The translations under genes were made by a program, and so were the position numbers. The notes below the pieces were generated by a model. The model was not told the DNA's origin. It saw only the letters and a program-made list of their open reading frames with translations, and did not search any database. Shown piece by piece: positions 1 through 64,000 of a DNA stretch of 64,000 nucleotides. Source of the DNA: [Leptolyngbya] sp. PCC 7376 (lineage in GTDB: Bacteria > Cyanobacteriota > Cyanobacteriia > Cyanobacteriales > MRBY01); assembly GCF_000316605.1 (NCBI RefSeq), contig NC_019683.1, positions 1,100,036 to 1,164,035 of the forward strand, given 5' to 3'. Position 1 is the first letter of the stretch, and every line of letters begins with the position of its first letter.

Positions 1-327
1 ATTGATAGTGAAAGTACGATTACTAAAAATGGTTTTGTCAAACATCTTTTCACCTATGGAAGTTTTCAAGGTCAACCCCCAATCATTCCATCAATAGGAA
101 TTGAACTAAAGTCTTATCAGATTGCGCTACCTTACCCTCCAACCAAAGAAAGTTACTCTATTGGATGGGAGGTTTCCTCTCCTAGAATGCCGAATCAACG
201 TGGAGTTTATCTTATTGAGTGCTTTCAGGAAAAAGAGCAATATTATTTTTCAGTCTCTTCTCATGAATGGCCTCAAGGAGAGGAGGACGAAGAAAATTTT
301 AGACGAACTCAATCAATATCTCATTGA
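1..327 (+). CDS. 3' end of an unidentified protein (partial)
   Basis: The first frame is open from the first base to a TGA at 325-327, giving 108 residues without a start, so this is the C-terminal part of a gene that begins outside the window. The translation looks like a real soluble protein (mixed hydrophobic and polar residues, with a QYYFSVSSHEWPQ stretch), but I recognise no family. The overlapping frame that runs on to about 349 ends in a credible helical tail (KKILDELNQYLIEKNFLSI), so a frameshift near 285-300 is possible. The next gene converges on it from the other strand. Confidence 0.45.
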   Translation: MDSESTITKNGFVKHLFTYGSFQGQPPIIPSIGIELKSYQIALPYPPTKESYSIGWEVSSPRMPNQRGVYLIECFQEKEQYYFSVSSHEWPQGEEDEENFRRTQSISH

Positions 328-368
328 AAAAAATTTCCTAAGTATATGACCTTTAAAATACTCCGTTA

Positions 369-1142
369 TTAGAAGATACGATCTAGGAATGTAAGTAGTT
401 CATCCCAAGATTGAGTATCAGCTTTTGCGTTGTAATCTTTGGAACCCCAAGGTGTAAAAGAGTGGAGAACATTCCCATAAAGCTCCATGCTGTAAGAGAC
501 ATTCGCTTCAGTTAAATCTTTTGCCAAGGCTGTTACTTCATCCATTCCAGAAACTGGATCAGCAGTGCCATGGAGCACTAAGACTTCGCCAGTTGTTTTG
601 CTGTAATCCTGGCCTTCGGGTAAAACGAGTCCACCATGGAAAGAGATAAATCCATCTAAGTCTGCACCAGTGCGTGCGAGTTCCAATATTGCTGAACCAC
701 CAAAGCAATAACCCATTACTGCAACTTTCTCTGGGTCAACGCCCTCAAGTTCTTTCGCAACTTCTAAACCTGCGAATAATCTTTCTTGCATCAGAGGGCG
801 ATCGCCGTACAACTTGCCACTAGCTGCGCGGGATTCTTCAACGTTAGTGGGCCGCAGTTCTTTGCCGTAGAGATCAGCAGCGAAAACTGTATAGCCTTGA
901 GTTGCCAACATCTCAGCACGTTTTTGTTCGTAGGTACCTAGACCATTCCAATCATGAATGAGCATCACAATTGGTTGTTCATCACCAAATCCTTCATTCC
1001 GCGCGACATAGCCTTCAAATGGTTCTCCGGCGATTTCGTAGTCCAAAACTTTAGTTGTGATTTGAGCATTAGCGTTAAATGTCCAACAGAGAATGGCGAT
1101 CGCCGCCACGAGAAAACCATAGAAAAAACGTCGCAAACTCAT
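369..1142 (-). CDS. dienelactone hydrolase family protein, secreted
   Basis: An alpha/beta hydrolase of the dienelactone hydrolase family, 257 residues. Residues 1-26 form a signal peptide (hydrophobic core, ending ANA), so it probably acts in the periplasm or outside the cell. The catalytic triad can be read directly: nucleophile Cys146 in GYCFGGS, Asp195 in HGTADPVSG and His227 in NVLHSF. A cysteine nucleophile is the family hallmark. The family hydrolyses lactones and esters, but the natural substrate of the cyanobacterial members is unknown to me. The gene is divergent from the b561-like gene at 1373 and convergent with the partial gene at the left edge. Confidence 0.85.
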   Translation of the reverse strand: MSLRRFFYGFLVAAIAILCWTFNANAQITTKVLDYEIAGEPFEGYVARNEGFGDEQPIVMLIHDWNGLGTYEQKRAEMLATQGYTVFAADLYGKELRPTNVEESRAASGKLYGDRPLMQERLFAGLEVAKELEGVDPEKVAVMGYCFGGSAILELARTGADLDGFISFHGGLVLPEGQDYSKTTGEVLVLHGTADPVSGMDEVTALAKDLTEANVSYSMELYGNVLHSFTPWGSKDYNAKADTQSWDELLTFLDRIF

Positions 1143-1372
1143 AGAAAAAAAGGTTCAGAAACTGATGTTAGCGACATTGTACGGATTCTGGAAATGTTTT
1201 ACCTTGCCCCGATGGCATAGAAAAATCAAGTTGATCAGGCGAGATTCACCCATAGTCTTTTATCAATGATTGTTGATTTTTAGATAAAACTATTCCTATA
1301 GGTGGACGGCGATCGCCCCAGTGAATTAGTTAGCGTGAGAATCGATGAGCAAAAGACCTTTAAGCAATCGCC

Positions 1373-1969
1373 ATGACGACCCCTTCCGCTCCCCCAAAAT
1401 CTCAGACTAAAGTTTCTAAACCCCGACGAAATTCAGCATTTCAGCATTTGATGTCTGTGCACTGGTGGATGGCGAATCTCTACGGAATTTTGTTTATCGG
1501 CGGGTGGTTTATGGTGCAGTTTGGCGAAGGTCTTTCTTTCCGTGGCTCCCTCTACAATTTCCACAAATCCATCGGTATCGTCACAGTAATGCTGCTAAGT
1601 TGGCGCATTTTAGTACTGCTGCGAGTTTGGTGGCGCAAGTATACAAAACATCGCCCCAAGTTATCCCGTCAATGGTTTAAGAAAGTCGCCCTACACACTT
1701 CCCTCTACATTTTTATGTGGGCAGTTCCTGTAACGGGGATTTTCCTTTCCAACTCCTTTAAAGCCAATAACGTCAAACTGTTTGGCATCGTATTACCCGA
1801 CTTATTTCCCCAGAATGATGCCGCAATCGAATTAGCTAGGAGCTTTCATTTTTGGTTCGCTTACATATTCCTTGCATTCACAATTTTGCATAGCATCGAC
1901 CAATGGAAAGTCCTACGTTCATGGTGGCGACGGACAAATAAGTGGTTTCGCAAGAAAGTTTTAAGTTAG
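1373..1969 (+). CDS. cytochrome b561-type membrane protein
   Basis: A 198-residue membrane protein with about four hydrophobic segments (roughly 32-50, 66-84, 107-126 and 159-174) and histidines placed like di-heme b ligands: His30, His64, His108, His159 and His173. This matches the bacterial cytochrome b561 (CybB-like) family, which passes electrons across or into the membrane. The N-terminus is basic and proline-rich, and the C-terminus is Trp/Arg/Lys-rich, which puts both ends in the cytoplasm by the positive-inside rule. The electron donor and acceptor cannot be inferred. The gene stands alone, with about 200 bases before the MerA-like gene. Confidence 0.75.
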   Translation: MTTPSAPPKSQTKVSKPRRNSAFQHLMSVHWWMANLYGILFIGGWFMVQFGEGLSFRGSLYNFHKSIGIVTVMLLSWRILVLLRVWWRKYTKHRPKLSRQWFKKVALHTSLYIFMWAVPVTGIFLSNSFKANNVKLFGIVLPDLFPQNDAAIELARSFHFWFAYIFLAFTILHSIDQWKVLRSWWRRTNKWFRKKVLS

Positions 1970-2175
1970 CGACGATAGTTTGTCTTCCAGCAGCACACGC
2001 ATGAATTCGTCGGGAAAGCTAGCTACCTGAGAGAAATCTAAACCAAATGAGCAAAAATGTAAGCGATCGCTAGGTAAGAGTTGAAAGTTTCCTTAGAATC
2101 TCCGTTTAGGGGTTTTCTTCTGATGATTTTTAAGCACAATGAAATCAGTAGAGATGTCCGAGGGGGCTAAGCATT

Positions 2176-3612
2176 GTGGCTGTAGATTACGATATCGTCA
2201 TTATTGGCGGCGGTTCAGGTGGTTTGGTTGTGGCAAGTGCCGCAGCTCAGCTCAAGGCGAAAGTTGCCCTTGTCGAGAAAAATAAGCTTGGTGGTGATTG
2301 TCTCTGGTATGGCTGTGTTCCGAGTAAATCACTCATCCACGCAGCACGGGTTGCCTATGAGGTTAAAGAGGGTGGTCGCGTTGGCGTTTATACTCAACCC
2401 CCCGAAATAAAATTTGCAGAAGCGATGGGTCATGTCAAAAAGGCGATCGCCGCGATTGAGCCTAACGATTCCCCTGAGAGATTTGAAGGCTTGGGCGTAG
2501 AAGTTATTTTTGGTAGCGGACAATTTACAGATCCGAAAACCTTTGAGGTTAATGGCAGGAAACTGACTGCACGGGCATTTGTGGTGTCTACAGGCTCTAG
2601 TCCAGCGATTCCCCCTGTAGAGGGTCTCAAAGAAGCAGGTTTTCTCACCAACGAACAAGTTTTCTCTTTAACTGAGCAGCCCGAATCTCTCGCCGTCATC
2701 GGTTCAGGGCCAATTGGTTGTGAATTGGGTCAATCGTTCCATCGCCTCGGAACAGAAGTAACTCTCTTCTCCAGTCGCGATCGCCTGATGCCAAAAGAAG
2801 ATCCAGATGCCGCAGAAGTGATCGAACAGCAATTCGCGAGGGAAAACCTTAAGGTTCTCAAAAAAGCACGTCTAAAGCGAGTCGAAGTGATAAAAGGCAA
2901 AAAGCACTTATTCACTGAAGATGATTCCCAAGCGGCGGCGATCGTTGATGAAATTCTGATTGCCACAGGTCGAACTCCCAACGTTAACTCCCTAAACCTG
3001 GAGGCTGCGGGCGTTGATTTCGACAAAAAAGGGATTCATGTCAATGAAAAACTCCAAACCACAAATAGCAATATTTTTGCTTGTGGCGATGTGATCGGCG
3101 GCTATCAATTTACCCATGTGGCAGGCTATGAGGCGGTTACAGTACTACAAAATGCCCTCAACCCGCTGCCGATTTTCCTGAAAAGTATTGATTATCGTGT
3201 GATTCCTTGGGCAACCTTTACCGATCCTGAGGTAGCGCGAGTGGGTATGACTGAGGAACAAGCTCGTAAACGTTATGCCGATGTGATTGTGCTCAAACTG
3301 CCCTTCGCTGAAGTGGATCGTGCTCAAGCGGAAGATGCCACTGTTGGTTTCAACAAAATCATCACCCGTAAAAATGGCGAAATCCTTGGAGCACATATGG
3401 TGGGAAAGATGGCAGGTGAACTGATTCAAGAAATCGTTTTAGCGATGGCAAATAGGTTACCCGTGTCTGCTCTAACCGGAATTCACATTTACCCCACGCT
3501 CTCGGAAGTGAACAGCAAAACGGGCTTATTGCTCTCGAAGAAAAAATATGCAGAGAATGAAAACCTCCAAGGCTTCCTCACAAAGTTCTTTAACTTCCTG
3601 CGATCGCTCTAG
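2176..3612 (+). CDS. MerA-like pyridine nucleotide-disulfide oxidoreductase
   Basis: A class I flavoprotein disulfide reductase of 478 residues. It has an N-terminal FAD Rossmann motif (GGGSGG, 11-16), the redox pair Cys42-x4-Cys47 in GGDCLWYGCVPS, an NAD(P)H-binding GSGPIG motif, the second FAD motif around NIFACGDVIGG, and the dimer-interface IHIYPTLSEV with the catalytic His. It lacks the N-terminal metal-binding domain and the C-terminal vicinal cysteines of true mercuric reductase, so mercury reduction is doubtful; homologues are often labelled mercuric reductase by similarity. The GTG start at 2176 is supported by the purine-rich GAGGGGG just upstream. A hairpin terminator follows. Confidence 0.85.
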   Translation: MAVDYDIVIIGGGSGGLVVASAAAQLKAKVALVEKNKLGGDCLWYGCVPSKSLIHAARVAYEVKEGGRVGVYTQPPEIKFAEAMGHVKKAIAAIEPNDSPERFEGLGVEVIFGSGQFTDPKTFEVNGRKLTARAFVVSTGSSPAIPPVEGLKEAGFLTNEQVFSLTEQPESLAVIGSGPIGCELGQSFHRLGTEVTLFSSRDRLMPKEDPDAAEVIEQQFARENLKVLKKARLKRVEVIKGKKHLFTEDDSQAAAIVDEILIATGRTPNVNSLNLEAAGVDFDKKGIHVNEKLQTTNSNIFACGDVIGGYQFTHVAGYEAVTVLQNALNPLPIFLKSIDYRVIPWATFTDPEVARVGMTEEQARKRYADVIVLKLPFAEVDRAQAEDATVGFNKIITRKNGEILGAHMVGKMAGELIQEIVLAMANRLPVSALTGIHIYPTLSEVNSKTGLLLSKKKYAENENLQGFLTKFFNFLRSL

Positions 3613-3633
3613 ATCAAAATTCTTGTCGTATAA

Positions 3634-3667
3634 GGTTCAGGTCATTCTTTTAACCTGAGCCTTTTTT
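3634..3667 (+). terminator. rho-independent terminator after the MerA-like gene
   Basis: The arms GGTTCAGG (3634-3641) and CCTGAGCC (3654-3661) pair over 8 bp with one G-U, across a 12-base loop, followed by TTTTTT. Confidence 0.8.
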
Positions 3668-3780
3668 ATGAAAAAATCACTTTCATCTGCCGGAATAGTT
3701 TTTCATAATCAGAAGTTCTATTCACAGAATCTTCATACAAAAAGAAGACAAAATAACTATATGTTGAGCAGATTTAGACC

Positions 3781-4143
3781 TTAATGTCGGAACCCGTATT
3801 TCAAGGAAAAATACTGAACATTAAAATTTTGTAGCGGTGCTTTTAACTTTTCTAGTTCACTCTCAGAGCCATGCACTTCGACACGCACTAACTCAGAGAT
3901 TTGCAAAGCTTGGTTTAGAATTCCTCCAACATTAGCGAGGTGAAAGAGTACACCATCTGCATCGCTGTAAGACTCACGACATCGGACTTCCGAGCCATTT
4001 ATACTAAAACTGTAGTGCAAACATTTTTTCTCTTTTTTTGTCTTCTCAACGAAGCATTCGCACAGCTGTAAAAAGTCTTCTATATTTTCTTCGGGAACCT
4101 TGAAGTGGGGATAGACAGAACAAGATGTATCTGACTTTGCCAT
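3781..4143 (-). CDS. ABM-domain-like small protein
   Basis: A 120-residue protein resembling the antibiotic-biosynthesis-monooxygenase (ABM) type of dimeric alpha-beta barrel. It opens with a strand (HFKVPEENIEDF), then a helix containing CECFVEKTKKEKKCL, then a central strand (HYSFSINGSEVRCRESYSD) and a helix with DGVLFHLANVGGIL. Members of the fold include quinol monooxygenases, but many are uncharacterised. Six cysteines in 120 residues is high for a cytoplasmic protein. The fold call rests on the pattern of the strands and the ES(Y)xD motif; the function is unknown. About 200 non-coding bases separate it from terD. Confidence 0.6.
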   Translation of the reverse strand: MAKSDTSCSVYPHFKVPEENIEDFLQLCECFVEKTKKEKKCLHYSFSINGSEVRCRESYSDADGVLFHLANVGGILNQALQISELVRVEVHGSESELEKLKAPLQNFNVQYFSLKYGFRH

Positions 4144-4338
4144 TTAAATAATGTCTCCTGATAGATATTTACGTTTAACTCTTAGATTTTTTAAACGCAG
4201 AGTTTTTCAATGTAAATAGCACCTTTGGCCCCAGATTATATCATTGTCATTTCACTGAAGAGTTCAGCCAAATCAACGAGTTTTTCTGGGGAATTGGTAG
4301 TTTGACTATCAGCCTTCAAGGTCTGACGCTATGGCAGT

Positions 4339-4911
4339 TTATTGGTAACGATCAACGAGGGTTTGAAGTCCACCTTGATAAGCATCGCCTATCGCATTGA
4401 GTTGCCATTCGCCATTAACCTTGGCCACACTCGCCATAATTAGCGCGGTTTCATTAGAGAATTGCTGTTCTAGGGAATAGCGTAAAACTTCTTTTTTTGT
4501 TTCGACATCAACGAGTCGGACAAAAGCATTTTGGACTGAGCCAAAGGTTTGTTTACGTTCTTCACCTTCATAAATAGATACTGCAATCACGATGGATTCC
4601 ACATCGGCAGGAACTTTGCGGAAATCAACGATTAAAACTTCGTCATCACCTTCCCCTGCACCAGTACGATTGTCGCCCATTAGTTTTACAGATTTGTCGG
4701 GATCGGGACTGGTCAAGTTATTGTAAAAAATAAAGTGCTGATCGGATATGAGCTTACCGTTCGTTCCCAGCATAAAAATCGACGCGTCGAGGTCAAAGTC
4801 CATCCCGCCCTGTTGTTTGACATCCCAGCCGAGACCGATAAAACCGGCATTGAGACTGGGGGCAGCTTTTTTAAGGGAGATTCCTTGTCCTTTTTTTAGA
4901 CTAATGCTCAT
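4339..4911 (-). CDS. terD: TerD family protein
   Basis: A 190-residue TerD domain protein. The pattern is typical: an N-terminal LKKGQGISLKK, GLGWDV, the DFDLDASIFML calcium-binding strand with clustered acidic residues, then GDNRTGAGEGDDE and IVIAVSIYEGEERKQTFG. TerD proteins bind Ca2+ and belong to tellurite and general stress-response modules, but here no other ter gene lies nearby, so this is an orphan copy. It starts back-to-back with lpxD, with the two ATG codons only about 20 bases apart, so each promoter must lie at least partly within the other gene. Confidence 0.9.
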   Translation of the reverse strand: MSISLKKGQGISLKKAAPSLNAGFIGLGWDVKQQGGMDFDLDASIFMLGTNGKLISDQHFIFYNNLTSPDPDKSVKLMGDNRTGAGEGDDEVLIVDFRKVPADVESIVIAVSIYEGEERKQTFGSVQNAFVRLVDVETKKEVLRYSLEQQFSNETALIMASVAKVNGEWQLNAIGDAYQGGLQTLVDRYQ

Positions 4912-4931
4912 TTTCTGTGGATAAAAATTCG

Positions 4932-5951
4932 ATGAACGTTTCTGAAATTTTGCAGGCTCTACCGCCTGATCTCATTATCGATCATTCTTTGGCGGATGAT
5001 CCCGATATTACGGGAGTTGCTGCGGTTGATGAGGCGATCGCCACCCAGATTAGTTATGTGGAAGGGGGCAAATTCGCGGCAATGGTGGGCAAGACTGAGG
5101 CTAAGGCTTTAGTACTACCAAACGATAAAGATTTACAACAACAGGCAACGGAACGGGGTATTGCTTGGGTCAGCACGAAAGCGCCACGGTTATTATTTGC
5201 GGCAGTCATTAAAATTTTCTATCAGCCATTCCGTCCGATGGCTGGCATTCATCCGACAGCAATTATCGATCCATCAGCAATTTTGGGAGAAGAGGTTGCC
5301 ATCGGTGCTCATGTGGTGATTTATGCCAATGCGAAGATCGGCGATCGCACGGCCATCATGCCTAATGCGGTAGTTTATCCCGATGTTGAAATTGGCGACA
5401 ACTGTTTACTCCATGCCAACTGTACGATTCATGAGCGAGCAAAGATTGGTAATAATTGCGTGATCCATAGTGGCGCAGTGATTGGAGCAGAAGGGTTTGG
5501 GTTTGTGCCAAGTCCGACGGGCTGGTTCAAGATGGAACAATCGGGCATTGTGGTGCTCGAAGATGGCGTGGAAATTGGCTGTAATTCCGCTGTTGATCGT
5601 CCCGCAGTCGGTGAAACCCGCATTAAAGCAGATACCAAACTGGATAATTTGGTGCATGTTGCCCACGGTTCTGTGGTGGGTTCAAATTGTGCGTTGGCAG
5701 CGCAAGTTGGTTTGGCTGGCGGGGTAACGGTTGGGAATCAAGTATTGCTTGGTGGTCAAGTCGGTGTCGCGAATCAGGCAGTCATCGGTGATGGGGCGAT
5801 CGCCACGGCTCAGACAGGTATTAACAACAAAGTCGCTGCGGGAGAAATTGTCTCGGGCAGCCCAGCAGTTCCCAACGCCATTTACCTCAAAGCTTCGGCG
5901 ATTTACAAGCGTTTGCCAGAAATGTACAAAGCCTTCCGCAAGCTTAAATAG
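4932..5951 (+). CDS. lpxD: UDP-3-O-acylglucosamine N-acyltransferase LpxD
   Basis: The lipid A biosynthesis enzyme that adds the N-linked acyl chain to UDP-3-O-acyl-glucosamine, on the cytoplasmic side of the inner membrane. From the ATG at 4932 it has 339 residues: an N-terminal uridine-binding domain (about 1-100), a left-handed beta helix of hexapeptide repeats from about 105 to 300 (for example IGDRTAIMPNAVVY), and a C-terminal helical tail. The catalytic histidine should be His245 in NLVHVAHG. A GTG at 4917 would add five residues, but the ATG fits the family N-terminus (MNVSEIL) better. The flanking terD is divergent. Confidence 0.92.
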   Translation: MNVSEILQALPPDLIIDHSLADDPDITGVAAVDEAIATQISYVEGGKFAAMVGKTEAKALVLPNDKDLQQQATERGIAWVSTKAPRLLFAAVIKIFYQPFRPMAGIHPTAIIDPSAILGEEVAIGAHVVIYANAKIGDRTAIMPNAVVYPDVEIGDNCLLHANCTIHERAKIGNNCVIHSGAVIGAEGFGFVPSPTGWFKMEQSGIVVLEDGVEIGCNSAVDRPAVGETRIKADTKLDNLVHVAHGSVVGSNCALAAQVGLAGGVTVGNQVLLGGQVGVANQAVIGDGAIATAQTGINNKVAAGEIVSGSPAVPNAIYLKASAIYKRLPEMYKAFRKLK

Positions 5952-6181
5952 AACTTTATGAAATAGTAGAATTCACCTCTATTTTTAGAAAATATTGCTA
6001 ATAAAAATAAAAATTCGTCAGCTTATTTTTTTAAGTAATACATTCCAAAATATTTATCTTGATTTTTTTTAAACTTACAAAGTCCAAATTATCAAATAGA
6101 ATCCCCAAAGAAATGATTATTGCTCATTCTTGCGAAAGGCAACAATCACTATGTTTTGTTTATGAAAGAGGATTGTAAATA
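5952..6181. other. AT-rich intergenic region before the EF-Tu paralogue
   Basis: A stretch of 230 bases that is much richer in A and T than the flanking genes, with A and T runs and no HIP1 octamer. A purine-rich GAGG about 10 bases before 6182 can serve as ribosome binding site for the following gene. I see no convincing promoter or hairpin. Confidence 0.5.
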
Positions 6182-7339
6182 ATGAAACCTTACATCAATG
6201 TAGGAACAATTGGCCATGTTAACCACGGGAAAACGACACTAACAGCGGCCCTTACAACTGTATTGGCTAAATTACATGGTGGAAAACCTTATGAATTTCG
6301 TTCTATCAATAATGCACAAACAGAAGAGGTAATGGGTCTCAAAATCGCGACTTCCCATGTGGAATATGAAACCTCAACTCGCCGCTATAGTCAGACAGAT
6401 CACCCAACACATACTGACTACGTCCAAAGCATAATTGTCGGCGCAGTCCCAGATGCTCGTATTTTAGTAGTTTCTGCCGCAGAAGACCTAATGCCCGAGA
6501 CCCGTGAGCAAATTCGGCTATGTCGCCAAGCGAGTGTCCCATCTATCATCGTTTTCATAAATAAATGTGACATGGTAGAAGAGGAAGAGCTTTTAGAATT
6601 AGTGGAAATGGAAGTTAGGAAATTACTAACTGAGTATGGTTTCCCTGGTGATGATTTACCAGTTATCCGAGGTTCGGCATTAGGTGCTCTCCACGGTGAA
6701 GAACAATGGGAAGCGAAAATTGTTGAGCTTGCTGAAGTTCTAGATACTTACATTTCTGAAGCAGTACAAGCTATTGATCAACCCTTCTTAATGCCTATTG
6801 AAAACGTATTTTCTGTTCAAGGCCGAGGGACTTTTGTAACAGGTTGTATTGAGCAAGGTATTCTCACTGTAGGAGATGAAGTCGCAATTGTTGGCATAAA
6901 AGAAACGGTGAGTACCACATGTACTGAGATTGAGAGATTCCGTAGGCTTCTTCATGAAGGTCAAGCAGGAGAAAATATTGGGGCTTTGCTTCGTGGAACA
7001 AAAAGAGACGAAGTAGAACGGGGGCAAGTCCTGGCTGCACCGGGATCGATTACACCTCATACTAAGTTTGAAGCAGAAGTATACATGCTAAGTAAAGACG
7101 AAGGTGGTCGTCATACTCCGTTTTTTAAGGGATATCGTCCTCAGTTCTACTTCCGAACCGTGGATGTTACTGGAAATATTGAATTACCAGAAGGGGTAGA
7201 GATGGTATTACCGGGTGACAATATCAAAATGATTGTAGAGCTGATCGCTCCGATTGCTATGGATGAAGGTCTACACTTTGCTATCCATGAAGGTAGTCGA
7301 ACAGTGGGGGTCGGTGTAGTTGCTAAAATTTTTGATTGA
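6182..7339 (+). CDS. divergent second elongation factor Tu
   Basis: A full-length EF-Tu relative of 385 residues with all three domains, which bind GTP and aminoacyl-tRNA in canonical EF-Tu. Kept: the GKTT P-loop, NKCD, GSAL, the catalytic His (His77, E. coli His84) and long identical stretches in domains II-III (for example [19 protein letters not shown]). Changed (E. coli numbering): Asp21 to Asn in GHVNHGKT, Arg58 to Met and Thr61 to Lys in switch I (MGLKIA for RGITIN), Asn63 to Ala, and Cys81/Gly83 to His/Thr in DHPTHTDY for DCPGHADY. The Thr and Gly normally contact Mg2+ and the gamma phosphate, so nucleotide cycling should be altered. The N-terminal SKEKFERTK stretch is missing. It sits outside any ribosomal operon, lacks HIP1 sites, and resembles proteobacterial rather than cyanobacterial EF-Tu in several indels. 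The domain call is certain; the function is unknown. Confidence 0.9.
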
Positions 7340-7377
7340 AAAGCTAATCATCACAGTAAAGTTAAAAAAATCAAATC

Positions 7378-8430
7378 TTAAATAACGGAATTTGTTGGGG
7401 CGGCCACACGCAATTCTTCGTCCTTTGCCAATAACTTTTCAATGGCACCATCGAGCAAGGCATGACCTTCGGTGGTGCTATTAATTTTGGTGAGTTTATC
7501 CCGCAATTCCGCTGCCCCAGGAAAGCCTTTGCAATACCAAGTGAGATGTTTCCGCGACTGAAAAATGCCCTTTTGACCTTTGTATTCCCAGAGACCATCC
7601 AAGTGCTCTTTCGCGCATTGCATCATTTCAATGGCCGTCGGTTGCGGCAACTTTTCTCCTGTCCGCAAAAAGTGCTCAATTTCTCCCACCAAAAACGGAT
7701 AACCCAACGTCCCCCGCGAACACATCACCCCATCAGCTTTTGTTTCTCGTAAACAGGCGATCGCCGCATCCACCGAAAAAATATCCCCATTCGCAATCAC
7801 TGGAATCGATAAAGCCTCCTTCACCTTGCGAATCCATTCCCATTTAGCTATGCCTTTGTAACCTTGTTCTCGCGTGCGACCGTGAACTGTCAACATCATT
7901 GCGCCCGCATCCTCTAACCGTCGCGCAAAATCGAGAATTGTAATCTCATCATCTTTCCAACCGATGCGTGTTTTCACTGTCACCGGAATATCCACTGCTT
8001 CGACAACAGCTTTGACAATCTCCACTGCCACTTCAGGTTGCCGTAATAGAGAACTACCTCCCCCTTTTTTCGTAATCTTATTGACTGGACAGCCCATATT
8101 GATGTCAATAGTTTGCGCCCCTTCCGCCACCGCTTTTTGAGCTGCTTCCCCCATAAAATCCGGACGACAATCGAATAACTGGATACTCACCGGATGTTCA
8201 TTAGCATCCAGTTCCATCAGGCGTGGCAACTCCGCCAAATGATGAATTTCCTTCGCATTCACCATTTCCGTATACATCATCGACTGCGGTGCATACCGAC
8301 GAACCAATCGCCGAAACACCAAATCCGTCACTCCCGACAAAGGCGCTTGCAAGACCCGACTCCGAAAAGTAACATCACCAATCTGTAGCGGCGATCGCCA
8401 AAAATCGAGTTCCGCTTGAGTTACTTGCAT
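7378..8430 (-). CDS. dusB: tRNA-dihydrouridine synthase, DusB type
   Basis: An FMN enzyme that reduces specific uridines in the tRNA D-loop with NADPH. The 350-residue protein shows the TIM-barrel signatures in order: [10 protein letters not shown] near 28-36 (FMN phosphate region), the catalytic Cys114 in [48 protein letters not shown] and [10 protein letters not shown] helical tRNA-binding domain follows from about residue 255. The GCPxxKxxxxGGGSxLL spacing is that of the DusB/NifR3 group. It converges on the divergent EF-Tu gene, with under 40 bases between the stops. Confidence 0.92.
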
Positions 8431-8462
8431 CGCCTTTCCAAGAAATCTTTAGACCTAATCTA

Positions 8463-10232
8463 TTAAATCAAATCACTCTGGAAATCATTACTCATAAAAG
8501 GCGAACTCGAAAACTCTTTTGCACTCACCGCATAACTAAACAAAAATCCTTGAATCGCGTCACAATCATGCTTTTTCAAGAAATCTAGCTCTTCTTGGCT
8601 TTCCACACCTTCCGCAATCACTTTCAAGCCCAACTGATGAGCCATCGTAATAATCGCAGTAATAATCGCGGAATTCGCCTTATTCAGATGGATATTTTTC
8701 ACAAAAGAGCGATCAATTTTTAAAACATCAAACGGAAACTGCTGTAGATAACTCAATGAAGAATACCCTGTCCCAAAATCATCGATCGCGATCGCCACAC
8801 CCAATGTTTTCAAAGCTTTGAGGCGACGCACTGCCACCTCAGCATTCTGCACTAACGTACTCTCAGTGAGCTCCAATTCTAAATGTTCAGGCTCAATACT
8901 ATTATCAATCAAAATACGGCTTAAACGCTGGTGTAGGTTGAGCTGATTAAACTGACGTGCAGATAGATTCACTGACATCTGAAAGGTATTAAGACCTGTA
9001 TTTTGCCAAATTTTCAACTGACGACAAGACTGATTTAAAACAAACTCACCAATTTCTTCAATTAAGCCAATTTCTTCCGCAAGGGGAAGAAATTGATTAG
9101 GAGGAACAGCTCCTCGCTCTGGATGATACCAACGCAGGAGAGCTTCCGAGCCTTTAATCTTACCTGTTTGCAAATCCATTTTCGGCTGGTAATGCACTTC
9201 GATTTCTTCTCGTTGGATCGCATACCGTAAATCCGTTTCGAGAGTAATTAAATTTGATTTACCAACATTAAAAGCCGCAGTAAAGAGCTGATATTGGTTA
9301 CCACCTTTTTGACGAGACTTGAGCATTGCTTTGTTCGCATTTTGGAGCAAGTCACGAATATCTAAATTATCCCTGGGATAAATCGCAATACCAACGCTAA
9401 TACCCACAAAAATCTTTTGGTCTTCTAGGGTAAATGGCTCTTTAAACGAATCAATTAATTCCTGCGCAAAATTCAGGATTGACTGTTTATTATCAACAGC
9501 CTTGAGAATGGCGCAAAAATCATCCCCGCTTAATCGAACCACAACGCCCTGGGTACTGACGATATCTTTGATTCGTTGGGCGATCGCCTGAAAAAGTGCC
9601 GTTGCAGACTCATAACCAAGCGTTGCAATTACCCGCTGAAACCGATCCAAACTGATACAAAAAACAGGTAAGACACTCGGAGTCTTTGGGCCATCTCCAG
9701 ACTTGTTTTTCGACGACTTCGCACTAGCTTGAACAATTTGATTAAATAAATCCCTCAGCGCCAACTGCGTCGGTAAATTTGTTAACGCATCACGATTAGT
9801 CCTTTGGCTCAACTGCGCGTCAACATCCTTTCCCGGACTACCGGCATAACGCTGTTTAAGAGATGAATATTTTGTGAGTCGAGCCGATACCGCCCCTAGT
9901 AATTCATTCTTGGTAAAAGGTTTCGTTAAATAATCATCAGCCCCCAACTGCATCCCCTGACGCATATATTGCTTTTCTGCCTTTGCCGTCAAGAAAATAA
10001 ACGGAATCGCTTCTGTCTCTTGATTACACTGCAATAGCTCTAACACCTGATAGCCATTCAGCTGAGGCATCATAATGTCACAAACAATCAAATCTGGTTG
10101 ATTTTCTTGCGCTAACTTTGTGCCACTATTACCATCGCTAGCCTCCATGACTTTATAGCCTTCCTGAGTCAGAATTTTTCGAACGAGCTTGCGGACAATA
10201 TCGTCGTCTTCAATAATGAGAATCGTGGTCAT
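8463..10232 (-). CDS. response regulator with degenerate GGDEF and intact EAL domains
   Basis: A 589-residue cyclic-di-GMP regulator. Residues 1-120 are a receiver domain with phospho-acceptor Asp52 and the KPF lysine. Residues about 145-315 are a GGDEF domain whose active-site loop reads SGDDF (235-239), so diguanylate cyclase activity is probably lost or weak. Residues 335-580 are an EAL phosphodiesterase domain with the residues needed for catalysis visible: EALLRW (363-368), VNLSARQF, ELTES (454-458), DDFGTGYS (484-491), LKIDRSF, IAEGVE and QGF. The likely net activity is phosphorylation-controlled c-di-GMP hydrolysis. No partner kinase is adjacent, and the stop of dusB's upstream region lies about 30 bases away. 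Confidence 0.9.
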   Translation of the reverse strand: MTTILIIEDDDIVRKLVRKILTQEGYKVMEASDGNSGTKLAQENQPDLIVCDIMMPQLNGYQVLELLQCNQETEAIPFIFLTAKAEKQYMRQGMQLGADDYLTKPFTKNELLGAVSARLTKYSSLKQRYAGSPGKDVDAQLSQRTNRDALTNLPTQLALRDLFNQIVQASAKSSKNKSGDGPKTPSVLPVFCISLDRFQRVIATLGYESATALFQAIAQRIKDIVSTQGVVVRLSGDDFCAILKAVDNKQSILNFAQELIDSFKEPFTLEDQKIFVGISVGIAIYPRDNLDIRDLLQNANKAMLKSRQKGGNQYQLFTAAFNVGKSNLITLETDLRYAIQREEIEVHYQPKMDLQTGKIKGSEALLRWYHPERGAVPPNQFLPLAEEIGLIEEIGEFVLNQSCRQLKIWQNTGLNTFQMSVNLSARQFNQLNLHQRLSRILIDNSIEPEHLELELTESTLVQNAEVAVRRLKALKTLGVAIAIDDFGTGYSSLSYLQQFPFDVLKIDRSFVKNIHLNKANSAIITAIITMAHQLGLKVIAEGVESQEELDFLKKHDCDAIQGFLFSYAVSAKEFSSSPFMSNDFQSDLI

Positions 10233-11145
10233 GGGAACAGTGAGTTAGTGGTTACTTACGAGTAGAAACGTCTTGGGTTAAAAATTACAGAGAAAAAGAA
10301 AACGAATCATAAATACAACCTACGAGCGGCGAGATGAGGGAACAGGCTTCGATGAAGAACGATTTTCAAAGGACTCATAAGCACCAACAATTTTTTGTAC
10401 CAAGGGATGGCGAACGACATCCGCTTCCGTTAGATAGCAAAAGCCAATCCCTTCTACAGATTTGAGGATCTTACTACTCACAACAAGACCGGATGATTGG
10501 TGTGTGGGGAGATCTGTTTGTGTAATGTCTCCTGTCACCACCATTTTAGAGCCGAACCCTAGACGCGTCAGTACCATCTTCAACTGAGCTGGGGTTGTAT
10601 TCTGTGCTTCATCAACAATTACGAAAGAATTGCTCAGGGTGCGTCCACGCATATAGGCAAGGGGAGCAATCTCAATTCGACCTTTTTCCATCAACTCGGG
10701 CAGTCTGAGTGGGTCAATGAATTGGTAGAGCGCATCATACAGTGGCCGTAAAAAAGGATTCACTTTTTGCTGGAGATCTCCGGGTAAAAATCCTAATTTT
10801 TCCCCAGCTTCAACGGCAGGTCGGGTTAAAATCAGTCGCTCAACATCATCGTTAAGCAAGGCTTGGACGGCCAAAACAGCAGCCAAAAATGTTTTTCCAG
10901 TCCCAGCCGGGCCGATGCCGAAGGTAATGTCGTATTTCTGGATCGCCTTAACATACTGTCGTTGACGAAATGTTTTGGCTCGAATAAATTCGCCACGGCG
11001 GGTTTTTGCGAGGGTATGTTGCTGGAGATCGCGATACTCGTCTTGTTTATTGGTATCGATCGCCTGAAAAGCTGTCAAAATATCGGGCTGAGAAATAGCT
11101 TGGCCAACTTCCCAATAGGGTTGCAAAAAAGAAATAGCTCGTAGA

Positions 11146-11153
11146 CAACGCTT
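11146..11153. repeat. left target-site duplication of the IS1 element
   Basis: CAACGCTT directly abuts the left IS end and is repeated exactly at 11949-11956. Confidence 0.93.
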
Positions 11154-11176
11154 GGTAGTGATGCACAAGTAATGGT
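11154..11176. repeat. left terminal inverted repeat of IS1
   Basis: Starts GGTAGTGATGCACAAG; pairs with the right end at 21 of 23 positions. Confidence 0.9.
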
Positions 11177-11577
11177 CATAACTGAAGAGAGAGATTATAG
11201 TGTCTGAGAAAATAGACCACTGCTCCAATGTGGTTTTCCCACTTCTTCGAGAAGGAAAGTGCCTGACGGACTAAGCGGGACGTTCTCTGACGTAGAGTGT
11301 TGTTGAATCTCTCAATATGATTTGTTTGTCCAGTCTCCTTGCCCACAACTCGATGACGTTTACTCGGTAAGACACAGCCATAGGCATCCCAATAATCGGT
11401 GTAGACCAGCGCACGCTGACGATACACAGGAGGCAGAGAATCCCATAATTGTTTCGCAGTCTTTTGACTACGGTCTCCGATGGCATATCCCACCACCTCT
11501 CGGGTGTCTCGGTCAAGAGCCAGCCAAATCCATGCTTTCTCACCTTTACTACCGACAAAAGACCACAATTCATCCAT
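11176..11577 (-). CDS. insB: IS1 transposase, InsB (catalytic part)
   Basis: A 133-residue catalytic half of the IS1 transposase. The acidic triad can be placed at Asp2 ([12 protein letters not shown]), the Asp in [11 protein letters not shown] and the Glu of [18 protein letters not shown]. It is normally made as an InsAB' fusion by a -1 ribosomal shift. The run of eight A residues on the coding strand at about 11589-11597, at the end of insA, is the expected slippery site; the shifted frame reads [14 protein letters not shown] with no stop. The stop lies inside the left inverted repeat. Confidence 0.93.
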
Positions 11578-11585
11578 TTCGATGG

Positions 11586-11885
11586 TCAGTTGCCCTCTTT
11601 TTTTTGAGTCACAGGTAACTCGTGAGGCACAGTCTCTAATTTGGCATTGACATAGTACTGTAGCCAGCGCAGAGAGACCCCTGTGGCACGAGTGATACCA
11701 GCGAGAGAGAGACGTTCTAATAGGAGACGGTCAATCAATTGACGAGTGTCAGTTGCAATGGGAGGGTGGGCAGGATGTTCCACAAACTGGCGACCACATT
11801 CATGGCAACGATAGCGCTGCTTTCCCGAATGGGTGTGACCATATTTAATGGTGCTGGGAGACTGACATTGAGGGCAAGTGAGCAC
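11586..11885 (-). CDS. insA: IS1 InsA, DNA-binding part
   Basis: A 99-residue protein with an N-terminal C2C2 zinc finger (CPQCQSPSTIKYG then RCHECGRQF) and a helix-turn-helix (LAGITRATGVSLRWLQYYV), the standard IS1 InsA architecture. Alone it binds the IS ends and represses; fused to InsB by frameshifting it forms the active transposase. It begins about 40 bases inside the right inverted repeat. Confidence 0.93.
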   Translation of the reverse strand: MLTCPQCQSPSTIKYGHTHSGKQRYRCHECGRQFVEHPAHPPIATDTRQLIDRLLLERLSLAGITRATGVSLRWLQYYVNAKLETVPHELPVTQKKEGN

Positions 11886-11925
11886 GGTGAGACTTGACGT
11901 TTAATCTTGCCCCTATTCTTCCACA

Positions 11926-11948
11926 ACCATTACTAGTGCACCACTACC
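11926..11948. repeat. right terminal inverted repeat of IS1
   Basis: Its complement reads GGTAGTGGTGCACTAG and onward, matching the left end with two mismatches. Confidence 0.9.
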
Positions 11949-12118
11949 CAACGCTTAACTGCTTTTTCTTGTCCGCGAATATCAAGGGATTGACCTCTCA
12001 AGACAACTTGTGTGCCGGTGTGGCGTGAGAAAAAGGCAAGGTTTACTTCCTTACTGCCGGACAGGGCGATCGCACTTTCGAGACTCGGTAATTGAAGGGT
12101 TTGCGAGACGTCGCTCAT
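11933..12118 (-). pseudogene. phoH: PhoH-family ATPase, 5' part (gene split by IS1)
   Basis: The N-terminal 57 residues of PhoH (MSDVSQTLQLPSLESAIALS through RGQEKAVKR), a KH-like region typical of the family's start. After Lys-Arg the frame enters IS1 at 11948 and stops four codons later (WVVVH then TAG). Native sequence ends at 11949. Taken alone this piece looks like a meaningless 61-residue open frame; only the junction with the downstream fragment reveals it. Confidence 0.88.
11949..11956. repeat. right target-site duplication of the IS1 element
   Basis: Exact copy of 11146-11153 (CAACGCTT). Confidence 0.93.
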
Positions 12119-12264
12119 AGAGAATCAACAAATAAACGGATATTTGGATGAACCCATACCAAAGGCCAGAGTTCTTTATTTTGGCACATTATTTCTACTA
12201 GCAAGGGTCTTCCCCATAGGGTGATATTGTCTTTAACCTGTAGGCGATCGCCCAGATCTAGACC

Positions 12265-12975
12265 TTAAACCTCATCATCAGCCTGCACATCAAATACATA
12301 GCCCACACCCCGCACCGTTTTAATGGTGGCCTGTTTGTGAGGGGTACTTTCTAGCTTGCGGCGAATTTGGCCAATGTGTACGTCCACAACCCGCTGATCA
12401 CCAACATAATCGTAGCCCCACACTTCCTGAATCAATTCAGAACGGCGCCAAACCTTATTCGCATTTTTCGCGAGAAAATAAAGCAGATCAAATTCTAAAG
12501 CAGTTAGATGAACCTCTTCACTGCTCACCTTCACCTGACGGCGTACTGGATCAATAACCAAGTTCGCGAAATCTAAGCTATCAGAATTATTTTGTGCCGC
12601 AGGTGCAATCCGTTGGCGACGTAAGATCGCCCCAACTCGGTACTCTAATTCCAAAATGTCAAAAGGCTTTGTAAGGTAGTCATCCGCCCCTTGGGAAAAG
12701 CCACGGATTTTATCAGAGGCGTCCGTTCGACTTGTGAGCATCAAGATATAAACATCCTGATGTTCTTGCATTTGGGCACAGAGAGCGTAGCCCAAAATAT
12801 CAGGTAAGTTCACGTCGAGAATTACAAGGTCAGGCTTAAAAGATTGAAACGTTGCCCAAGCTGACTTTCCATCCGCCGCTGACTCCATTTCATAATTTTT
12901 TTGACTGAGAAAACGTACAATCAAGTTCAAGATTGCAGGATCATCGTCGACAACTAGGATTCTGGCAGCGGCCAT
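12265..12975 (-). CDS. OmpR/PhoB-family response regulator
   Basis: A 236-residue DNA-binding response regulator. The receiver domain (1-120) has the acidic pocket DDD (10-12), phospho-acceptor Asp54 in VILDVNLP, and Lys in ADDYLTKPF. The winged-helix effector domain (about 135-228) has LTALEFDLLYFL, the recognition region ELIQEVWGYD and VVDVHIGQIRRKL, then TIKTVRGVGYVF. Cyanobacteria have several such regulators; the sequence does not match RpaA or RpaB as I remember them, so I give no symbol. There is no adjacent kinase. It lies upstream of phoH on the same strand with about 150 bases between, so co-transcription with phoH is possible but not shown. Confidence 0.9.
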   Translation of the reverse strand: MAAARILVVDDDPAILNLIVRFLSQKNYEMESAADGKSAWATFQSFKPDLVILDVNLPDILGYALCAQMQEHQDVYILMLTSRTDASDKIRGFSQGADDYLTKPFDILELEYRVGAILRRQRIAPAAQNNSDSLDFANLVIDPVRRQVKVSSEEVHLTALEFDLLYFLAKNANKVWRRSELIQEVWGYDYVGDQRVVDVHIGQIRRKLESTPHKQATIKTVRGVGYVFDVQADDEV

Positions 12976-13271
12976 AGGCTCTTATCAGGTTTCTGAAAAA
13001 TAAATGTGAAAGTTTGGATAATTCTAGTGTACGACGAGATTCTCAATGGGTAACATTTTGTTTAAAGTCCTCAAGAAATTTCGGTCGCACACTATCGACA
13101 TAGTGGAAGTTTATGGTCTTCTTGGAGAAGATCTTAAATTTCCTGCTGTGGATCGATACAAAGCGGTTCAAAAAATGGACATAATAGGTAATCGATTGAA
13201 TTTAATCATCATTTGTTAAAGCTGCGAGAAGCTGGCTAAAACATCTTTCGCATGCTCACAGGAGGAGGAGA
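12976..13271. other. divergent intergenic region
   Basis: A non-coding stretch between the response regulator and the CPP1-like gene, expected to carry both promoters. The only firm signal is a very strong ribosome binding site, AGGAGGAGGAG, just before the ATG at 13272. Confidence 0.6.
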
Positions 13272-13889
13272 ATGAGCGAACAAAACCCCTATAAAACCCT
13301 TGGGCTTGCAGAGTCTGCTTCGTTTGAAGAAATTCAAGCTGCCAAGCAGAAACTCAGTAAACAGCATCAGGAAGACACAATTGTTGTAGAACAGTTGGAG
13401 GCCGCCTATGACGCAATTATTATGGACAGGCTCCGTCAGCGACAGGAAGGTAAGCTGGAGGTGCCAGAGCAGATTCGCTTTGCTGAGTCCCAAAAAAAGG
13501 TTTTGGAGCGTCCAAAAGGTATTGATACTTCTTCTTTACCGAGTTGGGTGAGCGATCTCCGGGATACACCGGAACCTCAGGAGCTAAATCTTGCTCTCGG
13601 CATCAATGCGGCGATCGCCATCGGTAGTTTATTGCTAGATGCCAGTTTAGCGTCCACTATCTTGACAGTGCTCCTAGTCGTCAATGTTTACTTGCTCTAT
13701 CGCAAGGAAAATCGTTTTGGTCGCTCTCTCTTAATCGGTATTGTGAGCTTGGTTGCGGGTGTCGCGATTGGCAGCGGTGTCAACGCAATAATCGGGTCAC
13801 AAGGCGTTAACGCATCAATCACTCCTGAACAGATTGTTCTATTTAGTTGCTGTCTAACAAATGGCCTTAGCACCAGCTTCTTAAGGTAG
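13272..13889 (+). CDS. CPP1-like (DUF3353) membrane protein with J-like domain
   Basis: A 205-residue protein of the CPP1 family (chaperone-like protein of protochlorophyllide oxidoreductase in plants). The N-terminus resembles a J-domain without the HPD motif (NPYKTLGLAESASFEEIQ, then a helix ending AYDAIIMDRLRQRQEGK). A linker (SLPSWVSDLRDTP) is followed by three to four membrane segments from about residue 105 to the C-terminus (LFS, NGLSTSFLR). The plant relative stabilises POR and imports it at the chloroplast envelope; the role in cyanobacteria is inferred to be membrane-linked chaperoning. The last 20 residues (IVLFSCCLTNG) look less hydrophobic than I would expect, possibly a local change. 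Confidence 0.8.
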   Translation: MSEQNPYKTLGLAESASFEEIQAAKQKLSKQHQEDTIVVEQLEAAYDAIIMDRLRQRQEGKLEVPEQIRFAESQKKVLERPKGIDTSSLPSWVSDLRDTPEPQELNLALGINAAIAIGSLLLDASLASTILTVLLVVNVYLLYRKENRFGRSLLIGIVSLVAGVAIGSGVNAIIGSQGVNASITPEQIVLFSCCLTNGLSTSFLR

Positions 13890-13921
13890 AGGAAGCTTTT
13901 ACAAGTACAAGTTAATAACAC

Positions 13922-13970
13922 AAAGGCGATCATCATCTACTTGAAAAGTAAGTCAGAGGCGATCGCCTTT
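13922..13970. terminator. hairpin between convergent CPP1-like and nusB genes
   Basis: AAAGGCGATC (13922-13931) pairs perfectly with GATCGCCTTT (13961-13970), followed by a short T tract on the + strand. The right arm contains the HIP1 core, which is common in cyanobacterial terminators. Confidence 0.6.
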
Positions 13971-14020
13971 TCTGTTGTTCTGTTTATTGAGACTTTAACT
14001 TGCGATATTTCAGGCTAAAG

Positions 14021-14659
14021 CTAAACCTGTTCTTGTGCTCTCAACTTATCTGTGATGCGTCGTAATACACCATTAATAAACCGATGACCATCTTCATCCG
14101 AATATCGTTTTGCTAACTCGACAGCCTCATTAATTGCAACCTTATAAGGAATGTCGAGGAACATAATTTCTGCAACTGCAATGCGTAAGATATCGCGATC
14201 AATACGCGGTAACCGATGATATTGCCAATCGACAAGGGATTCCGACACAATCTTTTGGATATCCTCATGGCGACGACGGACTGTCCCAATCAAATCCAAG
14301 GCATAAGTACGAACTTCGCTTTGCCTAGTCAATTGTAAAAACTCTGGCAATTCCACCACATGACCCAGACGATTAATTGCTTTACGCGCTAGCTCAAGAG
14401 ATTCTTGAGTCATTGTGCGAGCACTTTGGAGACTAATCGCTTGAGTTTCACTTTTGAGTAGCTGATCCTCAGCACGAGTCACTTCGCCTGCAGCAGTTTC
14501 TAAAATATCGTGAATTTCACTACCCAGAGTACGAACCGCCGCCAGCATCAATTGATCTAATTCCAGCTGTTCAAGTTTCTCTGCCTTCCCTTTAACCTGA
14601 CTAAGGCTGAGTAGAGCGATTTCGCGGGCAACACTTCGGGGTTGTTTTCTAGCAGGCAT
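14021..14659 (-). CDS. nusB: transcription antitermination factor NusB
   Basis: NusB binds boxA RNA with S10 during rRNA transcription. The 212-residue protein has the N-terminal arginine-rich [17 protein letters not shown] and the C-terminal signature [18 protein letters not shown] then [20 protein letters not shown] and [11 protein letters not shown] helical insert of about 60 residues in the middle makes it longer than E. coli NusB (139), as is usual in cyanobacteria. It lies downstream of the DUF502 gene on the same strand, with about 80 bases between them, an arrangement seen in other cyanobacteria. Confidence 0.93.
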
Positions 14660-14737
14660 AAATGGTCAAAACCTAAATACTACGATATTTTCGTGAATGC
14701 TCAAAGCAAAGCTTAGAATCAGGCGATTTAGAAAATC

Positions 14738-15532
14738 CTACAACTCTTCTTCAACAGGAACCATGTTTAAAGGCATGTCACTATTTAAGGGCATGTCGTC
14801 AGTGTCTTCGACGACGTCTGTGTTTTTGTTACGGCGGGGAATATTAATCGGAATCCCTCCACGAAGTGCCCGTCGTTCTTTCGGCTTATCTTCTTCCTTC
14901 TCTTTATCTTCTGGACTTACGATACCACCAGAAATTAAAACCTTAAACGCATCCTCAATCGACATTGAAACATTAATCACATCATCCTCTGGCACCATTG
15001 CATACCAACCAGAAGTCGGATTTGGTGTTGTCGGAATAAAAACGCTTAATAGAGACTCACTCACATGGGTCTGCATTTGTGGCGTTACGGCTCCTGTCAC
15101 AAATCCTAAGGTCCAAACCCCTTGGCGTGGATATTCCACCATTACGACCCGGCGAAATCGACTTTTCGAATCCTGAAGGAGTGTTTCTAGGATTTGTTTA
15201 AGGGTTTTATAAATTGCGCCCGCAAGGGGAATACCTTGTAGGATTTGCTCCCCCAGATCTAGCAACCAACGACCCGCAATATTACGCGCCATCAAACCAG
15301 TGACCAAAATAAAGGTCAACGGCACTGTAATACCCACAGAAATATTGAGCACATTGGTGAGAATGGGCTCCAGACCATCAAAGGGATTAATTTGCTTGGG
15401 GATCTGTGTCAGAAAATTGATCACCCAAGCTGCGATAGTAATCGTGAGCCAAATCGTTGTGGCAAGGGGAATCACCACTAAAAGCCCGGCAATCAAGTCG
15501 TTTTTTAGGTCTTGCTTTAGACGTTCTAGCAC
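14738..15532 (-). CDS. DUF502 family membrane protein
   Basis: A 264-residue DUF502 protein, start GTG. It has two N-terminal membrane segments (about 14-36 and 62-84, LLVVIPLATTIWLTI and ISVGITVPLTFILVTGLMA), the family motif GIPLAGAIYKTLKQILETLL, a soluble core (VVMVEYPRQGVWTLGFVTG, FIPTTPNPTSGW) and an acidic, low-complexity cytoplasmic tail containing a short duplication (DDMPLNSDMPLNM). The function is not established. The neighbouring nusB suggests a shared transcript. Confidence 0.88.
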   Translation of the reverse strand: MLERLKQDLKNDLIAGLLVVIPLATTIWLTITIAAWVINFLTQIPKQINPFDGLEPILTNVLNISVGITVPLTFILVTGLMARNIAGRWLLDLGEQILQGIPLAGAIYKTLKQILETLLQDSKSRFRRVVMVEYPRQGVWTLGFVTGAVTPQMQTHVSESLLSVFIPTTPNPTSGWYAMVPEDDVINVSMSIEDAFKVLISGGIVSPEDKEKEEDKPKERRALRGGIPINIPRRNKNTDVVEDTDDMPLNSDMPLNMVPVEEEL

Positions 15533-15769
15533 GGTGGGTAGGTCAGTGTGAGAGGAATAGAGACGGAATGATTGAAGATTGGAAGTTGCGAATTACACAG
15601 TTTCACTAGAGACAGCGAGCAGATAGTAACAAAATATTAAGCAGTAATTGACGTATTCTATTTTACTGGATTTTTTAGGCTCCCTGACAACTTTTGGGGA
15701 TCAATTGCGTAAATTTTTGAGGAAGACATCCATTGTTTGCAACCACAGCTCGATCTTCAATCAAACTAA

Positions 15770-16660
15770 TTATTCGTCTTCTTCAGGAGAAATAGACGTC
15801 TCTGATTCAGCGGGAGGAACGGCTTCTGAAGATGATTCTGTAGGAATTGCATAGTCAGGTGCTGGTGCGTCATCTTCTCGAGGGCGATCGCCCAACGTAT
15901 GTTGTACACCGACCCAACCGAGTAACACATAGCCAATGCCGAGTAGAAGACTGCGTATACCGATTTGAAAAGCTTCTTTTAAAACACGGTTTTCTGCCTG
16001 TTTTTGCTGTTCATCACGGCGTTGTTCAACTTCACTGCGTAATTCTTCTAATCTCGCGTTCAAAGATTCTGGATCGTTGGCAAAGCGTTGGTAATTAAGC
16101 AGTTCTTGTTTTTGTGCCTCAATCACGCCGAGCTGTTCAGCAGGAACCTGTCCACTGGCGATCGCCTCATCAATAGCCCGAATTTGCTCATCAAGCTGTT
16201 GTTTCGCTTCAGGGCTCTGAGCTAAAGCTTGGAGCTGATTAAACTGCGTTTGAACCTGTTGCTCTTGCTGTTGCGTTTGCTGTTCAATTTGGGAAATCGC
16301 TTGGTCACGAATTTCTTGGAGATTATCGAGATGCAAAGGCACGAGTAAAAAGAAAATCACTCCCAATACCAACGACAAAATCAAGCTCAAAAACCGCACA
16401 TCAGTAACAGCTGGCTTAATCTTTTTCGCTTTACCTGCGCTTACTTCAACCCAAATACTGAGCAGTAAGGCCACAATACCGATCATTGGCGTTAAACCAC
16501 GATCGACTAATTGAGTTGTAAACCCAATCTGCCACGCATCCTCCAACGGCATTAGCGGGAAAGCGGCCAGAATATAGTCCACAAGCGCGGAAAGAATGAG
16601 GACACCCCCAAGGATTTTCAGGCTGAGGGCAGTAAACCGAGCAAGACGAGCACTATTCAT
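15770..16660 (-). CDS. HpsJ-like membrane protein with coiled coil
   Basis: A 296-residue protein with membrane segments at about 12-32, 50-68, 88-108 and 225-245, a long Gln/Glu-rich coiled coil between 112 and 215 (for example QIEQQTQQQEQQVQTQF), and an acidic Pro/Ser-rich C-terminus. The arrangement matches cyanobacterial HpsJ-like proteins, named after a hormogonium polysaccharide secretion locus. No other hps gene is near. The name rests on architecture and recalled sequence, so the function is only suggested. Confidence 0.6.
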   Translation of the reverse strand: MNSARLARFTALSLKILGGVLILSALVDYILAAFPLMPLEDAWQIGFTTQLVDRGLTPMIGIVALLLSIWVEVSAGKAKKIKPAVTDVRFLSLILSLVLGVIFFLLVPLHLDNLQEIRDQAISQIEQQTQQQEQQVQTQFNQLQALAQSPEAKQQLDEQIRAIDEAIASGQVPAEQLGVIEAQKQELLNYQRFANDPESLNARLEELRSEVEQRRDEQQKQAENRVLKEAFQIGIRSLLLGIGYVLLGWVGVQHTLGDRPREDDAPAPDYAIPTESSSEAVPPAESETSISPEEDE

Positions 16661-16753
16661 ACTTTATGTATCAGTGGATGTGGGTTTAAGAGAGGCGTCA
16701 CTAAAATGTAGTAAAGCTATTTTAGGTGGCATAATTCGCCTTCTGTAAAGTTT

Positions 16754-17500
16754 ATGACAAAATTCCTAGAAATCTTGGATGATAAGTCTGAATTAGTTAA
16801 GCGAGCGCTAAAAATTTCGGTCAATTGCATTCAAGAGGCGATCGCCAAACGCGGTAAATGTAGTATCGCTTTGGCTGGTGGCAGTACTCCCAAACCCTTA
16901 TATGAAAAGCTTGCTGCTCAAAATTTAGATTGGAACAACATTTATATTTTCTGGGGAGACGAACGATATGTCCCCGCTGACCATCCCGATAGCAATGAAA
17001 AAATGGCACGGGAAGCCTGGTTAAATCAATGTCCAATTCCCGCTCAAAATATTTTTCCGATGCCGACAGGTGCCGATCCCGCCACAGATGCGGCGACCTA
17101 TGAGCAGACTCTACAAGATTTTTTCGGTAGCCAAGACAACGTAGGGTTTGATTTGATGTTTCTTGGCATGGGCGATGACGGCCATACGGCTTCTCTATTT
17201 CCCCAAACGGCGGCTCTTGATGTCGGCGATCGCCTTGTAGCGGTTGGGCAGAAACAAGAAGATTCCCGCATTACCTTGACTCTGCCGACTATTAACGCCT
17301 CTCACAACATCATTTTTCTGGTGGCTGGCGCGAATAAACAAGATGCTCTCCAGCAAGTCTTTCACGAAGATTGTGACCCGAAAGATTATCCCAGCAAATT
17401 TATTCAACCCAAGGAAGGCCGCCTCTGGTGGCTGCTGGATGCCGCAGCTGGCGAGAAATTATCCCCGGATGGCGCAATCTACGCCATGAAATCCAGATAA
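16754..17500 (+). CDS. pgl: 6-phosphogluconolactonase
   Basis: Hydrolyses 6-phosphogluconolactone in the oxidative pentose phosphate pathway, the main route of dark sugar breakdown in cyanobacteria. The 248-residue protein shows ALAGGSTPKPLYEKL (substrate phosphate site), IYIFWGDERYVP, NAEKMAR-like SNEKMAREAWL, FDLMFLGMGDDGHTASLFP with the catalytic His, and a C-terminal WWLLDAAAGEKL. It starts with ATG at 16754. It is transcribed away from the HpsJ-like gene. Confidence 0.95.
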   Translation: MTKFLEILDDKSELVKRALKISVNCIQEAIAKRGKCSIALAGGSTPKPLYEKLAAQNLDWNNIYIFWGDERYVPADHPDSNEKMAREAWLNQCPIPAQNIFPMPTGADPATDAATYEQTLQDFFGSQDNVGFDLMFLGMGDDGHTASLFPQTAALDVGDRLVAVGQKQEDSRITLTLPTINASHNIIFLVAGANKQDALQQVFHEDCDPKDYPSKFIQPKEGRLWWLLDAAAGEKLSPDGAIYAMKSR

Positions 17501-17605
17501 TAGTTCTACAATAAAAAGCGATAAGCTCAAGATTCAGAGTCTTCACTCTAAAATCTATAGAGCATTAAGGTGCTGTCGATACATTTACCCGTTGAAACCG
17601 TTGTT

Positions 17606-18325
17606 ATGGCCACTTGTCCCAACTGTAATCACCAAAACCCTGATGGCGCAGTCCAGTGTGAAGCTTGCTATACCCCCCTTGAAGCAGAGCAACCAATCTC
17701 AACAGCCGCAAGAACTTGCCCGCAATGTAATGCTTCGGTTCAAGGCGACGCGACGTTTTGTGGTCAGTGTGGTTTTAATTTAAAAGCCAACAATCCCTCA
17801 GCACCTTTACCGACTCCTCCAGCGGTTCCTGCAACACAGGTTCCGGCACCTCCGGCAATCGCCCAAGAGTTCGAGATCGAAGGTGAGGACGAAGAAACGG
17901 AGGTAACCCTCCAGCTTCAGCCAACAGTTGCAGCAACAAAAGAAGCGGCAAGCTCGCCACAATCGGCAGGTATGGCAACCGAAATTCAAGCCGCACCAGC
18001 TATTGTCCTGATGCATGTCCAAACCAATATCCCTATCGATATTCCCAATGGCCGAACCGTGGTCCATATTGGAAAACCGAACGAAGTGGTACCGCCAGAT
18101 ATCGATGTTTCCGGCTTTCCCCATTCTGAAGTTGTCTCACGGGTTCATGCGGATCTCCGCATCGAGAATGGACTCTATTACATCGAAGATACAGGTAGCT
18201 CTAATGGCACTTATGTCAACCATGCTCCTCTACCAGCTGGCAACCGTCACCGACTCCGGTCCGGCGATCGCATTGCCCTTGGGAAAGGAGATAAAGTCAC
18301 ATTCTTATTTCAAATTAACGACTAA
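17606..18325 (+). CDS. zinc-ribbon and FHA domain protein
   Basis: About 239 residues from the ATG at 17606; the frame extends upstream from 17570 through a GTG but the ATG immediately precedes the zinc ribbon. Two CxxC...CxxC ribbons follow one another (CPNC-CEAC and CPQC-CGQC), then a Pro/Ala-rich linker with an acidic patch, then a forkhead-associated domain ending the protein (HSEVVSRVHADLRIENG, DTGSSNGTYVN, LRSGDRIALG). FHA domains bind phosphothreonine peptides, so a partner Ser/Thr kinase is expected elsewhere. The SRVHA and SSNGT residues for phospho-recognition are intact. Confidence 0.88.
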   Translation: MATCPNCNHQNPDGAVQCEACYTPLEAEQPISTAARTCPQCNASVQGDATFCGQCGFNLKANNPSAPLPTPPAVPATQVPAPPAIAQEFEIEGEDEETEVTLQLQPTVAATKEAASSPQSAGMATEIQAAPAIVLMHVQTNIPIDIPNGRTVVHIGKPNEVVPPDIDVSGFPHSEVVSRVHADLRIENGLYYIEDTGSSNGTYVNHAPLPAGNRHRLRSGDRIALGKGDKVTFLFQIND

Positions 18326-18406
18326 TAAAACACAGCCTTAGAGAATTTTCTGCGATAAATCTTGCGGATCATTTCTGTAGGTTTGCGAGAAAACTTGTCC
18401 CTAAAA

Positions 18407-18432
18407 AAATGCCCAATCATGATTGGGCATTT
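18407..18432. terminator. perfect 26-base palindrome, bidirectional terminator
   Basis: AAATGCCCAATC and its exact complement meet around a central AT, with an A-rich left flank. It lies between the converging FHA and DUF928 genes and can end both transcripts. Confidence 0.75.
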
Positions 18433-18520
18433 AGCCATAGAAAGCAGCAATTTGCTGTCAGTTGTCATTAGTGCACTAATTTATTTAATTTAGCCAGCTT
18501 AATTGCAATTTGAGAGCCAA

Positions 18521-19300
18521 CTATTTTGTAACGACAGCTTCTGTTTCTAGAGCAATCTCACTGACACCAGCAGCGTTGAGTAGAGCATCCCACTGTGCTG
18601 TGATGTTCTGGCCAGATGCACTGTTGCCATCAAAACCTTCTTCCAATTTGGCGATCGCATCGTACCAAATCTGCTCATTAATATAAGCATTAGCGACATC
18701 TTCGGCAGAAGAACTTGCTTCTAGACTTTGGGCGAGAGTGTCAGTCTGGGGTACCCGACGAATCCAGCCATGTGTAAATAAAGTTTCAGATAACGTAAAG
18801 TCCTGAGTAAAGCCTTCCAATAACCAGAGGTAATCTTGACCTTCCTCTAGAGGCGCTAAACCCGCATACTTCGGTAATTCAATACGTAAGAGCTGATCGG
18901 TTAGCTCAACAGCAAATCTTGCCCGATAAACTTCATTCCCTTCATCATCCAAGAGCAAAAATTCTAATGTGTCTACATTCGCTTCTTCAACGTAGTTAGA
19001 CACATAAACGAGAATGCTAGGGTATGCTTCCGTGGTCACACCAAAGTTATTATTTTGCGGTACTAGAGGAATAAACCTCTGAGTTGCAATCGCGTCTGAA
19101 CCAGAACGAGTACCACCTTGGGACAAGTTGCCGGGAGACTGTAAACCAAAAGGAGGTTGGTATTTTTCGCTTTCCCAAACCTTTGGAATACTTTGCGCCG
19201 AAACATTCGCGATAGTTGTGCAAAAAGCGATAGAGGCTAGAGCTGAAGCCTTTAGGAAAGTATGCATTGCACTGGATAATGGAGAATATTTGTTACTCAT
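18521..19300 (-). CDS. DUF928 secreted protein
   Basis: A 259-residue exported protein: signal segment about 12-36 (FLKASALASIAFCTTIANVSAQ), then the DUF928 domain (RFIPLVPQNNNFGVTTEAYPSI, YVSNYVEEANVDTLEFLLLDDEGNEVYR split by short variable parts, and LEEGQDYLWLLEGF), with a helical tail that ends DALLNAAGVSEIALE. DUF928 proteins occur mainly in cyanobacteria and have no known role. The next gene on the same strand is a diverged relative. Confidence 0.8.
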   Translation of the reverse strand: MSNKYSPLSSAMHTFLKASALASIAFCTTIANVSAQSIPKVWESEKYQPPFGLQSPGNLSQGGTRSGSDAIATQRFIPLVPQNNNFGVTTEAYPSILVYVSNYVEEANVDTLEFLLLDDEGNEVYRARFAVELTDQLLRIELPKYAGLAPLEEGQDYLWLLEGFTQDFTLSETLFTHGWIRRVPQTDTLAQSLEASSSAEDVANAYINEQIWYDAIAKLEEGFDGNSASGQNITAQWDALLNAAGVSEIALETEAVVTK

Positions 19301-19334
19301 AGTTGCGTCTGTGTAAGTAGTGCATCGGGCCTGA

Positions 19335-19979
19335 TCATTGTGATTCTATTATGCCCGCTTTCCTCTGGAAATCCAGCCAGCTATTGTTAACAGTTGATGT
19401 AGATTCGACCAATTCTGAGGGTTGACTATGTCTTAAGTTCATAAACTCGGTTAATGCTTGATTAATCAAACCCTGAACAAGATAGACTTCGATTTTCTCT
19501 GGAGCGCTCAATGATTTAATCGAGTTTTCCAATAGCTCATTAGTAGCAACGCGCTCAATTTGTTGGCGGATCACAATATCTTGAGAGCGATCGCCATAAT
19601 CACAGATCAGAGTGAGTTGCCAATTCTGAATTGAACCAACATTCATTGGAAACGCAGCAACTTTAGGGGAAGGCTGAACAGACATCAGATCAATATCTTG
19701 ATTGTCACTTTCACTAGCACTTTGGCTCAGCTTGTAATCCCAAAAGTACAGTTCGCGATCTGTTTCATCTGTCACGCTAATTTGCAAATTTTCAGCTTGA
19801 TGATTTTGTAACCGCCAAAATATACGCGGATACTCGTCGGAAACTTGTTGAGTGGTACCGCTGGGCACAAATTCGAAATCATTGGTGTTGGGCAGACAAG
19901 CAGCTTGCACTGGAGCCGCCAAGGCCACAAATAAAGCTGTTAGACCAACGGAGAAGTTTAAGGGAGAAAGGGGCTTCAT
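19335..19979 (-). CDS. DUF928-like secreted protein
   Basis: From the ATG at 19979 it has 214 residues and a clear signal peptide (LNFSVGLTALFVALAAPVQA). The frame extends further up to 20051 through other ATGs, but these would place about 24 residues before the signal sequence. The fold pattern follows its downstream neighbour: a beta-rich domain (YPRIFWRLQNHQAENLQISV, DRELYFWDYKL) and a helical tail (LSAPEKIEVYLVQGLINQALTEF). I infer a tandem duplicate that has diverged. Its function is unknown. Confidence 0.6.
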   Translation of the reverse strand: MKPLSPLNFSVGLTALFVALAAPVQAACLPNTNDFEFVPSGTTQQVSDEYPRIFWRLQNHQAENLQISVTDETDRELYFWDYKLSQSASESDNQDIDLMSVQPSPKVAAFPMNVGSIQNWQLTLICDYGDRSQDIVIRQQIERVATNELLENSIKSLSAPEKIEVYLVQGLINQALTEFMNLRHSQPSELVESTSTVNNSWLDFQRKAGIIESQ

Positions 19980-20051
19980 TAAGCTCACGAGATAATTGTT
20001 GCGCAAAAAAGTATTCATGCTACGAAATTTCATGTGCCAGTGGCAGTACAT

Positions 20052-20431
20052 TTCAAGATGACAAATGAGAAGAAAAAGTTTCCGGTAGACGAGGAATACC
20101 TTTATTTTTTTCTAATCGCTGGGATTATTCAGTGATGCATACCGTGATAGTCCAGTGATACATATCTGTCTTTTATAGATTGGCGATCGCCCCACGTCTC
20201 TAATATTTCCGACATAAGATGCAGTGAATCCTGATAAGTTTGGAGCTTTTTGATCAAACCCTGAGATCATCACCTATTTATTAGAATACCCAATCAAATC
20301 CTAGGACTGTTCTACAGAAGGGGATGTACCGAGCGGAACAACGATATACTAATTCGATAACGTAAATTTTCTAAAACGCTTATTTTCGATGCCTATCGTC
20401 GAAAATAGTTGTGCAGGATAGATAAACCGAC
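20052..20431. other. intergenic region upstream of ndhA
   Basis: About 380 bases without a gene between divergent transcripts; it should contain the ndhAIGE promoter. A TATACT at 20345-20350 could be a -10 box, but I see no good -35 at the right distance. One extended HIP1 palindrome is present near 20182. No other structure seen. Confidence 0.5.
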
Positions 20432-21550
20432 ATGAATTCAGGAATCGACCTCCAAGGTAGCTTTATTGAAACGCTGCAATCTTTGGGATTACCCCACGAA
20501 ATCGCCAAAACGATTTGGTTGCCATTGCCGTTGTTGCTGATGATTATTGGCGCGACTGTCGGTGTACTGGTCGTTGTTTGGCTAGAAAGAAAAGTCTCCG
20601 CAGCAGCGCAGCAACGTATTGGGCCAGAATATGCAGGGCCTTTGGGTGTGCTTCAGCCCGTCGCCGACGGTCTCAAATTGGTATTTAAAGAGGATATTAT
20701 TCCTGCCAAAACAGATCCATGGCTGTTTACACTGGGGCCTGCTTTGGTGGTTGTTCCAGTCTTTTTGTCCTATCTCATCGTTCCCTTCGGACAAAATCTT
20801 GTCATTACGGACTTAAATGTCGGGATTTTCCTTTGGATTTCTCTGTCGAGTATTGCTCCGATTGGTCTTTTAATGTCGGGCTATTCTTCGAACAATAAAT
20901 ATTCTCTCCTTGGTGGTCTGCGAGCAGCAGCACAATCGATTAGTTATGAAATCCCCTTAGCATTAGCTGTATTGGCAGTCGTCATGATGTCGAACAGTCT
21001 AAGCACTATCGATATTGTCGAACAACAATCTGGTTACGGTATTCTCGGCTGGAATATTTGGCGGCAACCCATTGGCTTCCTAATTTTCTGGATTGCAGCT
21101 CTTGCGGAATGTGAGCGTCTTCCATTTGACCTTCCTGAAGCAGAGGAAGAATTGGTTGCAGGTTATCAAACAGAATATGCTGGCATGAAATTTGGCCTAT
21201 TCTACGTTGGCTCCTATGTAAACCTTGTCCTTTCCGCGCTCATTGTTTCTATCCTTTATCTTGGTGGTTGGGAGTTCCCCATTCCCCTTGATCGTCTTGC
21301 TGGTTGGTTGGGTGTTTCCCCTGAAACAGGTTGGTTACAGGTGATCACTGCATCTCTCGGCATCATCATGACTTTGGTTAAAGCCTATGCACTAGTTTTT
21401 ATCGCACTCTTATTGCGTTGGACATTGCCTCGTGTACGAATTGACCAACTTCTCAACTTTGGCTGGAAATTTTTACTTCCTGTCGCTCTTGTGAATCTGC
21501 TGCTTACTGCGGCTCTCAAACTCGCTTTTCCCGTTGCCTTCGGTGGCTAA
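20432..21550 (+). CDS. ndhA: NDH-1 subunit NdhA
   Basis: The membrane subunit of the cyanobacterial NAD(P)H:plastoquinone oxidoreductase (NDH-1/photosynthetic complex I) that helps form the quinone pocket, used in respiration and cyclic electron flow. It has 372 residues with eight or more hydrophobic segments. The family motifs are visible: [19 protein letters not shown] near 50 and [21 protein letters not shown] near 230, followed by the E(Y)AGMKFGLFY stretch. First gene of ndhA-I-G-E, the standard cyanobacterial order. Confidence 0.97.
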
Positions 21551-21589
21551 TTTATCCTGTTAACTTTTTAACTTGAGCCTTTAGAACCC

Positions 21590-22198
21590 ATGTTTAAAAT
21601 CCTCAAACAAGTTGGTGACTACGCCAAAGAAGCGGCCCAAGCTGCAAAGTATATCGGTCAAGGTCTTTCGGTAACGTTTGATCACATGCGTCGCCGTCCG
21701 ATCACAGTTCAGTATCCTTACGAAAAATTGATTCCGTCAGAACGTTTTCGCGGCAGAATCCATTACGAATTCGATAAGTGTATCGCCTGTGAAGTCTGTG
21801 TACGGGTTTGTCCGATTAATCTTCCTATCGTAGATTGGGAATTTAATAAGGCAGCGAAGAAAAAAGTCCTTAAACACTACAGTATCGACTTTGGCGTTTG
21901 TATTTTCTGCGGTAATTGTGTTGAATATTGCCCAACTAACTGTCTCTCGATGACGGAAGAGTACGAGTTGGCAACTTATGATCGTCACGAATTAAATTAT
22001 GACAGTGTGGCGTTAGGACGTTTACCTTACAAAGTCACTCAAGATCCGATGGTCACACCGATGCGCGAACTTGCTTATTTGCCTAAGGGTGTGATGGATC
22101 CCCATGATTTACCGAAAGGTGCTCAACGGGCAGGAGAACATCCTGAAGATATTGTGGAACGGCTCAAGGCTAAGCAGCCGAAAGAGAAAGATAACTAG
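21590..22198 (+). CDS. ndhI: NDH-1 iron-sulfur subunit NdhI
   Basis: A peripheral-arm subunit that carries two [4Fe-4S] clusters. The 202-residue protein has the two cluster motifs [16 protein letters not shown] and [15 protein letters not shown], an N-terminal amphipathic stretch, and the [19 protein letters not shown] lead-in typical of the family. In NDH-1 it passes electrons toward plastoquinone from ferredoxin. It starts 39 bases after ndhA. Confidence 0.97.
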
Positions 22199-22259
22199 GC
22201 GATCGCCCTGTACTTTTTTATAAGAATTTATTTTTATTGGTTAGGAGTTTAAGCAAAAA

Positions 22260-22874
22260 GTGAATTTAGCAGAAGGCGTTCAAATCGTATCCTTCATCAT
22301 CCTCGCGGTCATGATGGTGGCATCTGCTCTTGGGGTCGTCCTCTTGAACAATATTGTTTACTCTGCCTTTTTATTAGGTGGCGTATTCATGAGCATTTCG
22401 GGATTTTATATCCTACTCAATGCTGATTTTGTGGCAGCAGCGCAAATCCTTATCTATGTTGGTGCGATTAACGTACTGATTTTGTTTGCCATCATGCTGG
22501 TGAATAAGCAAGAAGACTTTAGCCAAGTACCTCGTCGTTGGTTACGCCAAGGTGCAACAGCTCTAGTTTGTTTTGGCCTTTTTGCCCTACTCGGCACCAT
22601 GGTTTTGATTACACCGTGGAAGCTATCGACCATTTCCCCAGCTGAAATCGGCAACTCGGTTGTAGCGATCGCCAAACATTTCTTTAGTGATTTCTTGCTG
22701 CCCTTTGAGTTAGCCTCTGTGTTGCTTCTTATCGCGATGGTGGGTGCCATTATCCTTGCCCGCCGTGACATCATCCCCGAAATCTCTGAGACAGATGACG
22801 GTGGTAGCACTGGCTTAACCCTCCCTGAGCGTCCCCGTGAACTCGCTTCGGCAAATAACCCTGAACAAAACTAG
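22260..22874 (+). CDS. ndhG: NDH-1 subunit NdhG
   Basis: A 204-residue membrane subunit (NuoJ type) with five hydrophobic segments and the family block NADFVAAAQILIYVGAINVLILFAIMLV interrupted only by usual variation. It starts with GTG at 22260, supported by TAGGAG ten bases upstream. Part of the membrane arm beside NdhA and NdhE. The C-terminal tail is acidic, then polar. Confidence 0.95.
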   Translation: MNLAEGVQIVSFIILAVMMVASALGVVLLNNIVYSAFLLGGVFMSISGFYILLNADFVAAAQILIYVGAINVLILFAIMLVNKQEDFSQVPRRWLRQGATALVCFGLFALLGTMVLITPWKLSTISPAEIGNSVVAIAKHFFSDFLLPFELASVLLLIAMVGAIILARRDIIPEISETDDGGSTGLTLPERPRELASANNPEQN

Positions 22875-22902
22875 ACATTCAAGCATAAAAACGTAAATTT
22901 CC

Positions 22903-23214
22903 ATGCAAATTCAACTCGAATATATTCTTGTTCTCGCAGCAGCCCTGTTTTGTATCGGTATCTATGGCTTGGTGACTAGTCGAAACGCGGTACGGGTGTT
23001 GATGTCGATCGAATTGTTGCTGAACTCTGTAAACCTGAACTTTATGGGCTTCTCCAATTTCCTCGATCCTGGCGAAATTAAAGGTCAAGTCTTTACAGTT
23101 TTTGTCCTAACCGTCGCCGCCGCTGAAGCTGCTGTCGGTCTTGCGATTATCCTCGCCATCTACCGAAACCGCAACACCATCGACATGGAGCAGTTTAATC
23201 TCCTCAAATGGTAA
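22903..23214 (+). CDS. ndhE: NDH-1 subunit NdhE
   Basis: A 103-residue membrane subunit (NuoK/MrpC-like) with three hydrophobic segments, [25 protein letters not shown] and [18 protein letters not shown], carrying the conserved membrane glutamates used in proton pumping (IELLLN, AAEAA). Last gene of the operon, 28 bases after ndhG. Confidence 0.96.
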
Positions 23215-23479
23215 TTTCTAACAGAGAAATTAGAAGGCGATCGCCACCAATATCGAAAAAATAAATATTAATTTGGGAGCCTCTGAATGGGGCTCTTTTT
23301 TCATAGCAAAGATCGAGTATTAATAAGATGAGCAAATGGTAACAGAGCGTACCAAAACTTAAACCAATCAATCGAATTCTTGAGATAACATTAAGTCGAT
23401 GTAAAATACACGACATTTTTGGCTTAGTTTATCTATCCTCGAAAATCGTAGAACCATAGAAAAACGAAGGAACTTAAAC

Positions 23480-24940
23480 ATGGTTGCGACAATCTCCTCC
23501 ACATCTACAACCCTGCCCCACATTTGCGGGCAAGAGCAAGAAATTGCTGACATCGTAAACCACGATGAAAAGATTTTTGCAGACCGCAGCGATCTAAATT
23601 TGGATCAACTGCAAGCGGGTTTTGCCTGTGCACTCCATATGCACCAGCCCACCATTCCCGCAGGAGAAAATGGCTCCCTCATTTGCAATCTCCAGCACAT
23701 GATGGAAAATCCCCACGATGGTGATAACCACAATGCCACTGTCTTTGCTTGGTGTTACAGCCGCATGGGTGAATTTATTCCCGAGCTTGTAGCAGCAGGT
23801 TGTAGCCCTCGAATTATGCTCGACTATTCCGGCAATTTGCTGTGGGGTCTGAAGCAAATGGGCCGAGATGATGTTCTCAATAATCTCAAAAAACTGACTA
23901 CTGACACGACTTATCAACCTTATGTCGAATGGCTCGGCACAATGTGGAGCCACGCTGTAGCAACTTCAACACCGATTCCTGACCTCAAGCTACAAATCCA
24001 AGCTTGGCAACATTATTTTGCTGAGATTTTCGGTGTAGAAGCACTGAAGCGTGTGAAGGGTTTTTCTCCTCCAGAAATGCACCTCCCCAACCACCCCGAT
24101 GCTCTCTATGAATACGTTAAAGCACTCAAAGAGTGTGGTTATCGTTGGCTTTTAGTGCAAGAAGCTTCGGTAGAACATCTTGATGGTTCTGAGTTGACTC
24201 AGGATGAAAAGTATCTGCCGAATCGTTTGGTCGCGCGGAATTCCCGTGGTGAAGAAATTAGTATTACAGCTTTGATTAAAACCCAAGGTTCTGATACAAA
24301 GCTTGTTGCTCAGATGCAGCCTTACTACGAAGCCAAGAGCCGTGGTCGTCAGCAATTGGGTGGTCAAGAAGTACCTTGTCTCGTGAGCCAAATCGCCGAT
24401 GGTGAAAATGGTGGCGTGATGATGAATGAATTTCCTGGTGGCTACAACCCTGCTTGGCATGAAATCAAAAACGAAGGCAATGTTGTTGGTTTCAATGGCA
24501 CAGAATACCTAGAGCTCCTTGATGCGAAGGGAATTACGGAAGCGGATTATCCGGTTTGTCAGGCGGTAGGTCAAGTGAAAATTTGGAATGTTGTTGATCC
24601 AGCTTCCACGACTACTGAAAAAGTTGAAGCGGCGATCGCCGATCTAAACGCCAATGATCATCAGTTCCACATGGATGGTGCGTCTTGGACCAATGATTTG
24701 AGCTGGGTTAAGGGTTACGAAAATGTCCTTGAGCCAATGAACGAACTCAGTGCGAAATTCCACGAAAAGTATGATCGTCTCGTTGCGGAAGATCCTAGCA
24801 TCACGAAAACAGAAGCTTATCAGCGTTCTTTGTTGTACTTGATGCTCGTAGAAACTAGCTGTTTCCGCTATTGGGGTCAGGGCACATGGACAGACTATGC
24901 TCGTAAACTGTATGCGGATGGCATCGCAAGTTTGGGCTAA
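23480..24940 (+). CDS. glycoside hydrolase family 57-like protein
   Basis: A 486-residue protein with GH57 features: an early HMHQP (HQP motif), the region GFSPPEMHLP that corresponds to the family's catalytic-glutamate block, and SQIADGENGGVMMNEFPGGYN later on. GH57 enzymes act on alpha-glucans as amylases, branching enzymes or amylopullulanases, but this cyanobacterial subgroup has no activity that I know of. Good ribosome binding is not obvious; the ATG at 23480 fits the MVATISST start. It is followed by a strong bidirectional hairpin. Confidence 0.75.
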   Translation: MVATISSTSTTLPHICGQEQEIADIVNHDEKIFADRSDLNLDQLQAGFACALHMHQPTIPAGENGSLICNLQHMMENPHDGDNHNATVFAWCYSRMGEFIPELVAAGCSPRIMLDYSGNLLWGLKQMGRDDVLNNLKKLTTDTTYQPYVEWLGTMWSHAVATSTPIPDLKLQIQAWQHYFAEIFGVEALKRVKGFSPPEMHLPNHPDALYEYVKALKECGYRWLLVQEASVEHLDGSELTQDEKYLPNRLVARNSRGEEISITALIKTQGSDTKLVAQMQPYYEAKSRGRQQLGGQEVPCLVSQIADGENGGVMMNEFPGGYNPAWHEIKNEGNVVGFNGTEYLELLDAKGITEADYPVCQAVGQVKIWNVVDPASTTTEKVEAAIADLNANDHQFHMDGASWTNDLSWVKGYENVLEPMNELSAKFHEKYDRLVAEDPSITKTEAYQRSLLYLMLVETSCFRYWGQGTWTDYARKLYADGIASLG

Positions 24941-24980
24941 GGTCAGCTCTTAAGGTCTAACAAGTCAGACAAAATCAATC

Positions 24981-25027
24981 AAAAACTCCCTTAGACACCC
25001 AAACTGGGTCAATTTAAGGGAGTTTTT
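24981..25027. terminator. bidirectional terminator between GH57-like gene and fabD
   Basis: AAAAACTCCCTTA (24981-24993) pairs perfectly with TAAGGGAGTTTTT (25015-25027); a smaller ACCCA/TGGGT hairpin lies within the loop. A tract on the left and T tract on the right serve both directions. Confidence 0.88.
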
Positions 25028-25063
25028 GTTGGAAAAAATTGAGTGGGCGATCGCCGCTAAACC

Positions 25064-25942
25064 CTAAGCAATCTTTTCGAGCGTATCGATATTTTGGAGT
25101 GCCATGCCCTTACAAGTACGCTTCATCAAACCTGTGAGTACTTTGCCAGGGCCAATTTCAATCGCATCAGAAACCTCTTGATTATTGAGTGTATTCATAA
25201 TTTCAAGCCAACGGACAGACCCTGTCATTTGCTTTTCGAGACGAGATTTTAATGCATCTGCTTCGGTTTCAGGATTTGGATCAACGTTAGACAATACCGG
25301 AATCTGAGCATCACTAAATTCAACGGTATCGAGCACTTCATCAAATTGCTTGGAAGCCTCAGCCATAAATGGAGAGTGGAACGCGCCAGAAACATTTAAG
25401 GCGATCGCCCGCTTAGCTTTGACGTTATTCATCACCTCATCTACAGCTTCAGGTGTACCAGAAATAACAATCTGTTGTTCACTATTATCGTTCGCGAGAG
25501 TTACACCCTCTGTCGCTTCGATTTTGGCGGTTAGTTCTTCACGATTAAATCTCATCATCGCTGCCATCTTGCCACCAGAAGCCTGATCCATCAGTTGTGC
25601 CCGCTTTTGAACCAGCTTTAAACCTGCTGCAAAATCATAAACACCTGCTGCATAGAGCGCCACATATTCACCAAGGCTATGGCCCGCAACAAAAGCAACA
25701 TCACTGGCTTTCTCACGGTAAAGGTCACACAAAATTGCTTCAACAACATACAAACAAGGTTGCGTATAGAGTGTGCGAGAGAGCTCCGTCTTATCACCTT
25801 GGCATTTCTCCAAAACAGACCAACCTAAAATTTCCTCTGCCTCAGCAAACTTCGCCTGCGCAATCGGATGCTCAGCTAAATCAGCGCCCATGCCTACAGC
25901 CTGAGAACCTTGACCCGGAAAGACCCACGCAGTTTTACCCAT
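25064..25942 (-). CDS. fabD: malonyl-CoA:ACP transacylase FabD
   Basis: Moves malonyl groups from CoA to acyl carrier protein for fatty acid synthesis. From the ATG at 25942 (AAGGGG six bases upstream) it has 292 residues beginning MGKTAWVFPGQGSQAVGMG. The catalytic serine sits in VAGHSLGEYVAL and the catalytic histidine in SGAFHSPFM; QKRAQLMDQAS gives the conserved Arg that binds the malonyl carboxylate. The open frame extends to 26032, but those 30 residues do not belong to the family. Elsewhere fabD often neighbours fabH; that is not so here. Confidence 0.95.
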   Translation of the reverse strand: MGKTAWVFPGQGSQAVGMGADLAEHPIAQAKFAEAEEILGWSVLEKCQGDKTELSRTLYTQPCLYVVEAILCDLYREKASDVAFVAGHSLGEYVALYAAGVYDFAAGLKLVQKRAQLMDQASGGKMAAMMRFNREELTAKIEATEGVTLANDNSEQQIVISGTPEAVDEVMNNVKAKRAIALNVSGAFHSPFMAEASKQFDEVLDTVEFSDAQIPVLSNVDPNPETEADALKSRLEKQMTGSVRWLEIMNTLNNQEVSDAIEIGPGKVLTGLMKRTCKGMALQNIDTLEKIA

Positions 25943-26196
25943 TACCAACCCCTTCAGTATTACTTCTGTTGTTAAATATTTTTCCAAGGTTTGATTATAC
26001 GGGACAGGGGCAACGATGCCAGTTTTAAACAAAGAGAAGATGAATCGGCGATCGCCCAGAAATGAGTCTGTTCAAACCAATAAATCAAAATCAATGTGTA
26101 GGAAAAACAAACATTGTTGCAGTCTTGTAAAACTTAGACTTGCGCAAAAATCCCCTCACTATACTTTGGCTAAAAAGCTGTATTCCATTGGGTAAA

Positions 26197-28083
26197 ATGA
26201 TGACCGCGACCTCCCCATCTAGTAGCCAAAACCTCAGCGACAAACAGGAAAAATACCAATACAACTATCGGTATATGCCCCCATTGGCGATGGTCGACAG
26301 CCTGCCTGAAGAAGAGCAATGGTCTACCTCTTGGAAAATGACGGTGGGTAAAGTTGGCTTCCAGCTCCTTGTCAACAAAATCATTTTGAATTATGGCGAT
26401 CAAGGAGAAGCAGGGGCAGCAGACGACGTTCGCGCTTTTTTGATTAGTACCTTTAAACAAACCCTCGCCGAACAAAAAGGCTTTTCAAAAGTGGGGATTC
26501 TCCTGCAAGGCGCCAAATTTTTACCCAGATTAATTTGGGGCAAGATCACCACACAAATCGTCGATGTCGAAGATTTGATGAAAGAGATGATCGAAAGCAT
26601 GAGTCGCAAATTTTTAGAGGACTTTGCGGCCAATGTTATGCAAAAGTTGACCGAAGATGCCCCCAAAGGTCGCTTTTCATCAATCAAAGAATTTGAAACG
26701 CTATTCACAGAAATCGATCTGCCCGATATTGCCTACACCTATCAGGAAGACGAAACCTTCGCCTATATGCGCGTTGCTGGACCGAATGCTGTAATGCTCC
26801 AGAAAATCACCGAGCCAGATCCCCGTTTCCCAGTCACAGAAGCCCATTACCAAGCGGTTATGGGAGAAGAAGATTCTTTAGCCGCAGCACGCTCAGAAGG
26901 TCGTTTATATTTGTGCGACTATGCCATCCTCGATGGGGCAATAGAGGGAGATTTTCCTGTGGCTCAGAAATATCTCTATGCACCATTAGCACTCTTCGCT
27001 GTGCCCAAAGCTGATGCAGTCAAACGAAATTTAATGCCTGTAGCCATTCAGTTAGGTCAAGTCCCTAAACAAAACCCTATTCTGACTCCCAAATCTAATA
27101 AATATGCATGGCTCTGTGCGAAAACGGCAGTGCAGATTGCTGATGCCAATTTCCATGAAGCGGTCACCCATCTAGCTCGCACCCACTTGTTTATGGGGCC
27201 CTTTGCGATCGCCACCCATCGACAACTACCAGAGAGCCATCCCCTCTTTAAACTACTTAAACCTCATTTTTTTGGGATGCTGGCCATTAACGACTCAGCC
27301 CAAGCTAAACTCATTGCGAAAGGCGGTGGCGTCAATAAAATCCTCTCTGCCACTATCGATAACGCCCGTTTATTCGCCATCTTGGGCGTACAAACCTATG
27401 GCTTTAACAGTGCCATGCTACGCAAACAATTGGCAGCCAGAGGCGTTGATGATACTGAGGGATTACCTATTTATCCGTATCGTGACGATGCTCTATTAAT
27501 TTGGGATGCCATTAATAATTGGGTGCAAAGTTATCTCAAAACCTACTATGCGAATGATGCAGCAGTGCGGAGAGATCAGGCGATCCAAGCTTGGGTAAAA
27601 GAATTAATCTCCGAAGATGGCGGTCGTGTGGTGGAATTTGGGGAAGATGGTGGCATCCAAACTCTTGAGTATCTTATCGAAGCAGTGACACTCATCATTT
27701 TTACGGTGAGCGCGCAACATGCAGCAGTAAATTTCCCTCAAAAAAATCTTATGAGCTTCGCCCCTGGTATGCCCACAGCAGGTTACTCACCCCTTGATAA
27801 TCTCGGGGAACACACCACAGAGCAAGACTATCTCGATTTATTACCACCGATGTCCCAAGCTCAGGAACAGCTCAAACTCTGTCACTTATTAGGTTCTGCA
27901 CATTTTACTGAGCTTGGTCAATATGATGCCAAGCATTTCACCGACTTCAAGATTCAAGGGGCACTCAAACAATTCCAAGCACGCCTAAAAGAGATTGAAG
28001 GTATTATTCACAAACGCAATCGTGATCGCCCTGAATACGAATACCTTTTACCATCGCTAATTCCCCAAAGTATCAATATCTAG
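26197..28083 (+). CDS. lipoxygenase
   Basis: A non-heme iron dioxygenase that adds oxygen to polyunsaturated fatty acids, giving oxylipin hydroperoxides. About 628 residues from the ATG at 26197; an upstream ATG at 26140 would add 19 residues. All five metal ligands are visible: HEAVTH (two His five apart), SAQHAAVNF (His and Asn four apart) and the C-terminal isoleucine of QSINI, which coordinates through its carboxylate. The THLFMGPFAIATHRQLP block is typical. There is no N-terminal PLAT domain, so this is a shorter bacterial form. Regiospecificity cannot be read from sequence alone. Confidence 0.93.
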   Translation: MMTATSPSSSQNLSDKQEKYQYNYRYMPPLAMVDSLPEEEQWSTSWKMTVGKVGFQLLVNKIILNYGDQGEAGAADDVRAFLISTFKQTLAEQKGFSKVGILLQGAKFLPRLIWGKITTQIVDVEDLMKEMIESMSRKFLEDFAANVMQKLTEDAPKGRFSSIKEFETLFTEIDLPDIAYTYQEDETFAYMRVAGPNAVMLQKITEPDPRFPVTEAHYQAVMGEEDSLAAARSEGRLYLCDYAILDGAIEGDFPVAQKYLYAPLALFAVPKADAVKRNLMPVAIQLGQVPKQNPILTPKSNKYAWLCAKTAVQIADANFHEAVTHLARTHLFMGPFAIATHRQLPESHPLFKLLKPHFFGMLAINDSAQAKLIAKGGGVNKILSATIDNARLFAILGVQTYGFNSAMLRKQLAARGVDDTEGLPIYPYRDDALLIWDAINNWVQSYLKTYYANDAAVRRDQAIQAWVKELISEDGGRVVEFGEDGGIQTLEYLIEAVTLIIFTVSAQHAAVNFPQKNLMSFAPGMPTAGYSPLDNLGEHTTEQDYLDLLPPMSQAQEQLKLCHLLGSAHFTELGQYDAKHFTDFKIQGALKQFQARLKEIEGIIHKRNRDRPEYEYLLPSLIPQSINI

Positions 28084-28103
28084 GCGATCGCCTACCACCC
28101 AAT

Positions 28104-28140
28104 AAAAATCCCACTGAGTTTTGTGCTCAGTGGGATTTTT
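28104..28140. terminator. bidirectional terminator between lipoxygenase and glsF
   Basis: AAAAATCCCACTGAG (28104-28118) and CTCAGTGGGATTTTT (28126-28140) pair perfectly over 15 bp around a 7-base loop. Confidence 0.92.
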
Positions 28141-28163
28141 TAAATTACAGATTCAAGGTGGTA

Positions 28164-31100
28164 TTAGACAGAAGCCAGTTCTTTTTGCTCTGCAACCTCG
28201 GAGCGTCCTTCCTCAGAAGGCGGAACAACTTGCCAGAACTGCGATAGATAAGTCGCCCAATCCGCGAGAATTGCCTTAGCTTTTGGACTACCTGTCTTCT
28301 CAGCATGGGCTGTAATCATATCCTTTAGTTGCGCTTCACCAGCACCAGTGGAAATCCGCTGAATCTTGACGATTTCAGTGTTCATCTTGGCGGGCAGCGT
28401 ATTTTCAGGATCAAGGATGTAAGTCAAACCACCCGTCATACCTGCGCCAACATTACGACCAACATCACCGAGCACAACAATCACACCACCAGTCATGTAT
28501 TCGCAACAGTGATCGCCAGTGCCCTCAACAACAGCCTTACCTTTGGAGTTCCGTACAGCAAAACGCTCACCAGCACGGCCATTCGCATAGAGTGTGCCGC
28601 CAGTCGCACCATATAAACAGGTATTACCGATAATCACGTTATCCGCTGCAGCAAATTCTGACTTAGCGCTAGGAATCACGATAATTTCACCGCCATTCAT
28701 GCCCTTACCAACATAATCATTGGATTCACCTTCAAGGTGCATCGTCATGCCGAGGAGATTGAACGCGCCAAAACTCTGACCTGCGGAGCCTTTGAAGTTA
28801 AAGTTCAACTCACCCTCAAAGCCTTCATTACCATACTGCTTCGCGATAAAGCCAGAGACTCTTGCGCCGACAGTACGGTCGGTGTTGATAATTTTCATTT
28901 CCTTGGTTAAGGCACCCTGCTCACGAATCGCTTTCTGAACTGCTGCATCAGCCAAAATATCGTCATCGAGAACATGGCCATTGTTATGGAGGTCACCATG
29001 GTTTAGCCAATCGCGATTAGTGCGCACATCAGGAAGATTAGTGAGGCACTCAAGAATTAAACCAGAAGTCTTGGTCAATTTTGCTTCAGCGCGGGGCTTC
29101 AACAGATCGGCACGACCAATAATTTCGTTGAGGCTCTTATAACCGAGTTTTGCAAGGATAGAACGGATTTCTTCAGCGACAAAGTAGAAGAAGTTCACCA
29201 CATCAGCGGGTACACCCTTAAAGCGCTTCCGGAGACGTTCTTGTTGGGTCGCAACACCTACAGGGCATTGGTTTGTGTGACAAACACGGGCCATGATGCA
29301 ACCTTCGGCAATCATTGCGATAGAACCGAAGCCATATTCTTCTGCACCCATTACAGCCGCCATGACGACATCCCAACCAGTTTTGAGACCACCGTCTGCC
29401 CGAAGAGTAACGCGATCGCGCAACTGATTATCCATGAGCGTCTTGTGGACTTCTGTCACACCGAGTTCCCAAGGACAACCCGCATGTTTGATAGAACTCA
29501 GAGGTGATGCGCCGGTACCACCATCATGACCAGAAATCATAATCACATCTGCATTCGCTTTCGCGACACCAGCGGCGATGGTACCGATACCAATTTCAGC
29601 TACCAGTTTCACAGAAACACCAGCATTGGGGTTGATTTGGTGCAAGTCATAGATGAGCTGCGCCAAGTCCTCAATAGAGTAAATATCGTGGTGGGGAGGA
29701 GGTGAAATAAGCGTAACACCGGGCTTAGAATTCCGGAGCATCGCGATATATTCACTGACTTTACGACCGGGGAGTTGACCACCTTCACCAGGTTTTGCAC
29801 CCTGAGCCATCTTAATTTCGATTTGGCGACCACTCATAAGGTATTCAGGAGTGACACCAAAGCGACCAGAGGCAACCTGCTTAATCGCAGAGCTTGCGGT
29901 ATCACCGTTGCGGAGGCCGTGGAGGTGAGGCAAGGTCTGAGAATCACCCGCACCATCTACATCATTGAGGACTTTAAAACGGACAGGATCTTCACCACCT
30001 TCACCAGAATTGGATTTTGCACCTAAACGGTTCATGGCGATCGCCAAAGTTTCGTGCGCTTCCCGGGAAAGAGAACCGAGGGACATACCGCCAGTGCAAA
30101 AGCGCTTAACGATCGCCTCGATGGACTCTACTTCGCTGATATCGATGGATTGTCTGTCACTTTCGAAATCAAGTAAGTCACGGAGAGCTGTTGCGGGGCG
30201 ATCACTCTGATATTTCTGATAAACATCGTAATGATCATAAGCATCTGTCTTATCGTCGCTGTTATAAGCAGCAACTGCTTTATGGAGTGCCTTAGTCATC
30301 TCCGGTGAATTCATGTGATATTCACCACCCTTGCGGTAGTTCACAAAGCCATAATTCGCGAGCTTCTTAATCGACAACTCAGGGAATGCGCGGCCATGGA
30401 ATGCAATCCCCTCTTGCGCCAAATCTGTGAGGGTCATACCACCAACGCGAGAAGTTGTGCCTTTGAATGCAGTATTAATCACATCCATTGCAAGACCAAG
30501 GGCTTCAAAAATTTGCGCACCATGATAAGACGGCAGCAAAGAAATCCCCATCTTCGAGAGGATTTTCAGGAGGCCAGCTTCAATCGCATAACGGTAATTT
30601 TCTTGTGCTTTTTCGATGGAAATTGTAGGAATTTGATCCTTTTCCATTTGCTTCTGAGTACGGGGATTATGCCACCAATGACGTACTGCTTCGAGAGCAA
30701 GGTAAGGGCAAACTGCCGATGCACCGTAACCTACTAAGCAAGCAAAATGGTGAGTACTCCAACATTGGGCTGTATCCACAACAATGGATGCGCTTAGACG
30801 TAAACCCGCACTAATTAGATGATGGTGAACTGCACCGGTTGCCAACAAAGGCGGAATAAAACTCTGTTCTTCACTTACTGTGCCATTGAAGCGATCACTA
30901 AGAATGATAATTTTCGCACCAGATTTCACCGCATCTTCCGCTGCTGTACAGAGTGCTTTCAGAGCTGCTTCTAAACCACTAGGGCCTGTGGCGATCGCAT
31001 AGTTTGTGCTCAAGGTCGTGGATTGAATCGCACCAGCTTTAACTTTTTCTAGTTCGGCATTATTCAGTACTGGGCTATCAATTTTGAGAACCTTTGCATC

Positions 31101-32807
31101 TTTTGCATCGCAATCAACAAGACTACCTCGCTCACCCAAATACATATTGAGGGACATCACGAGTTTTTCGCGAAGGGGGTCAATGGGGGGGTTTGTGACC
31201 TGCGCAAACCGCTGCTTAAAGTAATCGAACAGTAAACGAGGTTTTTCAGACAATACCGCTAACGGAATGTCATCACCCATACAGAAGGTAGGCTCTTTTG
31301 CCATCTCTGCCATGGCGTTGATGATCATATCTACGTCTTCTGCGGTGTAGCCAAATGCTGTTTGGAGACGGAGTAAGTCTTCTTTTACAGTTGTGGGTTC
31401 AGTTAGAAATGACTGGGTTTCGAGAACCTGACGATTTTCACTGAGCCACTGACCATAGGGCTGTGCCTTTGCCACACGCTGTTTAATATCCCAATTCTTG
31501 AGTACTTCCTGGGTCTTAAAATCAACCGCAACCATTTGGCCGGGGCCAAGGCGACCTTTCTCGACAATCTCTTCATCGAGCACATCCACAACACCGGCTT
31601 CAGAGGAAACAAGAATGTAGCCATCTTTGGTCACACAATAACGAGCGGGACGTAAACCATTACGGTCGAGGGTTGCACCAACGGTTTTTCCATCACTGAA
31701 TACGAGCAGAGCAGGGCCATCCCAAGGCTCTTGCATACCTGCGTAATAATCATAGAAATCAGTGATTTCGGGGTGGTCAACAAGACTAGGCTGGTTTTGA
31801 TAGGCTTCTGGCACGAGGATCATTGCCGCTTCCATCGGCGATCGCCCAGCCCGGACAAGCATTTCTAAAGCACTATCGAGGTTAAAGGAATCACTATTCT
31901 CGACATTGACAATGGGATGGAGCGCTTCAATATCATCTTTTTCCCAACCGGGGATCTCCAGGATATTTTCCCGTGCCTTCATCCAATTGATATTACCGAT
32001 GAGGGTATTAATTTCACCGTTATGGCCGAGCAGACGCATCGGGTGTGCCAAAGGCCATTTCGGCATTGTATTGGTACTAAAGCGACGGTGATAAACCGCA
32101 AACTCACTCTTGAATAGAGGGTTCTTTAAATCCTTGTAGAACTTGCCAAGCACTTCGGATTGAACCATGCCCTTATAGACAATCGTGCGGCATGAGAGAG
32201 TGCAGACATAAAAGACATCACTAAGATGCTTACCAATTGCAGAGCGAACAACGTAGAGTGCTTTGTCTAGTGCATCGCCAGTTAAGCCTTTCTCTGAGGT
32301 TACAAAAACTTGCGCCATATAGGGCTGGTTTTCGCGGGCTTGAATACCTAACGTGTTGGGATTTACCGGGACTTCCCGCCAACCAAGGATCTTAAAGGAG
32401 CGATCGCCAAGATTTTTTTCTACAATGCCCTTAGCCGTCTGTCGCTCTGCCTCATCGGGGGGCAAAAAGATCATCCCGACACCATAGGACTCCGGCGCAG
32501 GTTGTTCAATACCTTGCTCTTGGAACCATGTCGCGAAGAGTTCGTGAGGCAATGCTGTCATCACGCCAGCACCATCACCGGATTCACGGTCAGCAGTACA
32601 GCCACCCCGGTGCTCCATACAGCCCAGCGCTGTCAGGGTTTGCTCTACTAATTTATGGGTTTTACGACCATCTTTATAGGCTAAAAAACCGACACCACAG
32701 GCATCCCGCTCTTCCACAAGCCAACGGGGACCGGTGTAGTACTTTGCTTCTGTCGAAGTATTTTGCGTTGAGGAATTGGGGTGCTGATTCATTATGTCTC
32801 GATCCAT
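28164..32807 (-). CDS. glsF: ferredoxin-dependent glutamate synthase
   Basis: Makes two glutamates from glutamine and 2-oxoglutarate, the second step of GS-GOGAT nitrogen assimilation. 1547 residues. Cys37 in ERDACGVGF becomes the N-terminal nucleophile of the glutaminase domain after removal of 36 residues. A central linker, the FMN barrel ([29 protein letters not shown]), the [3Fe-4S] cysteines in [15 protein letters not shown] and a beta-helix ([11 protein letters not shown]) follow. The sequence follows the ferredoxin-type enzyme (for example [10 protein letters not shown] and [10 protein letters not shown]), and no small subunit (gltD) is adjacent. An ATG at 32792 is an alternative start. 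I find no NtcA box upstream. Confidence 0.93.
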
Positions 32808-33233
32808 AGGTAGGAGTTGGTAAAAAAGCCCTTTGACAATAGGCGCAAGATTGGGTTTAGTGAATGGTTATTCTTTATAGATAACGACACTTCTGTGGAT
32901 ACTGGAAATCGAGGTATACCACACTGAAGCCTCATCTAAGATACTTGTATTTTTGAGATAGTCAAGCATAAGCGAACCATATTTTGCCATGGTTCAAGTC
33001 ATGAGGCTGACCTTGGTGAACACTTTATTTGCTAGTTCACTGCTGTTCTGGGTAAATTTTCTTTGAGCAGGGACTTGACAAAACCGCTAACAAAAATAGT
33101 GTAGGCACATTATAGGAAAAAAATTGTTTGTTTAGTGGGTAAACTCGGAGGAATCAAGTATATCAGGGTAGAACAATATAGTGAATGGAACCCTTCTCTA
33201 GGTATAGGGTCATAGGTAATTGATGGAGTTGGT
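32808..33233. other. divergent intergenic region of glsF
   Basis: About 425 bases that must hold the promoters of glsF and of the phosphodiester-glycosidase gene. TTGACA at 33075-33080 could be a -35 for the + strand, but the following -10 is poor. I looked for GTA-N8-TAC NtcA sites on both strands and see none. No hairpin or RNA found. Confidence 0.5.
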
Positions 33234-35090
33234 ATGGAAATGAGTAAGGGGTGGCTAGGGCTAATGACAGGGGGTCTAGTACTGTTGAGTGACCCTAGTA
33301 TTGTGGTGGAAATAGCTGGGGTGCAGTTTCAGGAACGGTCAGCGATCGCCGCGAATCCTCAGGTGATCGAGTTTGAGGGTGATCGCCTTCGGGTTAATGG
33401 CCAGAATCTCCGCGGCCACTGGGCTGTGTGGACAGAGGCCGGCGAAACAAAAATCGGAATCGAGTCGCTGGGTTTAGAGAAAAGCCTTGGTGTCAAACTA
33501 CTAGATACGAACCGAACGGATGAGCAACCGATTGAATGGTTTGGGGTGGGTGATCGCCTCTCGATTAATTTTTCAAATCCATATAGATATCTTGACATTA
33601 CAGACTTTGCGAAGACTGCTGGTTGGCAATGGCAACAGCGGGGCAATGAGCTGGAACTGACAACACCTCAAGCAAAAATTTCAAACATTCGAGTTGGAAA
33701 TCAAGATTGGGGAAAGCGCATTGTTGTCGATTTGGATCGGCCAGTGGCGTGGCGACAATCAGCTTCAAATAAAATTGAAATCCAAGCAAATTCTGGGGCT
33801 CAGCTCGACTCCTTTCTCAAACAAAACGATTTTAAAATTCCGCCGTTTGAACCCTTTGACTCACAGAATGCACCAGCAATCCCCAAGCCAAAACCTCAAC
33901 AAATTTTCGATCTGACTCAATCTGGAAATAAGACAATCCTCAGTGTGCCGGAAAACTGGGCTCCACAGATGCGGGTATTGAGTTTGGCAAATCCACCACG
34001 TTTAGTGATTGATCTCAGTCGAGATAATCGCCCCAGCCGTAATATTGCGTGGTTAAAGGGTATGACTTGGCGACAAAATAATGTGGTGTTGCCGGGTAAA
34101 AATAATGGTGGGTTTGCGGTCACATGGCTCGAAATCAACCCTAAAAAAAATTCGTTTATCTTAAAGCCTATTTCGCCGTCTGAGCAAACGATTGTGGGTT
34201 TAGCGCCGATGTTGACTCAGGTGCAGACCAGTGGGGCGATCGCCGGAATTAATGCGGGATTTTTCAATCGAAATAATCAGTATCCGCTGGGAGCAGTGCA
34301 AACGAATGGTGAATGGCGCTCTAGTCCGATTTTGAATCGCGGCGCTGTGGCTTGGGACAACGATGGCAATTGGGTCTTTGATCGATTGAGCTTACGGGAA
34401 GATATCGTCGCGGATAATGGCGAACAACTAACCATCGATTTTCTCAACAGTGGCTACGTGAAAGCAGGGGTTTCTCGCTATACAAAGGCTTGGGGCGATC
34501 GCTACCAAACAACAGTGGATAACGAAGTCATTTTGGTGATTGATTCTCGTGGCACTTCGGAAATCGTGCTTGACCGTAAACAGGGTGGCCAAGCTGGGGG
34601 TGATCGCTATGTCATTCCAGAAAATGGCTACTTGTTGGCGTTTCGATCATTTCGGAGTGGCGCGGATAAATTACCTGTGGGTACAGCATTTCAGCGATAT
34701 TCAACTCTAAATCCTTCTAGCTTCGAAAACTTCCCAAACATTATGGGGGCAGGGCCTCTCCTCCTCCAAAAAGGTCAAGTTGTACTGAATGGAGAAGGCG
34801 AACAATTTAGTAAGGCATTTAATTCTCAGTCCGCATCCCGCAGTGCGATCGCCCGTACCCGAGACGGCAAAATTCTCTTAGCGACAGTACATGGCACAGC
34901 AGCAGAAACCTCTGGCGCAACCCTCAGAGAATGGTCTGAAGTCCTTCTGCATTTGGGCGCGGTAGATGCCTTAAACCTTGATGGCGGCGGTTCTTCGGCA
35001 TTGGTGCTGGGAGGAGATCTAGGCGATCGCCACTCATCCACTGTGGGGCGCGTCAACAACGGTATTGGCTTATTTTTGGACAACAAATAA
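33234..35090 (+). CDS. phosphodiester glycosidase domain protein, exported
   Basis: A 618-residue protein with an N-terminal hydrophobic segment (LGLMTGGLVLLS) acting as signal or anchor, followed by two AMIN-like beta domains (about 40-250: KISNIRVGNQDWGKRIVVDL and MRVLSLANPPRLVIDLSRDN, each partial). The C-terminal half from about 310 is the NAGPA / phosphodiester glycosidase domain: GAIAGINAGFFNRNNQYPLG, MGAGPLLLQKGQ, ARTRDGKILLATVHG, and the conserved DALNLDGGGSSALVL. Such domains remove sugar-linked phosphodiesters or act in envelope polysaccharide turnover; the substrate here is unknown. Confidence 0.8.
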   Translation: MEMSKGWLGLMTGGLVLLSDPSIVVEIAGVQFQERSAIAANPQVIEFEGDRLRVNGQNLRGHWAVWTEAGETKIGIESLGLEKSLGVKLLDTNRTDEQPIEWFGVGDRLSINFSNPYRYLDITDFAKTAGWQWQQRGNELELTTPQAKISNIRVGNQDWGKRIVVDLDRPVAWRQSASNKIEIQANSGAQLDSFLKQNDFKIPPFEPFDSQNAPAIPKPKPQQIFDLTQSGNKTILSVPENWAPQMRVLSLANPPRLVIDLSRDNRPSRNIAWLKGMTWRQNNVVLPGKNNGGFAVTWLEINPKKNSFILKPISPSEQTIVGLAPMLTQVQTSGAIAGINAGFFNRNNQYPLGAVQTNGEWRSSPILNRGAVAWDNDGNWVFDRLSLREDIVADNGEQLTIDFLNSGYVKAGVSRYTKAWGDRYQTTVDNEVILVIDSRGTSEIVLDRKQGGQAGGDRYVIPENGYLLAFRSFRSGADKLPVGTAFQRYSTLNPSSFENFPNIMGAGPLLLQKGQVVLNGEGEQFSKAFNSQSASRSAIARTRDGKILLATVHGTAAETSGATLREWSEVLLHLGAVDALNLDGGGSSALVLGGDLGDRHSSTVGRVNNGIGLFLDNK

Positions 35091-35101
35091 CCAATAAAAA
35101 G

Positions 35102-35120
35102 TCCCCCTTGATAAGGGGGA
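35102..35120. repeat. C5/G5 hairpin of a widespread cyanobacterial repeat
   Basis: TCCCCCTT (35102-35109) pairs with AAGGGGGA (35113-35120) across GAT, followed by TTTAGGGGGATC. This CCCCCTT-AAGGGGG-TTTAGGGGG pattern recurs in many cyanobacterial genomes. It may also end the transcript of the upstream gene, though the T tract is weak. Confidence 0.6.
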
Positions 35121-35171
35121 TTTAGGGGGATCCTGCGTTAGACATCCCACTGAAATGCTCTAACTAAATAT

Positions 35172-36152
35172 CTAGCTGAGTTTATTGAGGCTCGACTTTA
35201 GCGAAGCCATATCGCCGTTACCAATCACAGATTTCATACCCTCAAGGGTAGACATCATGCTATTCGGGTCGAGGAACATCACCTTGCTGCTACCGCTCTT
35301 GCCAATGGTTTGACCCATCTCAAGATACTCCTGAGCCAAAATAAATTGCAACGCTTCTGGAGCATTTGGGCTAGTTTGTAGCTGCTGGGCAACGATTTGA
35401 GTCGCTTGGGCGGATGCTTGGGCACGAAGAATTGCTTCTTGGCGTTCCGCTTCTGCTCGCATCACGATCGCCTCTTTTTCTGCTTCAGCCCGAAGAATAG
35501 CGGCTTGTTTCTGCGCTTTTGCTTCGAGGACTTGGGATTCGGCGCGACCTTGGGCAGAGTTAATCGCCGATTGCCGTTCACCCTCAGAAGTCAAAATAGA
35601 AGCACGTTTTTGCCGTTCCGCTGCCATTTGGAGTTCCATCGAATCCTGTACAGCTTTCGAGGGCATAATGTCGCGGAGTTCCACACGGGTTACTTTTACG
35701 CCCCAAGGGTCAGTGGAAATATCGAGTTCGCGGAGAAGGAGTTCGTTAATCTCTGTGCGAGCAGTAAAGGTTTCGTCGAGTTCGAGTTTACCCATCTCAG
35801 AACGGATTTGGGTCAAAACGAGGTTAACCATCGCCGACTGGAGACTTTCGACTTTGTAGTATGCCTTGTACATGTCAACGATGCGCCAGTACACGACCGC
35901 ATCCACACTGATAGAAACGTTATCGCGGGTAATACAGGATTGCGCGGGGACATCGAGGACTTTTTCGCGGGTTGTCTCGTGGTAAACGACTTTATCGATA
36001 AATGGTGTAACGAAGTTTAGGCCGGGGCCAAGGGTTTTTTTATAACTGCCGAGGCTTTCGATTAAATATTGGTTTTTCTCATTAACAATTTTGACGGAAC
36101 CAAAGACGCCCGCGCCACCAAATGCGAGCAGGACAAAGATTAAAGGGTTCAT
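35172..36152 (-). CDS. SPFH/Band 7 family protein (paraslipin-like)
   Basis: A 326-residue stomatin/paraslipin-type protein. An N-terminal hydrophobic segment ([15 protein letters not shown]) is followed by the SPFH domain (about 22-180: [53 protein letters not shown]) and a long Ala/Glu coiled coil ([16 protein letters not shown] onward to 265), then a short C-terminal domain. These proteins form membrane-bound oligomeric scaffolds. In cyanobacteria several relatives exist (slr1106-like and others) with roles in membrane quality control suggested but not settled. It is not paired with an NfeD gene here. Confidence 0.9.
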
Positions 36153-36617
36153 GATTATCTGCCTCTATTTTTCTGGAAATGATGAGCAGTTGAGTTTTGT
36201 TTTCAGCCTAACCTAGGTTTTTCTGGCTGTAATGATTCTGTTGTTGAATCGTTATTTTTTACTTCAACAAGCCAATGCACCATTCCTAAAATCAAAAGAA
36301 TTTATCCCCGAAAGCGTAGGATGCGTGGAGGCAGCAATAAATTTTGGATCATTGCCAATATGCTCCTATCTGCCGTAACGCATCTTTTTGAAAATTTGGG
36401 CGCAATCGACCATTCAAAATTGATGGGTTTTGCTCGATGAGAATTGATCACCAAAATTAAGCTTTTTCCTCGCGCCACCCATCCTACAAATTTGATCGCC
36501 GTAAGGCGAAAACGATCAGGCTACTCATCTCACAAATACCTCTCTGATCCAACTTAAAATTACATGCACACTACAAAAATCGCGCGAGGGCAGAGGGCAA
36601 GAGTGCAAAGGGCAGAA
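36153..36617. other. intergenic region with a degraded repeat
   Basis: About 465 bases without a gene. GATGCGT at 36320-36326 and ACGCATC at 36378-36384 form the ends of an imperfect inverted repeat (GTAGGATGCGT...TAACGCATC) of the kind scattered in cyanobacterial intergenic DNA; ACCCATCCTAC near 36478 may be a further fragment. The right end (36586-36615) has a reiterated GAGGGCA/AGGGCA tract directly after the caspase stop codon. Confidence 0.5.
36586..36615 (-). repeat. GCCCT-repeat tract 3' of the caspase-FGE gene
   Basis: On the coding strand of the upstream gene the sequence just after the stop reads CTGCCCTTTGCACTCTTGCC then CTCTGCCCTC, three near copies of TGCCCTY. It follows the possible variable region of the FGE domain, so it might form part of an initiation-of-mutagenic-homology sequence; this is inference. 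Confidence 0.45.
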
Positions 36618-38582
36618 TCACTGGGGGGTGACAACAACACGGAAACCGATAACGTCGGGGCGAACGCCGCGGGAATTGAAGTCACGAATGGCCGAACGAC
36701 AACGCTCTGGATCGAAGGCCCAAGCGCCGCCGCGAAGAACTTTTTGATCACCAGAACCGACAAAAGATTTCTGAGTTCTCGGAGTCTTGTAATTATCCTC
36801 AAAATCATCCTCACACCACTCCCACACATTGCCATGCATATCAAAAAGTTCAAATTGATTTGGCTTTTTTTGACCGACAGGATGCGTTCTGCAATTATTT
36901 CCAAGAATTCGTTTTCCATAGTTACCTGAATCTGTTCGCCAAATTTCTGAACTATCAATATTTTTATCGCCACTATTATCAGCAAACCAAGCATATTTTC
37001 CTAACTGCTCTGCATCATCCCCAAAATAATATTGAGTCGTTGTTCCCGCCCGACAAGCGTATTCCCACTCAGCCTCACTCGGTAGCCGAAAACTTTTGCC
37101 AGTTTGTGGATTCAGCTTCTCTAAAAACTCGTGGCAGTCATCCCAAGAAACCTGCTCAACAGGATAATCATCCCCATTCTGAAACTCTGACGGATTATCC
37201 CCCATTACAGCTTGCCACTGCCCCTGAGTTACTTGATATTTCCCCATATAAAATGCCTGGGTAATATCAACTCGATGCTGGGGCGCTTCTCGCCTAAAAC
37301 CATCCCACTTATATTTTTTGACTAACTTTTCGATCTCATCATCTGACATTCCCATCATGAAGCGGCCTTTCGGAATGAGAACCATATCCAGCTTCACCCC
37401 ATTCCCCAGCTCCTCGGTAAATGATTTCGGTCGTTCTTCTGTTTCTCGCTTTGGTGCTTTAGACGTCGCCGCTTGAGTCACCTGCTTTATCTCAGCAGGA
37501 ATCCATTGCGCCACATCCTCATCTCGTAGTCCCAACGACTCCTGAAACCGCCGCAACTTTTTAACATCCCGTTCCCGTAAGTCCGCTTTTTTCTGAGTCG
37601 CCTTGGTAACTATCACCTCAAACTTTTTCAGCTTTTCCTGCCGCAACCGATAGGGTTTCATCACCTCAGTTTCGATCGCTGCTGCTTCCGTTTCCTCCAC
37701 ACCCCAGCTCAGTTGATATTCATCCAGAGTCGCCCGATTAATCACATCAAACTCCCCTGCAATAAAATCAATATCCTCATGGTCTTCCCGCACCATTTCC
37801 AGCACCGCTTTGCGATATTGCACCAACGCATTCCCCTGGGGCGCATTCGAAACCGTAATTCGATAGCCTCCTTGCACCGGATAAAACTTCGGACTCATTG
37901 CCGGAGACTCCTGATGAATCTTTTCCTCCGTATAGCGATATAGCTCATCCGCCGAGATCATCCCATCACTATCCAGATCTGCTGCCCCAGTCCGAATCCC
38001 TTCCACTAAATAATGCGTGTAGATTGAGAGTTCCGAGTCCTCATGGGCAAAAGAATATTGTGTTGAAGTCGAGGATGTCAGAATTGCTCGACCCTTACCG
38101 CCTAGCTCATCTGGTTTAATATCGAGCTTTGCCTGCTCACCCTTTGCGATTAATCCCTTCGCAAACGCCCCACTAAAACAACAGTCCAGAATAATCACCT
38201 GTCGTTCTGAGCGACTATTTCCTATTTGCTGATGGAGATACCGCGCGTCCGTTGCTGTCGGCGGAATAACTACGGCTTTTTGGTCTTGCTGCGTCGCCGA
38301 CAACCCAAAATACAAATTGAATTGCTTGTCTCGCATTCCATGCCCAGAAAAATAAAAGAGCACGACATCTTCTTTTTGGCGATTCGTAAAGAGATTATAG
38401 ATAGCGATTTCCAGCGTGGATTTATCCGGATTATTCAGACATGCCACCTCAAAGCCACCAAGCTCCGCAGGCTCCAACACATTCCGCATCGCCTCCAAAT
38501 CCCGCGCCGCATTTGGAAGCTGCTGTTTCTCCTCTAAATGCTTATATTCACTGACCCCAACTAAGAGTGCAAACTTTCCCAT
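36618..38582 (-). CDS. orthocaspase fused to FGE-sulfatase domain
   Basis: A 654-residue fusion. Residues 1-245 are a caspase-like (C14, orthocaspase) protease: LFALLVG-type start KFALLVGVSEYKHL, catalytic His81 in FYFSGHGMRD and catalytic Cys135 in ILDCCFSGAF. An EF-hand-like loop, DLDSDGMISADEL (202-214), could bind calcium. A helical linker (about 285-375, ending RRFQESLGLRDEDVAQWI) leads to a formylglycine-generating-enzyme-like C-type lectin domain (about 390-654: MVLIPKGRFMMGM, RLPSEAEWEYACRAG, DMHGNVWEWCEDD, VLRGGAWAF and GFRVVV). The upstream EACC1-like gene ends 3 bases before its ATG, so both are one transcript. The predicted role is conditional proteolysis, possibly self-killing. 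The gene contains no HIP1 octamer. Confidence 0.93.
   Translation of the reverse strand: MGKFALLVGVSEYKHLEEKQQLPNAARDLEAMRNVLEPAELGGFEVACLNNPDKSTLEIAIYNLFTNRQKEDVVLFYFSGHGMRDKQFNLYFGLSATQQDQKAVVIPPTATDARYLHQQIGNSRSERQVIILDCCFSGAFAKGLIAKGEQAKLDIKPDELGGKGRAILTSSTSTQYSFAHEDSELSIYTHYLVEGIRTGAADLDSDGMISADELYRYTEEKIHQESPAMSPKFYPVQGGYRITVSNAPQGNALVQYRKAVLEMVREDHEDIDFIAGEFDVINRATLDEYQLSWGVEETEAAAIETEVMKPYRLRQEKLKKFEVIVTKATQKKADLRERDVKKLRRFQESLGLRDEDVAQWIPAEIKQVTQAATSKAPKRETEERPKSFTEELGNGVKLDMVLIPKGRFMMGMSDDEIEKLVKKYKWDGFRREAPQHRVDITQAFYMGKYQVTQGQWQAVMGDNPSEFQNGDDYPVEQVSWDDCHEFLEKLNPQTGKSFRLPSEAEWEYACRAGTTTQYYFGDDAEQLGKYAWFADNSGDKNIDSSEIWRTDSGNYGKRILGNNCRTHPVGQKKPNQFELFDMHGNVWEWCEDDFEDNYKTPRTQKSFVGSGDQKVLRGGAWAFDPERCRSAIRDFNSRGVRPDVIGFRVVVTPQ
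36621..36740 (-). other. possible diversity-generating variable region in the FGE tail
   Basis: The last 40 codons run from VLRGGAWAFDP through CRSAIRDF to GFRVVVTPQ. In retroelement-diversified FGE proteins this same frame (LRGGSW...CRS...R...GFRVV) is kept while the residues between change. Here the scaffold is present and the intervening positions (AFD, ER, IRDFNS, GV, PDVI) are free. No reverse transcriptase or template repeat lies in the window, so this would need a distant element. Inference only. Confidence 0.4.
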
Positions 38583-38585
38583 TCC

Positions 38586-38942
38586 CTAATCCAAGCTATT
38601 CAAAAAATCTTTTACCGCAGGCAAATCATTTACATTTGCTTTCACTTTGATGCCGCTACCATCAGCCTCTTTTTTCATAATCTCAACGTCTCGCCCTTGC
38701 GCCATCTCCTTCACAGCAGAAATAACTTCACCCGCCATTTCTGCCGCAATATCAAGTTCTAAGAATCCGGCAACAGCTTTCCCTATTCCCTTTGCACCAT
38801 CAGGAGCCGCAGTTTCCGTCACCATCTCAACTGCATTCACTCCGGGTTGTTGCTGAAGCTCTTCCGCAAAATTCAAAATATCCGCTTCTAAATCCTCTTC
38901 ATCAACATCTGGATTTGTAATCACTAAATAGAAATCAGCCAT
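38586..38942 (-). CDS. EACC1-like conflict-system component
   Basis: A 118-residue acidic protein with no signal peptide: a first strand (FYLVITNPDVDEEDL), a helix (EADILNFAEELQQQPG), a second strand (NAVEMV), a Gly/Ala-rich helical hairpin (GAKGIGKAVAGF, AAEMAGEVISAVKEMA), then strands (DVEIMKKEADGSGIKVKANV) and a final helix. This pattern resembles effector-associated constant component 1 (EACC1), a short protein encoded beside caspase, trypsin or other effector genes in bacterial conflict systems. Three bases separate it from the caspase-FGE gene, consistent with that setting. The family call is from pattern and context, not a search. Confidence 0.6.
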   Translation of the reverse strand: MADFYLVITNPDVDEEDLEADILNFAEELQQQPGVNAVEMVTETAAPDGAKGIGKAVAGFLELDIAAEMAGEVISAVKEMAQGRDVEIMKKEADGSGIKVKANVNDLPAVKDFLNSLD

Positions 38943-39042
38943 TAATACCGCTCAGAAACACGAACTCATTTTCGTCATTGTAGCGACGTTCTAAACCAGA
39001 AGAATATTGCTATCGTGTAAAAGTTCAAACTCCCGATTTGCA

Positions 39043-39768
39043 ATGGCACAGCTCCCTCCCCAACGACAAAAAAGTTTAGTGCGGCTAATGGAGCGATTAG
39101 GGTTGTCGGATCACTCTCGGATTCGCTGGGATTTGATGGATTTGGCATTGACTCACCCGAGCATTTCGCCCGACCAAAACTATGAACAACTCGAATTTAT
39201 TGGCGATGCCGTTGTTCGTCTAGCAGCTTCAGAAGTGCTTTACGAGCTATATCCCGACGAACCAGTGGGAGAATTTGCGGCAATTCGATCTATTCTGGTC
39301 AGCGATCGCACCCTAGCCGAGTTTGCCGAGAGCTACAACTTTCAGAAATATTTGCTGTACCACGGTCATTACGAAGGAGCAGGTTTAGTCTCACTACTCG
39401 CGGATGCATTTGAAGCAAATCTTGGGGCGTTATTTCTCTCAACGAATGATTTATCGCTAGTGCATCCGTGGCTCGATGCACCGCTAAAAATTAAAGCCGA
39501 AGAAATTAAACGAGATCCAGCCCGCCAAAATTATAAGGATGCGTTGCAGGTGTGGACTCAGAGCGAACACCATGTTTTGCCGACTTATAAAGTAGAAAAA
39601 AATCCCAAGTCGAAGAGCGAAGAAGATTTCTTCTGTTCGGAGGTTTGGCTGCGGGATATATTGCTGGGTTCTGGATTTGGACGGTCAAAAAAAGCGGCTC
39701 AACAAGCAGCAGCACGCCAAGCCTATGAAAAAGCAGTCCAAACAGAGTCGCCAAAGAAAAACGCCTAG
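39043..39768 (+). CDS. rnc: ribonuclease III
   Basis: Cuts double-stranded RNA in rRNA and mRNA processing. 241 residues from the ATG at 39043 (the frame runs up to 39007). The catalytic domain has NYEQLEFIGDAVVRL with Glu51 and Asp55, and LLADAFEANLGALFL with Asp121 and Glu124, the four metal-binding acids. The dsRNA-binding domain follows (about 163-232: NYKDALQVWTQ, GSGFGRSKKAAQQAAARQA). Cyanobacteria usually carry more than one RNase III-like gene, and this is the full-length type. Convergent with mutT. Confidence 0.93.
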   Translation: MAQLPPQRQKSLVRLMERLGLSDHSRIRWDLMDLALTHPSISPDQNYEQLEFIGDAVVRLAASEVLYELYPDEPVGEFAAIRSILVSDRTLAEFAESYNFQKYLLYHGHYEGAGLVSLLADAFEANLGALFLSTNDLSLVHPWLDAPLKIKAEEIKRDPARQNYKDALQVWTQSEHHVLPTYKVEKNPKSKSEEDFFCSEVWLRDILLGSGFGRSKKAAQQAAARQAYEKAVQTESPKKNA

Positions 39769-39875
39769 GTGTCTGTCCTTGTTTCGACCCTAAGCGCTTT
39801 CCGGTGATTCCTCACACCAGATATGAGTTTTGACGAGGGTATCTGGTTGAGGTTCCCGATTGTTATGGAAGATAT

Positions 39876-40271
39876 CTATGCCTTCTGAATTGCATTGATA
39901 ATGGCTTGATTCGCTTCAGGGAATTCGTATTGGCCCAAGTCGGCTGGTTTCACCCATACAATTTCTTGGCACTCGATTGCCTTTGGTTCTCCACCCAAAT
40001 AGTCACACCAATGCACATGGAGCGACACTTTAAATTTAGGATAGTCATGCTCAATCAGAATTAGGCGATCGCCCACTTTGATATCCAGCGCAATTTCTTC
40101 CTTTATTTCGCGTGCAACACAAGCCTCTACCGTTTCACCAGCCTCAATCTTGCCGCCGGGAAATTCCCAGAGACCGGCCATATCCCCTTTATCTAGACGA
40201 CGATCAATTAAAATTTCACCTGCGTCATTCCGAATCACCGCAACGCCGATCTGCTTGTGGGGCAAGGACAT
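39876..40271 (-). CDS. mutT: MutT-type Nudix hydrolase (8-oxo-dGTP diphosphatase)
   Basis: 131 residues from the ATG at 40271, preceded by GGAGAG. The upstream TTG at 40286 is a less likely start. The Nudix box GGKIEAGETVEACVAREIKEE (GX5EX7REUXEE, about 39-59) is intact, after KQIGVAVIRNDAGEILIDRR and LWEFPGG. The family removes 8-oxo-dGTP and thus prevents A:T to C:G mutations; useful in a light-exposed, oxygen-producing cell. The sequence alone cannot exclude other Nudix substrates. Confidence 0.9.
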   Translation of the reverse strand: MSLPHKQIGVAVIRNDAGEILIDRRLDKGDMAGLWEFPGGKIEAGETVEACVAREIKEEIALDIKVGDRLILIEHDYPKFKVSLHVHWCDYLGGEPKAIECQEIVWVKPADLGQYEFPEANQAIINAIQKA

Positions 40272-40478
40272 TTCACTTCTCTCCAACCTGAATAAACCCG
40301 CCCATTATAGAAGATGTTACAAGCCATAAACGGATTGGTAATCCCCGATTTTTCGGTGCTATCGTCGAAGAACTTTATCGCCAAATGACCGCGTTCAAAC
40401 CGAGGTGATCGCCGCACCATATCAGCAATTAGGCGATCGCCATGACCATTTACCATCACCATTGACTTTTTCTAAACT

Positions 40479-40685
40479 GTGACTTGGACTACAATTAGAA
40501 CCACAAAAGCCCGCTGGGAAGCCGAATTCATGGGTCAACTGCTAGAGTCCCATAGCATCCCAAATCGTGTCCTCAGCATTGGATTAGGGATCTACTGCGG
40601 ACAAGGAAGTCAAGCTGCACTCCAGGTGCGATCACAAGATCAATGGACGGCTCGTTTGCTCCTCAGTCCCCAAGAAGACGACTAA
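40479..40685 (+). CDS. DUF2007-like small protein
   Basis: A 68-residue protein starting with GTG. It opens [20 protein letters not shown], a strand and helix in which the Trp-Glu-Ala-Glu run matches DUF2007 proteins that regulate or bind small effectors, followed by [19 protein letters not shown] and a C-terminal [15 protein letters not shown]. It lies just upstream of accD on the same strand, 36 bases before its ATG, so they may be cotranscribed. Its function is not known. The start is uncertain: nothing shows that a longer frame is wrong. Confidence 0.65.
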
Positions 40686-40720
40686 TCAGGGTATTATTTG
40701 ATGTCCCGTCACTATCGCTT

Positions 40721-41686
40721 ATGTCTCTTTTTGATTGGTTTGCGGCAAATCGCCAGAACAATGAAACAGCCCTCAACCCCCAGCAAGAGCGCGAAATTGC
40801 GGATGGGTTATGGACGAAATGTAAATCCTGCGATGTCCTGACCTACACCAAAGATTTGATCAACAATCAGATGGTGTGTAAAGAATGCGGCTTTCATAAC
40901 CGCGTCGGCAGTCGTGACCGAGTTCGTCAACTGATCGACGACGGCACATGGCAAGAACTGAGCAAAGATATTGCACCAACCGACCCCCTTAAATTCCGCG
41001 ATAAAAAAGCTTATAGCGATCGCCTCAAAGATTACCAAGAAAGAACTGGCCTCAACGATGCTGTTGTTACTGGTACAGGCCTAATCGATGGTTTACCCAT
41101 TGCCCTCTCCATCATGGACTTCGGCTTTATGGGCGGCAGTATGGGATCTGTCGTTGGGGAGAAAATTTGTCGTCTCGTAGAGCACGGCACAGCCGAAGGC
41201 TTACCCGTTGTGATTCTCTGCGCTTCCGGGGGGGCGAGGATGCAGGAAGGGATGCTCAGCCTCATGCAAATGGCGAAAATCTCTGGTGCTTTAGAACGTC
41301 ACCGAGCAAAGAAACTACTTTATATTCCCGTCCTCACTCACCCAACGATGGGCGGTGTCACTGCAAGTTTCGCGATGTTAGGCGATCTTATTTTGGCGGA
41401 ACCCCAGGCAGCCATTGGTTTTGCGGGACGACGAGTTATTGAGCAGACCCTCCGCGAAAAGCTCCCCGACGATTTCCAAACTTCCGAATATTTGTTGCAA
41501 CATGGTTTTGTTGATGCGATTGTGTCCCGCACAGAGCTGAAAAAAACCTTGGCGCAAATGATTAGTTTGCATCAGCCGTTCTCTCCCATCCTGCCTGAAC
41601 TACAACTCAAGCAGCACGTAGAGCAACAGCAAGAGAAAGAAAAGGTTTACGAGACAGTACCTTCCCACAGCGATTTTTACAAGTAA
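40721..41686 (+). CDS. accD: acetyl-CoA carboxylase carboxyltransferase beta subunit AccD
   Basis: With AccA it transfers carboxyl from carboxybiotin to acetyl-CoA, giving malonyl-CoA for fatty acids. 321 residues from ATG 40721. The N-terminal zinc ribbon has Cys34, Cys37, Cys53 and Cys56 (CKSCDVL, CKECGFH). The crotonase-type carboxyltransferase domain follows ([63 protein letters not shown]). The frame runs back to 40643, but those codons overlap the DUF2007 gene. A terminator for this gene lies inside the end of pstB. Confidence 0.95.
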
Positions 41687-41701
41687 ATAACCGCTCAATA
41701 T

Positions 41702-42511
41702 TTAGCCTTGTAACCCACTGACATAAGCCTGAGTTAGTGGGTTTTTGGGTTGCTCAAAAAATTGTGCTGTTGGAGCAACTTCGATCAGCTTGCCACAATT
41801 TTCTTGTGTCCAAAAAAGCGCTGTTTGGTGGGCAATACGTCTTGCTTGGGCGAGGTTGTGGGTAACGATAACAATGGTGTGGCGATCGCCCAACTCTCGA
41901 ATCAAATCCTCAATCACTTGAGTAGATATTGGATCGAGGGCGCTGCAAGGCTCATCCATTAAAATCACTTCGGGTTTAAGGGCAAGGGTACGCGCTAAAC
42001 AAAGTCGCTGTTGCTGCCCGCCGGATAATCTCAACGCACTACGTTTGAGACAATCTTTTACTTCATCCCAAAGTCCCACAGCTTTTAGACTAGATTCGAT
42101 TCGATGGTCAATTTCGGTACGATCTTTGCACCCATGTTCTCGCAGGGGAAATGCAAGATTTTTATAGATAGAAAAAGGAAAAGGATTCGGTTGTTGAAAC
42201 AGCATTCCCACTCGACGGCGCAGCGCAATGACATCGAGTTTCGGATCAAAAATATTTTGACCTGCGAGATAAGCTTTGCCCGTCACCTGACAGCCAGCAG
42301 TTAAATCACTTAATCGATTTAGACAATTTAGAAAACTACTTTTCCCCGATCCCGATGGCCCGACGATCGCCGTAATTTGTTGGGCAGGAATTTCGAGAGA
42401 AATATCTTGGAACGCCATTTTTTCGCCATACCGTAAACTGAGTCGCTCCGTGCGCATGGACACAGGACGGCGAGAAAGTTTGGAAGAGGGCTGTAGAGTG
42501 GTCATCGGCAT
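41702..42511 (-). CDS. pstB: phosphate ABC transporter ATPase PstB
   Basis: The ATPase of the high-affinity phosphate importer. From the ATG at 42511 it has 269 residues; the open frame reaches further up, through the end of pstA. Walker A GPSGSGKSSFLNC, the Q-loop FQQPNPF, the signature LSGGQQQRL, Walker B VILMDEPCSALDP and the H-loop VTHNLAQARRIA are all present, and the PNPFPFSIYKN region is typical of PstB. Last gene of pstSCAB; a second start two codons further in (42505) is equally possible. Confidence 0.93.
   Translation of the reverse strand: MPMTTLQPSSKLSRRPVSMRTERLSLRYGEKMAFQDISLEIPAQQITAIVGPSGSGKSSFLNCLNRLSDLTAGCQVTGKAYLAGQNIFDPKLDVIALRRRVGMLFQQPNPFPFSIYKNLAFPLREHGCKDRTEIDHRIESSLKAVGLWDEVKDCLKRSALRLSGGQQQRLCLARTLALKPEVILMDEPCSALDPISTQVIEDLIRELGDRHTIVIVTHNLAQARRIAHQTALFWTQENCGKLIEVAPTAQFFEQPKNPLTQAYVSGLQG
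41712..41746 (+). terminator. accD terminator lying inside pstB coding sequence
   Basis: AACCCACTGAC (41712-41722) pairs with GTTAGTGGGTT (41733-41743) over 11 bp with one G-U, then TTTTT. On the other strand these bases encode the last residues of PstB (LTQAYVSGLQG). Confidence 0.7.
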
Positions 42512-42524
42512 AATTAGCGCAATT

Positions 42525-43370
42525 TCAAAATTTGAGGTGGCGGCGCATCCAGTAATTTCCCAGCAAACTTGTGCTGCCATTAATCAGTAAAAGTAGCAAA
42601 ATCAGAATACTCGCAGTGCCGTAGGCATTGGCGTTGCCATTGGAAATATTCATCGCCAAATCATAAATATGAATTGACAGACTTCGACCCGAATCTAGCA
42701 AAGATGTCGGCATTCGATCCACATAGCCACTGGTGAAAATCAAGGCAGCTGTTTCGGCGATCACCCGTCCGAGCCCGAGGGTAAAACCAACAACTAAACC
42801 GGGAATTGCAGCGGGTAAAACTAAATGCCAAAGAGTTTTCGTGTGGGAAATGCCGAGAGAAGCAGAGCTGAGACGGTAGGTGCGCGGTACAGCGCGTAAC
42901 CCTTCTTCTGTCGAGCGGATGAGTAGAGGTAAAACCATACAAGCGAGGGTTAATCCTCCCGCTAAAATCGAAAAGCCAAACCCAAAAACTTTGACGAAAA
43001 GTGCATTTCCAAATAGCCCAAACACAATCGAAGGAACTCCTGCCAAAATATCCAAACTCCGGCGAACTAGCCGTCCAAAACGAGAGGAAGCATCACAAAA
43101 TTCGGCCAACAACAAAGCTGTACCCACTCCCAACGGTAACGACACACCCATACAAATTATGAGGATGTAGGCAGTAGAAAGAATAATCGGTGCAATCCCG
43201 CCATCACGGCCGGAATCAATGGGTGCAGCAGTCAAAAATTGCCAGTTAATTTGTCCTAAACCATGCCAAAAGATATCGCCAATAATCCACAAGAAAAGAC
43301 TTGTAATGCCTAGAGGGATTAACCAAATAAGAAAAGAAAATAGGCGATCGCCCAATCGCTGACTAACCAT
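42525..43370 (-). CDS. pstA: phosphate ABC transporter permease PstA
   Basis: 281 residues from the ATG at 43370; six hydrophobic segments. The permease signature is present (GVGTALLLAEFC, EGLRAVPRTYRLSSASLG, HLVLPAAIPGLVVGFTLGLGR, AETAALIFTSG). Its start overlaps the last codons of pstC by 8 bases, so the two are translationally coupled. A TTG-like upstream extension to 43391 exists in frame but is unneeded. Confidence 0.94.
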   Translation of the reverse strand: MVSQRLGDRLFSFLIWLIPLGITSLFLWIIGDIFWHGLGQINWQFLTAAPIDSGRDGGIAPIILSTAYILIICMGVSLPLGVGTALLLAEFCDASSRFGRLVRRSLDILAGVPSIVFGLFGNALFVKVFGFGFSILAGGLTLACMVLPLLIRSTEEGLRAVPRTYRLSSASLGISHTKTLWHLVLPAAIPGLVVGFTLGLGRVIAETAALIFTSGYVDRMPTSLLDSGRSLSIHIYDLAMNISNGNANAYGTASILILLLLLINGSTSLLGNYWMRRHLKF

Positions 43371-44256
43371 TGACTCCCTCCTCCGACACAACCCAATCAG
43401 CCGCCAGAATTAATAGCATCACGACCACCATCAAACAAAGTCCACTAACAAATAAAGCCGCGCGATGATCACCCAGAGCATAGGCCATTTCGAGGGCAAT
43501 ATTTGCGGTGAGGGTACGCACTGGATCGAAAATGCTGATGGGCACTTTTACCACATTTCCGCACACCATGAGCACTGCCATTGTTTCTCCCAAAGCGCGA
43601 CCCGCCGCCAAAATTCCCGCTGTCACTAAACCTGATTTTGCCGCAGGAACAGCAACGCCCCAGACCATGCCCCATCGTGAAATACCCAAAGCTTTTGCAC
43701 CGCGCAGATAACTGGTCGGCACTTTCCCTAAACTTGCATCAGCAATTAGCGCCACCGTCGGCAAAATCATTAACGCCAAAATCACAATGCCAGCGAGTAA
43801 ACTCGTACCCGGTGGTTGCAGTTTTGTGATGAGCGGCACGAGCACAACCAATCCCCAAAAGCCGTATACCACTGACGGAATCCCAGCCAGTAATTCCAAT
43901 AGACGACGGTACCAATTCGCTAAACATTTCGGTGCATAGAATTGGCAAAAAATTGCGGACAAAATCCCCAATGGCAAAGCAACAGCGATCGCCCCAACAG
44001 TTGTCCAGAGCGTCCCAAGAATCATCGGCAAAATATTAAATTGTCCGGCTGTGGGTTGCCAACGCTCATCACTGAACAAAACTGTGAGCCCATATTTTTG
44101 GAAAATGGGAAATGATTCTCGCAGCAAAAAAAGAAGAATTAAGAGCACCAAAATCCCTGAAACAAGACCAGTCCCCTGCAACACCCACAACAAAATTTTG
44201 TCGGCATTCAAACTAGGATGGCGGTTTTGCTTGATCGCTCTGGGCAGTTTGGACAT
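43363..44256 (-). CDS. pstC: phosphate ABC transporter permease PstC
   Basis: 297 residues from the ATG at 44256, which still overlaps pstS by 44 bases; ATGs or TTG at 44292 and 44313 are longer choices. Six or so membrane segments (LLWVLQGTGLVSGILVLLIL and on), GIPSVVYGFWGLVVLVPL and the EAA-like LRGAKALGISRWGMVWGVAV, ALGETMAVLMVCG confirm the family. It pairs with PstA to form the channel. Confidence 0.92.
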   Translation of the reverse strand: MSKLPRAIKQNRHPSLNADKILLWVLQGTGLVSGILVLLILLFLLRESFPIFQKYGLTVLFSDERWQPTAGQFNILPMILGTLWTTVGAIAVALPLGILSAIFCQFYAPKCLANWYRRLLELLAGIPSVVYGFWGLVVLVPLITKLQPPGTSLLAGIVILALMILPTVALIADASLGKVPTSYLRGAKALGISRWGMVWGVAVPAAKSGLVTAGILAAGRALGETMAVLMVCGNVVKVPISIFDPVRTLTANIALEMAYALGDHRAALFVSGLCLMVVVMLLILAADWVVSEEGVNG

Positions 44257-45076
44257 CCAACGGGACAAGGCTTTGGGCTTTAACCACGTCATAGGCTTCG
44301 GGCGATCGCGCAAATTCGATAAAGTCTTGGGCTAGGGAAACAGGTACATCTTTGCTCACCAAATTGAGGGTGCGGGCAAGGGGGAAAGTGCCATTCTGAA
44401 TATTCTCGGTAGAGGCTGTAATGCCATTCATCGCGAGAAGTTTAATCGGTGTACCCGCTGCAATTTCCTGTTCCGCCGCACCGATAGAGACATAGCCAAT
44501 AGCATTAGGATTTCCGGCAACCGTTTTAATGCCCTGTTGATTATCACCAATCACCACGTCTGACTGAATCTCTGCATTATCCAGCTCAAAATGCTTTAAA
44601 AATAATTCGAGTGTCGAACGTCCTTCAGCTTTATTGACCACGGTAATTTGACCGTCGTTACCACCCAAATTTTGCCAGTTATTTTCTGCATCAAGGAAAA
44701 TCGCCGCCACTTCGTCATCTTCTAAAGCATCAAGAGGATTGTCGGCATGGACGATCATCGCTAAACCGTCTTTGGCGATCGCCCAATCCTGAAACGCTGT
44801 TTTTTCCTCTGGTTTGAGATCGCGGGAAACCATCCCCAAATCATTTAATCCTTCGGCAGCATCAGAAAATCCTCGGGAAGATCCACCGGTTTGTACATCG
44901 ACGCGAATGCCGGGATTTGCCGCTTCAAACTTTTTGCCCAATTCATTGGCAAGGGGAGCAACCGTACTCGAACCTGTGAGCACTAATTTTTCTTGCTGCG
45001 CATTATCCGACTGACCGCAGGCAACAAGGGTCAAGCCTAAACCTGCCATTAAAAAAGCTTTGCCAAACCAGCTCAT
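44213..45076 (-). CDS. pstS: phosphate-binding lipoprotein PstS
   Basis: The substrate-binding part of the importer, 287 residues. The signal peptide has a lipobox ending LVAC, so Cys20 is lipidated and the protein sits on the outer face of the inner membrane. Phosphate-binding motifs: LTGSSTVAPLANELGKKFE, TGGSSRGF, VNKAEGRSTLELF and IGYVSIGAA. The divergent region upstream would be expected to hold Pho boxes, but I could not see a convincing pair. No phoU is present. Confidence 0.93.
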   Translation of the reverse strand: MSWFGKAFLMAGLGLTLVACGQSDNAQQEKLVLTGSSTVAPLANELGKKFEAANPGIRVDVQTGGSSRGFSDAAEGLNDLGMVSRDLKPEEKTAFQDWAIAKDGLAMIVHADNPLDALEDDEVAAIFLDAENNWQNLGGNDGQITVVNKAEGRSTLELFLKHFELDNAEIQSDVVIGDNQQGIKTVAGNPNAIGYVSIGAAEQEIAAGTPIKLLAMNGITASTENIQNGTFPLARTLNLVSKDVPVSLAQDFIEFARSPEAYDVVKAQSLVPLDVQTAQSDQAKPPS

Positions 45077-45346
45077 ATTGACCTTTCCAGATTTGCTTTA
45101 ACTCACTCTTCATCATTGCAACAAATCCTGAAAACTCGATGAGACTAACCTAAAAACTTAAAATTCGCAGTTTAGACATAATAATCCAGCATTACATCAA
45201 GAAAATTAGGTCTTATCAAAAAAATTAGATGTTTTTGGTCAAAAACAGGGCGATCGCCCACCACCAAACTATTGTGTTGATCAATCAACTTAAAATACTG
45301 GACGCAGTTATAAACACTCCTCTTTTTAAAGCAGGAAAACCAATCA
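45077..45346. other. intergenic region between pstS and a small membrane gene
   Basis: A 270-base gap holding the pstS promoter. ACTAACCT with a following ACTTAAAA (near 45146-45162) is only a loose match to paired CTTAACCT Pho boxes and is not claimed. Confidence 0.4.
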
Positions 45347-45730
45347 TCAAAGTATCAAACTTTTTATAAATTCCTTGAACAAGTAGAGTATCCATTCCAC
45401 AAAAAACAATAGCCAGCCAATACACCAAAGGACAACCGTTACCACCGCAAGAGCAACAAAAGTAATCATCATCACACTGAAATAAAGCTCGATAATTGTT
45501 CGAGGGCCACTCTTTTCATATTCAATTTTGCTGGCTGGCCCCTGCATAAATGTGGGTGCGCAGAGATTCGCAATCACATAAGAACCCAGCCAACAAACCC
45601 CAATCCCTTCTACGTGGTACGGCTCAAGCGCTAAATAAATATTTCGATAATGCGGGATGAATAAAAAGACAGGCAACAGCGACAGTGCCAATAATGAAAC
45701 AATTAGAAGTCTTCGGGCTGTTTGATTCAT
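45347..45730 (-). CDS. small membrane protein of unknown function
   Basis: A 127-residue protein with three hydrophobic segments (about 8-26, 44-60 and 84-114), a short polar loop (TFMQGPASKIEYEKSGP) and a C-terminal WLLFFVEWILYLFKEFI stretch. I recognise no family. It follows about 270 bases after pstS on the same strand. Real-gene support is composition and length only. Confidence 0.5.
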   Translation of the reverse strand: MNQTARRLLIVSLLALSLLPVFLFIPHYRNIYLALEPYHVEGIGVCWLGSYVIANLCAPTFMQGPASKIEYEKSGPRTIIELYFSVMMITFVALAVVTVVLWCIGWLLFFVEWILYLFKEFIKSLIL

Positions 45731-46072
45731 CAGATGCCCTTAATGAATGGACGACAATCATGCTTGTTTCCATTCTAAAAATGTTTGAGAAATAGCCAAT
45801 AAAGAAATAAGGCGATCGCCGCTGTAATTCAGCGTTAAAAGGTTTGAACAAGAACGACTCGCCAAGATTTCCGTTACCGACCTCGAAACAAAAGGGCATT
45901 CTTATACTGACTCTGCCTCTTTGGCTCCGAAGCTAAAGGGATAGATACACCGCCCATAAAAAATCACAGGTTTAGGTTTCGAGCAAAATCCCTACTCTTT
46001 TGTGTCATGGGCGGAGTTGTTGATTACACCCAAAAATCTGCTCAACATTTCCTGTAACTTTTCCAATTTTGT
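45731..46072. other. intergenic region
   Basis: About 340 bases between the small membrane gene and the VWD gene. One HIP1 site near 45813; otherwise no feature that I can support. Confidence 0.5.
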
Positions 46073-47191
46073 ATGTCTTTACTTTCCTACTTGCAACAGC
46101 GCTGGCGTTTCCTTCGCTGGGCGTTACTTTTCTTTCTTAGTGCTTGTCTTATCCTCTTTTCCGCTGCGCCGAGTCCTGGCCAAACCTTGGTAAATGAAGG
46201 CGACTTTTGCGAAATCAATACCGACTCGATGGATGATGTTCAGCAAGGTCGTAGCTACGGTGACCCCCACATCAACACCTTTGACGGCTTCCATTACAGC
46301 TTTCAAACTCTAGGAGAATATATTCTCACTAAATCTGATGACGGCAGCTTCGAGGTGCAAACTCGCCAAGAGCGGGTTCCTGAGCGCGATAATCTTTCTC
46401 TGAATACGGCTGTGGCTATGAATGTCTGCGGCGATCGCCTCGCGATTTACGTCGATGGTGACGATGCAAAGGTTTGGCTGAATGGTTCCCCACTAGCAAT
46501 GAACGGCTCGGCAGTTGCCCTCGACAACAACGGCGAAGTACAACGACAGGGCAGTGGTGACTACGGCATTATTTGGCCTAGTGGCGACCAAGTACGCGTT
46601 AAAAGTATCACGGTAGCGGGCAGTCGTTTTCTCAACATTATGCCCCTCATTCGCACAGAGCATCGCCGTGATGTGATTGGTTTACTCGGTAATTTCAATC
46701 GAGATCCTGACGACGATTTGATGAGTCGCGATGGCACTGTTATTCCAGCAAAATCTACTTACAGCGTGGCAACCAATATGTTGGATCGAGCGCTACCGTC
46801 AGTCATTCCTGTGCGTCAGTTAGAGAGCGCTTATTTCGAAAATCTCTACCGTCAATTTGGTGATAGCTGGCGTGTCCGCCAAGGTGAATCCCTATTCGAT
46901 TACTTGCCGGGTCAGTCGATGGCCACATTTACGAATTTCGATTTCCCATCGTCATTTTTCACGCTCAATCAAGCTTCTCCAGTGCAAGTGCGTGATGCTC
47001 TCGATACTTGTCAGGCAGCAGGTGTGGAAGATGAATTGCTGGATGGTTGTGTATTTGATGTGGCAGCAACTGGACAAACTAGCTTTGCCCAAGCAGCTCT
47101 CAATGCGGTAACTGATACTCTCGCACGAGAACTACAAAACCGTTTGGTAGATGAAGTTCAGAAAGTAATTCCAAGCTTTCCTTTCTTCTAG
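46073..47191 (+). CDS. exported von Willebrand factor type D domain protein
   Basis: A 372-residue protein with a signal sequence (residues 15-37, LRWALLFFLSACLILFSAAP then a cleavage-like region). A VWD domain spans about 60-220, starting GDPHINTFDGFHYSFQ (GDPH at 63-66) and ending GLLGNFNRDPDDDL (203-216), whose acidic loop binds calcium in eukaryotic VWDs. Two cysteines (46 and 119) could form the disulfide seen in the family. A C-terminal helical region is unlike known domains. Probable extracellular adhesive or structural role; not established. Confidence 0.85.
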   Translation: MSLLSYLQQRWRFLRWALLFFLSACLILFSAAPSPGQTLVNEGDFCEINTDSMDDVQQGRSYGDPHINTFDGFHYSFQTLGEYILTKSDDGSFEVQTRQERVPERDNLSLNTAVAMNVCGDRLAIYVDGDDAKVWLNGSPLAMNGSAVALDNNGEVQRQGSGDYGIIWPSGDQVRVKSITVAGSRFLNIMPLIRTEHRRDVIGLLGNFNRDPDDDLMSRDGTVIPAKSTYSVATNMLDRALPSVIPVRQLESAYFENLYRQFGDSWRVRQGESLFDYLPGQSMATFTNFDFPSSFFTLNQASPVQVRDALDTCQAAGVEDELLDGCVFDVAATGQTSFAQAALNAVTDTLARELQNRLVDEVQKVIPSFPFF

Positions 47192-47394
47192 ATTTTTTCT
47201 CTTTGTGGCGATCGCCGTTTTTACTTTTTAAGGGGCGGCGATCGCCAACATTGACATCAAACCAAATCCAAACAAATCAGATATTTTTTCTAATAAAAAA
47301 ATAAGGCGATCGCCGTTGACCGCCTCATATTCACCTATGGTGTGTAGAGATTGAGCAACTGAATACTGCCACGCACTCAGTCAACTCATTTGGA
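47192..47394. repeat. intergenic cluster of three HIP1 palindromes
   Basis: GCGATCGC occurs at 47208-47215, 47238-47245 and 47306-47313, each extended to GGCGATCGCC. The first is followed by GTTTTT and can end the VWD gene transcript; the third has an A tract on its left, which on the minus strand gives TTATTTTTT after the palindrome and can end the repeat-protein transcript. Confidence 0.65.
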
Positions 47395-47961
47395 CTATTG
47401 ATTTGATTGTTGCTGACCGCGCTGAAAGCCTCCTTCGGGAATCCCAAGAGCTGCCTTAAGTTCTGCTTCAGTAATGCTGAGCTGATTTGCTGCCGCTTCA
47501 AAATCAGGACGGGGAGGACGCTCACCATTTTCGGGGCGAGTCTCAGGCAAACCAAGCGCGGTTTTGAGAGTTGCTTCAGTAATACCGAGCTGCGTTGCTG
47601 CCGCTTCAAAATCAGGACGTTGACGACGAGGAACACCGAGAGCTTGCTTCAGAGCTTCTTCTGTTACACCCAGTTCATTAGCCGCTGCTTCAAAATCAGG
47701 GCGGGGAGGACGCTCACCATTTTCGGGGCGAGTCTCAGGTACACCGAGTGCAGTTTTTAATGCATCTTCGGTAACGCCAAGTTCGCTGGCTGCTGCCGCA
47801 AAATCAGGACGCTTATGTTTTCTGCCACCCATTTTTTCTGTTTGTTCTTGTTTAACGTTGATATCGGCTTGGGCAGTAGCGCGATTGACGCTCACCAATC
47901 CGACAGAACCGATTACGAGAGGAGTTGCAATGAGGAGTAATGTACGACGGAAATTAATCAT
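47395..47961 (-). CDS. periplasmic protein of four helical repeats
   Basis: 188 residues from the ATG at 47961 (the open frame runs to 48003). Residues 1-31 are a signal peptide. The mature part is four tandem copies of RPDFxAAAxxLGVTExALKxAL at 51, 87, 115 and 151; the spacings 36, 28 and 36 show that a two-repeat unit of 64 residues was duplicated, and 192-base-separated copies of the DNA are nearly identical. The tail is Gln-rich. I recognise no named family; the position beside a two-component operon suggests a sensor accessory, a regulated target, or both. Confidence 0.75.
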   Translation of the reverse strand: MINFRRTLLLIATPLVIGSVGLVSVNRATAQADINVKQEQTEKMGGRKHKRPDFAAAASELGVTEDALKTALGVPETRPENGERPPRPDFEAAANELGVTEEALKQALGVPRRQRPDFEAAATQLGITEATLKTALGLPETRPENGERPPRPDFEAAANQLSITEAELKAALGIPEGGFQRGQQQSNQ

Positions 47962-48100
47962 GTTTAAAGAACCTTGATGTCTACAATCCCTATTGAGCAC
48001 CATAAAAATTACAGATTAATGTCTCTTTCAATTACAGATTTGTAATCTTGATTTGGAACAAAAAAATCTAAGATGAAAGCGTGAGATTCCAAGGGTTTTG

Positions 48101-48784
48101 ATGCATATTCTTTATGTCGAAGATGAAATAAAAATTGCGGAATTTGTTCAGGCAGGTCTAAAAGAACAAGGTTTCATGGTGGACTATTGCGATGATGGCA
48201 ATGATGGATATGATCGGGCGCTCCACCAAAAATATGACGTAATCGTTTTAGATATTATGGTGCCGGGAAAGGATGGGCTGGCGATTCTCAAAGGGATTCG
48301 GAATGCGGGAAATCAAACGCCTGTTATTTTGCTCACAGCGCGGAATGAACTAGACGATCGCCTGAGTGGTTTAAATCTCGGGGCGGACGACTATATTGCA
48401 AAACCATTTTTTGTGGAAGAGTTGGTTGCCCGTATCCATGCAGTCATTCGGCGGGTGTCGGGCGATCGCCAAAATATATTGATTGTCGAGCCGTTGAAAT
48501 TAGACCGCTTGGCACGGGAAGTAATGTGCAATGACAAAGCGGTGGAGCTCACCTCGCGGGAATTTAATTTTTTAGAGTATTTAATGCGATCGCCGGGGCG
48601 AGTATTTACCAGAACACAAATTTTGGAACATGTTTGGGGGTATGACTTTAATCCCAACACCAATATTGTGGATGTCTGCGTCCAACGCATCAGAAAAAAA
48701 CTCGACAAAGTTAATGGCAAAGGTTGCATTGAAAGTGTGCGGGGCGTCGGATATCGCTTCCGTAAGCCTGAGACTGCCGCTTAA
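48101..48784 (+). CDS. OmpR-family response regulator
   Basis: 227 residues from the ATG at 48101 (AAGGG just upstream). Receiver domain with Asp8/Glu-type acidic pair, phospho-acceptor Asp51 in DVIVLDIMVPG and Lys in ADDYIAKPF; winged-helix domain with LTSREFNFLEYL, ILEHVWGYDF, VDVCVQRIRKKL and ESVRGVGYRF. It lies 18 bases before the kinase gene and divergent from the four-repeat protein, so it probably controls that shared region and itself. Confidence 0.93.
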   Translation: MHILYVEDEIKIAEFVQAGLKEQGFMVDYCDDGNDGYDRALHQKYDVIVLDIMVPGKDGLAILKGIRNAGNQTPVILLTARNELDDRLSGLNLGADDYIAKPFFVEELVARIHAVIRRVSGDRQNILIVEPLKLDRLAREVMCNDKAVELTSREFNFLEYLMRSPGRVFTRTQILEHVWGYDFNPNTNIVDVCVQRIRKKLDKVNGKGCIESVRGVGYRFRKPETAA

Positions 48785-48802
48785 TTTCAGGGATAAAAGC
48801 CA

Positions 48803-50278
48803 TTGAAACTCTCTTCTTTTCGTCTCCGCATTGCCCTGTTTGCTGCCCTTTTAGCAAGTGTTGCAGTGTCTGGTTTTGGTGGCATTTCCTACATTTTGCT
48901 CTACCAGTCTAAAACCCAAAATCTTGACCAAGATCTCCAAGCCAGATTAATCAGAGATGCCTCTAGGCCAAGATCGGATCAAGCTTGGCAAACTTTAGAA
49001 GAATCCCGTGAGTTGTTTTTTTCGGATGATTTGACGGCGAATAGTTTGGTTTTGGTTTATGGCACAGAGCAAACCCTGATTTACCAATCTGCCAATTGGG
49101 ACAACGATTTAAATAGCTATCTCACTTTTCCCCCTCAGCCGGATCTCCCCAATAATTTTCCAATAAATCCACGTCGACCCAATCTCCCTGGGAATCGAGA
49201 CACACCGCGTCGCCCCCCCAATCCTGAAATCATTCAAGAGCTAATCAAATTATCATCCTTAACCACCCAACACACTTCGACTGGCTCATGGCGTTTAGGA
49301 ACCGTTTCCTCACCATTTGTTCAGATGGCGATCGCCATTAATTTAGACGTGATTGATCAGGAGATGGCGTTAATTCGCAATATCTTTGTGCTGCTCATTC
49401 CTGCCACGTTGGTGATTGTGATGGCAGGGGCATGGTGGTTATCAAGTAATGCTTTAAGCTCTGTGCAAAATATTACAAGTGTTCTCAAAAAAATTACGGC
49501 AAAAGGGTTGGATCAGCGAGCATCTTCCAATGGACTGGATACAGAATTTTTAGAGTTGGTCAATGTCTTCAATCAAATGATGGAGAGGCTCGAACGGAGC
49601 TTTCAACAAGCTTCTCGTTTTAGTGGAGACGCAGCGCATGAACTAAAAACGCCTCTCGCGATTTTGCAGGGAGAATTGGAACAAGCAATGCAAACCGCTC
49701 CTGCTGGTTCGTCACAACAACAAACCTTTGGGCGATTACTCGATGAAATCCGGCGGCTGAATTCTATCACTCGAAAACTATTGCTTTTATCCTTGGCTGA
49801 TGCGGGTCAAATGAAGCTGCAATCCCAAACAATTGATTTTTCGGAACTGGTTTCAGAACTCGCAGAAGATATCGAGTTGATGGCACCTGAGCTACAATTA
49901 CAATTGCAACTCGCCCCAAATTTAAAGCTTAAAGGTGATCGCCAACTCTTGACTCAGGTACTTCAAAATCTCGTCACGAATGCCATTAAATACAATGTGC
50001 CCCAAGGTTTAATCGCCATCGAAACATTTCAAGCAAAGCAAAATATCATCCTCAAAATCAGCAATCCTTCCAAGGGATTAAAGGGGGGCGATCGCCAGAA
50101 AATATTTGAGAGATTTAAGCGAGAAGATTCATCTCATAACCGTAAAGTAGAAGGCTTTGGCTTGGGCTTAAGTTTGTCGAGGGAAATTGTCCGTGCCCAC
50201 GGCGGTGAATTAACACTAGAGCCCGCCTCAAAATTAGTCACATTTACGCTCTCACTACCGATCTCGATGGCTCGCTAG
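48803..50278 (+). CDS. sensor histidine kinase (HAMP, HisKA, HATPase)
   Basis: 491 residues, start TTG at 48803 with CAGGGA upstream. Membrane segments at about 7-35 and 193-213 enclose a periplasmic sensor of about 155 residues rich in Pro/Asn (for example PINPRRPNLPGNRDTPRRPP). A HAMP linker follows, then HisKA with phospho-acceptor His279 in FSGDAAHELKTPLAILQGE, and the ATPase domain with N-box NLVTNAIKYN, GLGL motif FGLGLSLSREIV and HGGELTLE. Cognate regulator immediately upstream. The signal is unknown. Confidence 0.92.
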   Translation: MKLSSFRLRIALFAALLASVAVSGFGGISYILLYQSKTQNLDQDLQARLIRDASRPRSDQAWQTLEESRELFFSDDLTANSLVLVYGTEQTLIYQSANWDNDLNSYLTFPPQPDLPNNFPINPRRPNLPGNRDTPRRPPNPEIIQELIKLSSLTTQHTSTGSWRLGTVSSPFVQMAIAINLDVIDQEMALIRNIFVLLIPATLVIVMAGAWWLSSNALSSVQNITSVLKKITAKGLDQRASSNGLDTEFLELVNVFNQMMERLERSFQQASRFSGDAAHELKTPLAILQGELEQAMQTAPAGSSQQQTFGRLLDEIRRLNSITRKLLLLSLADAGQMKLQSQTIDFSELVSELAEDIELMAPELQLQLQLAPNLKLKGDRQLLTQVLQNLVTNAIKYNVPQGLIAIETFQAKQNIILKISNPSKGLKGGDRQKIFERFKREDSSHNRKVEGFGLGLSLSREIVRAHGGELTLEPASKLVTFTLSLPISMAR

Positions 50279-50311
50279 AATGGGATAAATTTCACAGCGG
50301 ATGACCAAATC

Positions 50312-51127
50312 ATGCCGAGTAAAAAAGAACTCACTGAAGAAATTCAAAGCATTTTTAATACTGCGGCAGATACTTTCGATCATCCAACCCTATCCTTCTG
50401 GAATCGCTTCGGACAAAACACAGTAGACAACCTTGCTCTCAAAGAGGGCGATCGCGTTTTAGATGTTTGCAGTGGTAGTGGTGCGTCGGCCATGCCAGCG
50501 GCAGAAAAAGTCGGTTCGACAGGGAAAGTGATTAGCGTTGATTTAGCAAATTCTTTACTGGATTTAGCACGCCAAAAAGCCACTCAACAAGGATTAGATA
50601 ATATCGAATTTCGTTGCGGCGATTTCACTGAGTTAGGCTATCCCGATAATCATTTTGATGCGATCATCTGTGTCTTCGGCATATTTTTTGTGGATGATAT
50701 GCAAGCCGCATTGAGAGAATTGCTGCGAATGCTGCGTCCCGGTGGAAAACTGGTTATCACCTCTTGGGGTAACAATGTCTTTGAGCCGGGCAACTCGCTT
50801 TTTAAACAGACCGTACGAGCCGTTAACCAGAATTTCTTCGCGAAACCTCTGCCTTGGGAATCGATTAAAACCCCTCAATCTCTTGAAAAGCTACTTTTAT
50901 CGGCAGATGCCACACAGATTGAAATCATTAGTGAATCAATAGCTCATCCTTTAAACAAACCAGAAGACTGGTGGACAATGATGTTAGGGGGTGGCTTTCG
51001 TGGTGTGATTGAAAAATTAGACCCCGAAATCAGACAAACAATCTATCGGCAAAATATCGACTATCTGCGGGACCACAACGTTACCGCTCTCGATATCGAT
51101 GTTATGTATGCGATCGCCAGAAAATAG
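50312..51127 (+). CDS. SAM-dependent methyltransferase (UbiE/COQ5-like)
   Basis: A 271-residue class I methyltransferase. Motif I reads VLDVCSGSGASAMPAAEKVG and continues to the acidic end of strand 2 (VISVDLANSL); motif II DAIICVFGIFFVDD and the post-motif LLRMLRPGGKLVITSWG follow. The C-terminal part (about 150-271) has no known signature. The substrate is unknown. It begins 33 bases after the kinase stop and may be in the same transcript. Convergent with the MOSC gene, 6 bases apart. Confidence 0.88.
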   Translation: MPSKKELTEEIQSIFNTAADTFDHPTLSFWNRFGQNTVDNLALKEGDRVLDVCSGSGASAMPAAEKVGSTGKVISVDLANSLLDLARQKATQQGLDNIEFRCGDFTELGYPDNHFDAIICVFGIFFVDDMQAALRELLRMLRPGGKLVITSWGNNVFEPGNSLFKQTVRAVNQNFFAKPLPWESIKTPQSLEKLLLSADATQIEIISESIAHPLNKPEDWWTMMLGGGFRGVIEKLDPEIRQTIYRQNIDYLRDHNVTALDIDVMYAIARK

Positions 51128-51133
51128 GCCCAT

Positions 51134-51895
51134 TCAAAAAAGTCCTGTCCCTTGCCATAAATATTGCTTGAGATTGACTTTCTGAGAGGCTTTAATCTGA
51201 GCTACATCAACCTTTTCCGTTCGCAACTTCGTCAATTGATCTGGCACATGGCTAATCAGTTCGCCTTTGGAATTAAGGATGCGATGGAGAGGATATTCAG
51301 CGGGTGAAGTCTTGCGGAAATATTGCGGCAACGCTCGATAATAACTGCGGTCTACACCCATCCCTAAAATCACTTCGCGGTAGGTCACAACTTTCCCTTC
51401 TGGAATGTGCGCGATAAATCCCAAAAACCGCTCATAGGGAATTTCTGATAATGCCGGAAATGCGTTTAGTTTTACTTGGATAGAATCGGCGATCGCCACC
51501 TTCCCTGACTCGACAACAACTCCCAATACCCCACGTTTCCCTTTAAAGCCTTTCCAATCCTCGACAAAAGACTCAATTTTCTTGCAAGGCTCACAGTAAA
51601 AGGTCAAACGAACTTTTGCACCACTTTCAAATTCCAGCAATGAACCGGGCTTGAGATTGTCAGCATCAATATTTTGAACAACAAGATTTTCTCTTAAGGA
51701 ACCGGGGGCGATCGCTTCTTCCTCTAAATCCTCATGCCGAACCATCAGCACTTGTCTCGGGCTGATGAGATGACCATTTACATCTCCTTGAATGCCAAAA
51801 CCTTTTTCTAGAAAGACTGACTGTTCTGTTCGCAATGACTCACCATGCTTACATTTGCGAAATAATCCGACAATGCTTCCCAAATGCTCTGACAT
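51134..51895 (-). CDS. MOSC domain fused to alkyltransferase-like (ATL) domain
   Basis: A 253-residue two-domain protein. Residues about 1-145 are a MOSC domain (SIVGLFRKCKHGES, FGIQGDVN, QVLMVRHEDLEE, SLRENLVVQNID, LEFESGAKVRLTFYCEPCKKIE with the conserved Cys101), a sulfur-carrier domain related to molybdenum cofactor sulfurases. Residues about 153-215 resemble the O6-alkylguanine transferase fold (FLGFIAHIPEGKVVTYREVILG, YPLHRILNSKGEL), but the PCHR active site reads PLHR (202-205), so the acceptor cysteine is missing. This is the pattern of ATL proteins, which recognise alkylated bases without repairing them. Confidence 0.8.
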   Translation of the reverse strand: MSEHLGSIVGLFRKCKHGESLRTEQSVFLEKGFGIQGDVNGHLISPRQVLMVRHEDLEEEAIAPGSLRENLVVQNIDADNLKPGSLLEFESGAKVRLTFYCEPCKKIESFVEDWKGFKGKRGVLGVVVESGKVAIADSIQVKLNAFPALSEIPYERFLGFIAHIPEGKVVTYREVILGMGVDRSYYRALPQYFRKTSPAEYPLHRILNSKGELISHVPDQLTKLRTEKVDVAQIKASQKVNLKQYLWQGTGLF

Positions 51896-52030
51896 AAATA
51901 ATTAGCTGGATAAACTCATAAATTACCGTTTTTGCCAATCTAGAAGTTTTTTTTGGCAAAAGAGCTATTTCAACAAGTGACCAAGACTCGATATCTTAGA
52001 ACACAGTTGTTCTCCTTTCATGTTGATTCT

Positions 52031-52477
52031 ATGAATTACTTTTTTGCGCTGCTGTGCTCAATGCTTCTGACTGTCGTTACTTTTGTATCAGATGGAGCGC
52101 CTGCAATAGCTGATGCTCTTGCTTCACAAGCACCTGACAACGCTCAAGCCTATATCATTTCTCCTCAAGATGGAACCACAGTGTCCAGTCCTTTCACCGT
52201 TCAATTTGGTTTGTCGGGCATGGGGATTGCGCCTGCTGGCGTCGACCGTTCTGAAACCGGACATCACCATTTGTTGGTGGATTTAGAAACTCTTCCTGAA
52301 TTTGATCAGGCGTTGTCTGCAACAGAGAATATCAAGCATTTTGGTGGCGGTCAGACTGAAGCAACGCTAGAACTATCACCTGGAGAGCATACCCTCCAAC
52401 TAGTTCTCGGCAACTATGCTCATATTCCCCATAATCCTCCTGTAATGTCTGAGCCAATTACCATCACCGTGAAATAA
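52031..52477 (+). CDS. DUF4399 secreted protein
   Basis: 148 residues from the ATG at 52031 with signal peptide MNYFFALLCSMLLTVVTFVS then a cleavage region. The DUF4399 domain follows: AQAYIISPQDGTTVSSPFTV, VQFGLSGMGIAPAGV, TGHHHLLVD, SPGEHTLQLVLGNYAHIPHNPP. The HHH and following H residues may bind a metal. The open frame upstream to 51953 is not needed. Function unknown; usually in envelope proteins. Confidence 0.82.
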   Translation: MNYFFALLCSMLLTVVTFVSDGAPAIADALASQAPDNAQAYIISPQDGTTVSSPFTVQFGLSGMGIAPAGVDRSETGHHHLLVDLETLPEFDQALSATENIKHFGGGQTEATLELSPGEHTLQLVLGNYAHIPHNPPVMSEPITITVK

Positions 52478-52523
52478 ATTCCATTCTGCACTGATGCATC
52501 GCTTGAAAAAATTGAGCTAAACA

Positions 52524-52552
52524 ATAAAAAAGGATCACTGTAGTAGTGATCC
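52524..52552 (-). terminator. chlP terminator
   Basis: GGATCACT (52532-52539) pairs perfectly with AGTGATCC (52545-52552) across five bases. On the minus strand it is followed by TTTTTTATT. Confidence 0.85.
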
Positions 52553-52606
52553 CTAAAGTAGTGAATATTTTTTAGTTTTGGATTAGGACTTACTCAAACG
52601 TAAAAC

Positions 52607-53830
52607 CTAGGGTGCAAGGGCATTACCACGGAGAAGACTACCGATTGTCTTCGCTGTAATCTTCATTTGCTTGAGAGGATTTGCAGGGACAACAGTCTTG
52701 TAGAGGTAGCTATCGAAAGTCATCTCTTGAACATCGATATCTGCACACATTTCGACAAACGCTTCACGGGTTGCATCGGAACGATAGAACACGCGTTGGA
52801 GAATATCGAGAACGAGGTAAGTCGCACCATATGTCTTATCCCAAATCTTGAGGTAACGCTTGAGGTCTTTCTCAGTAGGAACAGTTTGGCCGTTATTAGA
52901 CGCTTCAACAATCACTTCTGCACACATGCGAGCAGACTTGGCTGCGAAGTAAATACCTTCACCAGAAGATTTTGTGACCGTACCAGCAGCATCACCAACG
53001 AGGGCAACACGACCGACAACACGACGAGGTCTGGGATGCTCAGGAATGGGGTGAGCTTCTACGCGAATAATTTCACCACCTTCAAGGCGCTTTGCTGCGC
53101 GCTGACGAATACCTGCTTGAAGTTGCTTAATTTTGGCTTGGTTGACCTTCATTGTGCCAGTACCAACTGCCACGTGGTCGTACTTGGGGAATACCCATGC
53201 ATAGAAATCGGGGGAGACGTCATCACCAACATACATTTCTGCTAGCTCTTCGTAGTACTCCATCTTGTCTTGGGGAAGACGGATACGTTCTTGGAAGGCG
53301 ATCGCATAGTTATAGTCACCAGCGTCGATAGCCTTAGCAATACGGGAGTTTGCACCATCTGCACCGATCACGAGGTCAACCTTGAGGGTCTTCATTTCAC
53401 CCTTGATTTGACCTTGGGAATGATCAGAATAGTGAAGAGTATAAGGATCCTTGTCGTTACTCGGAATTTCGAGCTTAGAAACGGTACCGTTAATCAGGTT
53501 TGCGCCCAACTCAGCTGCACGGTTACGCATGAAGCTATCCATTACCTCACGGCGACACATACCGATGTACTCGTCATCCTTGAGAGTTTGGCCGATGCTG
53601 ACCTCAATATTAGAGGGGGAGATCAGTTTCATTTTGCGGACACGACGATCGATGATTTCGGGAGGCAAATCGAATTCGTCCACCATGCATAAAGGGATTG
53701 CGCCACCACAGGGCTTTGCGTTGTCCAATTTGCGCTCGAAAATATAAGTTTCGATTCCCGCTTTAGCTAAAATTTCAGCGGCGGAAGAACCAGCAGGGCC
53801 TCCTCCGACGACAGCAACCCGTAGTACCAA
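52607..53830 (-). CDS. chlP: geranylgeranyl reductase ChlP
   Basis: Reduces geranylgeranyl groups to phytyl for chlorophyll and tocopherol. 407 residues. Start is TTG at 53830, placed by the GAGGAAAA seven bases upstream and by the family N-terminus MVLRVAVVGGGPAGSSAAEIL. FAD-binding GGGPAGSSAA, the KPCGGAIPLCMVDEFDL block, VIGADGANSRIAKAID and GRVALVGDAAGTVTKSSGEGI are all visible. Monocistronic, ended by the hairpin just downstream. One of the best identified genes here. Confidence 0.96.
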   Translation of the reverse strand: MVLRVAVVGGGPAGSSAAEILAKAGIETYIFERKLDNAKPCGGAIPLCMVDEFDLPPEIIDRRVRKMKLISPSNIEVSIGQTLKDDEYIGMCRREVMDSFMRNRAAELGANLINGTVSKLEIPSNDKDPYTLHYSDHSQGQIKGEMKTLKVDLVIGADGANSRIAKAIDAGDYNYAIAFQERIRLPQDKMEYYEELAEMYVGDDVSPDFYAWVFPKYDHVAVGTGTMKVNQAKIKQLQAGIRQRAAKRLEGGEIIRVEAHPIPEHPRPRRVVGRVALVGDAAGTVTKSSGEGIYFAAKSARMCAEVIVEASNNGQTVPTEKDLKRYLKIWDKTYGATYLVLDILQRVFYRSDATREAFVEMCADIDVQEMTFDSYLYKTVVPANPLKQMKITAKTIGSLLRGNALAP

Positions 53831-53998
53831 GGTATTTTCCTCGTCTCAAGAACTATACGATGCGCATGGTATCACGCCCCTCTAGTCGGATGCGGGCTGG
53901 ATCGAAAGATTAAGAGAATCTTGCAATAGACCGTAACAACTCCTTAACGAAAGTTCATGTTTTTTGAGGTCAAAGCTATTGTCTAGCTAGGCGATCGC

Positions 53999-54724
53999 CT
54001 ATGGTTCGGGTGTCTCAGCGACTGCGGGTTTACGACGGGCGGTTTTGATCGCAGTGATGAGGGTTGTGAGTAAAATTGCACCGATAGCAAAAGCATTCAG
54101 TCCAGCCATAATGCGGGGTCCCCACAAGCGACGGTGGAGGTCATTGAGAAATTCTTGATGGCTACCGCTAAAAATGAGAATGCCTTTAATAGTGTGGGTG
54201 ATCTTGCCTTTTTGCGAGCCGGTAATTCGAACGCTCTTGATGTTTTCGCCGAGGATGACGACATCATGGCCGGGATTGATATAGCGGAGTTTATTGTCAC
54301 GCTTCCAGTTGCGCACTTTGTAGGTATCGTTGTCCATCGCGATCTGGGCATCGTCGAGGTCAAATAATATTTCGCGAGGAGTCCAGAGACCATTGCCATC
54401 GACATAGGCAAGGTACTCGTTGTTTCTGCCTCGAATAGGATTGTCGGGGCTGGCGATCGCCTCCAAAACGACGGATGCTCCAGGGTCAAGGGTTTCGATT
54501 TCGGCGAGAGTAGTGACTACAGGCAAATCGATGGTCAACTGCAACACGCTTTTAGCATAAACCGCCATACCAAGGTTGACGCCCAAAAATAAAGTCAAAA
54601 CGCCAACGATCATTAAAATGCGCTGGGTAAAGATTTTTAGGGTTGTGATTTTCGGAACAACGAAGCGAAAAACAAGGGCGGCGATCGCCACAGAAAAAAG
54701 CAAAATGACAATATTAATAAACAT
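53999..54724 (-). CDS. membrane protein of unknown function
   Basis: 241 residues with two N-terminal membrane segments (about 4-22 and 33-54) and one near the C-terminus (about 205-228), enclosing a soluble domain (LPVVTTLAEIETLDPGASVV, NPIRGRNNEYLAYVDG, NPGHDVVILGENIKSVRI). The layout recalls GIDE-type E3-ligase-like membrane proteins, but I do not see enough conservation to say so. The gene is divergent from the GNAT gene, about 50 bases apart. Confidence 0.7.
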   Translation of the reverse strand: MFINIVILLFSVAIAALVFRFVVPKITTLKIFTQRILMIVGVLTLFLGVNLGMAVYAKSVLQLTIDLPVVTTLAEIETLDPGASVVLEAIASPDNPIRGRNNEYLAYVDGNGLWTPREILFDLDDAQIAMDNDTYKVRNWKRDNKLRYINPGHDVVILGENIKSVRITGSQKGKITHTIKGILIFSGSHQEFLNDLHRRLWGPRIMAGLNAFAIGAILLTTLITAIKTARRKPAVAETPEP

Positions 54725-54771
54725 CGACTCACACCGAGGAGAACCGTTTTAGGGTAACGGCAACAGAACTT

Positions 54772-55281
54772 ATGGATAGTATGCCGCGCAAACGACTGAG
54801 GGAAAAGGTTATTTACCGTAGCGGCGTCTATGGTGAATTGCTAATCGTCTCTGCTTTTATCGCCTCTGTTTTTAATCACTTTGTCGCGCCGGACTATGAC
54901 CCTCAAGGCACACATGAGTTTTTGAAATATATCCATCCCACAGCTATTGGCGATCGCCTTAAGCACAATCATTTTTTGCGAGTAGCAGAGGTCAATCAAC
55001 AGATTGTTGGTGTTTTAGAAATGCGAGATTATCACCATCTCTCATTACTTTTCGTCGCACGTTCTCACCAACGACAGGGTATTGCAAAAAAATTATTCAG
55101 CCAAGCGATCGCCATTTGTCAACAACATGACCAAGATCTGGCAGCCATTACAGTCAACTCCGCTCCTGGGGCCGTGCCAGCATACCAAGCCATGCACTTT
55201 CAAATTATTGGAGAAGAGCAGGTCAAAAATGGCATCCGCTTCATCCCAATGCAATATGAACTGAAACCAAAGTCAGAGTAA
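54772..55281 (+). CDS. GNAT family N-acetyltransferase
   Basis: 169 residues. The acetyl-CoA-binding motif is visible (LSLLFVARSHQRQGIAKKLFSQA, the R/QxxGxA/G loop as RQGIAK), with the preceding beta strand QIVGVLEMRDY and a C-terminal strand FQIIGEEQVKNGIRF. The N-terminal 40 residues are basic and form an unusual extra arm. The substrate is unknown. Its stop lies directly against the sqdX stop (convergent). Confidence 0.82.
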   Translation: MDSMPRKRLREKVIYRSGVYGELLIVSAFIASVFNHFVAPDYDPQGTHEFLKYIHPTAIGDRLKHNHFLRVAEVNQQIVGVLEMRDYHHLSLLFVARSHQRQGIAKKLFSQAIAICQQHDQDLAAITVNSAPGAVPAYQAMHFQIIGEEQVKNGIRFIPMQYELKPKSE

Positions 55282-55282
55282 T

Positions 55283-56419
55283 TTATGCTGCGGCTTCAAA
55301 TTCAGCGGTCTCGCCAATAACTTGTTGGTAATAGCCACGTAATTGTTGTGTTGCCGCAGCCCAGCCCCATTTTTCTGCTTCAAGTCGAGCATTCACCCGC
55401 ATAGCTTCGCGCTCTTCCGTTGCAGCAAGTAAACGTTGAGTTGCCTTCACTGCCCCATCAGGATCAGCAGGGTCAAACATAAATCCATTTTCGCCATCGG
55501 TCACGATATCAGGAATGCCACCAGAATTCGCGGCAACCACTGGACACCCGGCAGCCATCGCTTCGAGGAGAACTAATCCAAGAGTTTCAGTACGAGAGGG
55601 GAATACAAAAGCATCTGAGGAGGCAAAGGCAGAAGCAAGTTCTAAACCTTGGAGATATCCGACAAAATGAGTATTTGTCTCAGCAAAATGTTCTTCTAAT
55701 TCACTGCGGTAGGGGCCGTCACCAACAATCGCCAACCGAGAACCAGGAATCGATTCGAGAACAGGTTTAATTTGATCAATTTGTTTTTCGGCAGAAACGC
55801 GCCCAACATATAAGAGTAGCGGAGCTTCTGGATGTCCTTGCGATAGGCGATCGCGCATCTTTTCAGACTTCAGACTTGGCTGAAACATTTCAGTATCAAC
55901 ACCTCGTTGCCATAGATCAAGATGCTTAATGCCATGAATACGGAGTTCCTCCACCATGGCCGTCGAAGTACAAAGATTTAAAGCAGCTTGGTTGTGGGCG
56001 GCCTTGAGAAGCTCCCATAAAAAACCTTCTAAGGCACCCAGTCCATAATGCTTGAGATATTGAGGTAAGTGAGTGTGGTAGGACGCCATCAGGGGGATAT
56101 TCATTTTCTTCGCGAAGAAAATTCCACCTAAACCCAAAATTGCAGGGTTAACAACGTGAATTAAATCGGGATTAAATTCTTCAAGGGCTTTACCAACTGA
56201 AGGGCCGGGAAATGCCATTTTTAGTTCGGGATACCAAGGCAGCGGATTACCTTTGACACCATAGACTTGTGCACCTTTATGCTCCCGCAATCCACCATCG
56301 GGGCAAAACACCATCACTTGATCACCACTGCGTTGCAAATGATCGACTGTGTGGCGGAGTCGAGTCACGATGCCATCTACTTTCGGTAAAAAGGTTTCAG
56401 TAAAAAGGGCGATACGCAT
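55283..56419 (-). CDS. sqdX: sulfoquinovosyltransferase SqdX
   Basis: A GT4 family glycosyltransferase, 378 residues, that joins sulfoquinovose from UDP-sulfoquinovose to diacylglycerol, the last step of sulfolipid (SQDG) synthesis for thylakoid membranes. Visible: the N-terminal RIALFTETFLPKVDGIVTRL, SYHTHLPQYLKHYGLG, the donor-binding E-x7-E (SRTETLGLVLLEAMAAG). In many cyanobacteria it lies next to sqdB, but sqdB is not here. Sulfolipid replaces phospholipid under phosphate limitation, a loose link to the pst genes of this window. Confidence 0.92.
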   Translation of the reverse strand: MRIALFTETFLPKVDGIVTRLRHTVDHLQRSGDQVMVFCPDGGLREHKGAQVYGVKGNPLPWYPELKMAFPGPSVGKALEEFNPDLIHVVNPAILGLGGIFFAKKMNIPLMASYHTHLPQYLKHYGLGALEGFLWELLKAAHNQAALNLCTSTAMVEELRIHGIKHLDLWQRGVDTEMFQPSLKSEKMRDRLSQGHPEAPLLLYVGRVSAEKQIDQIKPVLESIPGSRLAIVGDGPYRSELEEHFAETNTHFVGYLQGLELASAFASSDAFVFPSRTETLGLVLLEAMAAGCPVVAANSGGIPDIVTDGENGFMFDPADPDGAVKATQRLLAATEEREAMRVNARLEAEKWGWAAATQQLRGYYQQVIGETAEFEAAA

Positions 56420-56855
56420 AACAGAACTTTACAGAGAAAAGTGTGATTGTAGGGTATCAGACAAGGGGCGTTTCCTCACATAATCAATTCTTAATCATGG
56501 TCTGCCAGATATATAAATATGTGGGTAAACTCAAGGGCGATCACCTCACATCCATCAGAATGACAGCCCACTGTTAGGCATAGAAAATCTATGGCTGCAA
56601 CTAAATTTTCCTGCCAATGCGAAGGGACTCAGTAAAGATTTAGAGATGGTAAAGAAGGTTTTTCTCAGAGCTTTCTAGTGATAATTTCAGCGATCATCAC
56701 AGCCAAACGAAATCACATCAGGCAAAATATATTTAATCTAGACTGTAGATCGAATGCAGCATGATTTCAGAGCCACTCATCGCATCTATCTAAACCATCC
56801 TCGCTAATAAATTTTTTTCGACCTCTGGAGTTTGGCGATCGCCCCGACAAATTTA
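56420..56855. other. intergenic region upstream of the polysaccharide block
   Basis: About 435 bases between divergent sqdX and the first glycosyltransferase. It should hold both promoters; I see no clear boxes, hairpin, or RNA. A HIP1 octamer at 56835 overlaps an unused TTG start at 56832. Confidence 0.5.
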
Positions 56856-58067
56856 ATGAAAGTATTATTTCTCGCCTCCTATTTCCCAAAACCAGACAAT
56901 CCACTCATGGGAACATGGGCCCTCTGCCAAGCTCAAGCTTTTGTTAGACAGGGCGTTGATTTAAAAGTTCTATCTTTCACATCATGGGTTCCGAAAGCCC
57001 TCGCCCGCAGTTCTGGCGCTAGAGCATATGCCAACTGTCCCACTGCCCACACATGGGAAGGCGATGTCCATGTGGAATATCCTCGCTGGGGTTACTACCC
57101 CATTAATCCGATCAAAAGCTGGAGCTACAGCAACCCAGAACCTTACCTCCACTTTGCCTTTCAGACGGCGAAAAAAAGACTGATCGCTGAAATTGAATCT
57201 TTTAACCCCGATGTAATTTTTTGCCACCATAGCGTTCCCAATGCCTGGATGGTTGCCCAGCTCCCCGAAAAATATCGTCGACCAATGTTTGTGCTGGAAC
57301 ATGATTTCGAGGAAATTGCTGACTGTAATCACCTCCCCAAACGCCATACCGCTTACAAAACAGCTCTTTCTGCTACCACTGCTTTACTGGCCGTTTCAAA
57401 ACCGATGGAAAAAGATATGCGTCGTCTTTTCCCTGAGCAACACATTTTTACCCACCACAATGGCATCAATATTGAACCTGTCCCCGAGAATTTAGAGCGC
57501 TCTCCAGAACTCCAAGACAAATTCGTATTTTTAGCTTGTGCACTCTTCGCTGAACGGAAAGGTGTTCCTCTTCTCGTCAGAGCGTTTGGGGCGATCGCTG
57601 ACCAATATCCCGATTCCATCCTACGTATCATTGGTGGCGGTCCAGAAGAAGAACTGATTAAAGAAACAGTCCAATTATTAAAGCTTGAAAATCGAGTTCA
57701 ACTCATTGGGAAACAACCCCATAATGTCGTCCTCCAGGAAATGCACCTAGCCGATTGCTTTGCCCTTGTCGGCTGGAATGAACCCTTTGCCACAGTTTAC
57801 TTAGAAGCAATGGCGGCTGGTAAACCTATTATTTGCTGTAGCGATGGTGGTATCACCGATGTCATCGAACATGAACAAGAAGCACTGATTATTCCACCGA
57901 AAGACGAATCAGCCACAATCCAAGCCCTCAAATTGATGCTCGATAACCCAGATAAAGTTACAACGATGGGTCACAACGCTAAACATCTCATTGAATCAAG
58001 CCTCACTTGGGACGTGAAAACAAAAGAATTACTCAATCATTTTGAGACAGTGCCTACCTCTCAATAA
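56856..58067 (+). CDS. glycosyltransferase family 4 (first of the polysaccharide block)
   Basis: 403 residues from the ATG at 56856; the frame extends to a TTG at 56832. The start MKVLFLASYFPKPDNPLMG and WALCQAQAF fit the GT4 nucleotide-sugar fold. The C-terminal domain holds FVFLACALFAERKGVPLLVRAF and the GT4 E-x7-E (NEPFATVYLEAMAAGKPI, with the two Glu flanking). It is likely to add a sugar to a lipid-linked intermediate. The sugar is unknown. Confidence 0.9.
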   Translation: MKVLFLASYFPKPDNPLMGTWALCQAQAFVRQGVDLKVLSFTSWVPKALARSSGARAYANCPTAHTWEGDVHVEYPRWGYYPINPIKSWSYSNPEPYLHFAFQTAKKRLIAEIESFNPDVIFCHHSVPNAWMVAQLPEKYRRPMFVLEHDFEEIADCNHLPKRHTAYKTALSATTALLAVSKPMEKDMRRLFPEQHIFTHHNGINIEPVPENLERSPELQDKFVFLACALFAERKGVPLLVRAFGAIADQYPDSILRIIGGGPEEELIKETVQLLKLENRVQLIGKQPHNVVLQEMHLADCFALVGWNEPFATVYLEAMAAGKPIICCSDGGITDVIEHEQEALIIPPKDESATIQALKLMLDNPDKVTTMGHNAKHLIESSLTWDVKTKELLNHFETVPTSQ

Positions 58068-58142
58068 CCCTAAACACACACTTTCCAAACTCAATATAAA
58101 TTCAATCTTATTCATCATTGCCCATCAGTTTTCTATCATGCT

Positions 58143-59624
58143 ATGAGTGCTACAAAAACAGCGCAAGCCCACCCCGTTCTTACAAGGAAACAGGAAGCTA
58201 AACTGATTCCCCACCCCAATCCAGCGGGAACAGCCTGTCTTGTGATTGGGTGTGCTGCCGCATTCGTAATGTATCCCCAAGGTGCAGATCAAGGTATTTC
58301 TGAGATGGCAGCGATCGCTGCAAGATATGTGGGGATGGGATTTTTAGGCAGCCTATTATTTGATGTCACCAAAGGCTTACGTAATCTTTTGAGAACTGAT
58401 GTTCTTTTTATTCTTGGAACTTATGCACTAACCCTTGCTGAATTTTTATTTCCCCAAGAAGAGTTTAATAGTTGGCCTCTCTCTCCAGAGATGCTCTCTG
58501 TTTCTATCAACATGTCCTTACTAGGGATTGGGGTATTTGCAATAAGCCGTCACCTTGTGAAACCCATCAGTATTAAAGCAAAACTATTGACGCTGGATAG
58601 TTTGTCACCCAATGCAATTGTAATTACCGCGTTAGTATGTGGCTTCTTGGGTTTTTTGACTAGGCTAATATCTGTAGACTTCCAAATTTTTGGTGGTGAG
58701 GTTGGCGTTCCTGGGAATAAAGGAATGATATTCCATATGATGGGAGCACGCTTCTCTCAACCCTGGGCACGTGCTGGCCAGCTAGGAGGATGGAATACAC
58801 TACTTGGAGAACTCGCCCTACTACAGTATGTTATCCCCCCTCTGTTTGGGGTTAGTCTCAATCGCCTAAAGCAGTTTGGTATTTTGCGATTGGCGATTCT
58901 AGGATCCATTTTTTATCTGGTAATGTTCGGAGCCTTCGCTGGGGGGACAAGAAATGTTTTTATCGCTCATGTTTCTACATTTGCGATGAGCTATTTAGTG
59001 ACTGTCCCTCAAAAAAAAGACTTCACACACAATCTCATTCGGATGGTCTTACCAACAGTGCTAATTTTCTGGCTTACAGGCTGGGCAGCCTATCATATGC
59101 TGGAATTTCGGACGATTGGTCTCAGACGTTATTTGGAATATGAGGTCTACAAAACAGAAGCTGTCAGAGAGACACTTGCAGTGGACTATAATCTTGCATC
59201 AATGGCTTTAATTGGTGAGGGAATGCCAGCAAGACATCCATATCTAGGCTCAGAGATTATTGTGTGGGCAATCAGTAAGCCAGTTCCACGAGCAGTCTGG
59301 AAGGGGAAGCCCGCGGGTTTAAGCGTTTCGATGGAGGAAATCGCAGGGACTGATGGCGGTTTTACCATTGCTATCACTTACATTGGAGAAGCTTATATGT
59401 TTGCCGGCTGGCCAGGTATTGTGATTGTTTCTGCATTTTTTGGGGTCTTAACAGCCTGGTGGAATCGTATGGCTATTTTGACTCAGTCTGATTATGGCTT
59501 GGTTGTTTATGCATTGGGATTTTTTGCTGCCGGTCTTACAACCAGAAGCTTTTTCTGGACAACAACGGCTATTCTGCCTGTAATTGCCCTAGTTGTCTTT
59601 AGGAAGTTTGGTCCTTTTAAATAG
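58143..59624 (+). CDS. polysaccharide polymerase-like membrane protein
   Basis: 493 residues with about ten hydrophobic segments (for example VGMGFLGSLLF, LFILGTYALTLAEFLF, LILGSIFYLVMFGAFAGG). A polar loop (GLSVSMEEIAGTDGGFT, about 395-410) sits between TM segments as in O-antigen-polymerase (Wzy) type proteins, and the context between two glycosyltransferases supports polymerisation or export of a surface glycan. No flippase or ABC exporter is in the window. Confidence 0.65.
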   Translation: MSATKTAQAHPVLTRKQEAKLIPHPNPAGTACLVIGCAAAFVMYPQGADQGISEMAAIAARYVGMGFLGSLLFDVTKGLRNLLRTDVLFILGTYALTLAEFLFPQEEFNSWPLSPEMLSVSINMSLLGIGVFAISRHLVKPISIKAKLLTLDSLSPNAIVITALVCGFLGFLTRLISVDFQIFGGEVGVPGNKGMIFHMMGARFSQPWARAGQLGGWNTLLGELALLQYVIPPLFGVSLNRLKQFGILRLAILGSIFYLVMFGAFAGGTRNVFIAHVSTFAMSYLVTVPQKKDFTHNLIRMVLPTVLIFWLTGWAAYHMLEFRTIGLRRYLEYEVYKTEAVRETLAVDYNLASMALIGEGMPARHPYLGSEIIVWAISKPVPRAVWKGKPAGLSVSMEEIAGTDGGFTIAITYIGEAYMFAGWPGIVIVSAFFGVLTAWWNRMAILTQSDYGLVVYALGFFAAGLTTRSFFWTTTAILPVIALVVFRKFGPFK

Positions 59625-59707
59625 TGATCTCTTTAAGCTAGCGATCGCCACATCAAAAGAGTTGTTCTAGTATTACCGTTAGTTGAGATCATCGCGCTGC
59701 GCCATTC

Positions 59708-60898
59708 ATGAAAATTCTGCATATTATTCCATCTATTAGTGCTGATATGGGAGGACCATCACAGGTCGCGCTTAATCTCGTTAAAGCCTTACGAGATATC
59801 GGGGAAGATGCAGAAATTCTCACCACAAATTACGGGATGGGAGAGGTTAAAACAGGCGATCGCCAAGAGTATATTTTCGATGAGACCTTGGGTTTATCAG
59901 TACCTGTGTGGTTTTTGCCCTACGATCCACCAAATTTAAAAGAGTTTATTTTTTCGCGGGCAGCAACAGGTTGGATGTGGCAAAATCTCGCTAATTACGA
60001 CATTCTTGATCACCATTATCTTTTTTCCTATTTGCCGACTTGTGCAGCAGCGATCGCCCAGTTTAAGAAAATCCCCTATACCGTCAGAACAATGGGTCAG
60101 CTCACCTCTTGGGCATTGGCGCAAGGAAAAACGAAGAAGCAACTCTATACAACTTTATTTGAACGACGGAATCTTCAGAACGCAGCAGCCGTTCACTGCA
60201 CAGCAAATGGTGAAGCTGCTGATGTGCAAGGCTTTGGCATTACAACACCGACCATTACTTTGCCATTAGGGGTAAACATTCCAGATGAAATTCCCAATGC
60301 CAAACAGCGGTTACGACAAGAATATAATATTGGTACTGATACGCCAATTATTTTATTTTTATCGAGATTACATTATAAAAAACGACCAGATTTATTGTTA
60401 AGATCACTCGCCGATTTAAAACAATCAAATCAACCTTTTTACGCTATTTTTGCAGGTACTGGTGAACCGGAATACAGAGAAGAATTAGTGCAACTCACTA
60501 CAGATTTAGAGTTGACAAACGATGTGATTTTTCCTGGCCTAATTACAGGAGATGACAAAGAATGTTTATTGCAAGGGGCTGATATTTTTGCATTGCCATC
60601 CTACTCAGAAAATTTTGGGATTGCAGTGGCAGAAGCCCTAGTAGTTGGTTTACCCGTGGTGATTACCCGAGGGATTCAGATTTCACCAGATATTGAGGCA
60701 GCAGGGGGAGGCAAGATTATTGAGGATACTCAAGAATCTCTCACCGAAGCTCTTTTGACTTTGTTACGAGAACCAGAAAAGCGTTTAGAGATTGGTCGAA
60801 AAGGTAAAGCTTTCGCCCGGGAGACTTATTCTTGGTCGGCGATCGCCCAACAACTTGCGACAGAGTACAAAAAAATTTGCTATGCAAATAAGCCTTAA
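59708..60898 (+). CDS. glycosyltransferase family 4 (third of the polysaccharide block)
   Basis: 396 residues, ATG start. N-terminal MKILHIIPSISADMGGPSQV binds the acceptor, while the C-terminal domain includes LFLSRLHYKKRPDLLLRSL and YSENFGIAVAEALVVGLPVV, the GT4 E-x7-E donor motif. Ends overlapping by four bases with the stop of the Mrp operon on the other strand (60895-60898). Confidence 0.9.
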   Translation: MKILHIIPSISADMGGPSQVALNLVKALRDIGEDAEILTTNYGMGEVKTGDRQEYIFDETLGLSVPVWFLPYDPPNLKEFIFSRAATGWMWQNLANYDILDHHYLFSYLPTCAAAIAQFKKIPYTVRTMGQLTSWALAQGKTKKQLYTTLFERRNLQNAAAVHCTANGEAADVQGFGITTPTITLPLGVNIPDEIPNAKQRLRQEYNIGTDTPIILFLSRLHYKKRPDLLLRSLADLKQSNQPFYAIFAGTGEPEYREELVQLTTDLELTNDVIFPGLITGDDKECLLQGADIFALPSYSENFGIAVAEALVVGLPVVITRGIQISPDIEAAGGGKIIEDTQESLTEALLTLLREPEKRLEIGRKGKAFARETYSWSAIAQQLATEYKKICYANKP

Positions 60899-61557
60899 AG
60901 TAAACCGCGATGACGAATAAAGATCAAGATTGCGGCCCAGGAACCAAGGGCAACCTTGATGGCTACCAAAATATTTAGAATCGTAATCCAGCCACCACTA
61001 AATAAAGTGCCAAATTCACCATAGGGCAACTGCAAACCGATAAGCGATAAGCCCGCTAGCAAGAAGAAAATGAGTACAGATATTTTTTCGAGGATGGCAG
61101 CATTCCACTTTTTATAAATGTTGTCCATCCATTCTGGGGAAGACACAATCGCCACTAGACCAATCGCTGTACCACCAGCAACACCCGCAGCAAAACCGCC
61201 ACCAGGACTCAGATGCCCACGAATTGCCAGCTCAATACTAATCAGCGCCGCAATCGTTGCCCCTAAGCGTGCCAAAACGATAGAGGGAGAGTCGGTAAAC
61301 TGCTTCACCTCCTTCGATGGATGTTCATCCGATAGTAAGAAGCGCACCCCCATAATCGCGAGGGTAAACACCATCACCTCAAACCCTGTGTCATAAAGAC
61401 GGTTCCGGAGAATGATCCCCGATACGGCATTGGGAATACCACTTTCCGTTGCAACAGTCTCGGCGATCGCCAAATCAGCAGCTTCCATGGCAAAGTTGGG
61501 AAAAACCAACATTTTGATGAATAGCGCAATGCCGAAAGCAAGGTAGACCCACTTCAT
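60895..61557 (-). CDS. mnhB: Mrp-type antiporter subunit B
   Basis: 220 residues, about six membrane segments. The second half carries the MnhB domain: IRGHLSPGGGFAAGVAGGTAIGLV and VLIFFLLAGLSLIGLQLP. The first part (NAVSGIILRNRLYDTGFEVMVFTLAIMGV) is an extra N-terminal segment of the kind found where MnhB carries part of MnhA. It overlaps the preceding DUF4040 gene by four bases. Last gene of the operon. Confidence 0.9.
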   Translation of the reverse strand: MKWVYLAFGIALFIKMLVFPNFAMEAADLAIAETVATESGIPNAVSGIILRNRLYDTGFEVMVFTLAIMGVRFLLSDEHPSKEVKQFTDSPSIVLARLGATIAALISIELAIRGHLSPGGGFAAGVAGGTAIGLVAIVSSPEWMDNIYKKWNAAILEKISVLIFFLLAGLSLIGLQLPYGEFGTLFSGGWITILNILVAIKVALGSWAAILIFIRHRGLL

Positions 61558-62144
61558 GACTGATTCTCCATAAACGTTTGCGAGGCTGGTACCACGACAG
61601 CAGTAGAAGGTGTAATGTCTTGCAATTGTAATTCCACGAGTTCCGTTAATGCTGAAGTCTTAAATATTTCGTATAGGCGAGGAATACGTGTTTTAAAAAT
61701 ATGTATTTGTTCAGTGTCATCGAGTTGCAAAATACAATGCACATCCTTCAATTCAAGGGCATGTTGAAGCGCTTTTTGATCTTCAAAAACCACAGGTTCA
61801 AGACGAAGATGATATTTGCTTAGGACTTGTTTCAAAATAGGGTTTAATTTTGTGGTGAGATTCACCGTTTCTGTACCAATAGACAGAATTCCAAAACGTA
61901 AACTCATTGACGACCGCACAGCCACAGCATAAAGCGTAATGGACAACATCGTACCCACAAGTGCCTCCGTTAAAGCAACATCAGCCGCCCCAAATATGGC
62001 ATAGAGCAAGGCAGCGATCGCCCCTAAAATACCTCGAATAACTAACCCATAATAAGGATTTTTTTGGAAGACCAATAACCCAGATGTTAGAGGTAATAAC
62101 AGGGCGATCGCCAAAATAAACCAGTCAAAATTAGATTCGCTCAT
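61554..62144 (-). CDS. DUF4040 (MnhA C-terminal / MbhD-like) antiporter subunit
   Basis: 196 residues from the ATG at 62144, which overlaps mnhG by 14 bases; the longer frame starts at 62213 inside mnhG. Membrane segments up to about residue 85 (LALLLPLTSGLLVF, GILGAIAALLYAIFGAADVALTEA with the conserved FGAPDVALTE-type motif) are DUF4040. The C-terminal 100 residues form a soluble region (LKQVLSKYHLRLEPVVFEDQ, PRLYEIFKTSALTELVELQ) that I do not recognise and that looks like an added regulatory domain. Confidence 0.82.
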   Translation of the reverse strand: MSESNFDWFILAIALLLPLTSGLLVFQKNPYYGLVIRGILGAIAALLYAIFGAADVALTEALVGTMLSITLYAVAVRSSMSLRFGILSIGTETVNLTTKLNPILKQVLSKYHLRLEPVVFEDQKALQHALELKDVHCILQLDDTEQIHIFKTRIPRLYEIFKTSALTELVELQLQDITPSTAVVVPASQTFMENQS

Positions 62145-62424
62145 TACCGCCTCCGCGACTCGAACAATAGGCCAAAACATATCCCAATACCGTATTCCAA
62201 ATAGATAGAGCAATAATTGCTAAAACTAGCAGAGGCCATTCTCTTGGGATTTTTAGCAGTAATCCCGCCATAATTGCCATGGAGCCAAGGGTGTCAGAGA
62301 CCGAAAGGGTATGTAACTTAAACAGAACAGAACGATCACCCAGCAAAGGAATGGTGCCCCAAAACCAAAAAATCACACCCAAAATAATGCAGCCGTAACT
62401 GAGGATATTAATAAAATCACTCAT
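62131..62424 (-). CDS. mnhG: Mrp antiporter subunit G
   Basis: 97 residues, three membrane segments, with the MnhG motif RLGTLSVSDTLGS-like FKLHTLSVSDTLGSMAIMAGLLL. Overlaps mnhF by 4 bases. Part of the Mrp complex that exchanges Na+ (or other cations) for H+. Confidence 0.9.
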   Translation of the reverse strand: MSDFINILSYGCIILGVIFWFWGTIPLLGDRSVLFKLHTLSVSDTLGSMAIMAGLLLKIPREWPLLVLAIIALSIWNTVLGYVLAYCSSRGGGNERI

Positions 62425-62672
62425 GATAAATTCACCCGCCTCAAAATATGAGCCAACAACATTAATGCCGCATTACCCACACATAAAATCAGGACACCCA
62501 CAACACCAATAGTCCAGTCATCTCTAAGCACTGAAATAACCAAAATCATGACTGAGGTTTTACTAGAAATACTGGCAAAAGCAAGTAGTTTTTGCCAAAT
62601 ATCTTGGTCTTGTATTGCTTCATAAATCGGCAGTAATAAGGCCCCGATCATGGCACCAAAAATCAAATTCAT
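62421..62672 (-). CDS. mnhF: Mrp antiporter subunit F
   Basis: 83 residues with three hydrophobic segments: LIFGAMIGALLLPIY, SVMILVISVLRDDW and GVVGVLILCVGNAALMLLAHIL. Identity rests on size, topology and position between MnhE and MnhG genes. Its start overlaps the mnhE stop by 4 bases. Confidence 0.8.
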   Translation of the reverse strand: MNLIFGAMIGALLLPIYEAIQDQDIWQKLLAFASISSKTSVMILVISVLRDDWTIGVVGVLILCVGNAALMLLAHILRRVNLS

Positions 62673-63058
62673 TCGGGCTTCCTCCGTTGAACGCGGTGTA
62701 CTTCATACCAACCGTCTTCGTGGTAGTGCAATACGATAGTTTTCGGGGTGAAGGTAATCAGAAAAATATCGAGAAAAATCAAGCCAGGTGTACGATTTGG
62801 TTTCACGCGCTCCATCGCCACTGTTTCATAGAGATGGGGACGAAAAATCATTTCGATGGCTTCGATATAAGCTTGGGGAATCGCAATGGCAATTTCCCAC
62901 AGCACATGGAGCCAATCTTTAATTTGAGCCGCATCAAACCGTTTACCAGGCATCAAAATCGCAATGATTACGCCGATAAGAATATTGGCGGCACTTAGGT
63001 CTGCGGTGAGCAGAAACCAGATCATTAAAATCAGAAAAATATCGAGAATGCCGATCAT
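62669..63058 (-). CDS. mnhE: Mrp antiporter subunit E
   Basis: 129 residues from the ATG at 63058 (four bases overlapping the mnhD-like stop). A single strong membrane segment (FLILMIWFLLTADLSAANILIG) is followed by PQAYIEAIEMIFRPHLYE and a soluble tail (TPKTIVLHYHEDGWYEVHRV), the MnhE pattern. Confidence 0.88.
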   Translation of the reverse strand: MIGILDIFLILMIWFLLTADLSAANILIGVIIAILMPGKRFDAAQIKDWLHVLWEIAIAIPQAYIEAIEMIFRPHLYETVAMERVKPNRTPGLIFLDIFLITFTPKTIVLHYHEDGWYEVHRVQRRKPE

Positions 63059-64000
63059 AGGGTCACCATCCAAAACAATCCGGTTAAGACAATACTCATG
63101 CCACCGATGAGCTGTTCAAATTCCTCAAATATGCGGGGCAATTTGAATTCGACGCGCTTCATAATCAGCCAATATAGTGCCCAGCCAATAGCAATTTTGA
63201 TCAGTGCTTTGGGGATATTAGAGACTTGATATGCATCAAGGTAAAAGCCATTCGCTAAAACAACGCCGCTTAATAGCCAGAGGATTGACCATCCAAAGGT
63301 GGAACTTTTCACTTTGAATTTTGTAGCGGCATCATGGGGAATAAATAAGAATTTCGCGAAGGCGATGGCTGTACCGACGGCGGCGATATTTAAACCCATT
63401 TCCTGCCATGGCTCAATATTTTTCAGGAGCAATACTTTCGAGCTAAACCCAACGAGCAAAGGCATCCCCACCATCGAGAGACAGGCGATCGCCAAAGGAA
63501 TCCAAAGGGTTGTGGAAATTGTGGTTTCGCGGAGCTCCTTAAATTTGCGAGTCGGCAATTGGCCAGCCATCAAAAATAAAGAGGATTTCACTAAACCATG
63601 GGATAGGGCTGCTAAACCAGCAACGGCAGGAGCCGAGAGCAGCAATCCTAATTTCGAGATGGTACTAAACGCCAGTAAGCGTTTCGCATCTGTTTCGAGG
63701 ATGGCAAAGGCAATACCGAGTAGGACTGTTGCCATCCCAAAAAATCGGAGCCAGGGGTCAAGGTCTGGCACTACAATGCCGCAGCGCAACAGGGGAAAAA
63801 TCCCAGCTTTAACCACAACACCAGACAACATCGCTGACACTGGTGTTTCAGATTCGGAGTGGGTCAGGGGCAACCATAGTCCCGATATAAAGACACCGCC
63901 TTTCGTTAACAAGCCCAGAAAAATCAGGGCGATCGCCTCACTAGGAGCTTCGGCTAAACCAGAATAGTCAAAGGATTTTGTCGCCTGATAAACCAGCACT
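63055..64000 (-). CDS. Mrp antiporter subunit D-type proton channel protein (partial)
   Basis: The C-terminal 314 residues of a NuoL/M/N-like membrane protein; the start lies beyond the window. Membrane signatures: ALIFLGLLTKGGVFISGLWLPLTHSESETPVSAMLSGVVVKAGIF (broken into helices), the discontinuous helix motif LLAFSTISKLGLLLS and ALSHGLVKSSLFLMAG. The lysines in GGVF, VVKAG and LVKSS are the channel residues expected. Either MnhD or MnhA N-terminal half; the order before mnhE suggests MnhD. Reading frame is open to the last base. Confidence 0.85.
   Translation of the reverse strand, partial: VLVYQATKSFDYSGLAEAPSEAIALIFLGLLTKGGVFISGLWLPLTHSESETPVSAMLSGVVVKAGIFPLLRCGIVVPDLDPWLRFFGMATVLLGIAFAILETDAKRLLAFSTISKLGLLLSAPAVAGLAALSHGLVKSSLFLMAGQLPTRKFKELRETTISTTLWIPLAIACLSMVGMPLLVGFSSKVLLLKNIEPWQEMGLNIAAVGTAIAFAKFLFIPHDAATKFKVKSSTFGWSILWLLSGVVLANGFYLDAYQVSNIPKALIKIAIGWALYWLIMKRVEFKLPRIFEEFEQLIGGMSIVLTGLFWMVTL

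Follow-up and report, generated by a model that had tools for sequence, protein, structure and literature searches.

The caspase-FGE gene and its 3' end

The window analysed here is a stretch of 64,000 nucleotides from [Leptolyngbya] sp. PCC 7376 (C1:1100036-1164035 of the single 5,125,950-base contig). It carries a reverse-strand gene whose product combines an N-terminal Peptidase_C14 (orthocaspase) domain with a C-terminal FGE-sulfatase/C-type-lectin-like domain, as identified by domain search. A caspase-FGE paralog, L028, is located elsewhere on the chromosome and shares the end of the gene and its 3' flank. The features considered first are as follows (window positions unless C1 is given):

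36618-38582, reverse strand: caspase-FGE gene, ORF of 654 aa, stop codon counted in the coordinates
36616-36734, reverse strand: variable region (VR), identical in the window gene and L028 save for 21 sites of the template-A type
36586-36614, reverse strand: TGCCCTY-type heptamer repeat after the stop of the window gene
36561-36615, reverse strand: 3' module common to the window gene and L028, with 5 ordinary differences, ending in ATTTTTGTAGTGTGCATGTA, the window copy of a 20-bp motif described below
C1:3344017 onwards: VR of L028, 2.2 Mb from the window gene

The protein encoded at 36618-38582 ends in LRGGAWAFDPERCRSAIRDFNSRGVRPDVIGFRVVVTPQ, followed by the stop, and all three elements of the scaffold named in the preliminary description (LRGGxW, PxxCRSA, and GFRVVV) are present there. 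The VR occupies the 3' terminus of an ORF whose product has, judged by sequence, a C-type-lectin/FGE fold. In a sequence search, the best PDB match to the FGE part was 2y3c, variable protein 1 (TvpA) of Treponema denticola (E 3.8e-27). TvpA is itself a DGR target, and it is not known to have a caspase domain.

The coding strand goes on after the stop as TTCTGCCCTTTGCACTCTTGCCCTCTGCCCTCGCGCG, made up of three TGCCCTY heptamers, an imperfect copy (TGCACTC), and one additional T. The repeat is present where the preliminary description placed it, but it lends no weight to a DGR, because such repeats are common and are also seen in many genomes belonging to the order. Of the weak matches listed for other genomes, most begin at query positions 133-139, within the repeat, which is probably incidental.

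The resident DGR and its targets

The genome contains one RVT_1 match at E <=0.001, at C1:4208967-4209578. This reverse transcriptase (RT) ORF lies about 3.07 Mb along the contig from the window gene, in agreement with the earlier statement that the window holds no RT. It is adjoined by Avd (NF033474, 121 bits against an NCBIfam cut-off of 80) and accompanied by a template repeat (TR), the known TR:

C1:4210271-4210401: known TR, A-rich non-coding repeat

Translation of the known TR gives GGDWNNNPRNCRSAYRNNNSRDNRNNNIGFR. Three FGE tails, VR1 to VR3, match it at 84-88%. Over 101 bases they are mismatched at 15, 13, and 16 of its 29 A positions, respectively, and at 0/72 non-A positions in each case. 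The portion of PMC6642488 that covers PCC 7376 (NC_019683.1) describes one TR and three VRs, of which two lie in sulfatase-modifying-factor genes and one in a phytochrome sensor gene. One of these VRs belongs to a 1116-aa ORF and two to FGE genes, which matches the anatomy of the resident DGR; the targets are named there by protein accession and are equated here with VR1 to VR3 by anatomy only. Like the window tail, they show the FGE tail scaffold and A-type sites.

Some further features of the genome can be mentioned here. RT and avd (L025:13730-15150) are on the strand opposite to the TR and to both neighbouring VR genes; in 17 loci with an RT from other genomes, the RT is on the strand of the spacer that follows the TR, just 5' of it. 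Another FGE tail, L032 (C1:3445684-3445799, reverse strand), differs from the known TR at 22/29 A and 7/64 non-A positions and looks, from these counts, like an aged target of the known-TR line. At C1:4330231-4330987 (L134, reverse strand), broken caspase fragments with in-frame stops are 67% and 47% like the window protein.

A 20-bp motif, TTTTTTGTAGTATGCATGTA, is found at six places in the genome when up to three mismatches are allowed; the reversed pattern, used as a control, gave 0 matches in the genome. Five of these places are directly 3' of FGE tails, where an IMH and inverted repeat would be expected for a DGR target:

C1:4208607, 4211496, 1136596, 3344168, and 3445631: 20-bp motif (20 bases each) beside the tails of VR1, VR2, the window gene, L028, and L032

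The sixth place (L138) is inside a 625-aa ORF, which we take to encode a NACHT-type ATPase; this copy was rejected as a DGR-linked site and ascribed to chance. At the corresponding place of VR3 the motif is absent, so that it is apparently not essential. A stem-loop is reported 3' of the VR of BPP-1 in the available portion of PMC12875486, whereas no conserved stem-loop or hairpin of this kind was found 3' of the window VR.

Signature of template-directed rewriting

The window and L028 tails align without gaps, and their likeness extends about 57 bases beyond the stop. They differ at 21 of 101 bases, and the known TR has A at 18 of these sites (Fisher p 8.2e-10). Over 93 bases, differences are found at 18/29 template-A positions and at 3/64 other positions (p 4.0e-9); the three exceptions are compatible with A in an unseen template. 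Nearly all differences (19/21) occupy codon positions 1-2, and only four are transitions. The affected codons are as follows:

Substituted (n=12): A622, F623, D624, R627, I632, D634, F635, N636, V640, P642, D643, V644
Synonymous change (n=1): A631

Codon usage within and outside the tail provides a second line of evidence. In the 31-codon tail, 19/31 residues are identical between the window gene and L028, and 17 of the 18 informative same-residue codons are identical as well, compared with 76/140 informative codons in the rest of the FGE part, upstream of the tail. The published pair VR1/VR2 gives virtually the same counts (17/18 in the tail, 74/135 in the rest). A differently bounded count of the window/L028 codons yields 23/24 versus 68/131 (p 1.5e-5).

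An ortholog pair, L031 and its counterpart in the sister genome G005 (L126), served as a control. Here, 30/31 residues and 15/29 codons of the tail are identical, and 2/16 differences are at A sites. The tail of this pair has kept its protein sequence while its silent sites have diverged, which shows that an FGE tail need not vary. No Avd match was obtained in G005. A weak Avd match in another genome, G002 (36 bits, cut-off 80), corresponds to a four-helix-like protein beside what is presumably a CRISPR type III locus, and was rejected.

For comparison across the genome, 15 matches were grouped into 13 FGE genes, and 11 FGE tails were aligned with the known TR; L033, for which no tail fits the motif, and L034, which is longer by a codon, were left out. 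Among 148 genomes, no genome other than the own one has a match to the window tail comparable to that of L028, the best matches across the whole VR having 68-69% identity.

Reconstruction of the template and searches for it

Writing A at the 21 variable sites of the window and L028 tails yields a template, reconstructed from these two sequences only, with the layout of a TR and codons for GGAWTNNPENCRSANRNNNSRGDRHNDIGFR. The preliminary description had proposed that a near-copy of the tail with adenines at variable codons might be found in the genome beside an RT gene and avd. An RT, Avd, and a TR do exist together, as described above, and a TR cognate to the tail was not found with any of the queries used. 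Within the assembly, none was found with the window tail as the query (all 22 candidates scored, E <=10), by masked pattern, or with the reconstructed template as the query (best 3 of 341 candidates), nor was a second TR found via the spacer 3' of the known TR among the 2 of 5 candidates scored. These searches returned the two VRs, other FGE tails, the known TR, and short matches. Beyond the assembly, the raw window tail was not found among PLSDB plasmids, two exact tail patterns were not found in IMG/VR, and the reconstructed template was not found in phages. The known TR matched six PLSDB records, from other genera.

The reconstructed template matched 9 of 291 genomes at E <=1e-4, the own genome included. 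Intact TRs with a spacer and an adjoining RT are among these matches in five genomes, and they hold A at most of the variable sites (G015 17/21, G061 18/21, G130 18/21, G144 18/21, G271 18/20). The corresponding counts for four VR-like matches are 12/21 (G262), 8/18 (G267), and 12/21 and 7/14 (both G271). The presence of A at 17-18 of 20-21 sites in foreign TRs supports the 21 sites as template adenines, independently of the window genome. At non-variable sites, the five TRs from other genera agree with the reconstructed template at 61/79, 51/74, 65/88, 65/90, and 66/86 sites, and one VR from another genus at 61/73. At diagnostic sites, which separate the reconstructed template from the known TR, up to 14/18 in these TRs and VRs side with the former.

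In PLSDB (E <=0.01), the reconstructed template matches only intergenic DNA of two Picosynechococcus plasmids, from PCC 7002 and PCC 7003:

pAQ6 of Picosynechococcus sp. PCC 7002 (L156), about 5985-6223: degenerate TR and spacer, 36/40 bases, E 1e-5
Plasmid of Picosynechococcus PCC 7003 (L157): degenerate TR and spacer, 34/40 bases

These remnants have lost about 26 bases of the TR, and 3' of it both carry the spacer that also accompanies the live TR. A is present at 13/14 (pAQ6) and 12/14 (PCC 7003) of the variable sites covered, and the agreement with the reconstructed template at non-variable sites amounts to 59/74 and 56/74, respectively. At 20 diagnostic sites, the remnants side with the reconstructed template at 11, with the known TR at 6, and with neither at 3. 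Neither RT nor Avd gave a match within 12-kb stretches around the remnants, and no Picosynechococcus plasmid is among the best 20 of the 22 records matching the RT protein. RT-less template remnants thus occur on plasmids of Picosynechococcus. They were considered as the closest relatives of the reconstructed template and rejected as such, as the five intact TRs from other genera are about as close. Because TRs and VRs from other genera agree about as well, the reconstructed template is not tied to a plasmid in particular.

The TR-3' spacer and RT-less template units

In BPP-1, the TR, VR, and RT are combined in one cassette. According to the available portion of PMC12875486, the BPP-1 TR is followed by a structured spacer RNA that recruits the RT-Avd complex, and rewriting is directed by A. 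The resident DGR resembles BPP-1 in this respect:

C1:4210388-4210529 (L025:15389-15530), forward strand: TR-3' spacer, conserved structured RNA domain

Matches to this spacer were obtained in 32 of 291 genomes. Twenty spacer loci were fetched, 18 of them from outside the genus; a relative of the resident RT adjoins the spacer in 17 of these 18 loci, and an Avd match lies within 13 of the 18 short loci. For the analysis of RNA structure, 15 spacers were aligned (the live TR, the two plasmid remnants, and 12 plus-strand loci out of 19 from other genomes). The seven minus-strand loci were left out, including L162, which is the same site as L157. The 15 spacers have 25 pairs in common, and 12 of these pairs show double changes. 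On four of five measures of covariation, 0/500 shuffles reached the observed value, and all slid versions scored lower; on the fifth measure (further pair types), 80/500 shuffles reached it. No Rfam family was found above its gathering score, and a single match of 13 bits against a required 50 was taken as chance.

An intact template unit is found apart from any detected RT in G061:

G061:C1:3475399 (L178/L164): solitary TR, spacer, and VR gene, intact
G061:C1:4880617 (L151): second TR, accompanied by spacer, RT, and Avd and lying about 1.4 Mb from the solitary unit

The solitary TR differs from the neighbouring VR at 9/32 A and 4/106 other positions, and no RT or Avd was found in 19 kb around it. 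This layout demonstrates that template units do occur separately from an RT encoded in the same genome. The distant RT of G061 would serve the solitary unit.

Origin of the window tail

The comparisons above show that the latest writing of the window and L028 tails used a single shared template, which was copied accurately at non-A positions and randomised at A positions. By the same comparisons, this template is not the known TR, and it is no other sequence recovered from the assembly; it would have been lost, or would reside on a replicon missing from the assembly. Our preferred reading is that the window gene carries at its 3' end the VR of a remote DGR target, written from a template that it shares with L028 and that was supplied in trans, with the cDNA made by the resident RT and Avd or by a lost relative (probability about 0.86). 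The proposal in the preliminary description of a DGR variable region, either served by a distant element or belonging to a former target, is thereby supported: the tail is well supported as DGR-written, and the RT and Avd are far off.

A variant of this reading is that the strain has a plasmid, missing from the one-contig assembly, on which the cognate TR persists in active form. The TR remnants on Picosynechococcus plasmids would fit such a carrier, and all window/L028 differences in the VR are compatible with template A, which suggests recent writing. We consider it unlikely, as the assembly forms one contig with 99.99% completeness, and the degenerate remnants lack an RT or Avd match in the 12-kb stretches around them and are not clearly nearer to the reconstructed template than TRs from other genera.

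Gene conversion between the two paralogous tails without reverse transcription, with positive selection then acting on ligand-binding residues, would also homogenise non-variable positions past the stop, and the changed residues do sit in the presumed binding loop. It does not explain why an independent TR has A at 18 of the 21 differing sites, why the published DGR pair VR1/VR2 shows the same codon counts, or why TRs of other genomes hold A at nearly all of the same sites. The ortholog control, where no Avd was found, has a tail that is protein-conserved and silent-diverged. Gene conversion is therefore very improbable.

Even less probable is that the known TR at C1:4210271-4210401 currently serves the window tail as a remote target, the class in which a rule of 50% identity or more would place this tail. 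The tail agrees with the known TR at 62 of 101 positions, above the 50% threshold for remote targets given in the available portion of PMC7517822, and mismatches are enriched at A (23/29, compared with 16/72 at non-A positions). An active target would be expected to show no or almost no mismatches to the resident TR at non-A positions, and each of the three published targets has 0/72. Because of its 16/72, the known TR was rejected as the writer of the window tail. Moreover, the window gene and L028 carry the same non-A letters against the TR, and such fixed differences common to both tails speak directly against the known TR as their source.

The least probable explanation, that FGE tails vary at A-type positions anyway, draws on many other tail pairs of the genome that also differ more at TR-A positions, but among the 66 pairs compared, the six known-family pairs differ at 0/64 non-A positions, window/L028 at 3/64, and the other 59 at 7/64 or more (7-28/64 for pairs of this kind), and the codon comparison refutes it.

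Relation to known remote targets

Remote DGR targets of cyanobacteria, some with caspase domains, have already been described in PMC7517822. The remote variable proteins in the available portion of that paper resemble the window gene in having a C-terminal CLec/FGE VR, a caspase N-terminus, and a location far from the RT, and the window gene may be listed in the supplementary tables of that paper. There, remote targets are tied to the DGR of their own genome by at least 50% identity, whereas the template of the window tail differs from the resident one and was not found. Likewise, unlike the three targets in the portion of PMC6642488 on this strain, the window gene and L028 were written from another template. 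A metagenome survey states, in the portion available, that its own approach would not detect remote targets (PMC8144416). No account of target pairs with a missing template or of plasmid TR remnants was found in the literature searched, which leaves out most subscription journals.

Proposed mechanism and implications

In the mechanism that we propose, the sole detected RT and Avd (4.21 Mb), or a lost relative, would make the cDNA, and the template RNA would come in trans from a second TR-plus-spacer unit. This unit would since have been lost or be carried by an unassembled replicon, and its carrier could be chromosomal, as in G061, or a plasmid, as the Picosynechococcus remnants suggest. The cDNA would then replace the tails of both the window gene and L028. 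The variable residues are expected to line the ligand-binding face of the FGE/C-type-lectin fold, and, by analogy, rewriting may alter what the caspase-like protease responds to.

Remote DGR targets have so far been assigned by plain similarity to a resident DGR, and this rule would name the wrong template here. Two chromosomal targets bear the imprint of an unfound template, so that target pairs can reveal missing templates. The RT-less units of G061 and Picosynechococcus suggest that templates can be separate and perhaps mobile, and served by a distant RT. A tentative and rather doubtful extension is that solitary RT-less TR-spacer units, chromosomal or plasmid-borne, borrow the resident RT-Avd in trans and imprint their own VR family on FGE genes genome-wide. 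If true, the target repertoire would shift by the gain and loss of templates, and not by A mutagenesis alone, and a unit that has since vanished would have left its mark in the window/L028 pair.
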